Source: Candidatus Zipacnadum vermilionense (lineage in GTDB: Bacteria > Armatimonadota > Zipacnadia > Zipacnadales > Zipacnadaceae). From it: a stretch of 52,865 nt of DNA. Positions within the stretch are counted from its first letter, which is position 1. The number at the start of each line of letters is the position of its first letter. Position numbers and translations under genes: made by a program. A model generated the notes under the pieces. It made no database searches, was not told the origin of the DNA, and saw only the letters and a program-made list of their open reading frames with translations. This document shows, in pieces, positions 1 through 52,865 of the stretch. The DNA is taken from NCBI GenBank assembly GCA_029821755.1, contig JALGSV010000024.1, forward strand, positions 1-52,865, written 5' to 3'.

Positions 1-406
1 GGGCCACGTTATCCGGGTGGCCCTCAATCTCGGTGGCCAAGTCCAGCAGTTCCTCCGCCGGGGTCTCCAGCGCCAGCAGGCGGTCACAAGCCAGCAGGCC
101 ACCGACAATCGCCGTGCTGCTGCTCCCCAAGCCCCGGGCGAGAGGTATATCGTTATGCTGCGCTAGCCGCCAGCCCGGCACCTGGACCCCCGCCCGCTCG
201 GCCAGCGCGCCCGCCGCGCGCAGTACCAGGTTCGCCGGGGTTTCCGGCAACCGTCCGGCCCCCTCACCGGTGATGGTCACCTCGGTGACCGCCGCAAGAG
301 ACAGCTCGACCGTGTTATACAGGTCCAGCGCCAGCCCCAGGCAGTCGAACCCCGGCCCGAGGTTAGCCGTGCTGGCAGGAATTCGCGCGGTCGCGGAGGG
401 GGGCAT
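1..406 (-). CDS. thrB: homoserine kinase (3' end cut by window edge)
   Basis: Only the first 135 residues are inside the window. Homoserine kinase phosphorylates L-homoserine with ATP in threonine synthesis in the cytoplasm. The GHMP-kinase signature is plain: the family N-terminal block PASTANLGPGFDCLG at residues 10-24, the phosphate-binding loop PLARGLGSSS at about 88-97, and EGHPDNVA at the cut end. The ATG at 404-406 gives the usual short N-terminus before PASTANLGPGFD and has a GGAG eleven bases upstream. The start lies inside the end of alr (44-base overlap), so the two are probably co-transcribed and translationally coupled. Family assignment is secure; the missing C-terminus cannot be judged. 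Confidence 0.93.
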   Translation of the reverse strand, partial: MPPSATARIPASTANLGPGFDCLGLALDLYNTVELSLAAVTEVTITGEGAGRLPETPANLVLRAAGALAERAGVQVPGWRLAQHNDIPLARGLGSSSTAIVGGLLACDRLLALETPAEELLDLATEIEGHPDNVA

Positions 407-1577
407 CGGAGAGCAGACTCCTTCTCTCGGCCAAGGCGTTATAGACGCGTTCATCGCCTGGCTCGGCGTAGTAAACTCGCGGCAGGCGCGAGGAGAAGCG
501 TGAGACGGTCTCCTGCACCACCGTGTCGCACAGATCGGCCAGATCATGGACCCGGATGCGCTCCCCGCCCTGCTCGCCCACCAGCACCGCCGTGTCGCCC
601 ACCTGCGCCTCGGGGACATTGGTTAGGTCGACCATGGTTGTATCCATGCAGATACGGCCGATGATCCCGCACTGCCGGCCCTGCACCAACACATGGCCAC
701 GGTTGGACAGCAGCCGGTCGTAGCCGTCGCCGTAGCCCAACGACAGTAGGCCCAGACGGGTGTCGTGCGGGGCGCTCCAGGTGCGGTCGTAGCCCACCGA
801 CTCCCCGGCGTAGAGGGGCTTGATCACGGCCAGCCTGGCCTTCAGCGCCAGCACCGAGCGCATCTCGGGCATGTACAGCCCGCCTCGATCGCGGGGAATA
901 CCATACAGCAGCGCCCCGGGCCGGACCGCGTCCAGCCAGGCCTCCGGATAGCGCACCGTCGCCCCACTATTGCACACATGCCGCAGGGGGATGCGGAAGC
1001 CCAGGGCTTGCTCGGCCTCGGCCACGGCGGTCCTGAATGTGGCGAGTTGCGCCAGGGTGAACTCGGGATCGATCTGGGAACTGGAGAAATGGGTAAAGAC
1101 GCCGACAATCTCCAGGCCGGGCAGCTCCCGCAGCGCCTCGCAGAAGGGCCCGATCTCCTCGGCGCGCACTCCCAGGCGGTGCATGCCGGTGTCAATCTTG
1201 ATATGGACCGGCGCGGTCGTCCCGGCAGCACACGCGGCCTCCGACAGGGCCCGCGCCCCCGTCAGGTCGGTCAGCGGAGCCTCGATATGCTGCTCCACCA
1301 GCACCGGCGCGACCTCCGGGGGCGTGGCCCCCAGGCACATCACCGGCGCGGTGCAGCCGTCGGCGCGCAACTCCACGGCCTCCTCCACGATCGCCACCGC
1401 CAGCCGTTCCGCTCCCGCCCCCAGCGCCACTCGGGAGACCGGCACGGCGCCGTGCCCGTAGGCATTGGCCTTCACCACGGCAATGATCTGCTGGTGGGGG
1501 CTGAGGACCGACTGGAGGTTATGGACATTATCCGCAAGCGCGGAGAGGTTGATTTCCAGCCAGGCAGGACGAAGCAC
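363..1577 (-). CDS. alr: alanine racemase
   Basis: PLP-dependent racemase that makes D-alanine for peptidoglycan. With the start used here (404 residues) the PLP lysine is K36 in VVKANAYGHG, the HIKIDTGMHRLG block follows, and the second catalytic base is Y263 in GYDRTW of the C-terminal beta domain. I chose the GTG at 1575-1577, which has GAGGG five bases upstream and begins just before the conserved AWLEINLSALADN. The open frame reaches a TTG at 1646, but that TTG is the -35 box of the promoter at 1618-1646, so the longer start is unlikely. The last ~35 residues extend beyond the usual family end and overlap thrB. Confidence 0.93.
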   Translation of the reverse strand: MLRPAWLEINLSALADNVHNLQSVLSPHQQIIAVVKANAYGHGAVPVSRVALGAGAERLAVAIVEEAVELRADGCTAPVMCLGATPPEVAPVLVEQHIEAPLTDLTGARALSEAACAAGTTAPVHIKIDTGMHRLGVRAEEIGPFCEALRELPGLEIVGVFTHFSSSQIDPEFTLAQLATFRTAVAEAEQALGFRIPLRHVCNSGATVRYPEAWLDAVRPGALLYGIPRDRGGLYMPEMRSVLALKARLAVIKPLYAGESVGYDRTWSAPHDTRLGLLSLGYGDGYDRLLSNRGHVLVQGRQCGIIGRICMDTTMVDLTNVPEAQVGDTAVLVGEQGGERIRVHDLADLCDTVVQETVSRFSSRLPRVYYAEPGDERVYNALAERRSLLSDAPLRDRANSCQHG

Positions 1578-1904
1578 GGCATCCCTCGCGTCCCAGGTTC
1601 GAAGTGATCCTGAGGCGATTGTAGGGGGTTGGGTGGGAGGAGTCAAGGAGGGTGGATGTAACCCAAGTGTGTCGGCAAGCAGAGCGAGTGGCCCACCCCC
1701 GTGCGTACCGGATGGGTCCGTTACTCCCCCTCTCCCCGCCCGGCGCCGGGCCTGTTGCCCCGCCGCGCTTTGTGCTATAATCGCTCCCGATTTCCCCCGG
1801 TGGCTCTGGCATTATTCCTCCCGCTTGTGTATACTACTCGCTGACCGGGGAGGAGCCTGGCCGCTCCTGGCCGACTGGGGCCACCAACCACAGGAGGGCG
1901 CACC
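1578..1904. other. intergenic region between divergent alr and lipoprotein genes
   Basis: 327 bases without a gene. It holds the alr promoter at its left end and the ribosome-binding site AGGAGG of the lipoprotein gene at its right end. On the plus strand TATAAT occurs at 1776-1781 with TTGCCC at 1755-1760 (15-base spacer, shorter than ideal), a possible promoter for the lipoprotein gene. A second -10-like TATACT follows TGTG near 1830. No RNA gene was recognised. Confidence 0.45.
1618..1646 (-). promoter_or_regulatory. sigma70-type promoter for alr-thrB
   Basis: On the minus strand TTGACT (1646-1641), a 17-base spacer and TACAAT (1623-1618). Predicted transcription start is near 1611, giving a leader of about 35 bases to the GTG of alr. 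Confidence 0.7.
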
Positions 1905-2903
1905 ATGCACAGCCTGCGTGCAGCCGCAGCAGCGATCGCCATTGCCGTTATCTTCGGATCCCTGATCGGATGCGGAAGCGGAGGTGACAATGGGGTACAG
2001 CCGCCGGGGCCGGCTGGCGCCATCCGCCTCGAGGGCCGCGTCGTCGCCGCCGACAACGCCGGTGCTCTCTTCCCCAGCGCTTCTGTCACCGTTCTCCCCG
2101 CTGGCCAAACCGTTATCGCCGACGCCAACGGCCATTTCGTCTTCACCGGTCTGGACAGCGTCCCGCTGACCGTGCAGGTCAACCCCCTCTACCACCCTGA
2201 GTACCAGGCCTGCGAGATACTCCTGCCGGCGCTGACCTCCAACTACCTCAACCTCAACGTCGCCGTATTGCCCCGCTCGGCCGACACGGTTACCAGCCTT
2301 GCGATCGCCCCGCAGAACCAGGTGGTCGAGATCGGCAGCCAGATTCCCTTCCGGGCGGCAATCGTCACCTCGGCCGGAGCCACTGGCCTACGCCCTACCT
2401 GGGTTGCGCTGGGCCCGGCTGGCCGCATTGACGAGAGCGGCCTGTTCATCGCGACGGCCACGGGGCAGAGCACGATCTACGCCTTCAGCGGCACTCGCTA
2501 TACCACCACCACTATCCGGGTAGTCGCCCAGCGCGCCCCCGCCATTCTCGACGTGCTGCTTGACCCGACCCAGCTTCCGGCTGAGGGCGGGCAGATGACC
2601 GTGACGGCGTCCCTGGCTGACGCCGACGGCGTCAGCAGCGCGATGGCCATTATCTTCTCGCCGGGGGGCACCTCCGTAAACTGCCCCATGTCCCTGGTGC
2701 TCGGCACTGCCAACAACGGCACCTGGGCCGTGACGGACACTATCCCGCCCAACACCAACCTACCTGACACCAATGGGATACAGGCGCCGATGCGCTACCA
2801 GGTCGGGGTGCGCGCCGTGGATGCGGACGGCCGCGTCACCTTCTCCGACCTAGTGGAGTTCTTCGTAGCCGGTGTCGCTCCGCCCCCGCCGCCGCCAGCC
2901 TAG
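1905..2903 (+). CDS. predicted surface lipoprotein with Ig-like beta-sandwich domains
   Basis: 332 residues. The N-terminus is a lipoprotein signal peptide: hydrophobic stretch at residues 5-22 and lipobox LIGC with Cys at about 23, then a Gly/Ser linker. Residues ~42-115 resemble a carboxypeptidase-regulatory-like beta-sandwich (GRVVAADNAG ... DANGHFVFTGL). Residues ~125-210 resemble a bacterial Ig-like domain (a proline-tryptophan pair after a variable strand, then GRIDESGLFIATATG). A third beta-rich domain covers ~215-320, and the protein ends in a run of prolines. No catalytic motif is visible; a structural or ligand-binding role at the cell surface is inference. AGGAGG precedes the ATG, and a strong terminator follows at 2957. 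Confidence 0.75.
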   Translation: MHSLRAAAAAIAIAVIFGSLIGCGSGGDNGVQPPGPAGAIRLEGRVVAADNAGALFPSASVTVLPAGQTVIADANGHFVFTGLDSVPLTVQVNPLYHPEYQACEILLPALTSNYLNLNVAVLPRSADTVTSLAIAPQNQVVEIGSQIPFRAAIVTSAGATGLRPTWVALGPAGRIDESGLFIATATGQSTIYAFSGTRYTTTTIRVVAQRAPAILDVLLDPTQLPAEGGQMTVTASLADADGVSSAMAIIFSPGGTSVNCPMSLVLGTANNGTWAVTDTIPPNTNLPDTNGIQAPMRYQVGVRAVDADGRVTFSDLVEFFVAGVAPPPPPPA

Positions 2904-2956
2904 GGGTACGGCCCGAGTGGTCCGGGGGAGCCTACCCCTCCTCTACGGTAACAGCG

Positions 2957-2987
2957 AAGGGGCGGCCCAAGTGGGCCGCCCCTTCTT
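2957..2987 (+). terminator. rho-independent terminator after the lipoprotein gene
   Basis: Perfect 12-bp stem AAGGGGCGGCCC / GGGCCGCCCCTT with loop AAGT, followed by CTT. It lies 54 bases after the lipoprotein stop; the following gene is on the other strand, so it may act in both directions. Confidence 0.75.
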
Positions 2988-3060
2988 GCCTGCGCTACGT
3001 TCTTGTCGCTCGCCCTTCCCCTCCGGACTTGCCCCGTGCCCCCACTCCCCTCTCCCGTCT

Positions 3061-3366
3061 CTACATCATCGCCGCCGGCACCACGATGAACTTCATCCCC
3101 GGGGTGATGGGGTAGCTATCGCGAATAGCGTGGCAGCGGTCTACCAGGGGCTGGATCTTCTCGTTCTCCATGACGAGGAGCAGGAGGGCGTTCAGACCGG
3201 GCCAGATGGGATCGCCCTCGCGGCGACCGGTCTCGCCGGCGCCGGCGATGTCAGAGAACCGGGTGAAATGGTCAATTCCCATCTCCTCCAGGGCCTCCAT
3301 CACATCAATCTCCACCCCCTGGTCCACGATCAAGATGACCAGACTGGTTGTTGGTGAGTCGGTCAC
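3061..3366 (-). CDS. PII-like (PG0644-type) protein of an RND efflux operon
   Basis: 101 residues. The sequence follows a PII/CutA-like ferredoxin fold pattern: a first strand with ILIVDQ, a helix with VMEALEEMGI, then HFTRFSDIAGAGETG, a WPGLNALLLLVME strand and a final strand ending FIVVP. Similar small PII-like proteins occur beside heavy-metal or multidrug RND pumps, where they are thought to sense or modulate the transporter. The GTG start at 3364-3366 has AGGAGG six bases upstream; the open frame extends further but without a better site. It is the last gene of the efflux operon, 68 bases after the permease. Fold assignment is from pattern recognition; ligand unknown. Confidence 0.7.
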   Translation of the reverse strand: MTDSPTTSLVILIVDQGVEIDVMEALEEMGIDHFTRFSDIAGAGETGRREGDPIWPGLNALLLLVMENEKIQPLVDRCHAIRDSYPITPGMKFIVVPAAMM

Positions 3367-3434
3367 GAGTATCCTCCTGAAGGCTCCTGCAAGCACCGAT
3401 ACCCGCCGCGTGGCCCGCCGAGGCTTCGCCTCGC

Positions 3435-6400
3435 CTACCCCGGCGGTAGCGGCAGCGTCTCCTCGTCGGACGGCGGAGTCTCCTCACTCGGCCGCCGCCA
3501 GCGCCGGAATAGCCGGCGCCCCAGCGAGTTGAACATCTCCGCGATATTGTCCCAGATGACGTACGTCGCGGGTACCAGCAGCAGCGACACGCCGGTGGCC
3601 AGCGCCAGGCCGAAGATCACCGCCACCGCCATCGGCGACCGGAACTCGCTGCCCTCGTTCACCGCCAGCGCGGTCGGAAGCATCCCGAAGATCATGGCCA
3701 GCGAGGTCATCAGTACCGGCTTCATCCGGTGCGGGCCGGCGGTGAGCAGCGCCTCGGTACGGTTCAGGCCCCGCTTGCGCAGTGTATTGGTATAGTCCAC
3801 GACCAGAATCGAGTTCTTCCCTACGAGCCCGACCAGCATGATCATCCCCAGCATGGAGATGATCGTCATTTGCATCCCGAACAGCAGCAGCCCAATCCCC
3901 CCGCCCACGATGGCCACGGGCAGGTTGAACAGGATGTTGAAAGGCTCCAGCACCGAATTGTACAGCGCCGCGGTCAGCATGTAGACCAGGAGGATGGCCA
4001 GGGCCATCGCCCCAAACATCCGCGTGAACGACTCGACAAACGCCTCGACCTCTCCGCCCCACTTGTAGGTCACGCCCTCCAGGTTCATTTCGCTGAGGGT
4101 CTTGTCGATGGCGGTCTGCGCCGCCCGGGTGCTGACGACCTGCGGGTCGTTGTAGGCGGTGACGGCTACCTCCCGCTGGCGGTTGAGCCGGTCGATGCGG
4201 CTGGGACCGACCGACAGCACCACCTGCGCCACGTCCTGTACCCGGATCGCCTCCCCCGCCCGGCCAAAGCCCACAATGCTCCCCGCAACGTCAGCGATGT
4301 TGTCTTTGTCCTGCTCGTTAAGTTCCACCCGGATGTCGTACTCGTCACCCCGGTCGCGGAACTTGGTGCTGGTCGTACCCGCGTACGAGCCGCGCAGGTT
4401 CCCGGCCACGTTTGCCAGGGTCAGACCCGCATCCGCCAGGCGCCGGCGATCTATATGCACCTGCACCTCCGGCCGGCCCGGCTTGGAGGAGGTGTCCACG
4501 TACCGCAAGCCCGGAATCCCCTCCATCTTGCGCCGCAACTCCTGCGAGGCTTTGGTGAGTTCTCCCAAGTCCGTACCCATCATATCCACCCGGATCGGCG
4601 CCTCGCCCCCGCCCCCCATACCGCCCTGGGTGGTGACGCGGAGGGCGGCGCCCGGCAGGTCCGCCAGGTCTTGCCGCAAGTCCTGCGCCAATTGCTCGTT
4701 GCTGCGCTGGCCGGCCTCCAACCGCGCCCGCCGCTTGCTCATCTGCAGAAAGGCGTTGCCGTATTGCCCCCCGGAGGTGCCCGCCATGAACCCCCCCGAC
4801 CCCAATTGCCCCACGGTGACCGATATGCTCTCGATCTCCGGGTACTTGTCCTTCTGCTCCAGCCGCTGCTCGACGGTCCGTACGAGGCTGTCCGTGTAAG
4901 CCAGGCGCGTGCCGGGCGAGGACTCCAGGTCGATGTTGACCATGCCCTGGTCGCTCTCCGGGAACATGCCGAAGCCTATGCGGGTGAAGATCAGCCACAC
5001 GGTCAGGATGAGCGCGCCATAGGCGATGCCAACCGTAAGCCAGGGGTGGTCCACCACCAGCTGCAGTACCTTCCGGTAGTTCCGCTCCAACCGCTGGAAG
5101 TTGCGGTCCCACCCGTCAAAGAACGACTGGATGGCACGCTGGGGGCCCCCGACGACAGCGCTCACTCGGTCTCGCCGCACATACCACCAGGCCGCCAGCG
5201 AGGGCGTCAGCGTAAACGACACCAATAGGGAGAACAGGGCACACACCGCGACCGTCAGGCCGAAGGAATAGAAGAACTGCCCCACCATCCCGCCCATGAG
5301 GGCCACCGGCACGAAGACGACCACGTCCACCAAGGTAATGGCCACGGCCGCCGCCCCAATCTCAACCCGGCCGTTGAAGGCCGCAGCCACCGGCTGTTCG
5401 CCAGAGTCCAGGTGTCTCTGGATGTTCTCCAGAACCACAATGGAGTCGTCAATCAGAATACCGACCGACAGCGCCAATCCCAGCAGGACCATCATGTTCA
5501 GGGTAAAGCCAAACCCCATCCCTATCGGCAGGAAGGTGCACATGATGGAAGTGGGAATCGCCAGGGCCACGATGATAGTGGCCCGCAAGTTGTGCAGGAA
5601 GAGGAAGACAATCAGCGAGGCCAGCAGCGCGCCCTCAATCAGCGCGTTGCGCACGTCGTAGATGGACTCGCGTACCTGCTCCGAGCTGTCCTGGGCGATG
5701 ACCGCCTTGATGTCGGAGGGGAGCGTCCCCGGGCGTTCCTCCGTGCCCACCAGCTTGGTCAGCGCCGCCCGGGTCTTGTCGCACACCGTCACCGTATTGG
5801 CCTCTGACTGCTTCTGGATGGAGAGGCCCACCGACGGCTGCTGGTTGAGGCGGGCGATGGTGCTCGGATCGGCGCTGGTGTCCAGCACCTCGGCGAGGCT
5901 GTCCAGACGCACCAGGCCCCCACGGGGCGTGGGTATCTCCAGCGCCCGAATCTGCTCCATGTCCTGGAATTCACCCATGACCCGGACGGTATAGGCGCGC
6001 AGCCCCTCCTTCAGGTCGCCGGCCGGTAGCTTGAGGTTGGAGGTGGCTAGGTACTGGGAAAGCTGGCTCAGACTCATCCCCACCGCGTCCAGCCGCGCCC
6101 GGTCCACGCGGATCTGAATCTCCCGCTTCGCTCCCCCGGTCACCGACACCGAGGCCACGCCGGGGATCTGCCCCAGCACCGGCTTGATCTTGTCGTCGAC
6201 AAGCTGGTAAAGCTCCCGAGGATCCCGGTCGCCGGTGATCCCGATGCGCATGACCGGCAGGGCGCTGATGTTGAGTTTGAGCAACTGCGGGGACTTGGCG
6301 TCGGTGGGAAAGAGCACCTTGGCGCGGTCCACCGCGTCGCGCACATCCGAGGCCGCGGCATCCAGGTTGGTGCCGTACTCGAACTGAATGGAGACCGTGC

Positions 6401-6665
6401 CTAGGTTCTCCTGGCAGGTGGACTGCACGCTCTTGACCCGGTTGATGACGCTGACCTGGTCCTCGATCGGCTTGACCACCCCCTGCTCCACCTCTTCCGG
6501 CCCCGCCCCGGGGTAGGGCACGGTGATGAACAGGTAGGGGAAATCCACCTTGGGAAACTGGTCCCAAGGCATTCGGCTGTAGCCGACCAGGCCCAGGACC
6601 ATGATCCCTAGGATGATCATGGCGATAGTGACGCGACGATGAATGGCAAGACGTGTAAGCCACAT
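3435..6665 (-). CDS. RND family efflux permease (AcrB/HAE1-like)
   Basis: Inner-membrane proton-driven exporter of 1076 residues, close to the family's usual 1030-1080. TM1 lies at residues ~12-30, the first porter loop at ~35-335, TM2-TM6 at ~340-490, then the second half repeats the plan. The proton-relay aspartate pair is D406-D407 in GILIDDSIVVLENI, a signature of hydrophobe/amphiphile-efflux pumps; heavy-metal CusA-type pumps differ here. The C-terminal half keeps the LVGKNSILVVDYTN motif. It pairs with the adaptor and TolC-like genes upstream. The end is slightly extended and charged (RRPSEETPPSDEE). The substrate cannot be read from sequence. Confidence 0.95.
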   Translation of the reverse strand: MWLTRLAIHRRVTIAMIILGIMVLGLVGYSRMPWDQFPKVDFPYLFITVPYPGAGPEEVEQGVVKPIEDQVSVINRVKSVQSTCQENLGTVSIQFEYGTNLDAAASDVRDAVDRAKVLFPTDAKSPQLLKLNISALPVMRIGITGDRDPRELYQLVDDKIKPVLGQIPGVASVSVTGGAKREIQIRVDRARLDAVGMSLSQLSQYLATSNLKLPAGDLKEGLRAYTVRVMGEFQDMEQIRALEIPTPRGGLVRLDSLAEVLDTSADPSTIARLNQQPSVGLSIQKQSEANTVTVCDKTRAALTKLVGTEERPGTLPSDIKAVIAQDSSEQVRESIYDVRNALIEGALLASLIVFLFLHNLRATIIVALAIPTSIMCTFLPIGMGFGFTLNMMVLLGLALSVGILIDDSIVVLENIQRHLDSGEQPVAAAFNGRVEIGAAAVAITLVDVVVFVPVALMGGMVGQFFYSFGLTVAVCALFSLLVSFTLTPSLAAWWYVRRDRVSAVVGGPQRAIQSFFDGWDRNFQRLERNYRKVLQLVVDHPWLTVGIAYGALILTVWLIFTRIGFGMFPESDQGMVNIDLESSPGTRLAYTDSLVRTVEQRLEQKDKYPEIESISVTVGQLGSGGFMAGTSGGQYGNAFLQMSKRRARLEAGQRSNEQLAQDLRQDLADLPGAALRVTTQGGMGGGGEAPIRVDMMGTDLGELTKASQELRRKMEGIPGLRYVDTSSKPGRPEVQVHIDRRRLADAGLTLANVAGNLRGSYAGTTSTKFRDRGDEYDIRVELNEQDKDNIADVAGSIVGFGRAGEAIRVQDVAQVVLSVGPSRIDRLNRQREVAVTAYNDPQVVSTRAAQTAIDKTLSEMNLEGVTYKWGGEVEAFVESFTRMFGAMALAILLVYMLTAALYNSVLEPFNILFNLPVAIVGGGIGLLLFGMQMTIISMLGMIMLVGLVGKNSILVVDYTNTLRKRGLNRTEALLTAGPHRMKPVLMTSLAMIFGMLPTALAVNEGSEFRSPMAVAVIFGLALATGVSLLLVPATYVIWDNIAEMFNSLGRRLFRRWRRPSEETPPSDEETLPLPPG

Positions 6666-6814
6666 GTATTGCGTGAGTCCTCGTTATGTGGGGCGAGGCC
6701 AGTATCCCCGGCGCCGTTCCCCCCGCGTGGGGCGAGCCTCCAGCTCCCCCTCAGTCTCGCGTGCTCTTGATCTGGCGGGCTGGAAGCCCGTCCCCGCGGT
6801 AGTAGTGACTGCTC

Positions 6815-8506
6815 CTACGAACTTTTCTCCGGTGCCGCGTTCATCGCCGCCGTCTCGCTGATGACCTCCCCCGACTTGCGCGCTTGCGGCTGCACCGATT
6901 GCCCTGCGGCCAGCAAGCTCTGGCCGGAAACGACCAACTGATCACCTCCCTTGACTCCCTCCACGATCTGCACGCGATTGCCGTTTATGGCCCCGATCCG
7001 CACTTTGTGTACGTCGATCTTCCCGTCCTGCACCGCGTAAACCAGGCGGTCCTCACCATTCTCCACCAGTGCGTCGCGAGACACGATCACAGCGTCCGGG
7101 ACGGTGTCCAGGATGACCTTGGCCCGGCAGAACATCCCCGGCTTGATCAGCCCCTGCGCATTGTCGACCTGAATATCCACGGTGTACATGCGCTCGCCCG
7201 GATTGGAGGCCGGGCTGAGACGGGCGATCTGCCCGTCGAAGGTGCGCTCCGGCAGGCCGTCCACGACTACCTCCGCCGACTGCCCCACCCGCAGGTTGGT
7301 AACCTGCAGTTCGCTGACCTGCGCCTTCACTTTCATCGGCTGCAGGCTCACGATACGCAGCAGCTCCGTGCCGGTGCCCGCGGTCATACCGGGCTCGATC
7401 ATCCGTTGGGCGATCTGTCCCGCAAAGGGCGCCCGGATGTACAGCTTGGACACTCCGGTCGCCGCGTATCTCTGCCCGGCTCGTGCCTGCCCCACCGCCG
7501 CTGCCGCCGCCCTCGCCTCTTCTTGCTGCATCGATACCTGCTGCCGCTGGGACCGGGCCAGGGCTAGTTGCTGCTGGGCGTTGCTCAGCGCCGACTCCGC
7601 CGCGTTGACGTCACGCTGCGCCACTAGCACCTGGTCCCGCCGCGACTCGGCCAACTGCAGTGCCTGCCGCGCCTGGGTCACACCCAGCTCCGCCAGGCGC
7701 ACCTGCTCACTGCGTGCTCCGGCCTGGGCCAGGTTCAGCCCCTCCTGCGCCTGCTTGACTCGCCCCTGGGCTATCTCCAGGTTCGTCTTGCTGGTCTCCA
7801 CCTGCTGCTGCGAGACAGCTCCCGCCTGGTACAGACTCCGGGCGCGGTTGTAGTCGCTCTCCGCCAGCCGCCGGGAGGCCTGGGCCTGGTCTAGCGCCGC
7901 CTGCGCCTGGGCAATCTCCTGCGCCCGCGCCCCGGCCTGCACGTCCCGCAGGGCCGTCTGGGCCGCGTCCAGGCCGGTCTGCGCCTGAGCGATACTGTTA
8001 TCTATCTGTGTGCGGGTCAGGTCGTGGGCCGTCTGGGCCTTCTTGAGTTGATCCCGCGCCGCTTGCACCCCGATTTCCGCCTGGCGCACACCCACTCGCG
8101 TGGACTCCTCGGTCAACTGTACGCTCACCCGGGCCTGCGACTGGCGGGCCTGGGCGGAGCGGACCATAGCCGCCGACTGGGCCAGCTGCGCCGAGGCCAG
8201 GTCGGTGTCCATGCGCACCACCGTCTGTCCCGCCCGCACCCGGTCTCCCACCCGGACGTACACCGCCACCACGTTGCCAGGGACCTCCACGTTGATGGTG
8301 CTGTCCTGGTCCGCCTGCGCCGTGCCGGTAAGCACTAGCTCGTCATGCAGCAAGCCGCGCGTGGCCGTTTCCACCAGGACCGGCGTTCCTTGGGCCGTCT
8401 CGGTGGCCGCCGGCGCCTTGCCCCGCCCACAGCCCGCCACAACCAGCATGGCCAGGGCTCCCGCGGCAACCAGGGGTATCAGTAGGCGTCTTGTAGTCTT
8501 GTTCAT
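6815..8506 (-). CDS. RND efflux periplasmic adaptor (HlyD/MFP family)
   Basis: 563 residues. The N-terminus MNKTTRRLLIPLVAAGALAM continues to a lipobox VAGC (Cys near 24), so it is probably an inner-membrane-anchored lipoprotein. A lipoyl half-motif (NVEVPGNVVAVYVRVGDRVRAGQ) precedes a very long Ala/Gln-rich alpha-hairpin of roughly 260 residues, and the second lipoyl half and beta-barrel follow (KLYIRAPFAGQIAQRMIEPG, then residues ~390-540). Typical adaptors are 370-420 residues; the hairpin explains the excess. Its ATG at 8504-8506 overlaps the TolC-like stop (ATGA), showing coupling. The open frame runs far upstream of this ATG only as a shadow of the TolC gene. Confidence 0.92.
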   Translation of the reverse strand: MNKTTRRLLIPLVAAGALAMLVVAGCGRGKAPAATETAQGTPVLVETATRGLLHDELVLTGTAQADQDSTINVEVPGNVVAVYVRVGDRVRAGQTVVRMDTDLASAQLAQSAAMVRSAQARQSQARVSVQLTEESTRVGVRQAEIGVQAARDQLKKAQTAHDLTRTQIDNSIAQAQTGLDAAQTALRDVQAGARAQEIAQAQAALDQAQASRRLAESDYNRARSLYQAGAVSQQQVETSKTNLEIAQGRVKQAQEGLNLAQAGARSEQVRLAELGVTQARQALQLAESRRDQVLVAQRDVNAAESALSNAQQQLALARSQRQQVSMQQEEARAAAAAVGQARAGQRYAATGVSKLYIRAPFAGQIAQRMIEPGMTAGTGTELLRIVSLQPMKVKAQVSELQVTNLRVGQSAEVVVDGLPERTFDGQIARLSPASNPGERMYTVDIQVDNAQGLIKPGMFCRAKVILDTVPDAVIVSRDALVENGEDRLVYAVQDGKIDVHKVRIGAINGNRVQIVEGVKGGDQLVVSGQSLLAAGQSVQPQARKSGEVISETAAMNAAPEKSS

Positions 8507-9849
8507 TGCATCTCTCCCCCACTCAGGGGTTGCCCCATCGCCTCGTACAGGCGGATGAGAGCCAGTTGCAGATCGTAGTTGGCGGTAATCTGCGCTGCCT
8601 CCGCCGCGGCCAGGGCCGTCTGGGCATCGAGGACCTCGATACCGTTCGTTACCCCAGCCTGGAACCGCACCTCCGCTACCCGGGCCCGCTCGCGGGCGTC
8701 CACCACCCCCTGCGTCGCCACCTGCAACTGCTTGGTGGCCTGGTCCAGCGACAGGTACGACTGAGTCACCTCCAGCGCTACCTGCTGCCTCTGGATATCC
8801 AGTGCCAGCAGCGCTTGCTTGACCTGGGACTCGGCGCTCGCCACGTTGCTCCGCGTCGCGCCCCCGTCGAAGATAGGCTTGCTCACCGCTACGGTCACCT
8901 GCCAGTTTTCGCCCGCCGAGAACACCGAGGCCTGGCTCTCCGAAAACTGTCCACCCAGGGAGAGGGTCAGGTTGCGCCCGGCCTTGGCCAGCCGTAGCCC
9001 CGCCTCCGCTTGCTGGACCCGCGCCTGTAGCGCCGCCAGTTCCGGGCGCCACTCCCAGCCGGCCTCGATCAGCGCCGACAAGTCTCCCGCCGGCCGGGTG
9101 ATCGGGTCGACGGAGGGCACCACGCTCAGCGGCCACGTCTGCTCCAGCGCGAGGATCTGCCGCAAGACGGCCAGCCCCCGGGCCACGGCCGTTACCGCAG
9201 CGATCTCGCTGCCCTCGCTCTGGGCCAGTTGGGTCTGTGCCTGGATGACCTCGAACTGGGCCACCGTGCCCGCGTCGAACATCGCCTGAGCGATACGCCG
9301 ATGCTCCCGGAAGGCCTGGGTCTGGCGCTGGGCCACCCCGGCCAACTCCTGCGCGCGTAGCACCTGGTAAGCCGCCTCCTGGGCGGCCAGGCGCATGGCC
9401 CGGCGCGTCGTCTCCACTTGCTGCTGGGCCGCCGTCACTCCCGAGCGCGCGGCGCTGAGCGCCGCCGGCAACCGCCCGCCCGTATACAAGGGCTGGGTGA
9501 GGCTCAGGCCGTACTGGGCAACGATGGGGCTGCCCAGAGTTATCGTTTCTTTGTCGATCTTCGCGGTCTGAATAGGCCCGGTCCGGCCGTAGGCGGCGCT
9601 GAACTGGAGGGAGAGGCCTCCCGCTGCCGCCGCTTGCCCCACCGCCGCCTGCGCCTGGTTGACCGCCTCGCCTGCCGTCAGCACCGGCAACGCCGTCTGC
9701 GCGGCCAGCTCCCCGGCCTGCGTGGGAGTGAGCGTCAGCGTCTCCGCCGGGGCCGACTCCTGCCCCAGCGCCGCCGACCCGGCCACCAGCGCCAGGCCCA
9801 TGATCGCCAGGACGCGGCATATTGAGGAAAGCGCACTGCGAGGATTCAT
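8503..9849 (-). CDS. TolC-like outer-membrane efflux protein
   Basis: 448 residues with an N-terminal signal peptide (hydrophobic core at ~10-27, cleavage after Ala-Leu-Gly-like region near 30). Two long helical repeats typical of the outer-membrane efflux protein family are visible: the first with LSLTQPLYTGGRLPAALSAA at ~120-140, the second with VAVSKPIFDGGATRSNVASA at ~325-345; each has the family P-[LI]-[YF]-x-G-G motif. It forms the trimeric exit duct for the adaptor and permease downstream. The ATG at 9847-9849 overlaps the stop of the AbrB-like gene (ATGA), and its stop overlaps the adaptor start in the same way. Confidence 0.92.
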   Translation of the reverse strand: MNPRSALSSICRVLAIMGLALVAGSAALGQESAPAETLTLTPTQAGELAAQTALPVLTAGEAVNQAQAAVGQAAAAGGLSLQFSAAYGRTGPIQTAKIDKETITLGSPIVAQYGLSLTQPLYTGGRLPAALSAARSGVTAAQQQVETTRRAMRLAAQEAAYQVLRAQELAGVAQRQTQAFREHRRIAQAMFDAGTVAQFEVIQAQTQLAQSEGSEIAAVTAVARGLAVLRQILALEQTWPLSVVPSVDPITRPAGDLSALIEAGWEWRPELAALQARVQQAEAGLRLAKAGRNLTLSLGGQFSESQASVFSAGENWQVTVAVSKPIFDGGATRSNVASAESQVKQALLALDIQRQQVALEVTQSYLSLDQATKQLQVATQGVVDARERARVAEVRFQAGVTNGIEVLDAQTALAAAEAAQITANYDLQLALIRLYEAMGQPLSGGEMQ

Positions 9850-10106
9850 TCCTCTTCGTCCTCCTCCGCTGATTCCGCGGGATGGTCCCCCTCGACGACC
9901 GCCACCAGGTGCGCGGCCATAGTCAAGGCGGCCTGCACCTTCACCAGCATCACGCTCTCGCCCGCGGGGTGGACGAACGCCAGCAGCTTGTCGCCGGCCT
10001 GAATCATGCATCGCTCCCGCGCCTCAGCCGGAATGACCACTTGCCCCCGCTCCCCCACGGTTACCGAGCCGACGAAGTTCTCCTGTAGGTTCCCTGGCAT
10101 CGCCAT
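9846..10106 (-). CDS. AbrB/SpoVT-type DNA-binding regulator at the head of the efflux operon
   Basis: 86 residues. A SpoVT-AbrB swapped-hairpin domain covers residues ~12-58: SVTVGERGQVVIPAEAR followed by IQAGDKLLAFVHP and VMLVKV. The tail is acidic (ends in EEDEEE). Such proteins bind promoter DNA as dimers; here the likely target is its own operon, since it is the first gene behind the promoter at 10177-10205. I chose the ATG at 10104-10106 (GGAG ten bases upstream); a second ATG two codons later is also possible. The open frame extends 12 codons further up without a site. It overlaps the TolC-like gene by four bases. Confidence 0.85.
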   Translation of the reverse strand: MAMPGNLQENFVGSVTVGERGQVVIPAEARERCMIQAGDKLLAFVHPAGESVMLVKVQAALTMAAHLVAVVEGDHPAESAEEDEEE

Positions 10107-10176
10107 CTTCGCTCGTCTCCTTGCCCAGCGACTTCCCCACATCCGTCAAAACGCACAAATATGATTTACACGACTG

Positions 10177-10205
10177 ATTCTACGGACAAGTCTCTGCGAC
10201 GTCAA
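10177..10205 (-). promoter_or_regulatory. sigma70-type promoter for the efflux operon
   Basis: Minus strand TTGACG (10205-10200), 17-base spacer, TAGAAT (10182-10177). It lies about 70 bases upstream of the AbrB-like start and is back to back with the hrcA promoter at 10279-10307. Confidence 0.6.
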
Positions 10206-10278
10206 GTATTCCCCAGAAAACCTACCCATACCTGCCGCTCCCACTGCCGTCCAAACTGTCGTTCCAACCGCCGCTCCC

Positions 10279-10307
10279 TTGACACTCCGTCCCCCCGGTG
10301 CTACATT
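10279..10307 (+). promoter_or_regulatory. sigma70-type promoter for hrcA operon, with degenerate CIRCE-like dyad
   Basis: TTGACA (10279-10284), 17-base spacer, TACATT (10302-10307), about 50 bases before the hrcA GTG. The same bases form TTGACACTC - N8 - CGGTGCTAC, which resembles the HrcA operator TTAGCACTC - N9 - GAGTGCTAA at about 7 of 9 and 6 of 9 positions but with the spacer one short. The promoter call is good; the operator call is weak. Confidence 0.6.
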
Positions 10308-10355
10308 CAGCCTAGCGGGAAAGTCCCGCCTTTGCTGGTTTTTCTGGGGGTTAGC

Positions 10356-11402
10356 GTGGGCCGCCTAGAGGCGAACGATCTTACTCCGCGACAAGAGGCT
10401 ATCCTGCTCGCGGTCGTGGGCGAACATATCGCCACCGCCGAGCCAGTGCCCTCCAAGCTGGTGCAGGAGAAGCACGGCCTGGCGGTCAGCCGCGCCACCA
10501 TCCGCAACGAGATGGCGGAGATGGAGCACCTGGGTTACCTGGGCAAGCCGCACACCTCCGCTGGGCGCGTACCGACCGAGGTCGCCTACCGCCTGTACGT
10601 GAGCCGCCTGGAGAGCGCCGAGCCGGGCCTGTCGCGGGAGCTGACCTGGGTGCGTGGGGAGTTGGCCCACGCCGGCTCCGATCTAACTGCGCTCCTGCGC
10701 ACCTCCACTCGGGTGCTGGCCGACCTGACCGAACAGGCCGCCTTGGCCTGCGAGCCGATCACTCCCGGCCAGTCCTTCTTGGCTTTCTCGCTGGCCGCCG
10801 TCAGCGCCCGTGCCATTCGCGTGTGCTACGAGATGGCGGAGGGCCGGCACGAGCTGCTCTGGGAGCCCGCCCAGCCGCTGCGTAGCGACCAGATCAACGC
10901 GCTCAGCGAGGCCCTGGCGAACGTTCTCTCCCGGGAGGGCCTGGATCGTCTCGACGTCGGTGCCCTGGCCGAGGAGACCGACCTGCCCGTGGAGATTATC
11001 TCCGGTCTCCTCCAGCTACTCGTGGAGAACACCGAGCAACGCGTCTACGTGGAGGGCGCGGCGCGGCTGTTTGCCTATCCGGATTTCCAGGACCACAACC
11101 GGCTGCAGGAGTTGCTGGTCGCCCTGACCCAGGAGGGCCCCACCCGGGCCCTGCTGCGGGGGGTCTTCGGCCGGGAGGGGATCACGGTTTTCATCGGCTC
11201 CGAGTTGGCCCGGGGACGCTTCTGCGACTGCAGCCTGGTGGCCCAGACCTATCGGGGCCCGCTGGCGCTGCGGGGCGCGGTGGCCGTACTTGGTCCCCTG
11301 CGCATGCCCTACCCCCGCGCCATGACTGCCGTCCGCTGCGTGGCGTATGAGATCGGCGGGATCTTGGGGAAGGGGGAGGAGGGGGAGGTCGATGGTCGAT
11401 AG
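10356..11402 (+). CDS. hrcA: heat-inducible transcription repressor HrcA
   Basis: 348 residues, normal for the family. The winged-helix DNA-binding domain is residues ~1-75 and carries the HrcA hallmark block ATIRNEMAEMEHLGYL followed by PHTSAGRVPTEVAYRLYV. The rest matches the GAF-like and dimerisation parts, ending with ALRGAVAVLGPLRMPYPRAM and a small acidic tail. HrcA represses chaperone operons by binding CIRCE and is itself kept active by a chaperonin. I chose the GTG at 10356 (GGGGG six to ten bases upstream), since the frame upstream is a Pro/Arg-rich non-conserved stretch covering the promoter. It heads a plus-strand operon with the next three genes, including an archaeal-type chaperonin. 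Confidence 0.93.
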   Translation: MGRLEANDLTPRQEAILLAVVGEHIATAEPVPSKLVQEKHGLAVSRATIRNEMAEMEHLGYLGKPHTSAGRVPTEVAYRLYVSRLESAEPGLSRELTWVRGELAHAGSDLTALLRTSTRVLADLTEQAALACEPITPGQSFLAFSLAAVSARAIRVCYEMAEGRHELLWEPAQPLRSDQINALSEALANVLSREGLDRLDVGALAEETDLPVEIISGLLQLLVENTEQRVYVEGAARLFAYPDFQDHNRLQELLVALTQEGPTRALLRGVFGREGITVFIGSELARGRFCDCSLVAQTYRGPLALRGAVAVLGPLRMPYPRAMTAVRCVAYEIGGILGKGEEGEVDGR

Positions 11403-11426
11403 TCGGCATAGAGGGAGGTATCGACA

Positions 11427-12062
11427 ATGGATGTAGCCGAGATAGATGAGCGGATCACCGGACTTGAGGATTCCGTGGCGAGACGCGTGGCGAAGATGGA
11501 GGACGTGATGGCGCGGTTTGTGTCGGCAACCGAATCATTTGCCGCCGAATGGTATCGGAAAACGGTCCAACAGGCGGTAAGCGACGCTTACGCTAAAGTC
11601 AATGAACGGACTGGCGAGGGGTTAGACGCGCTCAAGGCGGATCTCGAGGATGCGATCCTTCGGGTGCCTGAGCTGGTGCGGGAACGATTGGATAACGACA
11701 AGCTGTGGGACCATCGGTCTGAGCGTAAGTCGGTATCCACGGGAGTGACCGGGACGTATGGCCCTCAGGGACGCGGCGATGAGCCCTCGCTGAACGCGGC
11801 GATCAGGGGGACGCTGTCGCCCGTCGGTGCACTCCTTCGCAAGCATGGGCTCTTGGGCGACAAGACCACAAGCAATTGGAAGGGCGGGCCTACCGGCACC
11901 CTCGTCTTCCCGTACGGGTTCGATTTCTCCCCGGAGATGAAGCCCATACTGGAGGAGTATTCCGAGGACGACCGGCAATTGCGGCATTACCGCCAAGAGC
12001 TATCGGAACTGCGCGAGGCAAAGGGGCGGGCGGAAGCCCTGCAACGCTGGGAGGCGGCATAG
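11427..12062 (+). CDS. unrecognised protein inside the hrcA-chaperonin operon
   Basis: 211 residues; I do not recognise a family. Residues ~1-90 are strongly helical and acidic, with heptad-like spacing that suggests a coiled coil (EIDERITGLEDSVARRVAKM). The middle (~95-165) is loop-rich with Gly, Ser and Pro. The C-terminus (~175-211) is again helical and charged (EDDRQLRHYRQELSELREAK). GAGGTATCGACA precedes the ATG and the gene starts 24 bases after hrcA. Its codons use A- and T-ending forms more often than hrcA or the chaperonin, which suggests later arrival. No transmembrane segment or signal peptide is visible. Location suggests expression with the chaperonin; function unknown. Confidence 0.7.
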   Translation: MDVAEIDERITGLEDSVARRVAKMEDVMARFVSATESFAAEWYRKTVQQAVSDAYAKVNERTGEGLDALKADLEDAILRVPELVRERLDNDKLWDHRSERKSVSTGVTGTYGPQGRGDEPSLNAAIRGTLSPVGALLRKHGLLGDKTTSNWKGGPTGTLVFPYGFDFSPEMKPILEEYSEDDRQLRHYRQELSELREAKGRAEALQRWEAA

Positions 12063-12112
12063 CGGACACTGGCTGCGGCCGCCCCGGCCGGCAGGCCTTG
12101 CGCCACCCGAGC

Positions 12113-12168
12113 GGGCCGGATAGAATCTGTCGGTCCGCAAACGACGCGGACCGACATCTATCCGGCCC
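12113..12168 (+). terminator. long imperfect hairpin between the unknown gene and the chaperonin
   Basis: Left arm 12113-12138 and right arm 12146-12168 pair over about 23 bp with a 3-base bulge and a 7-base loop. The sequence CCTCCTAGTTTTGG follows, a weak U-run. It could attenuate transcription into the chaperonin gene or protect an RNA end. Confidence 0.5.
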
Positions 12169-12206
12169 CTCCTAGTTTTGGCTAGATGGTTAAGGAGCCT
12201 TCCCAT

Positions 12207-13787
12207 ATGGCCTCAACCGAATCGTCCAGTCCTGCCCCCGCCTCCGATGGGGCAACTGCTAATGAGAAGACCTCAGCCCTGATGGCCAACGCCGCCGCCG
12301 TGGTCGCTATCGCCGCCGCCGTAGAGGGCACGCTCGGCCCCAAAGGTCTCAACTCCATGCTGGTGGATCGCTACGGCGAGGTGACCATCACCAACGACGG
12401 CGCCACCATCCTGGAGCGCATGGAGATCAACCATCCCGCCGCCCGCCTGGTCATCGCCGCCGCTCAGGCCCAGGCGGAGCAGGTTGGCGACGGCACCACT
12501 ACCGCCGCTCTCCTCGCCGCCTCCCTGGTCAGCGAGGGCGTCCGCCATGCTCGCGCCGGGGTGCCGATTATCAAGCTCATCGAGGGGATGCAGGCCGGGA
12601 TGCGCCTGGCCGTGGACTTCCTGGACACCCAGGCCCAGCCCATCGCCGACTCCACTGACCCCCACCTGCGCCAGGCCGCGCTCATCGCCGGGCGCGGCGT
12701 GGGGGAGCTGGCCGACCTGGCCGTGGCCGCCGCGGCCCACCTGGGCTTCGAGCGCCTGCTGGACGAGGACTTCCGCCTCGCCGACCTGGTCCTCGCCCAG
12801 GAGGGCGCGCCCACCGAGCTGATCGAGGGCCTGGTCCTGGACCGCACTCGCCTCAACCGGCAGATGCCGCGCCAGGTACGGCTAGCCACCGTGCTCCTGC
12901 TGGACGACGCCTTGGAGCCCGAGGAGCTGGAGTCCGGCGCCCTCGGCACGGAAGCGGGCTTCCAGCGCTACCTGCGGCTGCAAGAGGAATTCCTGCACGG
13001 CTTGGCCGGTCTGCTGGAGGCCGGGGTCAACTGCTTCTTCGTGCGCAAGGGGATAGGCGACACCGCTGAGGAACTGCTCACCGCCGCCGGGGCCTTTGCG
13101 GTACGACGCCTATCGCGCCGGGACATGGCCCGCCTGGCCGAATTCACCGGCGCTCGCCTGGTCAAGCGCGGCGCGCTCAAGAAACCCGCCGCGGAACTGC
13201 AGCCCTTCCTGGGCCGAGCCGAACAGGTGGCGGAGAACGAGCGCTTCGACCATCTCCAGGTCCTGGGCGGTGCCGGTCGCCCCGCAGCGACCATGCTAGT
13301 TGGCGCCGCTACTCGAGAGGTCCGCCAGGAACGCCAGCGCATCGCCGAGGACGCCGCTAGCGCCGTGCAGGCCGCCGCCCGCGGCGGGGCAGTGGCCGGC
13401 GGAGGCGCCTTTGAGCTGGCCGCCGCCCGACATGTCAGTGCCTACCGGCCGCAAGCGCCCGGCATGGCCGCCTACGGCGTGGACTGCGTGGTGGAGGCGC
13501 TCAAGCGCCCCCTGTCGCAGATCATCAGCAACGCCGGCTTCAACCCGCTCGAGAAGGTCGAGCAAGCCTGGGCTGCGCAGGTCGAGACCGACACCGGGGT
13601 GTTGGCTCTCGACTGCGACAGCGGCCTGGTGACCGACATGCGCGAGGCAGGCGTCCTGGACGCCGCCCCGGTCAAGCGCCAGGCTCTGCAAGCCGCGCTG
13701 GAGATCGCCGAGGCGATCCTGCGTATCAACACCATCATCCGCCAGAAGCCGCAGCAAGCGGAGGCCGCCGATCCCGACACACTCTGA
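12207..13787 (+). CDS. archaeal-type (group III) chaperonin in a bacterium
   Basis: 526 residues, similar to thermosome/CCT subunits and not to GroEL. Diagnostic blocks: GPKGLNSMLVDRYGEVTITNDGATIL at ~44-69 (shown here split: GPKGLNSMLVD and TNDGATIL), MEINHPAARLV at 72-82, VGDGTTTAALLA at 93-104, QKGI-like RKGIGDTAEELL at 280-291, VAGGGAFE at 396-403 and SNAGFNPLEKV at 441-451. Catalytic aspartates expected for ATP hydrolysis appear present (D64, D95, D382). Residues ~240-262 correspond to the helical protrusion that forms the built-in lid, so no GroES partner is expected. The C-terminal Gly/Met tail of many chaperonins is missing. RBS AAGGAG precedes the ATG at 12207. Group III chaperonins have been described in some bacteria next to heat-shock genes. 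Confidence 0.92.
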   Translation: MASTESSSPAPASDGATANEKTSALMANAAAVVAIAAAVEGTLGPKGLNSMLVDRYGEVTITNDGATILERMEINHPAARLVIAAAQAQAEQVGDGTTTAALLAASLVSEGVRHARAGVPIIKLIEGMQAGMRLAVDFLDTQAQPIADSTDPHLRQAALIAGRGVGELADLAVAAAAHLGFERLLDEDFRLADLVLAQEGAPTELIEGLVLDRTRLNRQMPRQVRLATVLLLDDALEPEELESGALGTEAGFQRYLRLQEEFLHGLAGLLEAGVNCFFVRKGIGDTAEELLTAAGAFAVRRLSRRDMARLAEFTGARLVKRGALKKPAAELQPFLGRAEQVAENERFDHLQVLGGAGRPAATMLVGAATREVRQERQRIAEDAASAVQAAARGGAVAGGGAFELAAARHVSAYRPQAPGMAAYGVDCVVEALKRPLSQIISNAGFNPLEKVEQAWAAQVETDTGVLALDCDSGLVTDMREAGVLDAAPVKRQALQAALEIAEAILRINTIIRQKPQQAEAADPDTL

Positions 13788-13826
13788 TCCGCCTAGCGCG
13801 GGACGATTCTGAAGAGGCTATCACCC

Positions 13827-14345
13827 ATGTCCGACGAACTAACCGAACCCACTGAGGAATTCTCCGAGGAGACCCTCAACGACCAACTCGCCCACCTCCA
13901 GGAGGAACTGGAGCAGGAGCGGGACGCCCACCTGCGGGCGCTGGCCGATCTGCGCAACTACCGGGACCGCGTGGCCCGCGAGCATGCGCAGCAGGCCCGC
14001 TACGCTACCGCTGCTCTGCTGGAGTCGCTCATCCCCACTCTCGACCACCTAGAAATGGCGCTGGAGGCGGCGCAAGCGCATGGCGAGGGCGACACCTCGC
14101 TCGCCGAGGGCGTCTACTTGACCCAGCGCCAGCTTCTGGACGTCCTGGCCCAGGCGGGCCTGCAGCCCATTGCCGCGCTCGGCGAGGTCTTCGACCCTGC
14201 TCGCCATGAGGCCCTGGACGGCGAGCAAGTAGCCCCCGGCGACCCCGCCGAGGGCACGGTCACGGCCGAGCTGCGCAAGGGCTACTTGCTCCACGACCGC
14301 GTCTTGCGCCCAGTGCAGGTGCGAGTCGCGGTGGCGAACACCTAA
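13827..14345 (+). CDS. grpE: nucleotide exchange factor GrpE
   Basis: 172 residues. An acidic N-terminal segment (LTEPTEEFSEETLND) leads into a long coiled coil at ~20-70 containing the DLRNYRDRVAREH block, followed by the four-helix region and the beta-wing with ARHEALDGEQVAPGDPAEGTVTAELRKGYLLHDRVLRPVQVRVA; this last motif is the GrpE signature. It exchanges nucleotide on DnaK. Its partner dnaK is 32 kb away on the other strand, under what looks like HspR control, while grpE is tied to HrcA. It follows the chaperonin by 39 bases and is the last gene of the operon. Confidence 0.95.
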   Translation: MSDELTEPTEEFSEETLNDQLAHLQEELEQERDAHLRALADLRNYRDRVAREHAQQARYATAALLESLIPTLDHLEMALEAAQAHGEGDTSLAEGVYLTQRQLLDVLAQAGLQPIAALGEVFDPARHEALDGEQVAPGDPAEGTVTAELRKGYLLHDRVLRPVQVRVAVANT

Positions 14346-14385
14346 CGCAGGGGCCGGGTCCCGATGGCGCCGGGGTCTCGTCGGT

Positions 14386-14547
14386 GCCTGCGGTGGCAGG
14401 CTAGGGCTCCCCGACGGTCCTCCGCGGTCGCCCGGACGGCCTCCTCTCTCTACCCCGGACTGGCGAGACGCCGATGCCGCCAGAAAAACCTTCGGACCCT
14501 CTTGAAGGAACTCCTGCCTTGCACGTCGAAAGGGCGTATGAGCCCTT
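14386..14547 (+). other. two hairpins between grpE and the ftsZ promoter
   Basis: GCCTGC-GGTG-GCAGGC at 14386-14401 and AAGGGC-GTATGA-GCCCTT at 14530-14547. Neither has a convincing U-run, so termination is only possible. The rest of the ~220 bases before the ftsZ promoter holds nothing I recognise. Confidence 0.4.
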
Positions 14548-14568
14548 GCCTGGCGGTTGCTTAGCAGC

Positions 14569-14598
14569 TTGACAGTCCTTCGCGGCGCTGCCTATAAT
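14569..14598 (+). promoter_or_regulatory. sigma70-type promoter for ftsZ
   Basis: TTGACA (14569-14574), 18-base spacer, TATAAT (14593-14598). Transcription would begin about 20 bases before the ATG. Confidence 0.75.
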
Positions 14599-14624
14599 CG
14601 GTCACTCTGCAGGAGGGCGATACC

Positions 14625-15794
14625 ATGCCTACCGGCAGCCGAGCTCCTAAGAGAGGATCAACGTCAATGATGAGGCAGAATGTGGAAGAGTACGCCAAGA
14701 TTCGCGTTGTCGGTGTCGGCGGGGGCGGCTCCAACGCGGTGGACCGCATGATCGAGAGCGGCCTCATGGGCGTGGAGTACCTGGCCATCAATACCGACGC
14801 CCAAGTCTTGGATCTGTCCGCGGCCGACCGCAAGCTGCAGATCGGCGCCGAGCTGACCCGAGGCCTGGGCACCGGCGGCATCCCCGACCTGGGCCGCCAG
14901 TCCGCTGAGGAGAGCCGTCAGGATATCATGATGGCCCTCGACGGCACCGACATGGTCTTCGTCACCAGCGGCATGGGCGGCGGCACCGGTACCGGTGCTA
15001 GCGCCGTCGTCGCCGAAATCGCCCGCGAGCTCGGCGCCCTCACCATCGGTGTGGTCACCAAGCCCTTCACCGTGGAGGGCCAACGCCGGGCGGAGCTCGC
15101 CGCCGACGGTATCTCCCGCCTCAAGGAACACGTCGACACCCTCATCGTCATCCCCAATGACCGCCTGCTGCAGATGGGTGAGGAGGACCTCACCCTGCAG
15201 GAAGCCTTCTCCCTCGCCGATACCGTCTTGCAGCAGGGCGTGCGCGGCATCAGTGAGGTCATCGTCGTCCCCGGCTTGATCAACCTCGATTTCGCTGACG
15301 TTCGGGCGGTCCTCAATGACGCCGGCACCGCCATGATGGGCATCGGCGAGGCCACCGGTGAGGGCCGCGCCGTTTCCGCCGCCCGCGCCGCCATCTCCAG
15401 CCCGCTGCTGGAGGTGGACATCAAGGGTGCTGGTGCGGTCTTGTTCAACATCACCGCCGGCCCGGACCTGACGCTCAAGGAGGTCCACGAGGCTTGCGCC
15501 ATCGTGCAGGAGGCCGCCCAGGACGGCGACGGCGATGTAGACCTGACCCTCGGCGCGGTGACCGATCCGAAGATGGAGGGGCAGGTGCGCATTACCGTCC
15601 TGGCCACCGGCTTCGACGAGCAGCGCCCCGCTCCGCGCCGCACGCGCCAGGAGTCTCAGATCGCCGCCCGGCCAGCCTCTACCTCGGCCGCCGCGACCGC
15701 CGCAGAAACCCCCGCTTCCGGCGCCTTCACCGAGGAGATGCCGACCTACGACGAGGACGACATAGACATCCCCGCCTTCCTGCGACGGCGCTAG
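14625..15794 (+). CDS. ftsZ: cell division protein FtsZ
   Basis: 389 residues. Tubulin-like GTPase that polymerises into the Z ring at the division site. The GTP-binding signature is GGGTGTGA at 118-125; the N-terminal block VVGVGGGGSNAVDRM is at 28-42 and the T7 synergy loop NLDFADVRAVLNDAG lies near 220-235. After the GTPase core a ~55-residue Ala/Thr-rich linker leads to the conserved tail DIDIPAFLRRR, the docking peptide for FtsA/ZipA-type partners. GGAGG sits eight bases before the ATG. The gene stands alone: no ftsA or ftsQ lies next to it, unlike the usual division cluster. A GTAGGGGC hairpin follows the stop. Confidence 0.96.
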   Translation: MPTGSRAPKRGSTSMMRQNVEEYAKIRVVGVGGGGSNAVDRMIESGLMGVEYLAINTDAQVLDLSAADRKLQIGAELTRGLGTGGIPDLGRQSAEESRQDIMMALDGTDMVFVTSGMGGGTGTGASAVVAEIARELGALTIGVVTKPFTVEGQRRAELAADGISRLKEHVDTLIVIPNDRLLQMGEEDLTLQEAFSLADTVLQQGVRGISEVIVVPGLINLDFADVRAVLNDAGTAMMGIGEATGEGRAVSAARAAISSPLLEVDIKGAGAVLFNITAGPDLTLKEVHEACAIVQEAAQDGDGDVDLTLGAVTDPKMEGQVRITVLATGFDEQRPAPRRTRQESQIAARPASTSAAATAAETPASGAFTEEMPTYDEDDIDIPAFLRRR

Positions 15795-15814
15795 GCGAAC
15801 CAGTACCCCCTGGG

Positions 15815-15865
15815 GTAGGGGCGAATGTTTCGCGGAACCGTACCCCGCGGAACATCTGCCCCTAC
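15815..15865. repeat. GTAGGGGC-type inverted repeat between ftsZ and a glycosyltransferase gene
   Basis: 21-base arms 15815-15835 and 15845-15865 with a 9-base loop and a few mismatches. It lies between convergent genes and overlaps the stop codon of the glycosyltransferase. Related hairpins occur at 18296-18367 and 30985-31026. Confidence 0.7.
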
Positions 15866-17028
15866 GCTCCCAACATCTCCCCATAGACGCCCTGCACTTG
15901 CTCCACCACTCGCCGCACGTCGAAGTGCACCCGCGCCCGCTCCATCCCCGCCGCCCCCAGCTTGCGCCGCAGCTCTCCGTCACCCAGCAGCCGCAGCAGC
16001 GCCTCCGCCAGCGCCTCGGCCTCCTCCGGCGGCACCAGCAGCCCCGTCTCCTCCGGCACCACAATCTCCGGCGCCCCGCCACTATTGGTCGCCACTACCG
16101 GCTTGGCCGTGGCCATCGCCTCAATCAGCACCCGTCCAAAGGGCTCGTTGCGCGAGGGCAGCACCAGCACCTCCGCCAGCCGCAGGAGCTCCGACACATC
16201 CGTCCGGAACCCCGCCCAGATGATCCGCCCGTCTAGCCCCAGCCGATCCGCTAGCGCATGCAGCTCCTCCCCATACTCGTCCGCCCAGAAGGCCACTTCG
16301 CCCACAATCAGCAATCGCGCCTCCGGGCGTTTCTCGGCGACCTGCGAAAAGGCTTGCAGCAGCGTCCGGTGCCCCTTCCACGGCGTCAGCCGCCCCAGGC
16401 ACATCACCACCTGCTCGCCCGGCTCTATCCCCCACTCTGCCTGCAGCTCCTCCAGTGGATCGCCCGGGGTGAACCGCTCCAAGGGAATCCCATTGGGCAC
16501 CACGTCCACCGACACGTGCAGCCCGTCGAACTGCCGCGCCACCACCTCGGAGACCGCGATCACCCGCGGCCTGCAGGTTGCCGCCGCCTGCCGCACGATG
16601 CCTAACCCCTCGTTCTCCTCCAGCAGGTCCCGCATGTGCCAGATCAGCGGCAGCCGCGCCATCCGCGCCGCCATCCCCCCCAGCAGGTGGGCCTTGAGCG
16701 AATTGGTGTGCACCAGGTCCGCCTCGTGCCGCTTGAGGCTGCGCACGATTCGGTACACCGGCTGCGCCGAGGCGAATAGGTCCCGCACGTTCCCCAGCAG
16801 TCCGCCCATGCTCCCCCGTCTGCGCGCCAAGAGACCGCCGGGCGAGAAGACCGGAATGCGCTCCAGGTGCCCGCACTCCTCCCGCCGCATCCACTTGGCC
16901 CCCCGAGTATGCAGCAGCAGAGGGCTGAAGCGGTCCCGGTCCAGCCGGCCGGTTAGCTCTAGCAGGCTCTTCTCGGCCCCGCCCAGGTCCTCGGCATGAT
17001 CAACGTAAGCTATTCGGTAAGGCTTCAT
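15862..17028 (-). CDS. glycosyltransferase family 4 protein
   Basis: 388 residues with the GT-B fold. N-terminal Rossmann domain starts MKPYRIAYVDHAEDLGGAEK, with the donor/acceptor-side Gly-Gly-Ala-Glu common in GT4. The C-terminal donor domain has VMCLGRLTPWKGH at ~220-232 and the EX7E motif in EPFGRVLIE at ~300, then GGAPEIV. It transfers a sugar from a nucleotide sugar to a surface polysaccharide or lipid; the acceptor is unknown. I start at the ATG at 17026-17028, where homology begins; the upstream frame is Gly/Ala-rich shadow. The ribosome-binding site is weak. It lies 29 bases after the second glycosyltransferase gene, so they form one unit. Confidence 0.88.
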   Translation of the reverse strand: MKPYRIAYVDHAEDLGGAEKSLLELTGRLDRDRFSPLLLHTRGAKWMRREECGHLERIPVFSPGGLLARRRGSMGGLLGNVRDLFASAQPVYRIVRSLKRHEADLVHTNSLKAHLLGGMAARMARLPLIWHMRDLLEENEGLGIVRQAAATCRPRVIAVSEVVARQFDGLHVSVDVVPNGIPLERFTPGDPLEELQAEWGIEPGEQVVMCLGRLTPWKGHRTLLQAFSQVAEKRPEARLLIVGEVAFWADEYGEELHALADRLGLDGRIIWAGFRTDVSELLRLAEVLVLPSRNEPFGRVLIEAMATAKPVVATNSGGAPEIVVPEETGLLVPPEEAEALAEALLRLLGDGELRRKLGAAGMERARVHFDVRRVVEQVQGVYGEMLGA

Positions 17029-17057
17029 TATCAGGAAGACAGGCTTCCTAGCCTGTG

Positions 17058-18206
17058 CTACCCGCCCAGTCCCCAATCGCCCAGTGCCCGCACCGCCCTC
17101 TCCGCCACATGATCCCAGGTCAACTCCCGCTCGATCCGCTCCCGCCCCGCCTCGGCCATCCCCCGCGCCAGCTCCGGCTCGCTCAGCAGCTTTACCAGCG
17201 CCTCGGCGATCTCCTCCGGCTTCTCCGGATCCACCAGCAGCCCCGTCACCCCGTCGATGATCGCGTCCGCCGTCCCCCCGGTCTTCCCCCCCACCGCCGG
17301 CGTCCCGCACAGATTGGCCTCCAGGTACACCAGCCCAAACCCCTCAATCGGCTCCCCCGGCAGGTTCCGACTGGGCATGACGAAGACCTCAGCCAACGCG
17401 TACAGCGCCGGCAGGTATTCGTCCGGTACGCCCGGCAGGAACTCCACCTCATGCCCGTGCGGTAGCTTGCGCAGCGTCTGCTCCTCCGGTCCGCTCCCCG
17501 CGATCAGATACCGCACCGGCCCCACTTGCTGGATTATCTCCGGCAGCGCCTTCATCACCTGCGCATGCCCCTTGCGCCACACCAGCCGCCCCACCGTCAG
17601 CAGCACCTTCTCCCCCTCCGTCAGCCCCAACTTCTCGCGCAGTTCGGCGACCTTCTCCGGGTCCACCGCAAACTCGTCCGGATTCACCGCGGCCAAGATG
17701 TTCGCGATCCGCTCCCGGGCCCCCCCCCGCTGCGCCACCTGGTTCCCGGTGTATTCGCTAATCACCCACGCGCCGCTCGCCCCCCGCACCACCTGCCGCT
17801 GCATCAGCCACTTCATCAGGTTACCACCGGTCAGCGTGATCTCCCGCCCGTACGCCATCAGCACAAACGGAATCCCCCGCCGCCGCTTGAGCAACAGGCA
17901 GGCCACGCCCTCCGGGAACCACTTCCCGCACAGCACCGCTTGTACCGGCTCGCCCAGCAGGTCCTGCTCGATCGCCTTTTCCGCCGCGCTCACCAGCGCC
18001 GTAGCGGCCCCGGTCTTGCTCTCGGCGAGAACGCGAACGGTGGGGAAGGGCTGGGCGGCGTCAAACTCTGCGGCGCCCGACTGGTCGGAGGCAATCACCA
18101 CGAGCTTCTCCCCGCGCCGCACCAGCGCCGCCGCCAGCTCGTGGCAGTAACGCTGAATCCCCCCGACCGCGGGAGGGTAATCCAGGGCAAGCAGCAGGTA
18201 GCCCAT
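17058..18206 (-). CDS. glycosyltransferase family 4 protein
   Basis: 382 residues. Same fold as the gene after it but only distantly related. N-terminus MGYLLLALDYPPAVGGIQRYCHELAAAL contains the PPxxGGI loop. The donor domain begins LLTVGRLVWRKGH at ~200 and carries the EX7E-type motif in EPIEGFGLVYLEANLCG, then GGTADAI. Likely builds part of a cell-surface glycan. The ATG at 18204-18206 starts right at the conserved block; GGGGAAA lies ~12 bases upstream. The frame further up overlaps the repeat at 18296-18367 and is not coding. Confidence 0.88.
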   Translation of the reverse strand: MGYLLLALDYPPAVGGIQRYCHELAAALVRRGEKLVVIASDQSGAAEFDAAQPFPTVRVLAESKTGAATALVSAAEKAIEQDLLGEPVQAVLCGKWFPEGVACLLLKRRRGIPFVLMAYGREITLTGGNLMKWLMQRQVVRGASGAWVISEYTGNQVAQRGGARERIANILAAVNPDEFAVDPEKVAELREKLGLTEGEKVLLTVGRLVWRKGHAQVMKALPEIIQQVGPVRYLIAGSGPEEQTLRKLPHGHEVEFLPGVPDEYLPALYALAEVFVMPSRNLPGEPIEGFGLVYLEANLCGTPAVGGKTGGTADAIIDGVTGLLVDPEKPEEIAEALVKLLSEPELARGMAEAGRERIERELTWDHVAERAVRALGDWGLGG

Positions 18207-18295
18207 GGTAAGTATTTCCCCGGACCGCGGGGGGTTCCTTCTTGGGAGGGAGGTGAGGGCGGGGCGACGGGGGAATTGGGGTATAGAGAATGTTC

Positions 18296-18367
18296 GTAGG
18301 GCGAGGCCTACGTGGCCCGCCGTCGGTTTCGTTCGGGAAACGGCGGGAGATGCAGTTCCCGCCCTAC
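18296..18367. repeat. nested GTAGGG-type inverted repeat upstream of the glycoside hydrolase gene
   Basis: Outer arms GTAGGGCG (18296-18303) and CGCCCTAC (18360-18367) enclose a second stem with CCCGCCGT / ACGGCGGG. It occupies the space between the divergent glycosyltransferase and hydrolase genes. Confidence 0.65.
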
Positions 18368-18390
18368 ATAAGTTCGGAGGCATCTGGCCC

Positions 18391-20322
18391 ATGCCCACCT
18401 CCCTCCCCCCCTTCTCCGCCGCTCATCGCCGGTTGCATCTGGACTACCACAACCCGGCTGGTATCCCGGATATCGCTGCCGATTTCGACGCTACCGAGTT
18501 CGCCGCGACTATCGCCGGGGCCGGCTTCGACTCGGCCACCGTCTTCGCCCAGGACGCCCACGGCCACGCCTACTTCCCCACCTCCGTCGGCGTCCCGCAT
18601 CCCTCCCTGCCGCGGGACCTGCTCGGCGAGCAGGTCGCCGCCTGCCAGGCACGAGGCATCACCGTCGGCGCCTACATAAACACTGGCTGCAGCGACTACG
18701 CTCCGGAGGAGTGCCTGCAGTGCGGCCCCGACGGCAAGCCCCGCTACCCGGACGGATGCGGCGGCTACCGCCTCATCTGCCTCAACAGCCCCTATATCGA
18801 GGACAACGTCCTCCCGATGAGCCGCGAGATTTTGCAGCGCTACCCGGTCGACGCGCTGTGGTACGACCTGCTCTTCTTCCATGACGAAGGCTGTCATTGC
18901 CCCTGGTGCCGGGCGCGCATGGCGCGGCTGAGTTTGGACCCCACTTCGCCTGCCGATCTGCGCGAACACATGCGCGGCTCCTACGGCGACTTCGCGCGGA
19001 AGGTCGCCGCGCTTATCGCCGAGGTCAGGCCGGGCGTGGAATTCACGCTCAACTGCATCTCGCTGCACGAGCGTCCCGCCGACTTGGACCTCGTCGCCTA
19101 CGTGGACATCGAGGCGCTCGCGACCGGTGGCTGGGGGTATTCCTACGTCCCGTGCAAGGCCCGCTACCTGCGCACGCTGGGCAAGCCGGTGATGGGGATG
19201 ACCGCCGCCTTCCACAACACCTGGGGGGACTTCGGCACGCTCAAGTCCCGCGCCCTGCTGGAGTACGAGGTCTACACTTTTCTCGCCGCCGGGATCGAGA
19301 CCGCTATCGGCGATCAGCTCCCCCCGCGCGGCCGCCTGGAGCCCGCTCGCTACCGCCGCGTCGGCGAGGTGCTCAATCCCGTCGCCCGGCTGCGCCCCCA
19401 CCTGGACGGCGCAGAGCCTCTGAGCGAGGCCGCCGTGGTCCTGCCCCCGCTGGCCCAGGGCCAGTTCCCCTCCCCGCCCTGGCAAGGCGCGGCCCAGCTA
19501 CTGATGGAAAGCCGCGTGCAGTTCGATACGGTAGACCGCGAGGCCGATTGGAGCGGCTACCGCCTGCTGGTATTGCCCGATGAGGTCTACACCGACGAGG
19601 TCACGCAGGAGAAGGTCGCCGCCTTCTTGCAGGAGGGCGGGGCGGTCCTCGCCACCGGCGCCGCCGTAGACGTTCTCCCCTCCGCCCTCGTCCACCGCTC
19701 CGGCGAGTACCCCAAGGGCCCGGCCTACCTCCGCGAGCGCGGCCACTGGGCCGATCTGCCGGACCTGCCCCACGTCATCCTCAGCGGCTTCACGCGTATC
19801 GAGGCCCCGGAGGCTGAGTTTCTGGCCACCTACACCGCGCCCTACCCGCCGCGCGGCGACAACTTCTTCTTCTCCAGCCCCCAGGCCGCCTACGACCAGG
19901 ACACCGCCGAGCCGGTGATAATCCGCAGCGGCCAATTAGTCTACGCCGCCGCCCCGCTCTTCTCCGAGTACCTGCGCACCGGCTACGGCGAGGTCCGCCG
20001 CCTGCTGCAGGCCACGCTGAAGCTGCTGCTCCCTGAGCCGCTGGTGGTGGACAACCTCCCGCTGTCCTGCGAGGTCGCCGCTTTCCGCCAGGGCGAACGC
20101 GTGGTCTGCGTGATCATCCCCTATGCGCCGGTCCGCGGGGAGGGCGTGCCGCAGATCGATGACTGGCCCTCGCTAGCCCCCGCCGCCGTCGGTATCCGTG
20201 ACCGCTACACCACGGCTCATCTCCAGCCGGCCTCGGTGCGCCTGGCCTGCCGCTACGGCGGCAAGTACAGCTACGCCCACCTACCCTCGCTTCGCGGTCC
20301 GGCGGTGATCGTCTTCGAGTAG
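18391..20322 (+). CDS. GHL6-type glycoside-hydrolase-like protein with beta-galactosidase trimerisation domain
   Basis: 643 residues. The N-terminal ~350 residues form a TIM-barrel of the hypothetical glycosyl hydrolase 6 type: HLDYHNPAGIPDIAADFDA at ~15-33, FDSATVFAQDAHGHAYFPT near 47-65, and ARGITVGAYI at ~88-97. A pair-rich CPWCRARM segment (two Cys) lies near 170. From ~380 on, the sequence fits the flavodoxin-like trimerisation domain of GH42 enzymes (YRLLVLPDEVYTDEVTQEKVAAFLQEGGAVLATG). No signal peptide is visible, so it is probably cytoplasmic. GGAGG lies ten bases before the ATG at 18391. Substrate cannot be told; related proteins are annotated loosely as fucosidase-like. Confidence 0.8.
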   Translation: MPTSLPPFSAAHRRLHLDYHNPAGIPDIAADFDATEFAATIAGAGFDSATVFAQDAHGHAYFPTSVGVPHPSLPRDLLGEQVAACQARGITVGAYINTGCSDYAPEECLQCGPDGKPRYPDGCGGYRLICLNSPYIEDNVLPMSREILQRYPVDALWYDLLFFHDEGCHCPWCRARMARLSLDPTSPADLREHMRGSYGDFARKVAALIAEVRPGVEFTLNCISLHERPADLDLVAYVDIEALATGGWGYSYVPCKARYLRTLGKPVMGMTAAFHNTWGDFGTLKSRALLEYEVYTFLAAGIETAIGDQLPPRGRLEPARYRRVGEVLNPVARLRPHLDGAEPLSEAAVVLPPLAQGQFPSPPWQGAAQLLMESRVQFDTVDREADWSGYRLLVLPDEVYTDEVTQEKVAAFLQEGGAVLATGAAVDVLPSALVHRSGEYPKGPAYLRERGHWADLPDLPHVILSGFTRIEAPEAEFLATYTAPYPPRGDNFFFSSPQAAYDQDTAEPVIIRSGQLVYAAAPLFSEYLRTGYGEVRRLLQATLKLLLPEPLVVDNLPLSCEVAAFRQGERVVCVIIPYAPVRGEGVPQIDDWPSLAPAAVGIRDRYTTAHLQPASVRLACRYGGKYSYAHLPSLRGPAVIVFE

Positions 20323-20411
20323 GGGCTCCTCCGCGTGGTGCGCCATGTCCCCAGGCAGAATTTGCGCCCTCTACTCCCGAATCAACTTCCACCCGAAGGG
20401 AGAAGCTTGCC

Positions 20412-21440
20412 ATGGCCCGCCCGCGTATCTTGTGTCTGCTCACGCGCGAACAACTGCTACGCGTTGCCACCGAGGACGATGTGCAGCGCCTGCTCGCCGA
20501 CTATGACGTGACCCTCAACCCCGGCCCGGAACCGCTCACTTACGAGCAGGTAGTCGCACAGATTCCGCCCTACCAGGGGATGCTCACCAGTTGGGGCGCT
20601 TCCCCGCCGCTGGGACCGGAGTTCTTCGCGGCCGCGGCGAATCTGCGCATAATCGCCCACATGGCCGGGACTATCCGCTACCTCATCCCGGCGCCGATGG
20701 TGGAGGCCTACCTGCGCCCGCGCCAGATCGTCCTGTTCAGCGCCCGCGACCCGCTGTCCTACAACGTCTCGGAGTCCATCGTCGGCCTGCTCATCGCCAC
20801 TTCCCGACGCTGGTTCGAGCACTCCCGCTACGTCCGCGACAGCGGCGAGTGGCGCTCGCCCGACCTGGAGCCCGAGGGTCAACACCTGCTCGGCAGTACC
20901 CTCGGCCTGCTGGGGGCCTCGCGGGTGGGCCGGCACCTGCTGGAGCTGCTCCGGGGCTGGGACCTGCGCAAGCTGCTCTACGACCCGTACCTATCGGCCA
21001 CCGAAGCCGCGGCGTTGGGCGCGGAGAAGGTGGAGCTGGAGGATATCTTCCGCCGTTCGACGCACGTCGCCGACTGCCTGCCTGCCACCGCCGAGACCGC
21101 CGGCCTGGTCAGCCGCAAGCTGCTGGCCCTGCTGCGCGACGGCGGGGTTTTCGTCAACTGCGCCCGTGCTCGGACGGTGGACATGGAGGCCCTGGTCGCC
21201 GAGGCGCAGACCGGCCGCCTGCTGGTGGCGGTGGATGTCACCGACCCCGTCGAGCCGCCGCCGCCGGACAGCGCCATGCGCACCCTTCCCAACTTCTGCC
21301 TGCTCCCGCATATCGCGGGCGTAGGCGACTACGGCATGAAACAAGTCGGCCGCCTGACGCTGCAAGCCCTCCGCGCCTGCTTCGCCGGCCAGCCGGTGCC
21401 GGGTGCCGTGGACTACGACCGGTTTGAGCAGTTGGCCTAG
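20412..21440 (+). CDS. D-isomer-specific 2-hydroxyacid dehydrogenase family protein
   Basis: 342 residues. NAD-binding Rossmann domain at ~150-300 with a nucleotide loop GASRVG (168-173; canonical GxGxxG has Gly where Ser170 is). Catalytic residues fit the family: R252 in CARARTVD, E281 in DVTDPVEPPPPDS and H300 in LLPHIAG. The usual NTARG motif is changed to NCARA. The enzyme reduces a 2-keto acid or oxidises a 2-hydroxy acid using NAD(H). The ATG has AGGGAGAAG upstream. It follows the hydrolase-like gene by 88 bases, so a shared sugar-acid pathway is possible but is inference. Confidence 0.87.
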   Translation: MARPRILCLLTREQLLRVATEDDVQRLLADYDVTLNPGPEPLTYEQVVAQIPPYQGMLTSWGASPPLGPEFFAAAANLRIIAHMAGTIRYLIPAPMVEAYLRPRQIVLFSARDPLSYNVSESIVGLLIATSRRWFEHSRYVRDSGEWRSPDLEPEGQHLLGSTLGLLGASRVGRHLLELLRGWDLRKLLYDPYLSATEAAALGAEKVELEDIFRRSTHVADCLPATAETAGLVSRKLLALLRDGGVFVNCARARTVDMEALVAEAQTGRLLVAVDVTDPVEPPPPDSAMRTLPNFCLLPHIAGVGDYGMKQVGRLTLQALRACFAGQPVPGAVDYDRFEQLA

Positions 21441-21468
21441 CCTAGCTGCTCAGCTGCCCTTTCTCTCC

Positions 21469-21489
21469 CCCTCTCCTGCAAGGAGAGGG
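21469..21489. repeat. short palindrome CCCTCTCCT-GCA-AGGAGAGGG
   Basis: Perfect 9-bp stem with 3-base loop just upstream of the glycosyltransferase-2 gene. A longer-looped relative (CCCCCCTCTCC ... GGAGAGGGGGG) is at 46499-46541 before dnaJ. Confidence 0.6.
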
Positions 21490-21523
21490 TGGGTAGGGGG
21501 GTGAGGCCTCCCTGGGAGACACC

Positions 21524-22258
21524 ATGACCGACCGTCCCCATCCGCTGGTTTCCGTGGTGATTCCGGCGTACAACGAAGCGGCCCGCCTCAAGCCCGGCTT
21601 GGAGCAGATTCTCCAGCACCTCCGCGCCACCGGCCTGGACTGCGAGATCATTCTGGTGGACGACGGCAGCTCCGACCGCACCGCCGACGTGGTCCACCGG
21701 TATCTCAACGGCACCGTCCCCTTACGCGTCTTGCGCCAGGACCCCAACCAAGGCAAGGCCGCCGCGGTCAAGCGCGGCCTCCTGGCCGCCGATGGCCGCT
21801 TCGTCGGCTACGTCGACGCCGATATGTCCACGCCCTTCGCGGAGATCGACCGCTTCCTCCAGGCCCTGGCCGACGGGGCAGACGTAGCCATCGGCTCGCG
21901 GTCCATGACCGGCTCCGACGTGCAGGTCCACCAGCCCCTGCACCGTGCGGTAGCCGGCAAGCTCTTCGGCGCCTTCACCCGCCTGGTGCTGCTGCCGGAT
22001 ATTGCCGACTCCCAGTGCGGCTTCAAGTTTTTCCGCCGCGAGGTAGCCCAGGACCTGTTCACCCGCCAGCGCCTCACCGGCTGGGCCTTCGACGCCGAAC
22101 TACTCTACCTCGCCCGGCGTCTGGGCTATCGCCTGGTGCAGATTCCCGTGCGCTGGATCAACGACCCCAACAGTAAGGTCAAGATGCTAACCGCCGGGCC
22201 GAAGATGGTGCTCGACATCATGCGCCTCCGCTGGCTGCATCGGGGCTTGCGCCGGTAG
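21524..22258 (+). CDS. glycosyltransferase family 2 (dolichyl-phosphate glucosyl/mannosyl-transferase-like)
   Basis: 244 residues. GT-A fold: PLVSVVIPAYNEAARLKPG at ~7-25, LVDDGSSDRT at ~45-54, metal-binding motif in YVDADMSTPFAE near 100, and QCGFKFFRREVAQDLF near 165, which is typical of the ALG5/DPM1-like group that loads a sugar onto a polyprenyl phosphate. A basic C-terminus follows; no clear transmembrane pair is visible, so it is probably membrane-associated through its lipid substrate. GGGAG precedes the ATG. It lies between the dehydrogenase and ligA and need not share their function. Confidence 0.87.
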   Translation: MTDRPHPLVSVVIPAYNEAARLKPGLEQILQHLRATGLDCEIILVDDGSSDRTADVVHRYLNGTVPLRVLRQDPNQGKAAAVKRGLLAADGRFVGYVDADMSTPFAEIDRFLQALADGADVAIGSRSMTGSDVQVHQPLHRAVAGKLFGAFTRLVLLPDIADSQCGFKFFRREVAQDLFTRQRLTGWAFDAELLYLARRLGYRLVQIPVRWINDPNSKVKMLTAGPKMVLDIMRLRWLHRGLRR

Positions 22259-22266
22259 GGGTCTTG

Positions 22267-24427
<2,161 letters not shown>

Positions 24428-24493
24428 CCCACAGGGGAACCCCAACTTTCCTCCTCCCCTCCCCCTGCATCACTCATCACCTATCGTTTCCTC

Positions 24494-25249
24494 TCACCCG
24501 TTCTTTCCTCCCCCGTCCGTGTCCACCCGGTACCCAAACCCCCGCACGGTCTTGACCCGTTCCGGCCGGCGGGAGTTCTTCTCAATCTTGCTCCGCAGGT
24601 TCCCGATGTGCACCTCCACCAGATGCGTATCATTCCCCTCGTAGCCCCAGGCCGCCTTGAGCAGGTTCTCGGTGCTGACCACCTTGCCCCGATTGACCAG
24701 CAGCGTCTGCAGGAGCTTGAACTCGGTGGGAGTAAGCTGCACCTCGACGCCGTCCACCCACAAGCGCTTGGCATCCAGGTCCATCTCCAACCCGGCGGCG
24801 GTCATGTTCCGCGGCTCCTGCTCGGGCGTCGCGACCGCCGCGGGCCGGGCTGACGAGGTAGTCGCCACTACCGCCTCGATGCTCTCCGGGTCCGCCCGCC
24901 GCAGCACCGCCCGCACCCGTGCGGCCAGCTCGTTGAGGTTGAAGGGCTTGGTGATGTAGTCGTCCGCGCCGATCTCCAGCCCGATGATCGTGTCGTTGTC
25001 CTCCGCCCGACCCGTCAGCATCACCACCGGGATACTGGTCCGTCGCCGCAGGTAGCGGCAGATGTCCAGGCCGTCCACATCCGGCAGGTTCAAGTCCAGG
25101 ATGACCAGGTCCGGACGCATCTTCTCCACCAGCTCCACGCCGAGGCGTCCCTCGGCAGCGGACGCCACCTCGAAACCCAGGTTCTCGAAGCGCTTCTGGA
25201 TGGCAAAGGCCAGATTCTCGTCGTCGTCGATGATCAGGATCTTTCGCAT
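24494..25249 (-). CDS. OmpR/PhoB-family response regulator
   Basis: 251 residues. Receiver domain at ~2-118 with acidic pocket D8-D10, phosphoacceptor D52 in VILDLNLPD and K101 in TKPF. An Ala/Pro/Thr-rich linker (~118-150) leads to a winged-helix output domain at ~152-245 (LTPTEFKLLQTLLVNRGKVV, then VEVHIGNLRSKIE and VRGFGYR). It would be phosphorylated by the kinase encoded upstream and bind promoters as a dimer. It is 156 bases downstream of that kinase gene on the same strand and convergent with ligA. Confidence 0.95.
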   Translation of the reverse strand: MRKILIIDDDENLAFAIQKRFENLGFEVASAAEGRLGVELVEKMRPDLVILDLNLPDVDGLDICRYLRRRTSIPVVMLTGRAEDNDTIIGLEIGADDYITKPFNLNELAARVRAVLRRADPESIEAVVATTSSARPAAVATPEQEPRNMTAAGLEMDLDAKRLWVDGVEVQLTPTEFKLLQTLLVNRGKVVSTENLLKAAWGYEGNDTHLVEVHIGNLRSKIEKNSRRPERVKTVRGFGYRVDTDGGGKNG

Positions 25250-25405
25250 GTTTCTCCCAGCGCGCGGACCTCCCGCGCGAGATCTCGAGGCAAGTCCCCC
25301 CTCCCGCCCCGAGCACCATCCCAGAGAGGTCGACCGTCTTCCTTCGGCTCGCCTTCTCCGCCCCCCTATCCGGTCTCCTGCCGCTCCAACTGCCGTACAA
25401 CCCCC

Positions 25406-28400
25406 TTACGTCGGTGCGTACGGCAACCTCACCGAGAACGTACTCCCCTCGCCCACCGTGCTCTCCAGGTGCAGCGAACCGCCCAGGTACTCGGTGAGTC
25501 GCGCCGCTATCGACAGCCCCAGGCCCGTCCCCTCCGTCTGCCCGTGCAATTCCCGAGGCCCCCGCTCAAACTCCTCGAAAACTCGGCCCCGGAACTCCGG
25601 CGGAATCCCCGGCCCGGTATCGCTCACCTCGATCACCGCGCTATCCGCGTCACTGCGCAGCCGTACCGACACCCGGCCGCCCGGATGGTTATATTTGATC
25701 GCGTTTTCCACCAGGTTGCTTAGCACCTGCTGCAGCAGGTTGGTGTCGGTCTCCATCGATTGCGTCCCCTCCACCACCTCCACCGACAGAACCACCTCTG
25801 CCTGGCGGGCCTTGGGCTCCAGCTCGTCCGCCACCTCTTGGACCGTGTCCCGCAGATCCGATTGCTGCCGATCCACCGTGATCTTCCCAGAGCGCAGCTG
25901 CGACCAGTCCAGCAGGTCCTCGATCATCCGCCCCAGCCGCCCACAGCCCTCCTCCACCCGCTGTAGGTAGGTCCGCTGCTCCTCGTTGACCGACCCCGCA
26001 TCTTCGTCCAGCAGCAGCTCGTTGTACGCCTGGATGGAGGCCAGGGGCCGGCGCAGCTCGTGCGAGACCGCCGACACTAACTGATGCCTCACCTCGTCCA
26101 TCCGCGCCCGCTCGATAGCCACCGCGGCCAACGTCGCCAACGCCCGCAACAACCGCGTCTGCTGGGAGCTGATGCTCCGCTGGCTGGAGCGATTGTCCGC
26201 CGCGATGAGGCCCATCAACTCGCCCTGCCAGCGCAGGGGCATGAACAGCTGCTCGTAGCCCGTGCCTTCCTCTTCCTCCTCATCGCTTACCGAGTACATC
26301 AGGTACGGCGCGCTACTCAAGGCCGCATCGGCCAACAGGTCCGCCCCGGCGCGCAGTGGCACGGTCTGCGAGTCAATACTCAGCACGCTGCCGTCGCTGT
26401 ACGCCTCCGCCCGGCCCTGCAGCACCCCGCCCTGATGGTCGGCCAGGAACACCCGCACTCGCTCGAAGCCAATTTCCTGCGCCGCGCTGCGGGCAATCTG
26501 GGTAATGGTCTCGCTCAGGTCCCGGCTTTCGGTCACCGACGCGGCCGCTTGTAGTACCGTCCGCGCCCGCAATTCCTCCTCACGCGCCTGCGTCGCCGCC
26601 GCTTCCATGCGCCGGGTGCGCTGGGCCGCGAGCGCCAACAGTTGCATGTTCTGCACTGCGGCCGCCGCCTGCGTCGCCAGCACCTGCAGGGCGTTGAGCA
26701 CCGTGGACCCCACCCGCCGGGCATCCGGATGCCCCAGCGTCATCACCCCCACCACGCGCCCCTGTGCCCGCAGCGGCACCGCGATAATCCGGTAGTGGGT
26801 ACCGTTGGGGACCTCCACCTCCGCCTGCGCCGGCGCCTGCGTCTCCACCGCGTCCCACGAGGCCCGGTGCACCTCCACGTACAAGTCCTGCACCAACTGG
26901 TGGTCTGGGCAGTGCCGGAAGGTGCTAACGAACTGCTGGGCCTGGTCGTCCAGAATCTCCACCCAGCAGCAGGTTCCGCCGGAGATGTTCACCGCCGCCT
27001 CAGCCACCCGCCGCAGCACGTCCTCCAGGTCATCCCGCGAGTTGAGCGCCACCGAGATGCGCAGGAGCTGCTGGGCCAGGCTAGCGGAAAGCTGCGTCTG
27101 ATAGAACAGCGTAACCGCCGAGGCCGCCCGGCCGATCTCGGCGCTCAGTAGGTCCAGTACCGGCTGCATCCAGGAGTGGAAGGCGCCCTTGCGGCGCGAG
27201 CCCAGGAAGACAAACCCCACCGGCTCCCCACCGATGGCCACTGGGATCCACACCGCGCTGGCTAGCCCCTCCGCCCCCAGCGCCAGTTGCAGGCTGACCT
27301 CCGACCCGCGCTGGCAGTATTCGTCCAGATCGGAGAAGACCAGCGCCTGCCGCGGCAAGTTTCCACCGCGCAACAGCGTCTCCAGCCGTTCGGCTACGGA
27401 CTCGGCGTTAGCCGTCGACAGCCCCCGGCTGGCCTCCGACACTTGCCGGCCTTCACCGTTGTAGGCCAGGTCCATCCGGCATACCCCAGCGTCCGAGCGC
27501 ACCAGATGGGCGACCGCCTCCAACACTTGTGCCGGCAGGTCTTGCGGTTCCCGCACCCCCTCCAGGCAGCTTATCGCCTCCGCCAGGTTGACTATGGCGC
27601 GCTCAACGAGGTGAGCCTGGTCCTCCCCTTCGTCTTCCCGCAACGCCGTCGCGACCCACAGGGCCGCCTCCCCCCTCTCCCCGTCCGCTTTGGTTACCAC
27701 CAGGTGGCACGACCGGCTCTGATCCGGCTTCAGGTGCAGGACGACTTCCCCGGTGAAATGCCCGGTGGGTTGCAGGGCATCGACGACCCGCTGGGTAGCC
27801 TGCACCCCGAATACCTCCGCCGCCGGCCGACCCACCGCCTCCTGCGCCCGCTCGCCCAGCGCCTCTCGCAGTCCTTCTCCCAGCCGCGTAACCCGCATCC
27901 CCCCGTCCGTCTGCGCCACATACAGCACCGGGCTTTCCCACACCATCTCCGCCAGCCCCGAGGGCCGCGCCGCGTGCTCCCCCTCCGCCCCGGAGAGTTT
28001 GTCGAAGGTCACCAGCACATTGGACCCTGCCACCGCGGTCAGCTGGCGCAGGGAGAGAGTGGTCAAGCGGTAGTGCCCCTCGTTCTCGGCGATCAGCAGT
28101 TCCGCGCCCAGTTCCTCACCGTCGCGCCAGGCCGAAACCAGGCCGGGACCGGGAGCAGGAAGCGTCTGCAGGGGATCGTTCAGAGCCGCGAGGAGACCGT
28201 CCAGCGAGGTCGGCACCAGCAACATGCCGCCGAAATATTCACCGATCAGGTCATGCCGATCGCGCCCGGTAAGCTCAGCCGCTGCCTGGTTGCAGGCCTC
28301 CACGCGGCCGGTAGGCGTCAGCACCATCAGGGGGCGGGCAACGCTATCCAGGAAGGCTTCGTGCTGGTCTCGCAAGCGCTGTACCTCTCGCTCCAGTCCC

Positions 28401-28786
28401 GCGCCTTCCCGACGCCGGCGGCACAGTGCCTCCACTTGGGACAGTATGGCTGTGAGCTCCTCTAACCAACCAGGGCGCCGTATCAGGTAGACATCGGCGC
28501 CCTCACTCAGAGCCTGTGCGGCCAAGGACTCCGCCCCGGGGAAAGCTGTCACCAGCAACGCAGAGACCGGGGCGCCCGCCCGGATCTGGCGGACGCTCAA
28601 CAGACCGGTCGCTCCGGGGGTGGAGATCTCCCAGATAACCGCTCGGTATTCTTCCGTCGCGGCCAGCGCTAGGAATTCTTCGGCGCTGGTCGCTATCTCT
28701 ACCTGCCAGGTGGGGTCCCAAGCCTGTATCTCCCCCCGCAGCCGTTCGGCCGACTGACGATCCTGGTGGCTTAGTAGCACTCGCAT
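25406..28786 (-). CDS. multi-sensor histidine kinase with degenerate receiver, PAS and GAF domains
   Basis: 1126 residues, with no transmembrane segment visible, so probably cytoplasmic. Order: receiver-like fold at ~1-120 in which the phosphoacceptor position reads WEIST (Glu instead of Asp) and the conserved Lys is Arg; short coiled coil; PAS at ~145-260 (MVLTPTGRVEACNQAAAELTGRDR); a second PAS-like region at ~285-390; then GAF-like domains over ~400-890. The HisKA phosphoacceptor is H909 in SAVSHELRRPLA. The ATPase domain has the N box with ENAIKYNH, G1 DTGPGIP and G2 GTGLGLSIA. It presumably phosphorylates the OmpR-type regulator encoded next. Signals are unknown. Confidence 0.93.
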   Translation of the reverse strand: MRVLLSHQDRQSAERLRGEIQAWDPTWQVEIATSAEEFLALAATEEYRAVIWEISTPGATGLLSVRQIRAGAPVSALLVTAFPGAESLAAQALSEGADVYLIRRPGWLEELTAILSQVEALCRRRREGAGLEREVQRLRDQHEAFLDSVARPLMVLTPTGRVEACNQAAAELTGRDRHDLIGEYFGGMLLVPTSLDGLLAALNDPLQTLPAPGPGLVSAWRDGEELGAELLIAENEGHYRLTTLSLRQLTAVAGSNVLVTFDKLSGAEGEHAARPSGLAEMVWESPVLYVAQTDGGMRVTRLGEGLREALGERAQEAVGRPAAEVFGVQATQRVVDALQPTGHFTGEVVLHLKPDQSRSCHLVVTKADGERGEAALWVATALREDEGEDQAHLVERAIVNLAEAISCLEGVREPQDLPAQVLEAVAHLVRSDAGVCRMDLAYNGEGRQVSEASRGLSTANAESVAERLETLLRGGNLPRQALVFSDLDEYCQRGSEVSLQLALGAEGLASAVWIPVAIGGEPVGFVFLGSRRKGAFHSWMQPVLDLLSAEIGRAASAVTLFYQTQLSASLAQQLLRISVALNSRDDLEDVLRRVAEAAVNISGGTCCWVEILDDQAQQFVSTFRHCPDHQLVQDLYVEVHRASWDAVETQAPAQAEVEVPNGTHYRIIAVPLRAQGRVVGVMTLGHPDARRVGSTVLNALQVLATQAAAAVQNMQLLALAAQRTRRMEAAATQAREEELRARTVLQAAASVTESRDLSETITQIARSAAQEIGFERVRVFLADHQGGVLQGRAEAYSDGSVLSIDSQTVPLRAGADLLADAALSSAPYLMYSVSDEEEEEGTGYEQLFMPLRWQGELMGLIAADNRSSQRSISSQQTRLLRALATLAAVAIERARMDEVRHQLVSAVSHELRRPLASIQAYNELLLDEDAGSVNEEQRTYLQRVEEGCGRLGRMIEDLLDWSQLRSGKITVDRQQSDLRDTVQEVADELEPKARQAEVVLSVEVVEGTQSMETDTNLLQQVLSNLVENAIKYNHPGGRVSVRLRSDADSAVIEVSDTGPGIPPEFRGRVFEEFERGPRELHGQTEGTGLGLSIAARLTEYLGGSLHLESTVGEGSTFSVRLPYAPT

Positions 28787-28887
28787 GTGCCGGCGACCGA
28801 CCTCTCACCCTCCAGTCACACCTGCTCCAGCGCAGCAATTGCCGCTGACAGGCCTCCCCCGGACTGTCGGTAGTCGTTGACTGGAGA

Positions 28888-28893
28888 ATTATA
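28888..28893 (-). promoter_or_regulatory. possible -10 box for the sensor kinase gene
   Basis: TATAAT on the minus strand about 100 bases upstream of the kinase ATG, in the one clearly AT-rich stretch of the window (28880-28945). No good -35 hexamer is seen. Confidence 0.35.
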
Positions 28894-28941
28894 TCATCCT
28901 TAGGAAAACTTTACTACTATCTGCGATACTTTTTCTTTTGT

Positions 28942-29877
28942 TTACCATCCCAGCTCCGCGAACCCGCTCGACAGGGACATCAGTCCCGGCCCCAGCACCA
29001 CGATAAACAACGCCGGCAGAATGCAGAAGATCAGCGGAAACAACATCTTGACCGAAAGCGTCGCCGCCGCCTGTCGGATCTGCATGCTCCGCCGCGTACG
29101 CAGCGCGTCGGCCTGCGTCCGCAGCGTATTGGCGATGCTCACCCCCAACTGCTCCGCCTGCCGCAGCGCCGCGATAAGCATCAGCAGGTCCTGCACCCCC
29201 ACTCGCTCCCCCATATCCCCCCAAGCTTCCTGCCGGCTCTTGCCCAACCGCACCTCCGTAAGCAGCCGGCTGAACTCGTCCGGCATCGGCCCGTGCTTGC
29301 GCTTGATAACTACCGCCAGCGCCCCGTCCAGGCCCGTCCCCGCCTCGGTGCTAACCACTAGCAGGTCGATGATATCCGGCAGTGCCTTGCGGATCACTCC
29401 CTGCCGCTGCTTGATTCTACCCTCCAGTAAGTAGTCGGGGCCGATGACGCCTATAGCCAGGATGCAGACACCCATCAGCATTCTCATCCCCAGGCTCATG
29501 TTACCCAGGATCATCACCAGCAGCGCCACCAGTACCCCCACCATCAGCGCCACGAACTTTATCGCCACGAAGCTGGCCACCGTCAGTTGCGGCGGGTTGC
29601 CGGCACGGTCCAGCCGCTTGCGCGTGCTTTGCAGCATCTTCGAGGGCGCCAGCCCCACCACCCGGTCCCGCGCGCTCTGCAACTGTGGCGCCATTACGCG
29701 TTCGAACAGCGACTTGTTGAGCGTAGAGTCCAGGCTGGTCCCGCGCACGATCACGCGGCTCTGCTGCTGCACCGCCTGCAGCCGCTCGCCCACGCGCACC
29801 GCCCGGCTATCCCCCACCAGGCTGACCACCAACACCCCCAAGGCTATGAATACCAGCAACCCAATCAGCAGGTACAT
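28942..29877 (-). CDS. tadC: Tad pilus assembly membrane protein TadC
   Basis: 311 residues of the type II secretion F family. N-terminal membrane helix MYLLIGLLVFIALGVLVVSLV (split: LLIGLLVFIALGVLV), two central helices at ~100-150, cytoplasmic helical bundle with LPDIIDLLVVSTEAGTGLDGAL at ~185-207, and a last membrane helix near 275-300. With TadB it forms the inner-membrane platform on which the TadA ATPase acts. The ATG at 29875-29877 has GAGGAG eight bases upstream. Last gene of the Tad locus; separated from tadB by 118 bases that contain inverted 7-bp repeats. Confidence 0.92.
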   Translation of the reverse strand: MYLLIGLLVFIALGVLVVSLVGDSRAVRVGERLQAVQQQSRVIVRGTSLDSTLNKSLFERVMAPQLQSARDRVVGLAPSKMLQSTRKRLDRAGNPPQLTVASFVAIKFVALMVGVLVALLVMILGNMSLGMRMLMGVCILAIGVIGPDYLLEGRIKQRQGVIRKALPDIIDLLVVSTEAGTGLDGALAVVIKRKHGPMPDEFSRLLTEVRLGKSRQEAWGDMGERVGVQDLLMLIAALRQAEQLGVSIANTLRTQADALRTRRSMQIRQAAATLSVKMLFPLIFCILPALFIVVLGPGLMSLSSGFAELGW

Positions 29878-29900
29878 GTCCGCTGCTCCTCTTGGGGAGC

Positions 29901-29988
29901 ATTGATGATTGATGAATGTCAGAGCAGACGGCGCGCCCTCCCCGCGAAGGCGGTGCCCCTCTCTATTTATCATTCATCATTCATCAAT
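29901..29988. repeat. inverted arrays of 7-bp repeats between tadB and tadC
   Basis: Left arm 29901-29918 (units ATTGATG) and right arm 29971-29988 (units ATTCATC) are reverse complements over 18 bases with one mismatch, around a 52-base core. A similarly built element with other unit sequence is at 32444-32552. Confidence 0.7.
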
Positions 29989-29995
29989 TCCCCTT

Positions 29996-30958
29996 CTACA
30001 TCTCCACCGCGATCAGTTTCTTCATAATTAGTCCGCCCACCAGCAGCAGCCCCGCGCCCAACCCCAGCAGCATGTACCCCATCTGCGTATGGAACAGCGG
30101 CTGCAGATACTCGGGACTGACGATACTGATGATGACGGCGATAGCGAAGGGCATGGCCACGAGAATTCCGGCCGACAGGCGGCCCTCGGCGGTGGCCGCC
30201 GAGATCTCCCCCGACAACTTCACGCGCTCGCGCACCATGCTCGAGATATTGTCCAGCACCTCCGCCAGGTTTCCGCCCAGCTCCAACTGGGTCTGGATGG
30301 CCGCCACCAACAGCTCCAGGTCGTAGTTCTTGGTGCGCAGCACGATCCCGTCCAGGGCATCGGGCAGGGAGATGCCGAAGGCCACCTCCTCCAACACTCG
30401 CCCGAATTCCACCGAGATGGGCGGGTGCATCTGCGTCTCCACCAGCTTCAATCCACGTGAGATAGCGAAGCCCGAGCGCAGAGCCGAGGTGAGCATGTCC
30501 AAAGCATCGGGCAACTGAGCGCTGAGCGCCTTGCTCCGCCCCGCCTGCTTGGACTTGAGCAGCATCCAGGGGACAGCCCCGCCCAGCCCCCCCCCGACCA
30601 CCCCCAGCAGCAGCGACTTGGTCAGCACCATCAGCCCCGCCGCCAACCCCAGCCCGCCCAGGATGCTGATCGCCACAAACTCGGACGGCCGCAGCAGCCA
30701 TCCAGCCTGCAAGATCTCCAACTGCAGCGACTCAAACCACGGCAGGCCGCTCAGCAATGCGGACAGCCCCGCCGCCCGGTCGTCCTGCTCGACCCAGTCC
30801 TGCCGATCCCCAGCCGCCACCGCCACGGTCCCCGACTCATCTCGTCCGGCGGAAGCCAGCCGCATATGCGAGCGCAGGCGCGGGGCCCACCATATCCACA
30901 GCAGTGTCCCCGTCGCGCCCACCCCCAGCAAAACCGCTCCCACAGCCATCAACCACAT
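29996..30958 (-). CDS. tadB: Tad pilus assembly membrane protein TadB
   Basis: 320 residues of the type II secretion F family, paralogous to TadC. N-terminal membrane helix at ~5-25, a pair of hydrophobic helices at ~95-140 (FVAISILGGLGLAAGLMVL), the cytoplasmic four-helix region containing LPDALDMLTSALRSGFAISRGL at ~150-172 and two C-terminal membrane helices at ~260-315. RBS AGGAGGTGA lies ten bases before the ATG. It lies downstream of tadA with a GTAGGGGC hairpin between them. Confidence 0.92.
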   Translation of the reverse strand: MWLMAVGAVLLGVGATGTLLWIWWAPRLRSHMRLASAGRDESGTVAVAAGDRQDWVEQDDRAAGLSALLSGLPWFESLQLEILQAGWLLRPSEFVAISILGGLGLAAGLMVLTKSLLLGVVGGGLGGAVPWMLLKSKQAGRSKALSAQLPDALDMLTSALRSGFAISRGLKLVETQMHPPISVEFGRVLEEVAFGISLPDALDGIVLRTKNYDLELLVAAIQTQLELGGNLAEVLDNISSMVRERVKLSGEISAATAEGRLSAGILVAMPFAIAVIISIVSPEYLQPLFHTQMGYMLLGLGAGLLLVGGLIMKKLIAVEM

Positions 30959-30984
30959 TGTTGGCTCACCTCCTCCGGGTCTCC

Positions 30985-31026
30985 GTAGGGGCGGCTGTCG
31001 CGGCCCCCGCGCTGCGACAGCCCCCT
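30985..31026. repeat. GTAGGGGC-type hairpin between tadA and tadB
   Basis: Arms GTAGGGGCGGCTGTCGCG and CGCTGCGACAGCCCCCT pair over about 16 bp. The element sits inside the operon, so it may partly terminate or stabilise the transcript. Confidence 0.6.
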
Positions 31027-31093
31027 GTTCGCTTCGCTTGGGCCGCCGAGGAGGGGCGCGTGCCGCGCCACCTCAGGCCGCCAAACGCTCCCC

Positions 31094-32410
31094 TTACCCT
31101 CTGTTCATAAAGATCTCTGTCGGCAGCTCAATCCCCTCCGCCTCCATCAGTTCCGTGAACAGCGGCCGCACTCCGGTCGCCTTGTGCTGCCCGATGACCT
31201 TCCCCTCGGCGCTCATGCCGTGCCGCTCGAAAGCGAACAGCTCCTGCAGGACGATATGCTCGCCTTCCATCCGTTGCACCTCGGTGATCGAGGTAATCCG
31301 CCGGCTGCCGTCCCGCAGGCGCGACTGGTGCACGATCAGGTGCAGCGCGCCCGCGATCTGTTCCCGGATCGCCTTCACCGGCAGTTCCATCCCCGCCATC
31401 AGCACCATTGTCTCCAGGCGGGCCAGGGTATCGCGCGGGCTGTTGGAGTGCAGGGTGGACAGCGAGCCATCGTGGCCGGTGTTCATCGCCTGCAGCATGT
31501 CCAGGGCCTCGGCGCCGCGGCACTCACCGATCACGATCCGGTCAGGCCGCATCCGCAGCGCGTTGCGCACCAGGTCTCGGATGGCGATGGCGCCCTTGCC
31601 CTCCACGTTCGGCGGCCGGCTCTCCAGGGTGATCACGTGCTCCTGCTGGAGCTGCAACTCGGCCGCGTCCTCGATGGTCAAAATGCGCTCGTCGTTGGGG
31701 ATGAACGAAGACAGCACGTTAAGCGTAGTCGTCTTGCCGCTGCCGGTCCCGCCGCTCACCAGGGCATTAAGCCGCGATTTGACGCAGGCTTCCAGAAAAA
31801 CACTCATCTCCGGGCTCATGGAGCCGAAGGCGACCAGGTCGTCCGGCGTCAGCCGCTCGGCGGCGAACTTCCGGATGGTGATACACGGCCCGTTGAGCGC
31901 CAGGGGCGGGATGATGGCATTCACCCGCGAGCCGTCCGGGAGACGGGCATCCACCATCGGCACGCTCTCATCCAACCGCCGCCCCAGCGGCGAGATGATC
32001 TTCTCGATGATGCGCATCACATGGTCGTCGTCCGCAAACCGCCGATCGCTCATCTCCAGGTGCCCGGAGCGCTCGATGAAGACCTGCGTGGGCCCGTTGA
32101 CCATGATCTCGCTGATGTCGGGGTCATCCAGCAGCGTCTGGATCGGCCCGTACCCCACCACCTCATACAGCACTTCCTGCTCAATCTGCTGCCGCACGCG
32201 ACCGGTCAGCGACAAGTTGCTCTCTGTCGTCACCACATCGGTGAGGTAGGCGATTCGCTCAGCCAGTTGCCGACGATTCAGCCGCTGCAATACCGTGAAC
32301 TCGGTCTCACTGAGCAGTTTCCGATGAACGACCTGCTTGAGCTCGTTCATGTCGGTCGTGGCTCGACCGCTTCCCGGCGCCTCTTGTACCGCGGCGCTCT
32401 CGGCTCTCAT
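31094..32410 (-). CDS. tadA: Tad pilus assembly ATPase TadA/CpaF
   Basis: 438 residues. Secretion ATPase that powers Flp pilus assembly from the cytoplasmic face. N-terminal domain includes GYGPIQTLLDDPDISEIMVNGP at ~86-107; Walker A is GGTGSGKTT at 220-228; the Asp box (LTIEDAAEL) and Walker B/arginine region (RIVIGECRGAEALDML) and the His box (GHDGSLSTLHSNSP) follow in order. All catalytic motifs of the TadA group are present. The first ~20 residues are unconserved and a start at Met21 is possible; GAGAGG lies close to the ATG used here. Confidence 0.95.
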   Translation of the reverse strand: MRAESAAVQEAPGSGRATTDMNELKQVVHRKLLSETEFTVLQRLNRRQLAERIAYLTDVVTTESNLSLTGRVRQQIEQEVLYEVVGYGPIQTLLDDPDISEIMVNGPTQVFIERSGHLEMSDRRFADDDHVMRIIEKIISPLGRRLDESVPMVDARLPDGSRVNAIIPPLALNGPCITIRKFAAERLTPDDLVAFGSMSPEMSVFLEACVKSRLNALVSGGTGSGKTTTLNVLSSFIPNDERILTIEDAAELQLQQEHVITLESRPPNVEGKGAIAIRDLVRNALRMRPDRIVIGECRGAEALDMLQAMNTGHDGSLSTLHSNSPRDTLARLETMVLMAGMELPVKAIREQIAGALHLIVHQSRLRDGSRRITSITEVQRMEGEHIVLQELFAFERHGMSAEGKVIGQHKATGVRPLFTELMEAEGIELPTEIFMNRG

Positions 32411-32443
32411 TCCTCTCGGTCCCCCCTGGCGGAGAATTGCTGA

Positions 32444-32552
32444 ACGATGATCGACAATCGATAAATGACAGATGCGGTTGAACTGCCGCTTGAAGCTGCG
32501 GGCCGGCCCGACCTTTGTCGTTTATCGTTTATCGTCTATCGATTCCCCTTAC
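32444..32552. repeat. inverted arrays of 7-bp repeats between tadZ and tadA
   Basis: Left array 32444-32470 (units like CGATGAT, CGACAAT, CGATAAA) and right array 32514-32545 (TTTGTCG, TTTATCG, TTTATCG, TCTATCG) are imperfect reverse complements around a ~45-base core. Same architecture as 29901-29988 with different unit sequence. The right array runs up to the stop of tadZ. Confidence 0.65.
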
Positions 32553-33724
32553 TTCGCTCCCTTGGGCATTTCCTGCGTCAACATGTCTGCCAGCCTCTCC
32601 ACCGCTTGGGACACTGCAGCCGTGGGCCGCGACAGCACAAACGGTACGCCGCTGTTGAGCGCCGATACCGCCACCTCGGGTGCGTTCGGTATCTGCGCGT
32701 AGACCTTGTGCTTGGCCGCCTGCTCCAGTTCCTGCACGCCAAACGGGTCCTGGCCGTCCGCCCGGCTCACTACCAGCTTCACCCGCTCCGCCGGCAACTG
32801 CCCCCCCAGCAGGCTCGCCAGCAGCGCGCCGGTGTTGCGAATGCTGCTCAGGTCGGCCAGTGAGGTTACCACCACGATGTGGTTGCTCCGCAGAAAGACG
32901 TAGTTGCTCAGCGGATGTACCAGCGGCGGGATGTCGAACACGATAAAACGGAACTCCCGCCGCAGCACTCCCAGCATATTGGCCACGTAGGGCAGCGTCA
33001 GCGCCCCCGACGCGGACAGGTTCCTCGACCCGTCTACGCCACCCAGCAGGTGCAAGCCACTGCTGTGCCGGGCCAGCCGCGAGCGGACCAACTCCGAGTC
33101 CAGCTCGTCGTAGTCCGTCAACTCTAGAATGTCACCGTTCGTGCTCAGGTCCAGCAGCAGGTTAGTATCACCGTAGTGCCCGACGAAATCCACCAGTACC
33201 ACCTGGCCCGGGTAGCGTTGGGCCAGGACGACCGCCAGGTTGGTGGTCAGGGTGGTCTTGCCGATCCCACCCTTGGCTCCTGTCACCGAGATGGTCACCG
33301 GCGCTCGTGACGGATCGGTGGCCAGCGCGTACTCCTCGTCGTCCTGCCGCGGAATCCGCCGGACTAGCTCCTCGATGCGGCGCAGCAGCGTCGCCGGCTC
33401 GGTGCGCAGGTTCACTACCGACCGGGCACCCGACTGCATCGCCTCGTCGCGGATCTCCGCCTCCTCCTCCGCCGAATCCACCACCACTATCAGCACCGTC
33501 TGCGGAGAAGCCAGGCTGGCCATCCGGCACACTTCCAGGCCGTCGATGCCCGGCAGTTGTGCTCGTACCAAGGCGACCTGCGGATGCAGCCCCGCGATGG
33601 TCTGTACCGTTTCCAGACCATCGCGGGTGATCGCCACGATCTGCATTTCCGGCGCTTCGGTCAGCGCCGCGGCGAGGCTGTCTATGTCGCCCGGTTGATT
33701 CTCCGATACCAGAACCGTCGTCAT
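32549..33724 (-). CDS. tadZ: Tad pilus localisation protein TadZ/CpaE
   Basis: 391 residues. N-terminal receiver-like domain at ~1-122 in which the phosphoacceptor position is Arg54 (LVRAQLPG), so it is probably not phosphorylated. A ParA/MinD-type ATPase domain follows with the deviant Walker A KGGIGKTT at 151-158, a switch-like VDFVGHYGDTNLLLDL segment and a Walker-B-like FIVFDIPP. TadZ directs the pilus machine to its site, usually a pole. Its ATG overlaps the secretin stop by four bases (ATGA). Confidence 0.92.
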   Translation of the reverse strand: MTTVLVSENQPGDIDSLAAALTEAPEMQIVAITRDGLETVQTIAGLHPQVALVRAQLPGIDGLEVCRMASLASPQTVLIVVVDSAEEEAEIRDEAMQSGARSVVNLRTEPATLLRRIEELVRRIPRQDDEEYALATDPSRAPVTISVTGAKGGIGKTTLTTNLAVVLAQRYPGQVVLVDFVGHYGDTNLLLDLSTNGDILELTDYDELDSELVRSRLARHSSGLHLLGGVDGSRNLSASGALTLPYVANMLGVLRREFRFIVFDIPPLVHPLSNYVFLRSNHIVVVTSLADLSSIRNTGALLASLLGGQLPAERVKLVVSRADGQDPFGVQELEQAAKHKVYAQIPNAPEVAVSALNSGVPFVLSRPTAAVSQAVERLADMLTQEMPKGAK

Positions 33725-35634
33725 TGCTCGTTGGGGTAGAGCGCCTTGGGTAGCGGCGGTTGCTCCTGGCGCACGTTTCCTAGTCCTTCCTCTCCCAAAG
33801 TCCGCCCCTGCGTTTCCGTGACAATCTGCGGCATCAGCAGAATCATCAGCTCCGACTTGTTCTCCCGGTACTCTGTGGTCCTAAACAGCGCCCCCAGAAT
33901 CGGGATGTCCCCCAGGATCGGGAACTTCTCCACGGCCTTGGTCTGGGTGTTGGAGAGCAGGCCGCCGATGGCCAGAGTCTCCCCACTCGCCACATCCACC
34001 ACCGTCTCCTCGCGCCGCGTACGGAAGCCCGGCACCGACAGTCCGGCGATGCTGACCGAGGCCTGTGTGTCAATGTCGCTGACCTCGACCATCAGCTTCA
34101 GCTGGATCTCGCCCGCCGCCGTCACCTGCGGCGTGATGTCTAGAATCACACCAAACTCCTTGTACTGGATGGTGATGCTCGTGGCCGCGCCTCCGACCTG
34201 CGGGACCGGGATGGGGATCTCGCCGCCTACCAGGATACGAGCCTGTTCCCCGTCGTTGACCAGCAGGTTCGGTTGGGCCAGCACCTTAGTGGTGTTGTCC
34301 TGCACCAGGGCGTTGACCAGCACGTCCAGGGGCGCGCGCAGCGTCGGCAGGCTATCGCGGCGCAGGCGGAAGATCGCCGCCAGGTCCGGCGTGCGGGTGC
34401 CGGGCTCCGCGCTGGCCAGTAGGGACTGGGCGAAGGAGAACCCGTGGCGGTCTAACCCACCCCGGATAATGTCCAGCACCCGTACCTTCACCATGACCTG
34501 CTGCTTCTCCGGCTCCACCACCTTCACCATGTTGATGACGGTAGTGTCCGCCTTGAACAGGTCCACCACCTGCTGCACGTCCTTGAGGGCCGCTTCGGTA
34601 GGTACGTTCCCTTCGACGACCAACGCCTGGTTTCCCACCGTCCTGATCCGCAGCAGGTTCCCCAGCGCGTCTGCCATCAACTGCCGCTTGTCGCTCAACG
34701 GCAGCCCCGGCTTGGGCTGCACCTGTACCAGGTTTACCACGTCCGCCCGGTCGGCGAACACCGCCAACAGCCTGTCGGCGCGGTCCTTGGCGCGCTGGTC
34801 GACTACTTCGCCCTCCACCACGACTGTCCGTCCCTCCAGCGGGTAGATCCGGAAGCCCTGCCCCAACACCTGGGCCATCTCTGCTACTGGCGCCGGTGAC
34901 CGCGGCGACCCTATCGTCACCAGGTTCGCCACCGTCACTCCCCCGGTGCTCCCCGCCTTAACCAGCGCCCCCAAGGCCTTCAGTTCCGCAGCCCCCCCCA
35001 CCTCGCCGCGCACCATGACCGTGTTCTCGTCCCACACGATGTACTGGAACTTGCCGCCCAGCATCTCGCTCAGCACACGCGCTTGCCGTTGCGCCGGGGT
35101 CTCCGCCAAGTCCTGGCGGAAGTAGACGATCACCAGCTGGATGCTGAGGTCCTGTGCGACGTCCTTGGCCACCTTGTCAATCTCGCCCTGCCGCTGCTGG
35201 TTTGCCACCTCGCCCTTCATCAGCAGCGTGCGGTTGTCCAGAATGGTGTACTCAAACTGCGGGCCAAAGATCTCCGTCAACTGGCGCCGGGCCTCCTGGG
35301 CCTTCAGCGCCGGCTTGACAACCACCGCGTAGTCATGCCGGCCGACCTTGTCCCACACGTATAGCTTGGTCCGGCCCGGCCCCTTGGCCAGCACCAACAG
35401 CTCGTTGAGGCTGACCACAGCTACGTCTACGATCTGCGGGTCGGCCGTCGCCACCCGCTTCATCCGGTTGAAACACAGTATTCGGCTGTCGCCTTGCAGC
35501 ATGACCAGAGGGTAGCTCTCTCCCCAGGCCGCCAGGACCGTTGCCATCAGCAGTAGCACCGGGAAAAACGCCAGAGCCCCGCGGAGACCGTTGCTGCGAT
35601 GATTGATTGCTGTAGTGGTTTGCATCAGGCTCAT
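33721..35634 (-). CDS. Tad pilus secretin CpaC/RcpA
   Basis: 637 residues. Outer-membrane channel for the pilus. Signal peptide at ~17-40; pilus-secretin N-terminal domain (RILCFNRMKRVATADPQIVDVAVVS region); then four BON-like units marked by V-x-V-x-G-x-V strands (LLMKGEVANQ, VMVRGEVGGA, VVVEGEVVDQ, LVVEGNVPTE), more than the one or two usual in this family. The secretin core spans ~380-610: LAQPNLLVNDGEQARILVGGEIPI, DITPQV, SVPGFRTRREETVVDVASGETLAIGGLL. Its presence supports a diderm envelope. AGGAGG lies close to the ATG at 35634; Met4 is an alternative start. Confidence 0.93.
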   Translation of the reverse strand: MSLMQTTTAINHRSNGLRGALAFFPVLLLMATVLAAWGESYPLVMLQGDSRILCFNRMKRVATADPQIVDVAVVSLNELLVLAKGPGRTKLYVWDKVGRHDYAVVVKPALKAQEARRQLTEIFGPQFEYTILDNRTLLMKGEVANQQRQGEIDKVAKDVAQDLSIQLVIVYFRQDLAETPAQRQARVLSEMLGGKFQYIVWDENTVMVRGEVGGAAELKALGALVKAGSTGGVTVANLVTIGSPRSPAPVAEMAQVLGQGFRIYPLEGRTVVVEGEVVDQRAKDRADRLLAVFADRADVVNLVQVQPKPGLPLSDKRQLMADALGNLLRIRTVGNQALVVEGNVPTEAALKDVQQVVDLFKADTTVINMVKVVEPEKQQVMVKVRVLDIIRGGLDRHGFSFAQSLLASAEPGTRTPDLAAIFRLRRDSLPTLRAPLDVLVNALVQDNTTKVLAQPNLLVNDGEQARILVGGEIPIPVPQVGGAATSITIQYKEFGVILDITPQVTAAGEIQLKLMVEVSDIDTQASVSIAGLSVPGFRTRREETVVDVASGETLAIGGLLSNTQTKAVEKFPILGDIPILGALFRTTEYRENKSELMILLMPQIVTETQGRTLGEEGLGNVRQEQPPLPKALYPNEQ

Positions 35635-35656
35635 CTCCCTCCTGGTGGGTGGCCCC

Positions 35657-36640
35657 TTACGGGGTCACTACCTCCCGCACGGTACCCTTGAAGACCTCCA
35701 CCGTCGGCCCGGTGGAAGTAGCGGCACCACCACCAGCGCCGGGGGTGCCGGGGGCGCCGGGTATGCCGGGCATGCCTTCCCCTCCGGGGGTAAGTCCGGC
35801 GCCCATACGGGTGCCCACGGTGCCCATGGCGTTAACGGTAGTCCCGGCGGGGGTGGAAGGAGCGGGCGTGGCGGACGGGGGCGGGGCCGCGACCAGAGAG
35901 AAGCCGATCACCTGTTGGTTGCTGGCCGGAGGCATCGCCACCATGCGGCTGTCGCTCTTGGGGCGCAGCGCCAGGTGCAGTTTGCCCTTGTTGGTGGCCA
36001 GAACCAGCACCTGCGCCTGTTGGGGAGTAACCGCGAGGGTAGCACTGGGCTTGGCTCCCGCCGGCTGTGCCTGCGGCTCACCGCCCTCCTCCCCCTCCTT
36101 GGCCGGCTGTGGGGTGATCGATTGCGCGCCCAGCCCCAGCACTTCCACGTCCTGGAGGATGGTCCGGGTGACCGCCTGCTGCTGGGCCTCGAAAGTGGCC
36201 AGGACGTCTACGCGGTCCCCGAGCTTGACGAATCCGCTCACTCCGGAGATGTTGTCCACGGCCACGGTGACCGCACGCATACCATCGGGGACTACAAAGG
36301 CCAAGCCGGCCTGGGGTGAGAAAGCGGCCAGCATGGAGCGTCTGAGGGGTTCACCAGCCGGCGCCTCCGCCACCAACACCTGCCCGTACAGATCCTGCGG
36401 GTCGGTGATAGCGTCAGCGGCGAGCGAATCGCGGGGAACGTTCTTCGAGGTGAGCTTGGCGGCAGTAATCCGCGTCCCCGCCGCCAGGGGCGTCAGGAAC
36501 ACGGGCACCATCACGGTCTCTACCTGAGGCTGCAATGCCGGTTTGGGCGCCAGGCTCTGCAGGTACACAACCATAAGCAGAGCTGCGCTCGCCGCACACA
36601 CGATCGCGATGATCACGGCGGTTCGGCGCGTAATGCGCAT
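35657..36640 (-). CDS. cpaB: Tad pilus assembly protein CpaB/RcpC
   Basis: 327 residues. Single N-terminal membrane helix (VIIAIVCAASAALLMVVYL) and a SAF domain at ~45-110 (VPVFLTPLAAGTRITAAKL ... LYGQVLVAEAPAGEPL), followed by the CpaB domain with GDRVDVLATF near 150. The C-terminal ~60 residues are Gly/Pro-rich and contain consecutive G-x-P triplets (GMPGIPGAPGTPGAGG), a short collagen-like segment. CpaB probably binds peptidoglycan and positions the secretin. I chose the ATG at 36638-36640 with AAGGGGGG upstream; the frame has a TTG two codons earlier. The secretin starts 23 bases further on. Confidence 0.92.
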   Translation of the reverse strand: MRITRRTAVIIAIVCAASAALLMVVYLQSLAPKPALQPQVETVMVPVFLTPLAAGTRITAAKLTSKNVPRDSLAADAITDPQDLYGQVLVAEAPAGEPLRRSMLAAFSPQAGLAFVVPDGMRAVTVAVDNISGVSGFVKLGDRVDVLATFEAQQQAVTRTILQDVEVLGLGAQSITPQPAKEGEEGGEPQAQPAGAKPSATLAVTPQQAQVLVLATNKGKLHLALRPKSDSRMVAMPPASNQQVIGFSLVAAPPPSATPAPSTPAGTTVNAMGTVGTRMGAGLTPGGEGMPGIPGAPGTPGAGGGAATSTGPTVEVFKGTVREVVTP

Positions 36641-37132
36641 CAGCAACCCCCCTTCCTGCTTTTGCTGTGATGTCGTCTGTGAGTGCTGCTACTACGTGAT
36701 GCAGGGCTGCTGCCGATATAACAAACATTATACCATAGGCAGTGCCAAAAGAAAAGGGAGGAGTTCCTCTTGACCTGCCACCGACCGCCATGGTGTCACT
36801 TGTTGGCTGCATCTGATCCTTCCAGCGATGAAAAGAAAGTACGACGTGCACTGGGATGATGGCGTCCCGGAGCGCCCTGATCCGAACTTAATCCGGAGGT
36901 GCGCGCCCCGGGCGGGGGGGGAGAAATCACAGGACTGCCGGTCGCCCGGCCGGTCCCGGTAAGTTGAGTAATCCTCTACTCCCCCCTGACGGAAAAACGA
37001 CTGTCAGGTCTTGGCCCGAGATTCTCGCGGAGGGTAGCTCGTTACTGCTTAGCACTCACCCTCCCCAGACTGGTTGTCAAGCAGCGCTTCTGGTACGTCG
37101 GGTACTGCAGGCTTCACCTCGTGCGGCGCGGA
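36641..37132. other. 492-base gap between tadE and cpaB
   Basis: No gene recognised. Toward cpaB a minus-strand TATAAT lies at 36732-36727, preceded by TATGG, with no good -35 box. A hairpin CCTGAC ... GTCAGG spans 36985-37008 and a GC-rich imperfect palindrome lies near 36932-36960. On the minus strand TTGACA occurs near 37080 without a matching -10. The stretch could hold a separate promoter or leader RNA for cpaB and the downstream genes; I could not match it to a riboswitch class. Confidence 0.4.
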
Positions 37133-37630
37133 CTACTCCCGCATCATTACCATGCTGCCGCGTACGGTCACTATGTTCGTGCCCGGGTTCGCCAAGCTGG
37201 CGAACAGCGATCCGGTGACCAGCGCATGCGGATAGGTCAAGGTGATCCTGATCTGCGCCCCACTCGGCGCGTTGTTGTTGGTGCCGTCTGAGTTATTGCC
37301 CAGAATGGTCCAAGGCCCCCACAAACCCGCCAAGTACGTCCGGTACTGACTGATGACGGTGACGTTGGCTGGTACCAACGTCGTCGCCGCCGCTCGCGCC
37401 CGGATCGAGACGTCCGTCGTGGTCGCTCCCATTGCCGCCAGTCGCGCCGCCTCCCGGCAGGCCGAGTTCAGGGCCAACGAATCCTTGAACAGCAGTCCCA
37501 TCTCCATAGTCCCAAACAGCAGCAGGACGAGAATGGGGGTCACTATCGCCATCTCGACACTCAGGCTGCCCCAGGTCAAACGGCTATGCACTTTCTGCCG
37601 TAGTATGATTGTTCGTTCGGTCGCCGTCAC
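37133..37630 (-). CDS. tadE: TadE-like pseudopilin
   Basis: 165 residues. A short basic N-terminus is followed by the TadE motif and membrane helix GSLSVEMAIVTPILVLLLFG at ~21-40 with the Glu typical of pilin-like proteins, then CREAARLAAMGATTTDVSIRARAAA, common to TadE/TadG. The C-terminal part is beta-rich and predicted outside the inner membrane. It is probably processed by the prepilin peptidase encoded just upstream and acts as a minor pseudopilin. I chose the GTG at 37628-37630 (GAGAGGGG upstream); the longer frame overlaps the peptidase gene. Confidence 0.85.
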   Translation of the reverse strand: MTATERTIILRQKVHSRLTWGSLSVEMAIVTPILVLLLFGTMEMGLLFKDSLALNSACREAARLAAMGATTTDVSIRARAAATTLVPANVTVISQYRTYLAGLWGPWTILGNNSDGTNNNAPSGAQIRITLTYPHALVTGSLFASLANPGTNIVTVRGSMVMMRE

Positions 37631-37656
37631 CGCACTCGCCCCTCTCGGGCCCCCGA

Positions 37657-38178
37657 CTAGACCATATGCAATACGCACATGGCGATCAGGCTCCCCAGAC
37701 CAATGGCGATAGCGTAAGGCAGCCGCGGACTTCCGGCCGTCTCGTGCATCTCCATCGGTACTCCCTGGCTCATTCTCAAGTACATACTGGCAGCTAGGCA
37801 CCGCAACCGCTTCCCTAGCACCCCCCGGTACAGGCCTACAACAATGGCTAGTGCTGCCCCCGTTAGCGCCGTGTAGAAGATCGCCCAGGCCAGGAAATAC
37901 GGCCCCTGCAGGGCGCCGATGGCCATGAGCAGTTTGATGTCTCCTCCCCCCAGGATGCGCCCGAACAGCGCGCTCACTATGAACAGGGCAAAGCCCAGCG
38001 CGGCTCCCTCCACCGCCAGCAGCGTACCGTCCAAGCCATTGGCTACGGTGTTGATCGCCACCCCCGCCAACAGGGCCGGGAAGGTGAGCGCGTTGAAGAT
38101 CTTGCCCCAGCGAATGTCCGTGTACACTGCGACGCTAGCGATGATTATGGTTATGACCGCTATAGTGATGGGCAGCAT
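37657..38178 (-). CDS. tadV: prepilin peptidase TadV/CpaA (type IV, short form)
   Basis: 173 residues with about five to six hydrophobic segments. Aspartyl protease of the inner membrane that cleaves Flp prepilins after the glycine of their leader. The two catalytic aspartates are visible: D21 in YTDIRWGKIFN and D80 in GGGDIKLL. It lacks the N-terminal methylase domain of PilD, as usual for the Tad type. Conserved position between the Flp genes and tadE supports the assignment. Confidence 0.93.
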   Translation of the reverse strand: MLPITIAVITIIIASVAVYTDIRWGKIFNALTFPALLAGVAINTVANGLDGTLLAVEGAALGFALFIVSALFGRILGGGDIKLLMAIGALQGPYFLAWAIFYTALTGAALAIVVGLYRGVLGKRLRCLAASMYLRMSQGVPMEMHETAGSPRLPYAIAIGLGSLIAMCVLHMV

Positions 38179-38246
38179 TGTTCTGGTCCTAACCGGTCTC
38201 TCTGATCCCCTCTCCTGTGCAGGGCGTCGTCGCTCCGAGAGGGGGC

Positions 38247-38263
38247 GGGGAGTGAAGCTCCCC
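38247..38263 (-). other. hairpin GGGGAG-TGAAG-CTCCCC between flp5 and tadV
   Basis: Perfect 6-bp stem with 5-base loop in the 250-base gap; a second stem GCAAACC/GGTTTGTGC-type is near 38400-38421 just after the prepilin gene. They may set the step down from pilin to machinery expression. Confidence 0.4.
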
Positions 38264-38428
38264 TGATAGGTATTGTGTTGATGAGTGCTGGGCGGGAAGG
38301 CTTGACCGAACCTACATATGCTCGCCTCCCCGCCCCCCTTTGCTCTCGGTTCTCAGACTCTGCTCCCCCCCGGAATAGGAGTCCAAGGCCCCACGAGAGC
38401 AAACCGCAATGGGTTTGTGCCAGGTGCT

Positions 38429-38605
38429 CTATCCCATCGGCTGGCTGATGGCGTTGCTGGCCGTGGCCAGTGCTGTCCTGATCTTAGCTCCCAGCCCCAC
38501 CCACGCTCCGAGCGTCCCGACCACCACTAGAGCCAACAACAGCGCGTACTCCACGGTCGCCATACCCTCTTCGTCTTGTGCCCACTTCCAACACCAGTTC
38601 TTCAT
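38429..38605 (-). CDS. flp: Flp-type prepilin, divergent copy (flp5)
   Basis: 58 residues, the smallest class of pilin. Leader ends in QDEEG and processing is expected before MATVEYALLLALVVVG; Glu5 and Tyr6 of the mature Flp motif are present. Unlike the four other copies it has a Trp/Cys-bearing leader (MKNWCWKWAQ), a different second half (GLGAKIRTALATASNAISQP) and no WTTFGGKVKESV block. Start ATG at 38603-38605 with GAGG upstream. It lies nearest to tadV and may be a minor or specialised subunit. Confidence 0.88.
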   Translation of the reverse strand: MKNWCWKWAQDEEGMATVEYALLLALVVVGTLGAWVGLGAKIRTALATASNAISQPMG

Positions 38606-38721
38606 ACGTCCTCATCGTCTCTGGTGCCCGTCGTCTGTGTCTCCCGCCGGCCCATCTCCCCAGTGGCGGGCCGGTGGGCCCCAAACTCCTACCCCACCTT
38701 CAGTGCGGTTCGTGGCTCAGA

Positions 38722-38901
38722 CTAGCTGCTGAGCGTGTTGCTGAAAGCGTTGGTGGACGACGACACGGACTCCTTGACCTTCCCGCCGAAGGTCGTCCAC
38801 ACAGTGATGGCCGCAACCACCAGCAGCGCCATGAGCAGCGCGTACTCGACGGTCGTCAGCCCTTCCTCGTCAGCCCAGATTGTCCTCAGGTGAGGCAACA
38901 T
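38722..38901 (-). CDS. flp: Flp-type prepilin (flp4)
   Basis: 59 residues. Leader MLPHLRTIWADEEG, then the Flp motif LTTVEYALLMALLVVAA with Glu5-Tyr6, and the shared tail WTTFGGKVKESVSSSTNAFSNTLSS. Processing after the Gly leaves a mature pilin of about 45 residues, mostly one helix. GGGAGA lies upstream of the ATG at 38899-38901. Confidence 0.9.
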   Translation of the reverse strand: MLPHLRTIWADEEGLTTVEYALLMALLVVAAITVWTTFGGKVKESVSSSTNAFSNTLSS

Positions 38902-38960
38902 GCTTGTCTCTCCCTTGCTTATGGTGTCTGTTACAGGGGCGGCGTGGCTTGCTTCGCGAC

Positions 38961-38978
38961 TCCGGCCGTCTGGCCGGA
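38961..38978 (-). other. hairpin TCCGGCC-GTCT-GGCCGGA between flp3 and flp4
   Basis: Perfect 7-bp stem in the 170-base gap. Possible transcript-stabilising or partial termination structure. Confidence 0.4.
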
Positions 38979-39071
38979 ACCTGGCCCTGACCGTACTGCG
39001 CTCGGGGTCCACGCGCCGCCTCCTTGGTTGTCAGGGTACTACTACCGTCAGAGCTCCGCGGCCAGCGCGAC

Positions 39072-39251
39072 TTAGGATGCCAGCGTGTTGGCGAACGCGT
39101 TGCTCGAGGACGACACGGACTCCTTGACCTTGCCGCCGAAGGTGGTCCACACCGAGATGGCCGCCACAACCAGCAGCGCCATCAGCAGCGCGTATTCCAC
39201 GGTGGTCAGTCCCTCTTCGTCCTTCCAGATGCCCTTGATGCTATCCAACAT
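39072..39251 (-). CDS. flp: Flp-type prepilin (flp3)
   Basis: 59 residues: leader MLDSIKGIWKDEEG, then LTTVEYALLMALLVVAAISV with Glu5-Tyr6 and the tail WTTFGGKVKESVSSSSNAFANTLAS. It differs from the copies on either side at only a few positions. AGGAGGGG precedes the ATG at 39249-39251. Encodes a main or redundant subunit of the Flp pilus. Confidence 0.9.
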   Translation of the reverse strand: MLDSIKGIWKDEEGLTTVEYALLMALLVVAAISVWTTFGGKVKESVSSSSNAFANTLAS

Positions 39252-39507
39252 TTGATGCCCCTCCTAAGTGTGATTGGTTGGCGGCGGGCCTCCTAGGGCT
39301 CCTACCGCCTCTCCGAGTCAAACCCGTTCTTCAGAGGGCTGCGATTCAGTTATCCGATCTAGTCTCGAGCGGGGCATTGGTCCGAGGGGACACCCGACCT
39401 TCGCTTCCCTTACGGGGACCAGGTCTGGGTGTCACATTACGCCACTACCCCCACGGTCAGGTGATGTGTCTGTCTACCTCGGGTTGTCAATGTCCCGCTC
39501 ACCGCTC

Positions 39508-39523
39508 GGGCTTCCCCAAGCCC
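39508..39523 (-). other. hairpin GGGCTT-CCCC-AAGCCC just after flp2
   Basis: Perfect 6-bp stem eleven bases beyond the flp2 stop. The remaining ~255 bases before flp3 contain no gene that I recognise. Confidence 0.45.
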
Positions 39524-39533
39524 AGTCAGCAAC

Positions 39534-39704
39534 CTAGCTAGCGAGCGTGTTGCTGAACGCGTTGGTGGACGACGACACGGACTCCTTCACCTTCCCGCCG
39601 AACGTGGTCCACACCGAGATGGCCGCGACCACCAGCAGCGCCATAAGCAGCGCATACTCGACAGTGGTTAGGCCCTCCTCGTCCTTCCAGATGGACTTTA
39701 GCAT
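39534..39704 (-). CDS. flp: Flp-type prepilin (flp2)
   Basis: 56 residues: leader MLKSIWKDEEG, then LTTVEYALLMALLVVAAISV and tail WTTFGGKVKESVSSSTNAFSNTLAS. AAAGGAGGG precedes the ATG at 39702-39704, the strongest ribosome-binding site of the set. A 292-base gap without a recognised gene separates it from flp1. Confidence 0.9.
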   Translation of the reverse strand: MLKSIWKDEEGLTTVEYALLMALLVVAAISVWTTFGGKVKESVSSSTNAFSNTLAS

Positions 39705-39996
39705 GGTTATCCCTCCTTTCCTAGTATGGTGTTGTTCAACCATCGTTGCGATGGCCCGGCCATCCGCGTCATGGCCGTCGAGCAAGGTACTGCGAGGTAG
39801 TGCTGCGTTCCTCTTGCCGTGGTTACCCTCTGACCTGGGCCTGGCTGTCTGTGACGTCCGACTGCAGCGTCCTTGGGTGCAGCTGTCGGTCTCCCGTCTG
39901 GCTTCGAGGCTGCCCCTGGTCAGAGGCTGTCAGTGTCTGCTATTCTGTCAATGTCCGCATGGGCCGCTCTGGTCCCCCCCGGGCCTGAGCGATGGT

Positions 39997-40161
39997 CTAC
40001 CCCAAGGTGTTGCTGAACGCGTTGGTCGACGCGCTCACCGACTCCTTCACCTTGCCGCCGAACGTGGTCCATACACCGATGGCGGCCACCACGAGCAGCG
40101 CCATCAGCAGCGCATACTCAACTGTGGTCAGACCCTCTTCGTCGCGTAAGAACCTAAGCAT
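39997..40161 (-). CDS. flp: Flp-type prepilin (flp1)
   Basis: 54 residues: leader MLRFLRDEEG, then LTTVEYALLMALLVVAAIGV and tail WTTFGGKVKESVSASTNAFSNTLG. First of four near-identical copies. GGGAGA lies upstream of the ATG at 40159-40161. It follows the small membrane protein gene by 77 bases. Confidence 0.9.
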   Translation of the reverse strand: MLRFLRDEEGLTTVEYALLMALLVVAAIGVWTTFGGKVKESVSASTNAFSNTLG

Positions 40162-40238
40162 TGCCGTGTCTCCCTTCCGTGTTTGAGGTGCTCGGAGCCC
40201 GGTGTGCGCCGGGCCGGTATTCTCTGTCCGTCAAACCA

Positions 40239-40421
40239 TTATCCGCCGGCTGCGGTCGATCCCTGCCCCATCTCCGTGGTTGTCTCTCTCTCCCCTCGGA
40301 CGTAGTCGGTAACCGCTCTCCAGATCGCCAGTGCCGCGCTAATCGCCAGTGGGACCAGCACCGCGTACTGCAGTATCCCCAACACTGTGTTGCACATGAC
40401 TCCTGGCTGTACCGGCTGCAT
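40239..40421 (-). CDS. small predicted membrane protein at the head of the Tad locus
   Basis: 60 residues, not recognised. One hydrophobic helix at ~12-36 (VLGILQYAVLVPLAISAALAIW) followed by a charged C-terminus (TDYVRGERETTTEMGQGS). It lacks the Glu-Tyr Flp motif and the Gly before it, so it is not an ordinary prepilin. GGGGAG lies eight bases before the ATG at 40419-40421 and the gene is the first after the promoter at 40518-40546, which supports it being real. It could be a pilin chaperone, a minor pilin or a regulator; nothing in the sequence decides. Confidence 0.65.
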   Translation of the reverse strand: MQPVQPGVMCNTVLGILQYAVLVPLAISAALAIWRAVTDYVRGERETTTEMGQGSTAAGG

Positions 40422-40517
40422 CTTCGCATCTCCCCAATAATGCTCGGAGCTCTGCGGCTCCCCCCCCGCCCTGCCGCTTCGTCTGCATTCCCAGTTTCGT
40501 TGTTGTCTGGGAACGTA

Positions 40518-40546
40518 CGTATATCACAGCCAACGACTTTTGTCAA
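40518..40546 (-). promoter_or_regulatory. sigma70-type promoter for the Tad/Flp locus
   Basis: Minus strand TTGACA (40546-40541), 17-base spacer, TATACG (40523-40518). The predicted leader is about 90 bases to the small membrane protein gene and contains a CCCAG ... CTGGG hairpin. Confidence 0.75.
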
Positions 40547-40902
40547 GATACGCTCAAGGACATCTTACAGCAATCGCAGTATACCTAAAGCCGAGCTCAA
40601 CCAAACTGAATACGTAGAAATTCTCCATTTCCTCGCGGGACTCCCGCCTGCCTACTTTCCTCCTGCCGCCGAAAAACCCCATGAACAAGCCTTTTATGGC
40701 CGCACGGCCGTTGCGAGCCTTTATTCTCGCCAATCATCGTCTCTCCCGTCCGGCGCTCCCTTTCGCGCTGGCCGGTCGCCCTGTCCCCTTATTATCTCAA
40801 GACAAAATAAAAGGGCGAGGCACTAAGCCTCGCCCTTTCTGCTCCCAAACTCAAGTTATGCTCAACGCAATGTCTGAGCTACCGGTACACTGCCGGAGCT
40901 CC
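40547..40902. other. gap between the ClpC-like gene and the Tad promoter
   Basis: Contains the terminator at 40803-40838 and a small hairpin GCGGGACTCCCGC near 40636. The rest (40650-40800) is more AT-rich than the surroundings; I see no gene or RNA family in it. Confidence 0.4.
40803..40838 (-). terminator. rho-independent terminator of the dnaK-clp operon
   Basis: On the minus strand GGGCGAGGC-TTAGT-GCCTCGCCC, a perfect 9-bp stem (40835-40813), followed by TTTTATTTTG. It lies about 65 bases after the ClpC-like stop. Confidence 0.88.
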
Positions 40903-43347
40903 CTACGCCGCCTCTTCCCCTACCACCAACCTCAGCCTTATCTCCCCTTCCACTGCATCCGCCTGGATGGTGTCCCCCTCCCCGAACTCCCCGCGCAGCA
41001 GCGCGCTGCTGATGGGGTTCTCCACCCGCTTCTGGATCGTCCGCCGCAGCGGCCGCGCCCCGTAGCGCGGGTCGTACCCCTCCGCCGCCAGCAGCTCCTT
41101 CGCCGCCGTCGTCGCCACCAGGCGCAAGTTCCGCTCCCCCAGCGCCTTCTCCACCCGGCCCAGCATCAGGTCCACGATCTCCAGAATCTCCGCGTGGGTC
41201 AGCGCGTGGAAGACGATGGTCTCGTCAATCCGGTTGAGCAGCTCCGGCCGGAACACCCGCCGCAGCGCCTCCACCACCTGCTCCCGCATCCGCTCGTAGT
41301 GCTCCTCCCGCTCCTGCTCGTTGCCCTCCGACGAGGGCGGCGTGATGTGCTCGCTCCCCACGTTAGAGGTCATGATCACCACGGTATTGGAGCAGTCCAC
41401 CACCCGCCCGGCGCTGTCGGTCAGCCGCCCATCCTCCAGCACCTGCAGCAGGATGTTGAACACGTCCGGATGCGCCTTCTCAATCTCGTCCAGCAGGATC
41501 ACCCGGTACGGCCGCCGCCGCACTGCCTCGGTAAGCTGCCCGCCTTCCTCGTACCCTATATACCCCGGTGGGGCCCCGATCAGCCGGCTGACCGCATGGC
41601 GCTCCATGTACTCCGACATGTCGATGCGCACCATGGCGTCCTCGTCGTCGAAGAGGAACTCCGCCAGAGCCCGCGCCAGCTCGGTCTTCCCCACTCCGGT
41701 CGGCCCCAGGAAGATGAACGACCCGATGGGCCGCCGCGGGTCCTTCAGCCCCGCCCGCGCCCGCCGAATCGCCTCCGACACCGCCTGCACCGCCTCCTCC
41801 TGCCCCTTGACCCGCTGGTGCAGCCGCTGCTCCATCTCCAGCAGCTTCCGCGCTTCTTGCTCAAACATCCGCGACACGGGAATCCCCGTCCACGAGGCGA
41901 TGATCACCGCCACGTCCTCGGCATCTACCGTATCGTCAAGCTGCCCTACGCCCTCCCACTTCTCTTCCGCCGCCGGTAGCTTCGCCTGCAGCTCATCCAG
42001 CCGCACCTTCGCCCGCTCCGCCTCCTCATACCGCTGCGCCCGCACCGCCTCCTCGCCCTGCGCGGTCAGCTCCGCGATCTCCTTGCGCAGCGCCTCCGGC
42101 CGCGGCGGCAGGTCATAGGTATCGATCCGCAGCTTGCTGGCCGCCTCGTCAATCAAGTCAATGGCCTTGTCGGGCAGGTGCCGCTCGGTCAGGTACCGCG
42201 CCGAAAGCTGCGCCGCCGCCGCCAGGGCCTCGTCGGAGATATGTACCCCGTGGTGCTCCTCATACCGCGACCGCAGCCCCTTAAGGATCGCCACCGTCGT
42301 CTCCACGCTCGGCTCTTCCACCAGGATCGGCTGGAAGCGCCGCTCCAGCGCCGGGTCCTTCTCCACGTACTTGCGGTACTCGTCCAGCGTCGTCGCCCCG
42401 ATGGTCCGCATCTCCCCGCGCGCCAGCGCCGGCTTGATCATCTGCGCCGCGTCAATCGCCCCCTCCGCCCCGCCCGCCCCGACCACCGTGTGCAGCTCGT
42501 CCAAGAAGACGATGATCTTCCCTTCGGAAGCCCGAATGGCCTCAATGACCGCCTTCAGCCGCTCCTCAAACTCGCCCCGGTACTTCGTCCCTGCCACCAT
42601 CCCGGCCAGGTCCAGTTGCAGCACCCGACAATCCCGCAGCGGCTCGGGCACCTCTCCCGAGGCCACGGCCTGCGCCAGTCCCTCCACAATCGCCGTCTTA
42701 CCCACGCCCGCGTCCCCGATCAGCACCGGGTTATTCTTGGTCCGCCGCGACAGCACCTGGATGATCCGCCGAATCTCTTGCTCCCGTCCGATCACCGGGT
42801 CCAGCTTCCCCTCCCGAGTCATCTCGGTGAGGTCCCGCGAGTACTTCTCCAGCGCCTCGTAGGCCGCCTCGGCATCGGGTGAGTCCACCGCCTTACTCCC
42901 GCGAATCTGCTGCAGGGCGGCCAGCGCCTTCTCCGTAGTCAGCCCGGCTGTCGCTATAATCCGCGCCGCCTCCGTCTGCCCGTCCTCCAGGATGGCCAGC
43001 AGGATATGCTCCGCCGCGACATACTGGTCCCCAAATCGTCCGGCCACTTCCAGCGCCTTGCCCAGCACCCGGTCGGCGTGCGGTGTGACGTAGATCTGCG
43101 CGGTCTCGCCACCGCCCCCCACGGACACCTGCGGCCGCTTCCCCAGCTCCCGCTCGAGCTGGGCCACCACCTCCCCCACCTCCACGCCGCCCCCCTCCAG
43201 CACCCGCTGGACGACGCCTTCCTTCTGCTCCAGCAGTGCCAGCAGCACATGCTCCACATCGAGCTGCGTATGCTTGTACCGCTGGAGAATCTGTTGACTG
43301 GCGCTCAGCGCCTGTTTCGTCTGGTTAGTTAGCTTGTCGAAGTCCAT
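40903..43347 (-). CDS. ClpC/ClpB-type AAA+ unfoldase
   Basis: 814 residues. Order: Clp N-domain (~1-145), AAA+ D1 with Walker [10 protein letters not shown] (~205-213) and [12 protein letters not shown], a short middle domain with a UVR-like helix pair ([20 protein letters not shown]), D2 with GPTGVGKTE and [23 protein letters not shown], then the C-terminal small domain. Length and short middle domain are ClpC-like; ClpB has a much longer coiled coil. Yet after TSNVGS the loop that carries the ClpP-binding [LIV]GF tripeptide in ClpC lacks it. It may therefore act as a disaggregase with DnaK. The ribosome-binding site lies in the end of the HEPN gene, six bases away, indicating coupling. Confidence 0.9.
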
Positions 43348-43353
43348 AGCGTG

Positions 43354-44652
43354 TCACTCCACAGAGCACTCTCCACCGCCAGCACCGCGCTCCGCCTCAA
43401 GAGAATCGTACCGACGCCCCTCAGCCCATCGGTGCAGATCCGCCACTGACTCCCATTGGCCCAGTCGCGACGACACGGCGCAGATGAGTCTCAGCAACAG
43501 CGAATGTAGATGAGCCACGTCGGACCCACTGACAGAGGGCTTTGCCCCGTGGACCGTCCCGCTGCGACAGTCCGAGTAAAGCTTCCGGATGGTCGAGGCG
43601 ACCTCCAAGGCGTCTTCCCTCCCAGCGCCAATCAACTGTGCGGTGAGTTCGCCCAACGCGTTCGCCGCCGCGCCGCCGAAGTCGTACGGGCGCAATAGTC
43701 GTTCAAAGCCAGTGAAGTACTTGAGGGGCTGCGCCTCAACACGGGCCTCTCGCGCTGCGAGAGCCGCCCATTCGATGGCGTCCACCAGCCTCCGCTCCAG
43801 CTCGGTCCTCCCAGATCGAGGCTTGAGCATGGTCGTGACAGCCTCCGCAAGATTGTCCCGACAGCACCCGAGCGTCTGCACGTCAAGGTCGATCGGACAC
43901 TCCGGGCGGACGTTATTCATCTGCAGGAATGACCCACCGTCCCCGCACACCAATGCAGAGCGTAGCGAGGCCTCTGCCCCGTGCAGCGGCACTATGTCGT
44001 GGGCCACTCCCGGGTCGCGGTAGTAGCCCACTGTCAACTGCAGTAGGTCACAGAAGCGTCCGGCAATCTCCGTGGCGAGGTCGTCCGCTCCCGCTTCGTC
44101 GCCAGCTTCGACCTGAATCCTCACAGCTGCATCCTGCCATCCCTGAAACGCTATCTCCATGTTCTGGAGGATAGCGGCCTCCTCTTCTGGGGGTAGCCCC
44201 TGACCGCGCACGATGGCCGCGACCTCCCCCCATGCCGAGCCTGGTGCATCGCCCCTTAGGCGCACGATCCTCACGCCGGAGAAGTCGAAGTCAGCCAGCT
44301 CATCGGGGAGATGAATACCGGCGATTGGCACGAAGACAGTCCACCGCTTGCCTTCGGTGGGAAGGCTATCGACCAGTTCAGACACGCGCGGGGCGAGCGC
44401 ATCGCCGCTCCGTATGCCAGACCCATAGGCAGCACCAACCATGTTCCGAAATGCGTTTTCCATGGACCGCCTTCCGACATGGACGCCGGCTTTCTCGCAG
44501 TACTCGACGATGCAGTCTCCAGCCGCCGCAGTCTCCTTAGAAAAGCACCGCACGCCCGACCGAGGGTCCGTCTCGATCCCTGCGAGGGCTCGTTTGGCCA
44601 TCCCGATCAGCGCGTTCGTCAGCTTGGTCTTACGGTCCCCGGACATAGGCAT
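43354..44652 (-). CDS. Apea-like HEPN domain protein within the heat-shock operon
   Basis: 432 residues. The C-terminal ~110 residues fit the Apea-type HEPN fold: LERRLVDAIEWAALAAREA, FTGFERLLRPYD, and the closing KLYSDCRSGTVHG, which has the HEPN R-x4-H motif (R363, H368). HEPN proteins of this kind are often RNases in toxin or phage-defence systems, though many are uncharacterised. The first ~290 residues are not recognised. No transmembrane segment. ATG at 44650-44652 with GAGG; Met3 is an alternative. It lies between hspR and the ClpC-like gene, with only six bases to the latter. Codon use is less GC-biased than that of its neighbours, suggesting acquisition. Confidence 0.82.
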   Translation of the reverse strand: MPMSGDRKTKLTNALIGMAKRALAGIETDPRSGVRCFSKETAAAGDCIVEYCEKAGVHVGRRSMENAFRNMVGAAYGSGIRSGDALAPRVSELVDSLPTEGKRWTVFVPIAGIHLPDELADFDFSGVRIVRLRGDAPGSAWGEVAAIVRGQGLPPEEEAAILQNMEIAFQGWQDAAVRIQVEAGDEAGADDLATEIAGRFCDLLQLTVGYYRDPGVAHDIVPLHGAEASLRSALVCGDGGSFLQMNNVRPECPIDLDVQTLGCCRDNLAEAVTTMLKPRSGRTELERRLVDAIEWAALAAREARVEAQPLKYFTGFERLLRPYDFGGAAANALGELTAQLIGAGREDALEVASTIRKLYSDCRSGTVHGAKPSVSGSDVAHLHSLLLRLICAVSSRLGQWESVADLHRWAEGRRYDSLEAERGAGGGECSVE

Positions 44653-44776
44653 CCCGTCCTCTGCGGCGTCTCGCCGGTGTGGGGTGGCGGTACTGTGTCT
44701 CCTCCCGGCACCGCGGGCTTCCAGCGCATCCCTATGCGCAGCCCGCCGCTCCAACCCCACTCCCCACTCGCGTCTC

Positions 44777-45130
44777 CTAAACGACCTCCACCTTCTCCGC
44801 CGCCCGCCGCTGGGCCGGCCCCAGGGCCCGCGGGCCTCGGGCCACCACCCCGTGCAGCCGCTCGATTTCCGCCTCCATCTTCTCCATCCGATCCAGCAGC
44901 CGCAGCACGATCTCCACCCCGGCCAGGTTCACCCCCAGCTCCTGGGTCAGCCGCTTAATCTGCTGCACTCGCGCCACATCGGCCTCCGAGTACAGCCGGA
45001 TATTGGCCTCCGACCGCCCCGGCGCCACCAGCCCCACCCGCTCATACATGCGCAGCGTCTGCGGATGACACTCCACCAGCCGCGCCACGACACTGATATG
45101 GTATAGAGGTCCTTCTCGGTCTGCTTTCAT
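44777..45130 (-). CDS. hspR: MerR-family heat-shock repressor HspR
   Basis: 117 residues. MerR winged-helix domain at ~8-78 with the HspR-specific block [47 protein letters not shown], then a coiled-coil dimerisation helix ([17 protein letters not shown]). HspR binds HAIR sites and represses dnaK, often with DnaK as co-repressor. Position directly after dnaJ is the classical dnaK-(grpE)-dnaJ-hspR order; grpE is missing here. Two HAIR-like sites are visible at the dnaK promoter. GAGGCGAGAAG precedes the ATG. Confidence 0.95.
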
Positions 45131-45179
45131 CTTCTCGCCTCACCCCTCCCCAGTTCGTCATTCACCACTCATCAATTCC

Positions 45180-46298
45180 CTACAGCCCTTCCGCCATCCC
45201 CTTCCTCGGCTCCTCCGTCCACGTCTCTGCCAGCCTCTCCACCGCTTCCTTCTGCTCCTTGGTCAGGTGCTTGGGCGTGGTGATCTTGACCTTCACGTAC
45301 TCATCGCCCTTGGCCTGGCTGCCCCGTTTGGGTCCCCCCTGGCCTTTGAGGCGGAAGGTCTGCCCGCTGCTCGTCCCCGCCGGCACCGTCAGCGTCACCG
45401 GCCCCTCCACCGTCGGCACCTTCACCTTCGCTCCCTGGATTGCCTCGACTACACTTATCGGCAGCTCGACCGTCACATTGTCCTGTTCATCGCGCTTGAG
45501 CAAAGCATGCTCCTCCACCTGCAGCTCCAATATCAGGTCCCCATTCGGCGCTCCGCGAAAGCCCCGCCCACCTTCTCCGGCCAGCCGCAGCATCTGCCCG
45601 CTGTGCACCCCCGCCGGAATCTTCAGCGCCACCTTCCGCTCCCGCGCCACTTCTCCCCCGCCCCGGCAGCTACTGCACCGCTCGGTAATGATCTCCCCTG
45701 ACCCCTGGCACTGCGGACAGGCCGCGGGCATCCCGAAGAATCCCCGCTGCCCCGACTGCCCGCTCCCCTTGCAGGTCGGGCACTGCGTCGCCTTCCCACC
45801 CAGCCCGTCGCACTCCGCGCACCTATCGGCCACGGTGAAGACCAGGTCTCGCTTGGCGCCCTTGACCGCGTCGGCGAAGCTCACGTTCAGCCGGTAGTGG
45901 ATATCCTGCCCGCGCTGAGCCGCCTGCGGCCCCGTCCGCCCCCGCTGCCTCCCCGCCTGCGCCCCCATGTTCCCAAACAGGTCCCCGAAGATGTCCTGGA
46001 AGCTCCCCGCCCCGAAATTGGTATAGACATAGTCCCCAAAGTCCGCGCCCTGCCACTGCCCCCCAGCCTGCGCCTGTTGGAAAGCCGCGCCATACTGGTC
46101 ATACTTTTGGCGCTTCTCCTTGTCGGAAAGCACCTCATACGCCTGGCTAAGCTGCTTATACTTCTCCTCCGCCGCGTCATCGCCGGGATTGACGTCGGGA
46201 TGGTACTTGCGTGCCAGCTTTCGATACGCCTTGCGTATCTCCGCCGCCGAGGCCGTCTTCGGCACACCTATGATTTCGTAGTAGTCAACTGATGGCAT
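45180..46298 (-). CDS. dnaJ: chaperone protein DnaJ
   Basis: 372 residues. J-domain at 1-70 with the HPD motif in [11 protein letters not shown]; Gly/Phe-rich region to ~130; four CxxCxGxG zinc-binding repeats ([33 protein letters not shown]) at ~165-230; then the two beta-domains for substrate binding. Co-chaperone that delivers clients to DnaK and triggers ATP hydrolysis. Start is the ATG at 46296-46298 (homology begins [13 protein letters not shown]); the ribosome-binding site is weak and the upstream frame is within repeat hairpins. It is 275 bases downstream of dnaK. Confidence 0.95.
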
Positions 46299-46573
46299 GA
46301 TTCCGGTAGTGCAGGCTTCCCCGTCTGCGTCCGTTCTGGTAGCGCAGGCCTCCAAGCCTGCGTCTCTCCCGGTGGCACCGGCGTCTCGCCGGTGCGGGAT
46401 GGCCCTGCGGTGTTCTCCTCCCGGTACGACGGGCATCCTCGCCCGTCACTCCCCGGCGCACTCACACCGCGCCGTCTACGGCGCCGCCAGGTTCTCTACC
46501 CCCCTCTCCCGCCCAGCGCGTCCGCACGCAGGAGAGGGGGGCCAAGCGCACTTGTGCGCCGGGCGAAGCGTCC
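46299..46573. repeat. cluster of four different palindromes between dnaK and dnaJ
   Basis: On the plus strand, consecutive stems: GTGCAGGC/GTCTGC (46310-46330), GCGCAGGCC/GCCTGCG (46340-46362), GGCACCGGCG/CGCCGGTGC (46375-46401), GACGGGC/GCCCGTC (46429-46447), and CCCCCCTCTCC/GGAGAGGGGGG (46499-46541). The third and fourth share flanking sequence with a copy at 44667-44710 upstream of the HEPN gene. Confidence 0.6.
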
Positions 46574-48454
46574 TTACTCCGCCTCGAACTCCGCGTCGAT
46601 CACCTCGGGCCCACCCGGCGCGGACCCCGCTCCCGGGTCCGCTCCCGGATCCGCCTCCGGCCCCGGCCCGGCTTCCGGCCCGGCTTCCGGACCCGGTCCG
46701 GCCTGCTCGTACATCCGCTGCGAGATCGCCGAGAAGCTCTGCTGCAGGTCCTCCATCGCCGCGCGGATCGCCGCCGCGTCGTCGCCTTGGGTCAGCTTCC
46801 GGAGCTCCTCGATCTTCTCCCGTAGCGGCGCCGCCTCGCTCTCGGGGACCTTGTCCCCCAGCTCGTTCAGGGTCTTCTCCAGCTGGTACGCTAGCGAGTC
46901 GCCCTGGTTGCGGGCCTCAGCCAGTTCCTTGAACTTGCTGTCCTCCTCCTCGTACGACTTGGCATCCTGCACCATGTTGCCGACCTCGTTCTCGGAGAGC
47001 TGCCCGGAGCCGGTGATGGTGATCTCCTGCTCCTTGCCGGTCGCTCGGTCCTTGGCCGTGACGTTCAGGATGCCGTTGGCGTCGATGTCGAAGGAAACCT
47101 CGATCTGCGGGATGCCCCGCGGCGCTGGCGGCAGGCCCGCCAGATGGAAGCGGCCCAGCGATTTGTTCTGCGAGGCCCGGGCCCGCTCGCCCTGCATCAC
47201 GTGCACCTCCACGGTCGTCTGGAAATCCGACGCCGTTGAGTACACCCGCTGCTCCCGCGTTGGGATGTTGGTGTTGCGCGGAATGCACACGTCCATCACA
47301 TCGCCGAGCGTCTCCACGCCCAGGCTCAGCGGAGTCACGTCCATCAGCACAATGTCCTGCGCCCCACCGGACAGCACTCCGCCCTGGATAGCAGCACCGA
47401 TCGCCACTACCTCATCGGGGTTCAGGTCCTTGCGCGGCTCCTTACCAGTCAGCCGCTTTACTAGTTCCTGCACCGCCGGGATCCGCGTGGACCCACCTAC
47501 CAGGATAACCTCGTCCAGCTCCCCCTGACCGATTCCCGCCTCCTTCATGGCGTCCTGCACCGCGACCTCGGTCTTGTTGATCAGGTCGCCGATCAGCTCT
47601 TCCAGCTTGGCGCGGGTCAGCACCATCTCCATGTGCTTGGGCCCCTCGCCCTCCACGGAGGTCAGGAAGGGCAGGCTGACCGTGGTCTGCGTGGTGGTGG
47701 ACAGCTCCGTCTTGGCCTTCTCCGCCGCCTCGCGCACCCGCTGCAGGGCCTGCCGGTCCTTGCGGATATCCACGCCTATCTCCTTCTTGAACTCGTCGGC
47801 CAGGTAGTCCAGCACCCGCTCGTCGAAGTCGTCCCCGCCCAGGCGGGTATCGCCGGAAGTAGCCAGCACGTGGTACGCGTCGCGCTCCTCGGCGCCCCCA
47901 ATCTCCACGTCCAGCACCGACACGTCGAAGGTCCCGCCGCCCAGGTCGTAGACCAAGATGGTCGCTTCCTTCTTCGACTGCCCAAAACCGTACGCCAGGG
48001 CCGCTGCGGTCGGCTCGTTGATGATCCGCAGGACTTTCAGCCCGGCGATCTCTCCCGCTTGCTTGGTGGCAGTCCGCTGGTCGTCGTCGAAATACGCCGG
48101 CACGGTGATAACCGCCTCCGTAACCGGCTCGCCCAGGTACGCCTCCGCGTCGGCCTTCAGCTTCTGCAGGATCATCCCCGAAATCTGCTCCGGCGAGTAA
48201 TCCTTGCCGTCAATAGCGGTGCGGTCCCGGGTGCCCATATTCCGCTTAATCGAGGAGATGGTCCGCTCCGGATTCAGGACGGCCTGCCGCTTGGCCGCGC
48301 GCCCTACCAGACGCTCCCCCGTCTTGGAGAAGGCCACCACGGAGGGCGTAATCCGCTCGCCGTCGGGGTTGATGATCACCTTCGGCTGGTCCGCCTCCAT
48401 AACTGCCACACACGAGTTGGTCGTTCCCAGGTCAATGCCTACTGCCTTAGCCAC
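46574..48454 (-). CDS. dnaK: molecular chaperone DnaK
   Basis: 626 residues. Hsp70 ATPase domain begins [20 protein letters not shown]; phosphate-2 loop [15 protein letters not shown] and [14 protein letters not shown] follow. Substrate domain with [13 protein letters not shown] at ~365-380 and the helical lid after ~485. The tail is an unusual Gly/Pro/Glu/Ala repeat ([21 protein letters not shown]) ending VIDAEFEAE instead of the common EEVxDK. The start codon is GTG at 48452-48454 with GAGG four bases upstream. Leader of about 190 bases contains a double palindrome; the promoter carries HspR-type operators. Confidence 0.97.
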
Positions 48455-48498
48455 TGTTCCTCACCTTTCCTTATATCGCGCCGCTATGGACTCCTCCG

Positions 48499-48560
48499 CG
48501 TGGCGCGGGCTTTCCCGCCCGCGCTCTCTACCGGGCGGGCTAGAAAGCCCGCCCCCCACG
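48499..48560. repeat. double palindrome in the dnaK leader
   Basis: Arms 48499-48525 and 48533-48560 are imperfect reverse complements and each folds alone (GCGGGC ... GCCCGC). It is a diverged relative of the perfect element at 22267-22349 and lies within the predicted 5' untranslated region of dnaK. Confidence 0.7.
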
Positions 48561-48651
48561 AGAGGACGCCCACCGGGCGCCCGGTAATCCTCCCAGCGGT
48601 TTCGGGTCGGAAAAAGCCCCAAGCCGGCGCCGCTGACCTTTAGTGACTTGC

Positions 48652-48681
48652 ATTATAGTACGTTGAGTGCATTGCTGTCAA
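48652..48681 (-). promoter_or_regulatory. sigma70-type promoter for dnaK-dnaJ-hspR operon
   Basis: Minus strand TTGACA (48681-48676), 18-base spacer, TATAAT (48657-48652). The -35 box lies inside HAIR-like site 1, so HspR binding would block polymerase. Confidence 0.85.
48663..48681. promoter_or_regulatory. HAIR-like HspR operator 1
   Basis: TTGAGT-N7-TGTCAA. The left half matches the HAIR half-site TTGAGT exactly; the right half matches ACTCAA at 4 of 6. Read alternatively it is the dyad TTGA-N2-GCA-N-TGC-N2-TCAA, which is perfect. Confidence 0.75.
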
Positions 48682-48719
48682 TGCCCTCACGACCCTCCCG
48701 CTCGGCTCTTTTCCACGAG

Positions 48720-48738
48720 TTGATAGCAATACACTCAA
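48720..48738. promoter_or_regulatory. HAIR-like HspR operator 2
   Basis: TTGATA-N7-ACTCAA. The right half matches the HAIR half-site exactly; the left half is 4 of 6. It is the reverse-oriented twin of site 1, centre to centre 57 bp (about 5.4 helical turns). Confidence 0.7.
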
Positions 48739-48845
48739 CTCCCGCCGACGTACCTCCCCCGAGTTGTTCACTCCCAGGCAGGAAACCGTCGCCTCCACCG
48801 CGAAAGCCATCCCTACCGGCTTCACCGTCCGCGAAAGGACTCACC

Positions 48846-49754
48846 ATGGATAGCGCCGATTCTCCGAACCGGATGGAGGCGGTCGATGTCTGCGAGACCG
48901 CCCTCAACGCGATTCTCGCGGGCGAACCCGAGGCCTGGGACGGCCTGTGGGCTCCCCAGTCCGCGCTCGCTCTCACCGAGGCCCTCTACGGCCCCGAGGG
49001 CATCCGCCACCTCCTCGATGACGGTCTGGACTACGAGGAGCACCTCCTGGTCGGCTGCGACAACCCCCCCGGCCACCTGGTCTTCGAGGGCCTCGTGCTC
49101 GGCCAGCCGGGCCCGGTGCCCTTCACCGTCGTCCTGCTCCCCGACCCGCCCTATTTGCTGGTCAATATCCTGCGCAGCGGCCTGGCTCTGGCCAGCACTC
49201 TGGAGCACGTGGACTACCTGGAGAACCTCTCTCACCGCCCCGAGCCGGAGCTTCTGCTCCCCGCCCACACCCGTCTGGCGGGACCTGAGTTGCGCTTGGT
49301 GCAGGCCTTCGACGACCTCGCCCGCGGCTGGCGCTCGGCGGCCTGTGCCCTGTCGGCTTGGCGCGCCCTCCGCCTCCATTCCGGGCCCGGCCCCTGCCCG
49401 GACGAGCCGGCCCTACTGGCCGCCGTCTGCTACCAGACCGGCCCCTGGCGCCTCATGCCCCTGGTCACCGCCGTCCAGTGGCGCGAGGTCTTCAACGTCA
49501 GCGAGGACGACTTCATCGAGGCCTGGCAGTACCTGCACGCCCTCCTGGCCCTGGAGTCCGACTACTACTGCTACATGCCCAAGCTCCCTGAATCTGGCGT
49601 CCTGCCTGATCCCACCACCGACGGCGACCTCGCCTCCCTGGTCGCCGGCTTCCTCAGCAGCTTTGAAGAGGACGAAGACGACGATCGGCTGGACGAGGAA
49701 CTGGAAGAAGAGGACGACAGCGGCGTCTTCCCCCTCTTCCCGGGAGACAATTGA
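48846..49754 (+). CDS. unrecognised acidic protein divergent from dnaK
   Basis: 302 residues, family not recognised. The first ~250 residues look like a compact alpha/beta domain (VCETALNAILAGEPEAWDGLW at ~15-35, HLVFEGLVLGQPGPVPFTVVLLPDPPYLLVNIL at ~78-110, the last split by Pro pairs). The end is very acidic (EEDEDDDRLDEELEEEDD) followed by FPLFPGD. No signal peptide or membrane helix. AAAGGA precedes the ATG at 48846; the open frame upstream runs through the HspR sites and is not coding. Its promoter is unclear, but HAIR-like site 2 is ~110 bases upstream, so heat-shock control is possible. Confidence 0.7.
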   Translation: MDSADSPNRMEAVDVCETALNAILAGEPEAWDGLWAPQSALALTEALYGPEGIRHLLDDGLDYEEHLLVGCDNPPGHLVFEGLVLGQPGPVPFTVVLLPDPPYLLVNILRSGLALASTLEHVDYLENLSHRPEPELLLPAHTRLAGPELRLVQAFDDLARGWRSAACALSAWRALRLHSGPGPCPDEPALLAAVCYQTGPWRLMPLVTAVQWREVFNVSEDDFIEAWQYLHALLALESDYYCYMPKLPESGVLPDPTTDGDLASLVAGFLSSFEEDEDDDRLDEELEEEDDSGVFPLFPGDN

Positions 49755-49781
49755 CCCGCTGCTCACACAATCTCGGAGGGA

Positions 49782-49799
49782 CACTCTTACGCAAGAGTG
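49782..49799 (+). terminator. hairpin CACTCTT-ACGC-AAGAGTG after the acidic protein gene
   Basis: Perfect 7-bp stem with 4-base loop, 27 bases after the stop, without a clear U-run. Downstream at 49821-49855 five 7-bp units (TCTCATG, TCTGAAG, TCTGAGG, TCTGAGG, TCTTCCC) run up to the next ATG. Confidence 0.45.
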
Positions 49800-49856
49800 C
49801 CTATCCCTGCCCCACTCGCGTCTCATGTCTGAAGTCTGAGGTCTGAGGTCTTCCCC

Positions 49857-51209
49857 ATGCAATCCGACATCCGCCTGCTCGAAATCGAGACCACCTTCGC
49901 CGACGAGACCTTCCGTACGCCGCTCAAGTTCGGCGTCGGGGTCGTCCGCGCCATCACCGGCCTGACTGTCCGCGCCCGCGTGGAGAACCGCGCCGGTCGG
50001 GTCGCCGACGGCTACGGTTATATCCTCCTTTCCGACCTGTGGGCCTACCCCGGTGCCGTCCCCCATGAGACCCGCGACGCGGCCATGCGCGACTTCGCCC
50101 AGCGGTTCTGCGACCTGGCCACGACCCCCGGCGAGTTCAGCCACCCTCTCGACCTGTATCTCCACCTCAAGCCCGAACTGCCTCGCCTATGCCAGGAGGT
50201 CACCAAGAAGCATACCCTCGCCGAGCCCTTCCCCCTGCTGGCCGCCCTGGTCTGCGCCGCCCCCACTGATGCCGCTCTCCACGATGCCTTCGGCCGCGCC
50301 AACGGAATCTGCTCCTACGACGGCTACGGCCCGGAGTTCGTGGGGCATGACCTCGCGCTGTGGTGCGGCCCGGAGTTCGCCGGCAAGTACCTGAGCGACT
50401 ACCTCCGCCCCACCTACCAGCCTACTCTCCCTATCTTCCACCTCGTCGGCGGCGTGGACAAACTCCGGCGCTCGGAGGTCACCGACGAGGACCCACACGA
50501 CGGGTTGCCGGTGAGCCTGGAGGAGTGGATCGAGCGCGACGGCCTGCGCTGCTTCAAGGTCAAGCTAGTGGGGAGCGACGGGGACTGGGACGTCGAGCGC
50601 ACCGCTCAGGTGGCGGAGGTGATCGCACACACCTACGACTGTCTGGGGATTGAGGGCCGTTTCTATCTCTCGACCGACTCCAACGAGAACAATCCTGACC
50701 CCGCCTCGGTGGTGGAGTACCTGGAGAAGCTGCGGGTGCGCTCGCCGCTGGCTTACGAGAGCCTGCTCTACGTCGAGCAGCCCACCGAGCGCGACCTCTC
50801 CGCGCATCGCTTTGACATGCGGGAGATCACCAAGTACAAGCCGGTGATCGCCGACGAGGGGATTACGGACGTGGAGAAGGTGCGCCTGGCCCGCGACCTA
50901 GGCTGGTCCGGCGTGGGCCTCAAGACCTGCAAGGGCCACTCCTCCAGCCTGCTCTACATGGCCATGTGCACCGAGTTCGGGATGACCTACACCCTCCAGG
51001 ACCTGACCAACCCCGGCCTATCACTGGTACACGAGGCCGGTCTGGCGGCCCGGATCAACACCTTGATGGGCTTCGAGTACAACGCCCGCCAGTTCCTCCC
51101 GAACGCCGCCTCCGACCTGCAGGCCCGCCACCCCGGCCTCTTCACGGTCCGGGAGGGCCAGGTGAGCACCGACACCCTGGCGGACGTGGGGTTGGGGTAC
51201 CGAGTGTAG
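49857..51209 (+). CDS. enolase-superfamily (mandelate racemase/muconate lactonising type) enzyme
   Basis: 450 residues. An N-terminal capping domain (~1-150) and a TIM barrel with the superfamily residues in order: K234-x-K236 in CFKVKLVG, D274 in STDSNEN, E307 in YVEQPTE, D333/E334 in IADEGITD and K356 in GVGLKTCKG. The first Lys pair and the final Lys suggest both base positions are present, as in racemases and acid-sugar dehydratases. Mg2+ is bound by the acidic triad. The exact substrate is unknown; the protein is longer than the common ~370-400. Start ATG directly follows 7-bp repeats and has no good Shine-Dalgarno. Confidence 0.88.
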   Translation: MQSDIRLLEIETTFADETFRTPLKFGVGVVRAITGLTVRARVENRAGRVADGYGYILLSDLWAYPGAVPHETRDAAMRDFAQRFCDLATTPGEFSHPLDLYLHLKPELPRLCQEVTKKHTLAEPFPLLAALVCAAPTDAALHDAFGRANGICSYDGYGPEFVGHDLALWCGPEFAGKYLSDYLRPTYQPTLPIFHLVGGVDKLRRSEVTDEDPHDGLPVSLEEWIERDGLRCFKVKLVGSDGDWDVERTAQVAEVIAHTYDCLGIEGRFYLSTDSNENNPDPASVVEYLEKLRVRSPLAYESLLYVEQPTERDLSAHRFDMREITKYKPVIADEGITDVEKVRLARDLGWSGVGLKTCKGHSSSLLYMAMCTEFGMTYTLQDLTNPGLSLVHEAGLAARINTLMGFEYNARQFLPNAASDLQARHPGLFTVREGQVSTDTLADVGLGYRV

Positions 51210-51365
51210 GACCACCATCCCTTGTACGCGGAGCCGGGAAACAAGGGGCAGCGCCCTCCCCGACCGTGCGGTTTTCGGCCCAAGAGGACATTCCCACACC
51301 TGCGACGAATGGAGCCGCTGTTTGTGCCTCTCTGGCTATCTCCGCATGGAGTAGGGGAGTTCTGC

Positions 51366-52241
51366 GTGTCCCGAGGAAAGATACTCATAATCGACGACGA
51401 GCCCGGACCCCGCGAGGCTCTGCAGATGGTGTTCGCTGAGTTGTACGACGTTTACGTGGCCGAGGGTCCCCAATACGGCCTCCGCCTCGTCGCCTCGAAG
51501 CGGCCTGACCTCGTCTTCTGCGACATCCGCATGCCCGGGATGTCGGGTCTGGAGGTCTTGAGGAGGATAAAGGAGACCTACCCCGAGACCGAGGTGGTCA
51601 TGATCACGGCCTTCGCCGGCCTTGACCTCGCTCAAGAGGCGCTGCGCGGCGGCGCGACCGACTATCTGCTGAAGCCCTTCGGACTGGAAGAGGTGAGGGG
51701 GATTGCCGAGCAGGCCGTCCAACGCGTCCGGGAGCACCGCGCCCGACAAGGGCGAGACAGCCAACTCGAGTACGCCACCCATGAACTCGCGGCCAGGCTC
51801 CAGGAGGTGGCCGGACCTCCTCCCGACACCCAGGTACCCCAGGTAATGGTGGCGGATGACGACGAATTCCTGCTAGAGGCGATCGAGGCGTACCTGACCA
51901 GCGCCGGACTGCGGGTCCAGGCTTTCTCGCGAGGGCGCGCGGCTCTCAGCCAGCTCGGCCGCTACCTCCGGGAGAAAGGCGTGGCCCCTGACGTCCTGGT
52001 GACCGACCTTCGTCTTCCCGATTTACTGGGCTTCCATCTGGCCCGTCGGGTTCGCGAGTGGGCCCCCGATACCTGGATCATCCTGCTGACGAGTGAGCAC
52101 GTTGAAGTCGATCAAGCTCCGTTCCTAGATGTCGTCCTGCCCAAACCCTTCAGACTCCCTGTGCTCCTCGATAACATCCAGGCTCGGCTCGCCGCCCAGG
52201 CGGCGGGGGAGCCACCCAGCGACGGTTCGTCTCCCCGCTAG
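51366..52241 (+). CDS. double receiver protein without output domain
   Basis: 291 residues with two CheY-like receivers: first at ~4-122 (D10-D11, phosphoacceptor D53 in CDIRMPG, K103 in LLKPF), second at ~158-275 (DDD at 164-166, phosphoacceptor D214 in TDLRLPD, K260 in LPKPF). A ~35-residue helical linker joins them. Both have all catalytic residues. There is no DNA-binding or enzymatic domain, so it probably relays phosphate or acts by protein contact. I chose the GTG at 51366 (GGGGAG six bases upstream); a longer start upstream is possible. It is convergent with the TadG-like gene, eight bases from its remnant. Confidence 0.9.
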   Translation: MSRGKILIIDDEPGPREALQMVFAELYDVYVAEGPQYGLRLVASKRPDLVFCDIRMPGMSGLEVLRRIKETYPETEVVMITAFAGLDLAQEALRGGATDYLLKPFGLEEVRGIAEQAVQRVREHRARQGRDSQLEYATHELAARLQEVAGPPPDTQVPQVMVADDDEFLLEAIEAYLTSAGLRVQAFSRGRAALSQLGRYLREKGVAPDVLVTDLRLPDLLGFHLARRVREWAPDTWIILLTSEHVEVDQAPFLDVVLPKPFRLPVLLDNIQARLAAQAAGEPPSDGSSPR

Positions 52242-52249
52242 CCAGCCTT

Positions 52250-52369
52250 CTACTTCACCAGCTTCGTAGTCCACAGCCCCAGGTACTCAGTGTAGTCGCC
52301 CGACCGGCCGCTGGCCCAGTCGTCAATGGACCTCCCGCTGACGATCTTGTCGTTGCCTTGTTTTCTCAC
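52250..52369 (-). pseudogene. remnant of a duplicated TadG-like C-terminus
   Basis: A 39-codon open stretch ending GDYTEYLGLWTTKLVK. The C-terminus of the intact gene upstream ends GDPLAQNTGLWQAKLVK. Both share a GR-I core and the GLW--KLVK tail, so this looks like a leftover copy of the last ~35 codons. A GTG at 52367-52369 has GGGAGG too close for efficient use. It could instead be a short functional gene, but the similarity favours a remnant. Confidence 0.6.
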
Positions 52370-52442
52370 GCCCTCCCGCCCAACCACCCCAAACCTGTCT
52401 ACCTGCCACCCGGCGCCCCCGAGGCTACGGTTGGTCCTCCCC

Positions 52443-52865
52443 CTATTTGACCAGCTTCGCCTGCCACAGACCGGTGTTTTGCGCCAGCGGATCCCCACTG
52501 CCCCCCGGCGTCTGGTAGCGGATGAACCGCCCGATAATGGACTTCGGGGAGGTGGTCGTCACCGACTCCAGCCAGAAAGCGCCGAACTTGTGGATGTGGA
52601 AAAGCGCGTTGCTCCCCGTGCCGCCCAGGTACTCGCACATCGGGATGATCAGGATGCGCGGGTTGTCTTTATGGTAGCTCTCGAAGGTGTCGGTGTCCCA
52701 CGGCGGCCAGGTCGCCCGCTCCATCCGCGCCAAACCGTCGCTGGAAGTGTTCAGAGCTGCCCCCCATAGACCGATCGACACGCCGGTATACGCGGTGATC
52801 GTTTCTTCTACCTGCACGTAGTTGCCGATGATCATCTCCGGAGGGCACTCATACCCGCGCAGCAG
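52443..52865 (-). CDS. TadG/TadE-like pilus-associated protein (5' end beyond window)
   Basis: The last 140 residues are visible. They match the C-terminal pattern of TadE/G-like Flp proteins: a PPEMIIGNY segment followed by a helix, then RILIIPMCEYLGG, and FHIHKFGAFWLESV before GRFIRY. In these proteins this beta-rich part lies outside the inner membrane. Its gene is about 12 kb from the Tad locus on the same strand. The N-terminal membrane anchor and motif expected of TadG cannot be checked here. The sequence ends GLWQAKLVK, repeated in the remnant downstream. Confidence 0.7.
   Translation of the reverse strand: MLRGYECPPEMIIGNYVQVEETITAYTGVSIGLWGAALNTSSDGLARMERATWPPWDTDTFESYHKDNPRILIIPMCEYLGGTGSNALFHIHKFGAFWLESVTTTSPKSIIGRFIRYQTPGGSGDPLAQNTGLWQAKLVK

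Follow-up and report, generated by a model that had tools for sequence, protein, structure and literature searches.

Group III chaperonins, and with them the prototype Ch-CPN, were reportedly treated by Techtmann and Robb in 2010. Ch-CPN is the chaperonin of Carboxydothermus hydrogenoformans (An et al., 2017, PMC5635000; PDB 5x9u, 5x9v). Published residue roles in this protein cover three aspartates (Asp56, Asp87 and Asp373), the lid residues Leu237, Phe243, Tyr246 and Phe253, and Arg155, which replaces a lysine of group II chaperonins and is conserved across all group III members; a loop of group II chaperonins is absent (PMC5635000). Group III genes have been published as lying in the DnaK (hsp70) operon, with one exception. 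The repressor HrcA is helped by GroE in other bacteria, and double control by HrcA/CIRCE and HspR/HAIR has been described, for example in Campylobacter (PMC8533110).

The window analysed here, a stretch of 52,865 nt, is the entire contig C76 of Candidatus Zipacnadum vermilionense, an Armatimonadota genome of 4.39 Mb in 115 contigs (95% complete). One of its genes, in the Armatimonadota version of the usual hrcA-cpn-grpE cluster, specifies a group III chaperonin. A setting beside hrcA and grpE is the known home of this family, and the adjacency itself is not new.

The chaperonin and its cluster

The cluster lies on the plus strand. A sigma-70-like promoter (10279-10307, TTGACA-17-TACATT, with TG), overlapped by neither a CIRCE nor a HAIR site, precedes hrcA (10356-11402, GTG start; TIGR00331, 201.5 bits against a cut-off of 197.2; PF01628, 99.7 bits). 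There follow an open reading frame of 211 aa, ORF X (11427-12062), a long near-perfect stem-loop of 59 nt (12112-12170), the chaperonin gene cpn (12186-13787) and grpE (13827-14345; PF01025, 134 bits). The likely start of cpn is the ATG at 12207, which is preceded by AAGGAG at approximately 12190-12195 and agrees with the start in a relative (G289). Downstream, ftsZ (14625-15794, plus strand; TIGR00065, 407 bits) is the conserved neighbour of hrcA-(cpn)-grpE in this order. It has a perfect sigma-70-like promoter of its own (14569-14598, plus strand, TTGACA-18-TATAAT) and so could be transcribed independently of the promoter of hrcA. An Rfam scan of the window returned zero elements at the gathering score. 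The profile scores bear out the coordinates and identities that the original prediction gave to HrcA, the chaperonin and GrpE, and the chaperonin is encoded together with hrcA and grpE as its flanking genes. The predicted hrcA-X-chaperonin-grpE operon stands as a gene order, but no relative of the open frame X occupies that slot elsewhere.

ORF X is without family. Profile searches gave no family match, no relative was found in the hrcA-cpn-grpE slot of other loci, there was no plasmid match, and 291 Armatimonadota genomes yielded one weak relative; a role as a conserved co-chaperone was rejected on the lack of family and slot relatives and on that single weak match. The GC3 of X is 0.72, compared with 0.84-0.87 in the neighbouring genes. 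Its absence from the loci of relatives, the single weak match and the lower GC3 mark X as an orphan insertion, so that the conserved unit is hrcA-(cpn)-grpE-ftsZ. The intergenic stretch between X and cpn as a whole folds at -82.1 kcal/mol (z -5.3). The stem-loop within it has one perfect copy in the genome; of three relatives, two have none and the third has a match with three mismatches. As it is single-copy and nearly missing from relatives, the idea that it is a recurrent element or the operator of a regulon was rejected. Acting as an operator, a terminator or an attenuator, it could place cpn under separate control.

The cpn product matches PF00118 (Cpn60_TCP1) with 367 bits (E 1.9e-109), and scores 284 bits against thermosome models compared with 148 against the GroEL equivalog. 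Its nearest natural solved structure is 5x9u (410 bits), the C. hydrogenoformans protein; the score is higher still, at 556 bits, for 9rwq, a reconstruction of an ancestral chaperonin. Alignment places D71, D102 and D389 at the catalytic Asp56, Asp87 (GDGTTT) and Asp373 of the prototype; R170 at Arg155, which is invariant in the group III alignments A1 and A3; and L253, F259, Y262 and F269 at Leu237, Phe243, Tyr246 and Phe253, the lid residues under strict conservation. The six-residue nucleotide-sensing loop is absent: columns 179-184 of alignment A2 are gapped in this protein and in every group III row, and are filled in three archaeal rows. An AlphaFold model (pLDDT 88.9) includes lid helices at residues 250-254 and 256-278, modelled with confidence, and its best PDB fold matches are 5x9v and 5x9u, with TM scores of 0.94-0.95 by target length and approximately 46% identity over the fold match.

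In a quick tree, whose long GroEL and group II branches make any depth assigned to the root of group III provisional, the group III set has an SH-aLRT support of 93, and archaeal group II (100) and GroEL (100) stand apart. The closest branches to the window protein are those of its genus and then of its family, as expected (97, 100 and 98), and all lie inside a single Armatimonadota clade (99). The phylogeny proposed as a check on the original prediction therefore places the protein within group III, outside GroEL and apart from group II. The further claims of a thermosome-like group III chaperonin with all ATPase aspartates and a built-in lid are upheld, as the published sequence marks tested are all present and the nearest fold is that of the Carboxydothermus protein.

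HrcA, HspR and their candidate sites

Absence of groEL and groES, as originally predicted, is correct for the contig but not for the genome. The genome-wide search for groEL, groES and CIRCE sites that had been suggested locates groES-groEL on contig C114, with a perfect CIRCE approximately 80 nt upstream of groES. The only hrcA match in the genome is the window copy, the product of which exceeds the cut-off of the TIGR00331 equivalog, and CIRCE sites are found in this genome at groESL and nif3. Within the window, no CIRCE (TTAGCACTC-N9-GAGTGCTAA) was found at up to three mismatches. The best CIRCE match in the 350 nt upstream of hrcA has nine mismatches, no better than shuffles that preserved base composition only, and a weak CIRCE or HAIR site at this position was rejected for this reason; these scans use consensus sequences, so that they could overlook an operator for HrcA in the hrcA promoter if its sequence has diverged. 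The upstream regions of 44 Armatimonadota hrcA genes likewise contain no CIRCE with fewer than three mismatches, the best being a site with three (family f41).

Of the genomes examined, 15, this one among them, have a CIRCE site at groESL, and several of the 15 have no group III gene. Three 97%-complete genomes of family f35 carry the group III gene, and neither HrcA nor CIRCE was found in them. At least one further Cpn60 match is present in every Armatimonadota genome that bears a group III gene except G290, a close relative (79% complete) in which the group III gene was seen and no second Cpn60 match was found.

CIRCE was also observed upstream of a gene pair comprising nif3 (DUF34) and a CdsZ-like zinc-ribbon gene in 10 genomes of the order. 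In the present genome the site is at C43:146464-146490 (L011, 6465-6491); the other loci are L222, L229, L231, L232, L235, L239, L241, L243 and L245. Conservation of the site before this pair argues that HrcA probably controls it. A literature search on CIRCE, HrcA and Nif3 jointly returned nothing, and neither a link between CIRCE and group III operons nor a CIRCE site before nif3 was mentioned in the literature searched.

The dnaK and dnaJ genes lie apart from grpE, in a minus-strand run of dnaK-dnaJ-hspR-(468 aa)-clpC (40903-48454) approximately 31 kb from the hrcA cluster. It contains dnaK (46574-48454; PF00012, 764 bits), dnaJ (45180-46436; PF00226, PF01556 and PF00684), hspR (44777-45130; NF047375, 108.8 bits against a cut-off of 105) and, between hspR and clpC, a gene for a 468-aa protein without a Pfam or NCBIfam match (43354-44760). 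Two HAIR-like sites lie upstream of dnaK on the same strand, each with two mismatches in 12 positions to TTGAGT-N7-ACTCAA: TTGACAGCAATGCACTCAA (48663-48681), which overlaps the TTGACA/TATAAT promoter of dnaK, and TTGAGTGTATTGCTATCAA (48720-48738). With an HspR equivalog above cut-off and two candidate sites, dnaK-dnaJ-hspR is predicted to form an HspR/HAIR unit.

Distribution of the ring gene and its linkage to hrcA

The group III gene is present in approximately 40 of 291 Armatimonadota genomes, in two as fragments only. The usual order is hrcA-cpn-grpE, commonly followed by ftsZ in the window's order, where at least 15 other genomes lack the chaperonin and keep hrcA-grpE-ftsZ. In nearly every Bacillota group III locus, among named genomes, the arrangement is hrcA-cpn-grpE-dnaK-dnaJ, and hrcA is preceded by a perfect CIRCE, mostly 20-65 nt upstream of the gene, at 51 of the 58 hrcA-cpn loci in Bacillota. 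Two Armatimonadota loci of family f31 (L068 and L070) have dnaK directly after hrcA-cpn-grpE, a sign that the ancestor probably had the full operon.

Several loci depart from these arrangements. In G260 (L081, 2930-4609) the hrcA-grpE slot holds a decayed group III gene, in which the NDG aspartate is lost and the frame is broken; an identification of its product as GroEL was rejected (139 bits to the group III protein, 53 to GroEL). In G289, hrcA and cpn are on different contigs, and a palindromic element of approximately 40 bp lies in frame in the DNA-binding domain of hrcA (L129, 4221-5297; element at approximately 5130-5180). The three genomes of family f35 (L053, L059 and L065) have the group III gene outside a heat-shock cluster. 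In a cyanobacterium, Candidatus Cyanaurora vandensis, the gene for a group III chaperonin is not part of a heat-shock operon (L190, 4986-6503); in the tree the protein has a very long branch and is weakly placed within Armatimonadota.

The linkage of hrcA, cpn and grpE is probably a heritage of ancestral hsp70 gene order that has no regulatory meaning, the ring being a general stress or housekeeping chaperonin that partners DnaK. The two f31 loci, the full operon kept in Bacillota and the behaviour of cpn as a presence/absence slot within hrcA-grpE-ftsZ all point this way, although the persistence of the linkage after the departure of dnaK-dnaJ is left unexplained. This reading is compatible with the best explanation, the working model given below.

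A recent horizontal gain of the ring gene in the window's lineage could account for the patchy distribution in Armatimonadota. However, the placement of the protein among those of its genus and family, within one Armatimonadota clade, is the expected one, and the gene occupies the same slot wherever hrcA adjoins, including the decayed copy in G260; this origin is improbable, and repeated loss fits the distribution better than recent gain.

The original prediction raised the group III ring as the natural partner of HrcA, so that cis-linkage would reflect a feedback loop in which the repressor senses the ring. Two observations favour such a loop: most group III loci, in two phyla, have cpn next to hrcA, and the perfect CIRCE of the Bacillota operon makes the ring part of the HrcA regulon there. 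Against it, the single HrcA of this genome is accompanied by groESL with a perfect CIRCE, and there is none at the promoter of hrcA and cpn. Moreover, order-mates keep hrcA and CIRCE-groESL without the ring, at least 15 of them retaining hrcA-grpE-ftsZ, and the three f35 genomes keep the ring where neither HrcA nor CIRCE was found. HrcA and the ring are therefore separable. These observations do not support the claim, and a loop of this kind is very unlikely; at most, the ring may have a minor modulating role. The same evidence argues against HrcA taking input from both chaperonins, with the cis-encoded ring modulating the repressor of groESL and the load of one ring being sensed to set the level of the other, an arrangement with very little probability.

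Working model and comparison with known systems

The preferred model, which we consider very likely as a whole, places the group III ring in a CIRCE-free cluster with basal expression, and has HrcA acting in trans and tuned by GroEL. Gene identities, sites, presence/absence, the tree and the predicted fold were obtained directly; from these we infer ring assembly, folding, basal expression and GroEL tuning. By analogy with the Carboxydothermus chaperonin, the product most likely assembles into a double ring, of 16 subunits as is characteristic of group III, which is driven by ATP, carries its own lid and folds clients without GroES. Unfolded clients would bind at the lid, ATP binding would close the ring and hydrolysis would release them, and DnaK may pass clients to the ring, as has been proposed in print for the family. 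The chaperonin is probably made at a basal level from the hrcA promoter, since the operon is without CIRCE and without dnaK-dnaJ, which lie in the separate HspR unit; the stem-loop at 12112-12170 possibly modulates this expression. HrcA would act in trans on CIRCE sites that lie on other contigs, before groES-groEL and before the nif3-cdsZ-like pair. The repressor is most likely tuned in the manner of its Bacillus, Chlamydia and Campylobacter counterparts, with GroEL rather than the ring as the input.

Group II chaperonins (the archaeal thermosome and CCT) share the overall fold, the built-in lid and the ATPase residues with the window protein, but have the six-residue nucleotide-sensing loop, a different lid and a clade of their own (100). 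Ch-CPN is closer, with sequence, catalytic residues, the Arg155 equivalent, the missing loop, lid residues, predicted fold and heat-shock cluster location in common. The present system differs from it in its phylum, in a cluster without dnaK-dnaJ and CIRCE, in the orphan gene and long stem-loop inserted between hrcA and cpn, and in having ftsZ next. With respect to the published hsp70-operon setting, hrcA and grpE adjoin cpn, whereas dnaK-dnaJ are in the distant unit.

As in the double control described for Campylobacter (PMC8533110), both repressors are encoded here and groESL has an HrcA site. In the window organism, however, dnaK has the HAIR-like sites, groESL and nif3 have CIRCE, and no overlap was seen.

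Bacillota operons (Pelotomaculum, Sporomusa, Paenibacillus, Thermoactinomyces and others; L135-L199) also have hrcA directly upstream of cpn and grpE downstream. They differ in the CIRCE before hrcA and in the dnaK-dnaJ that follow, neither of which the window cluster has. Compared with them, dnaK-dnaJ would here be under HspR and groESL under HrcA, and hrcA-cpn-grpE appears to have neither type of site. This Armatimonadota variant, a cluster without CIRCE and dnaK/dnaJ in which the slot for the ring gene is fixed but not always occupied, is modestly new; the Armatimonadota distribution, the separability of HrcA and ring and the conserved CIRCE at nif3 are also new. The ring and the repressor have been gained or lost independently of each other, which is a caution that gene adjacency alone is no proof of regulatory feedback. 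The Armatimonadota ring is uncoupled from DnaK and CIRCE control, yet still lies between hrcA and grpE, and so provides a natural comparison with Bacillota for studies of the role of the group III ring.
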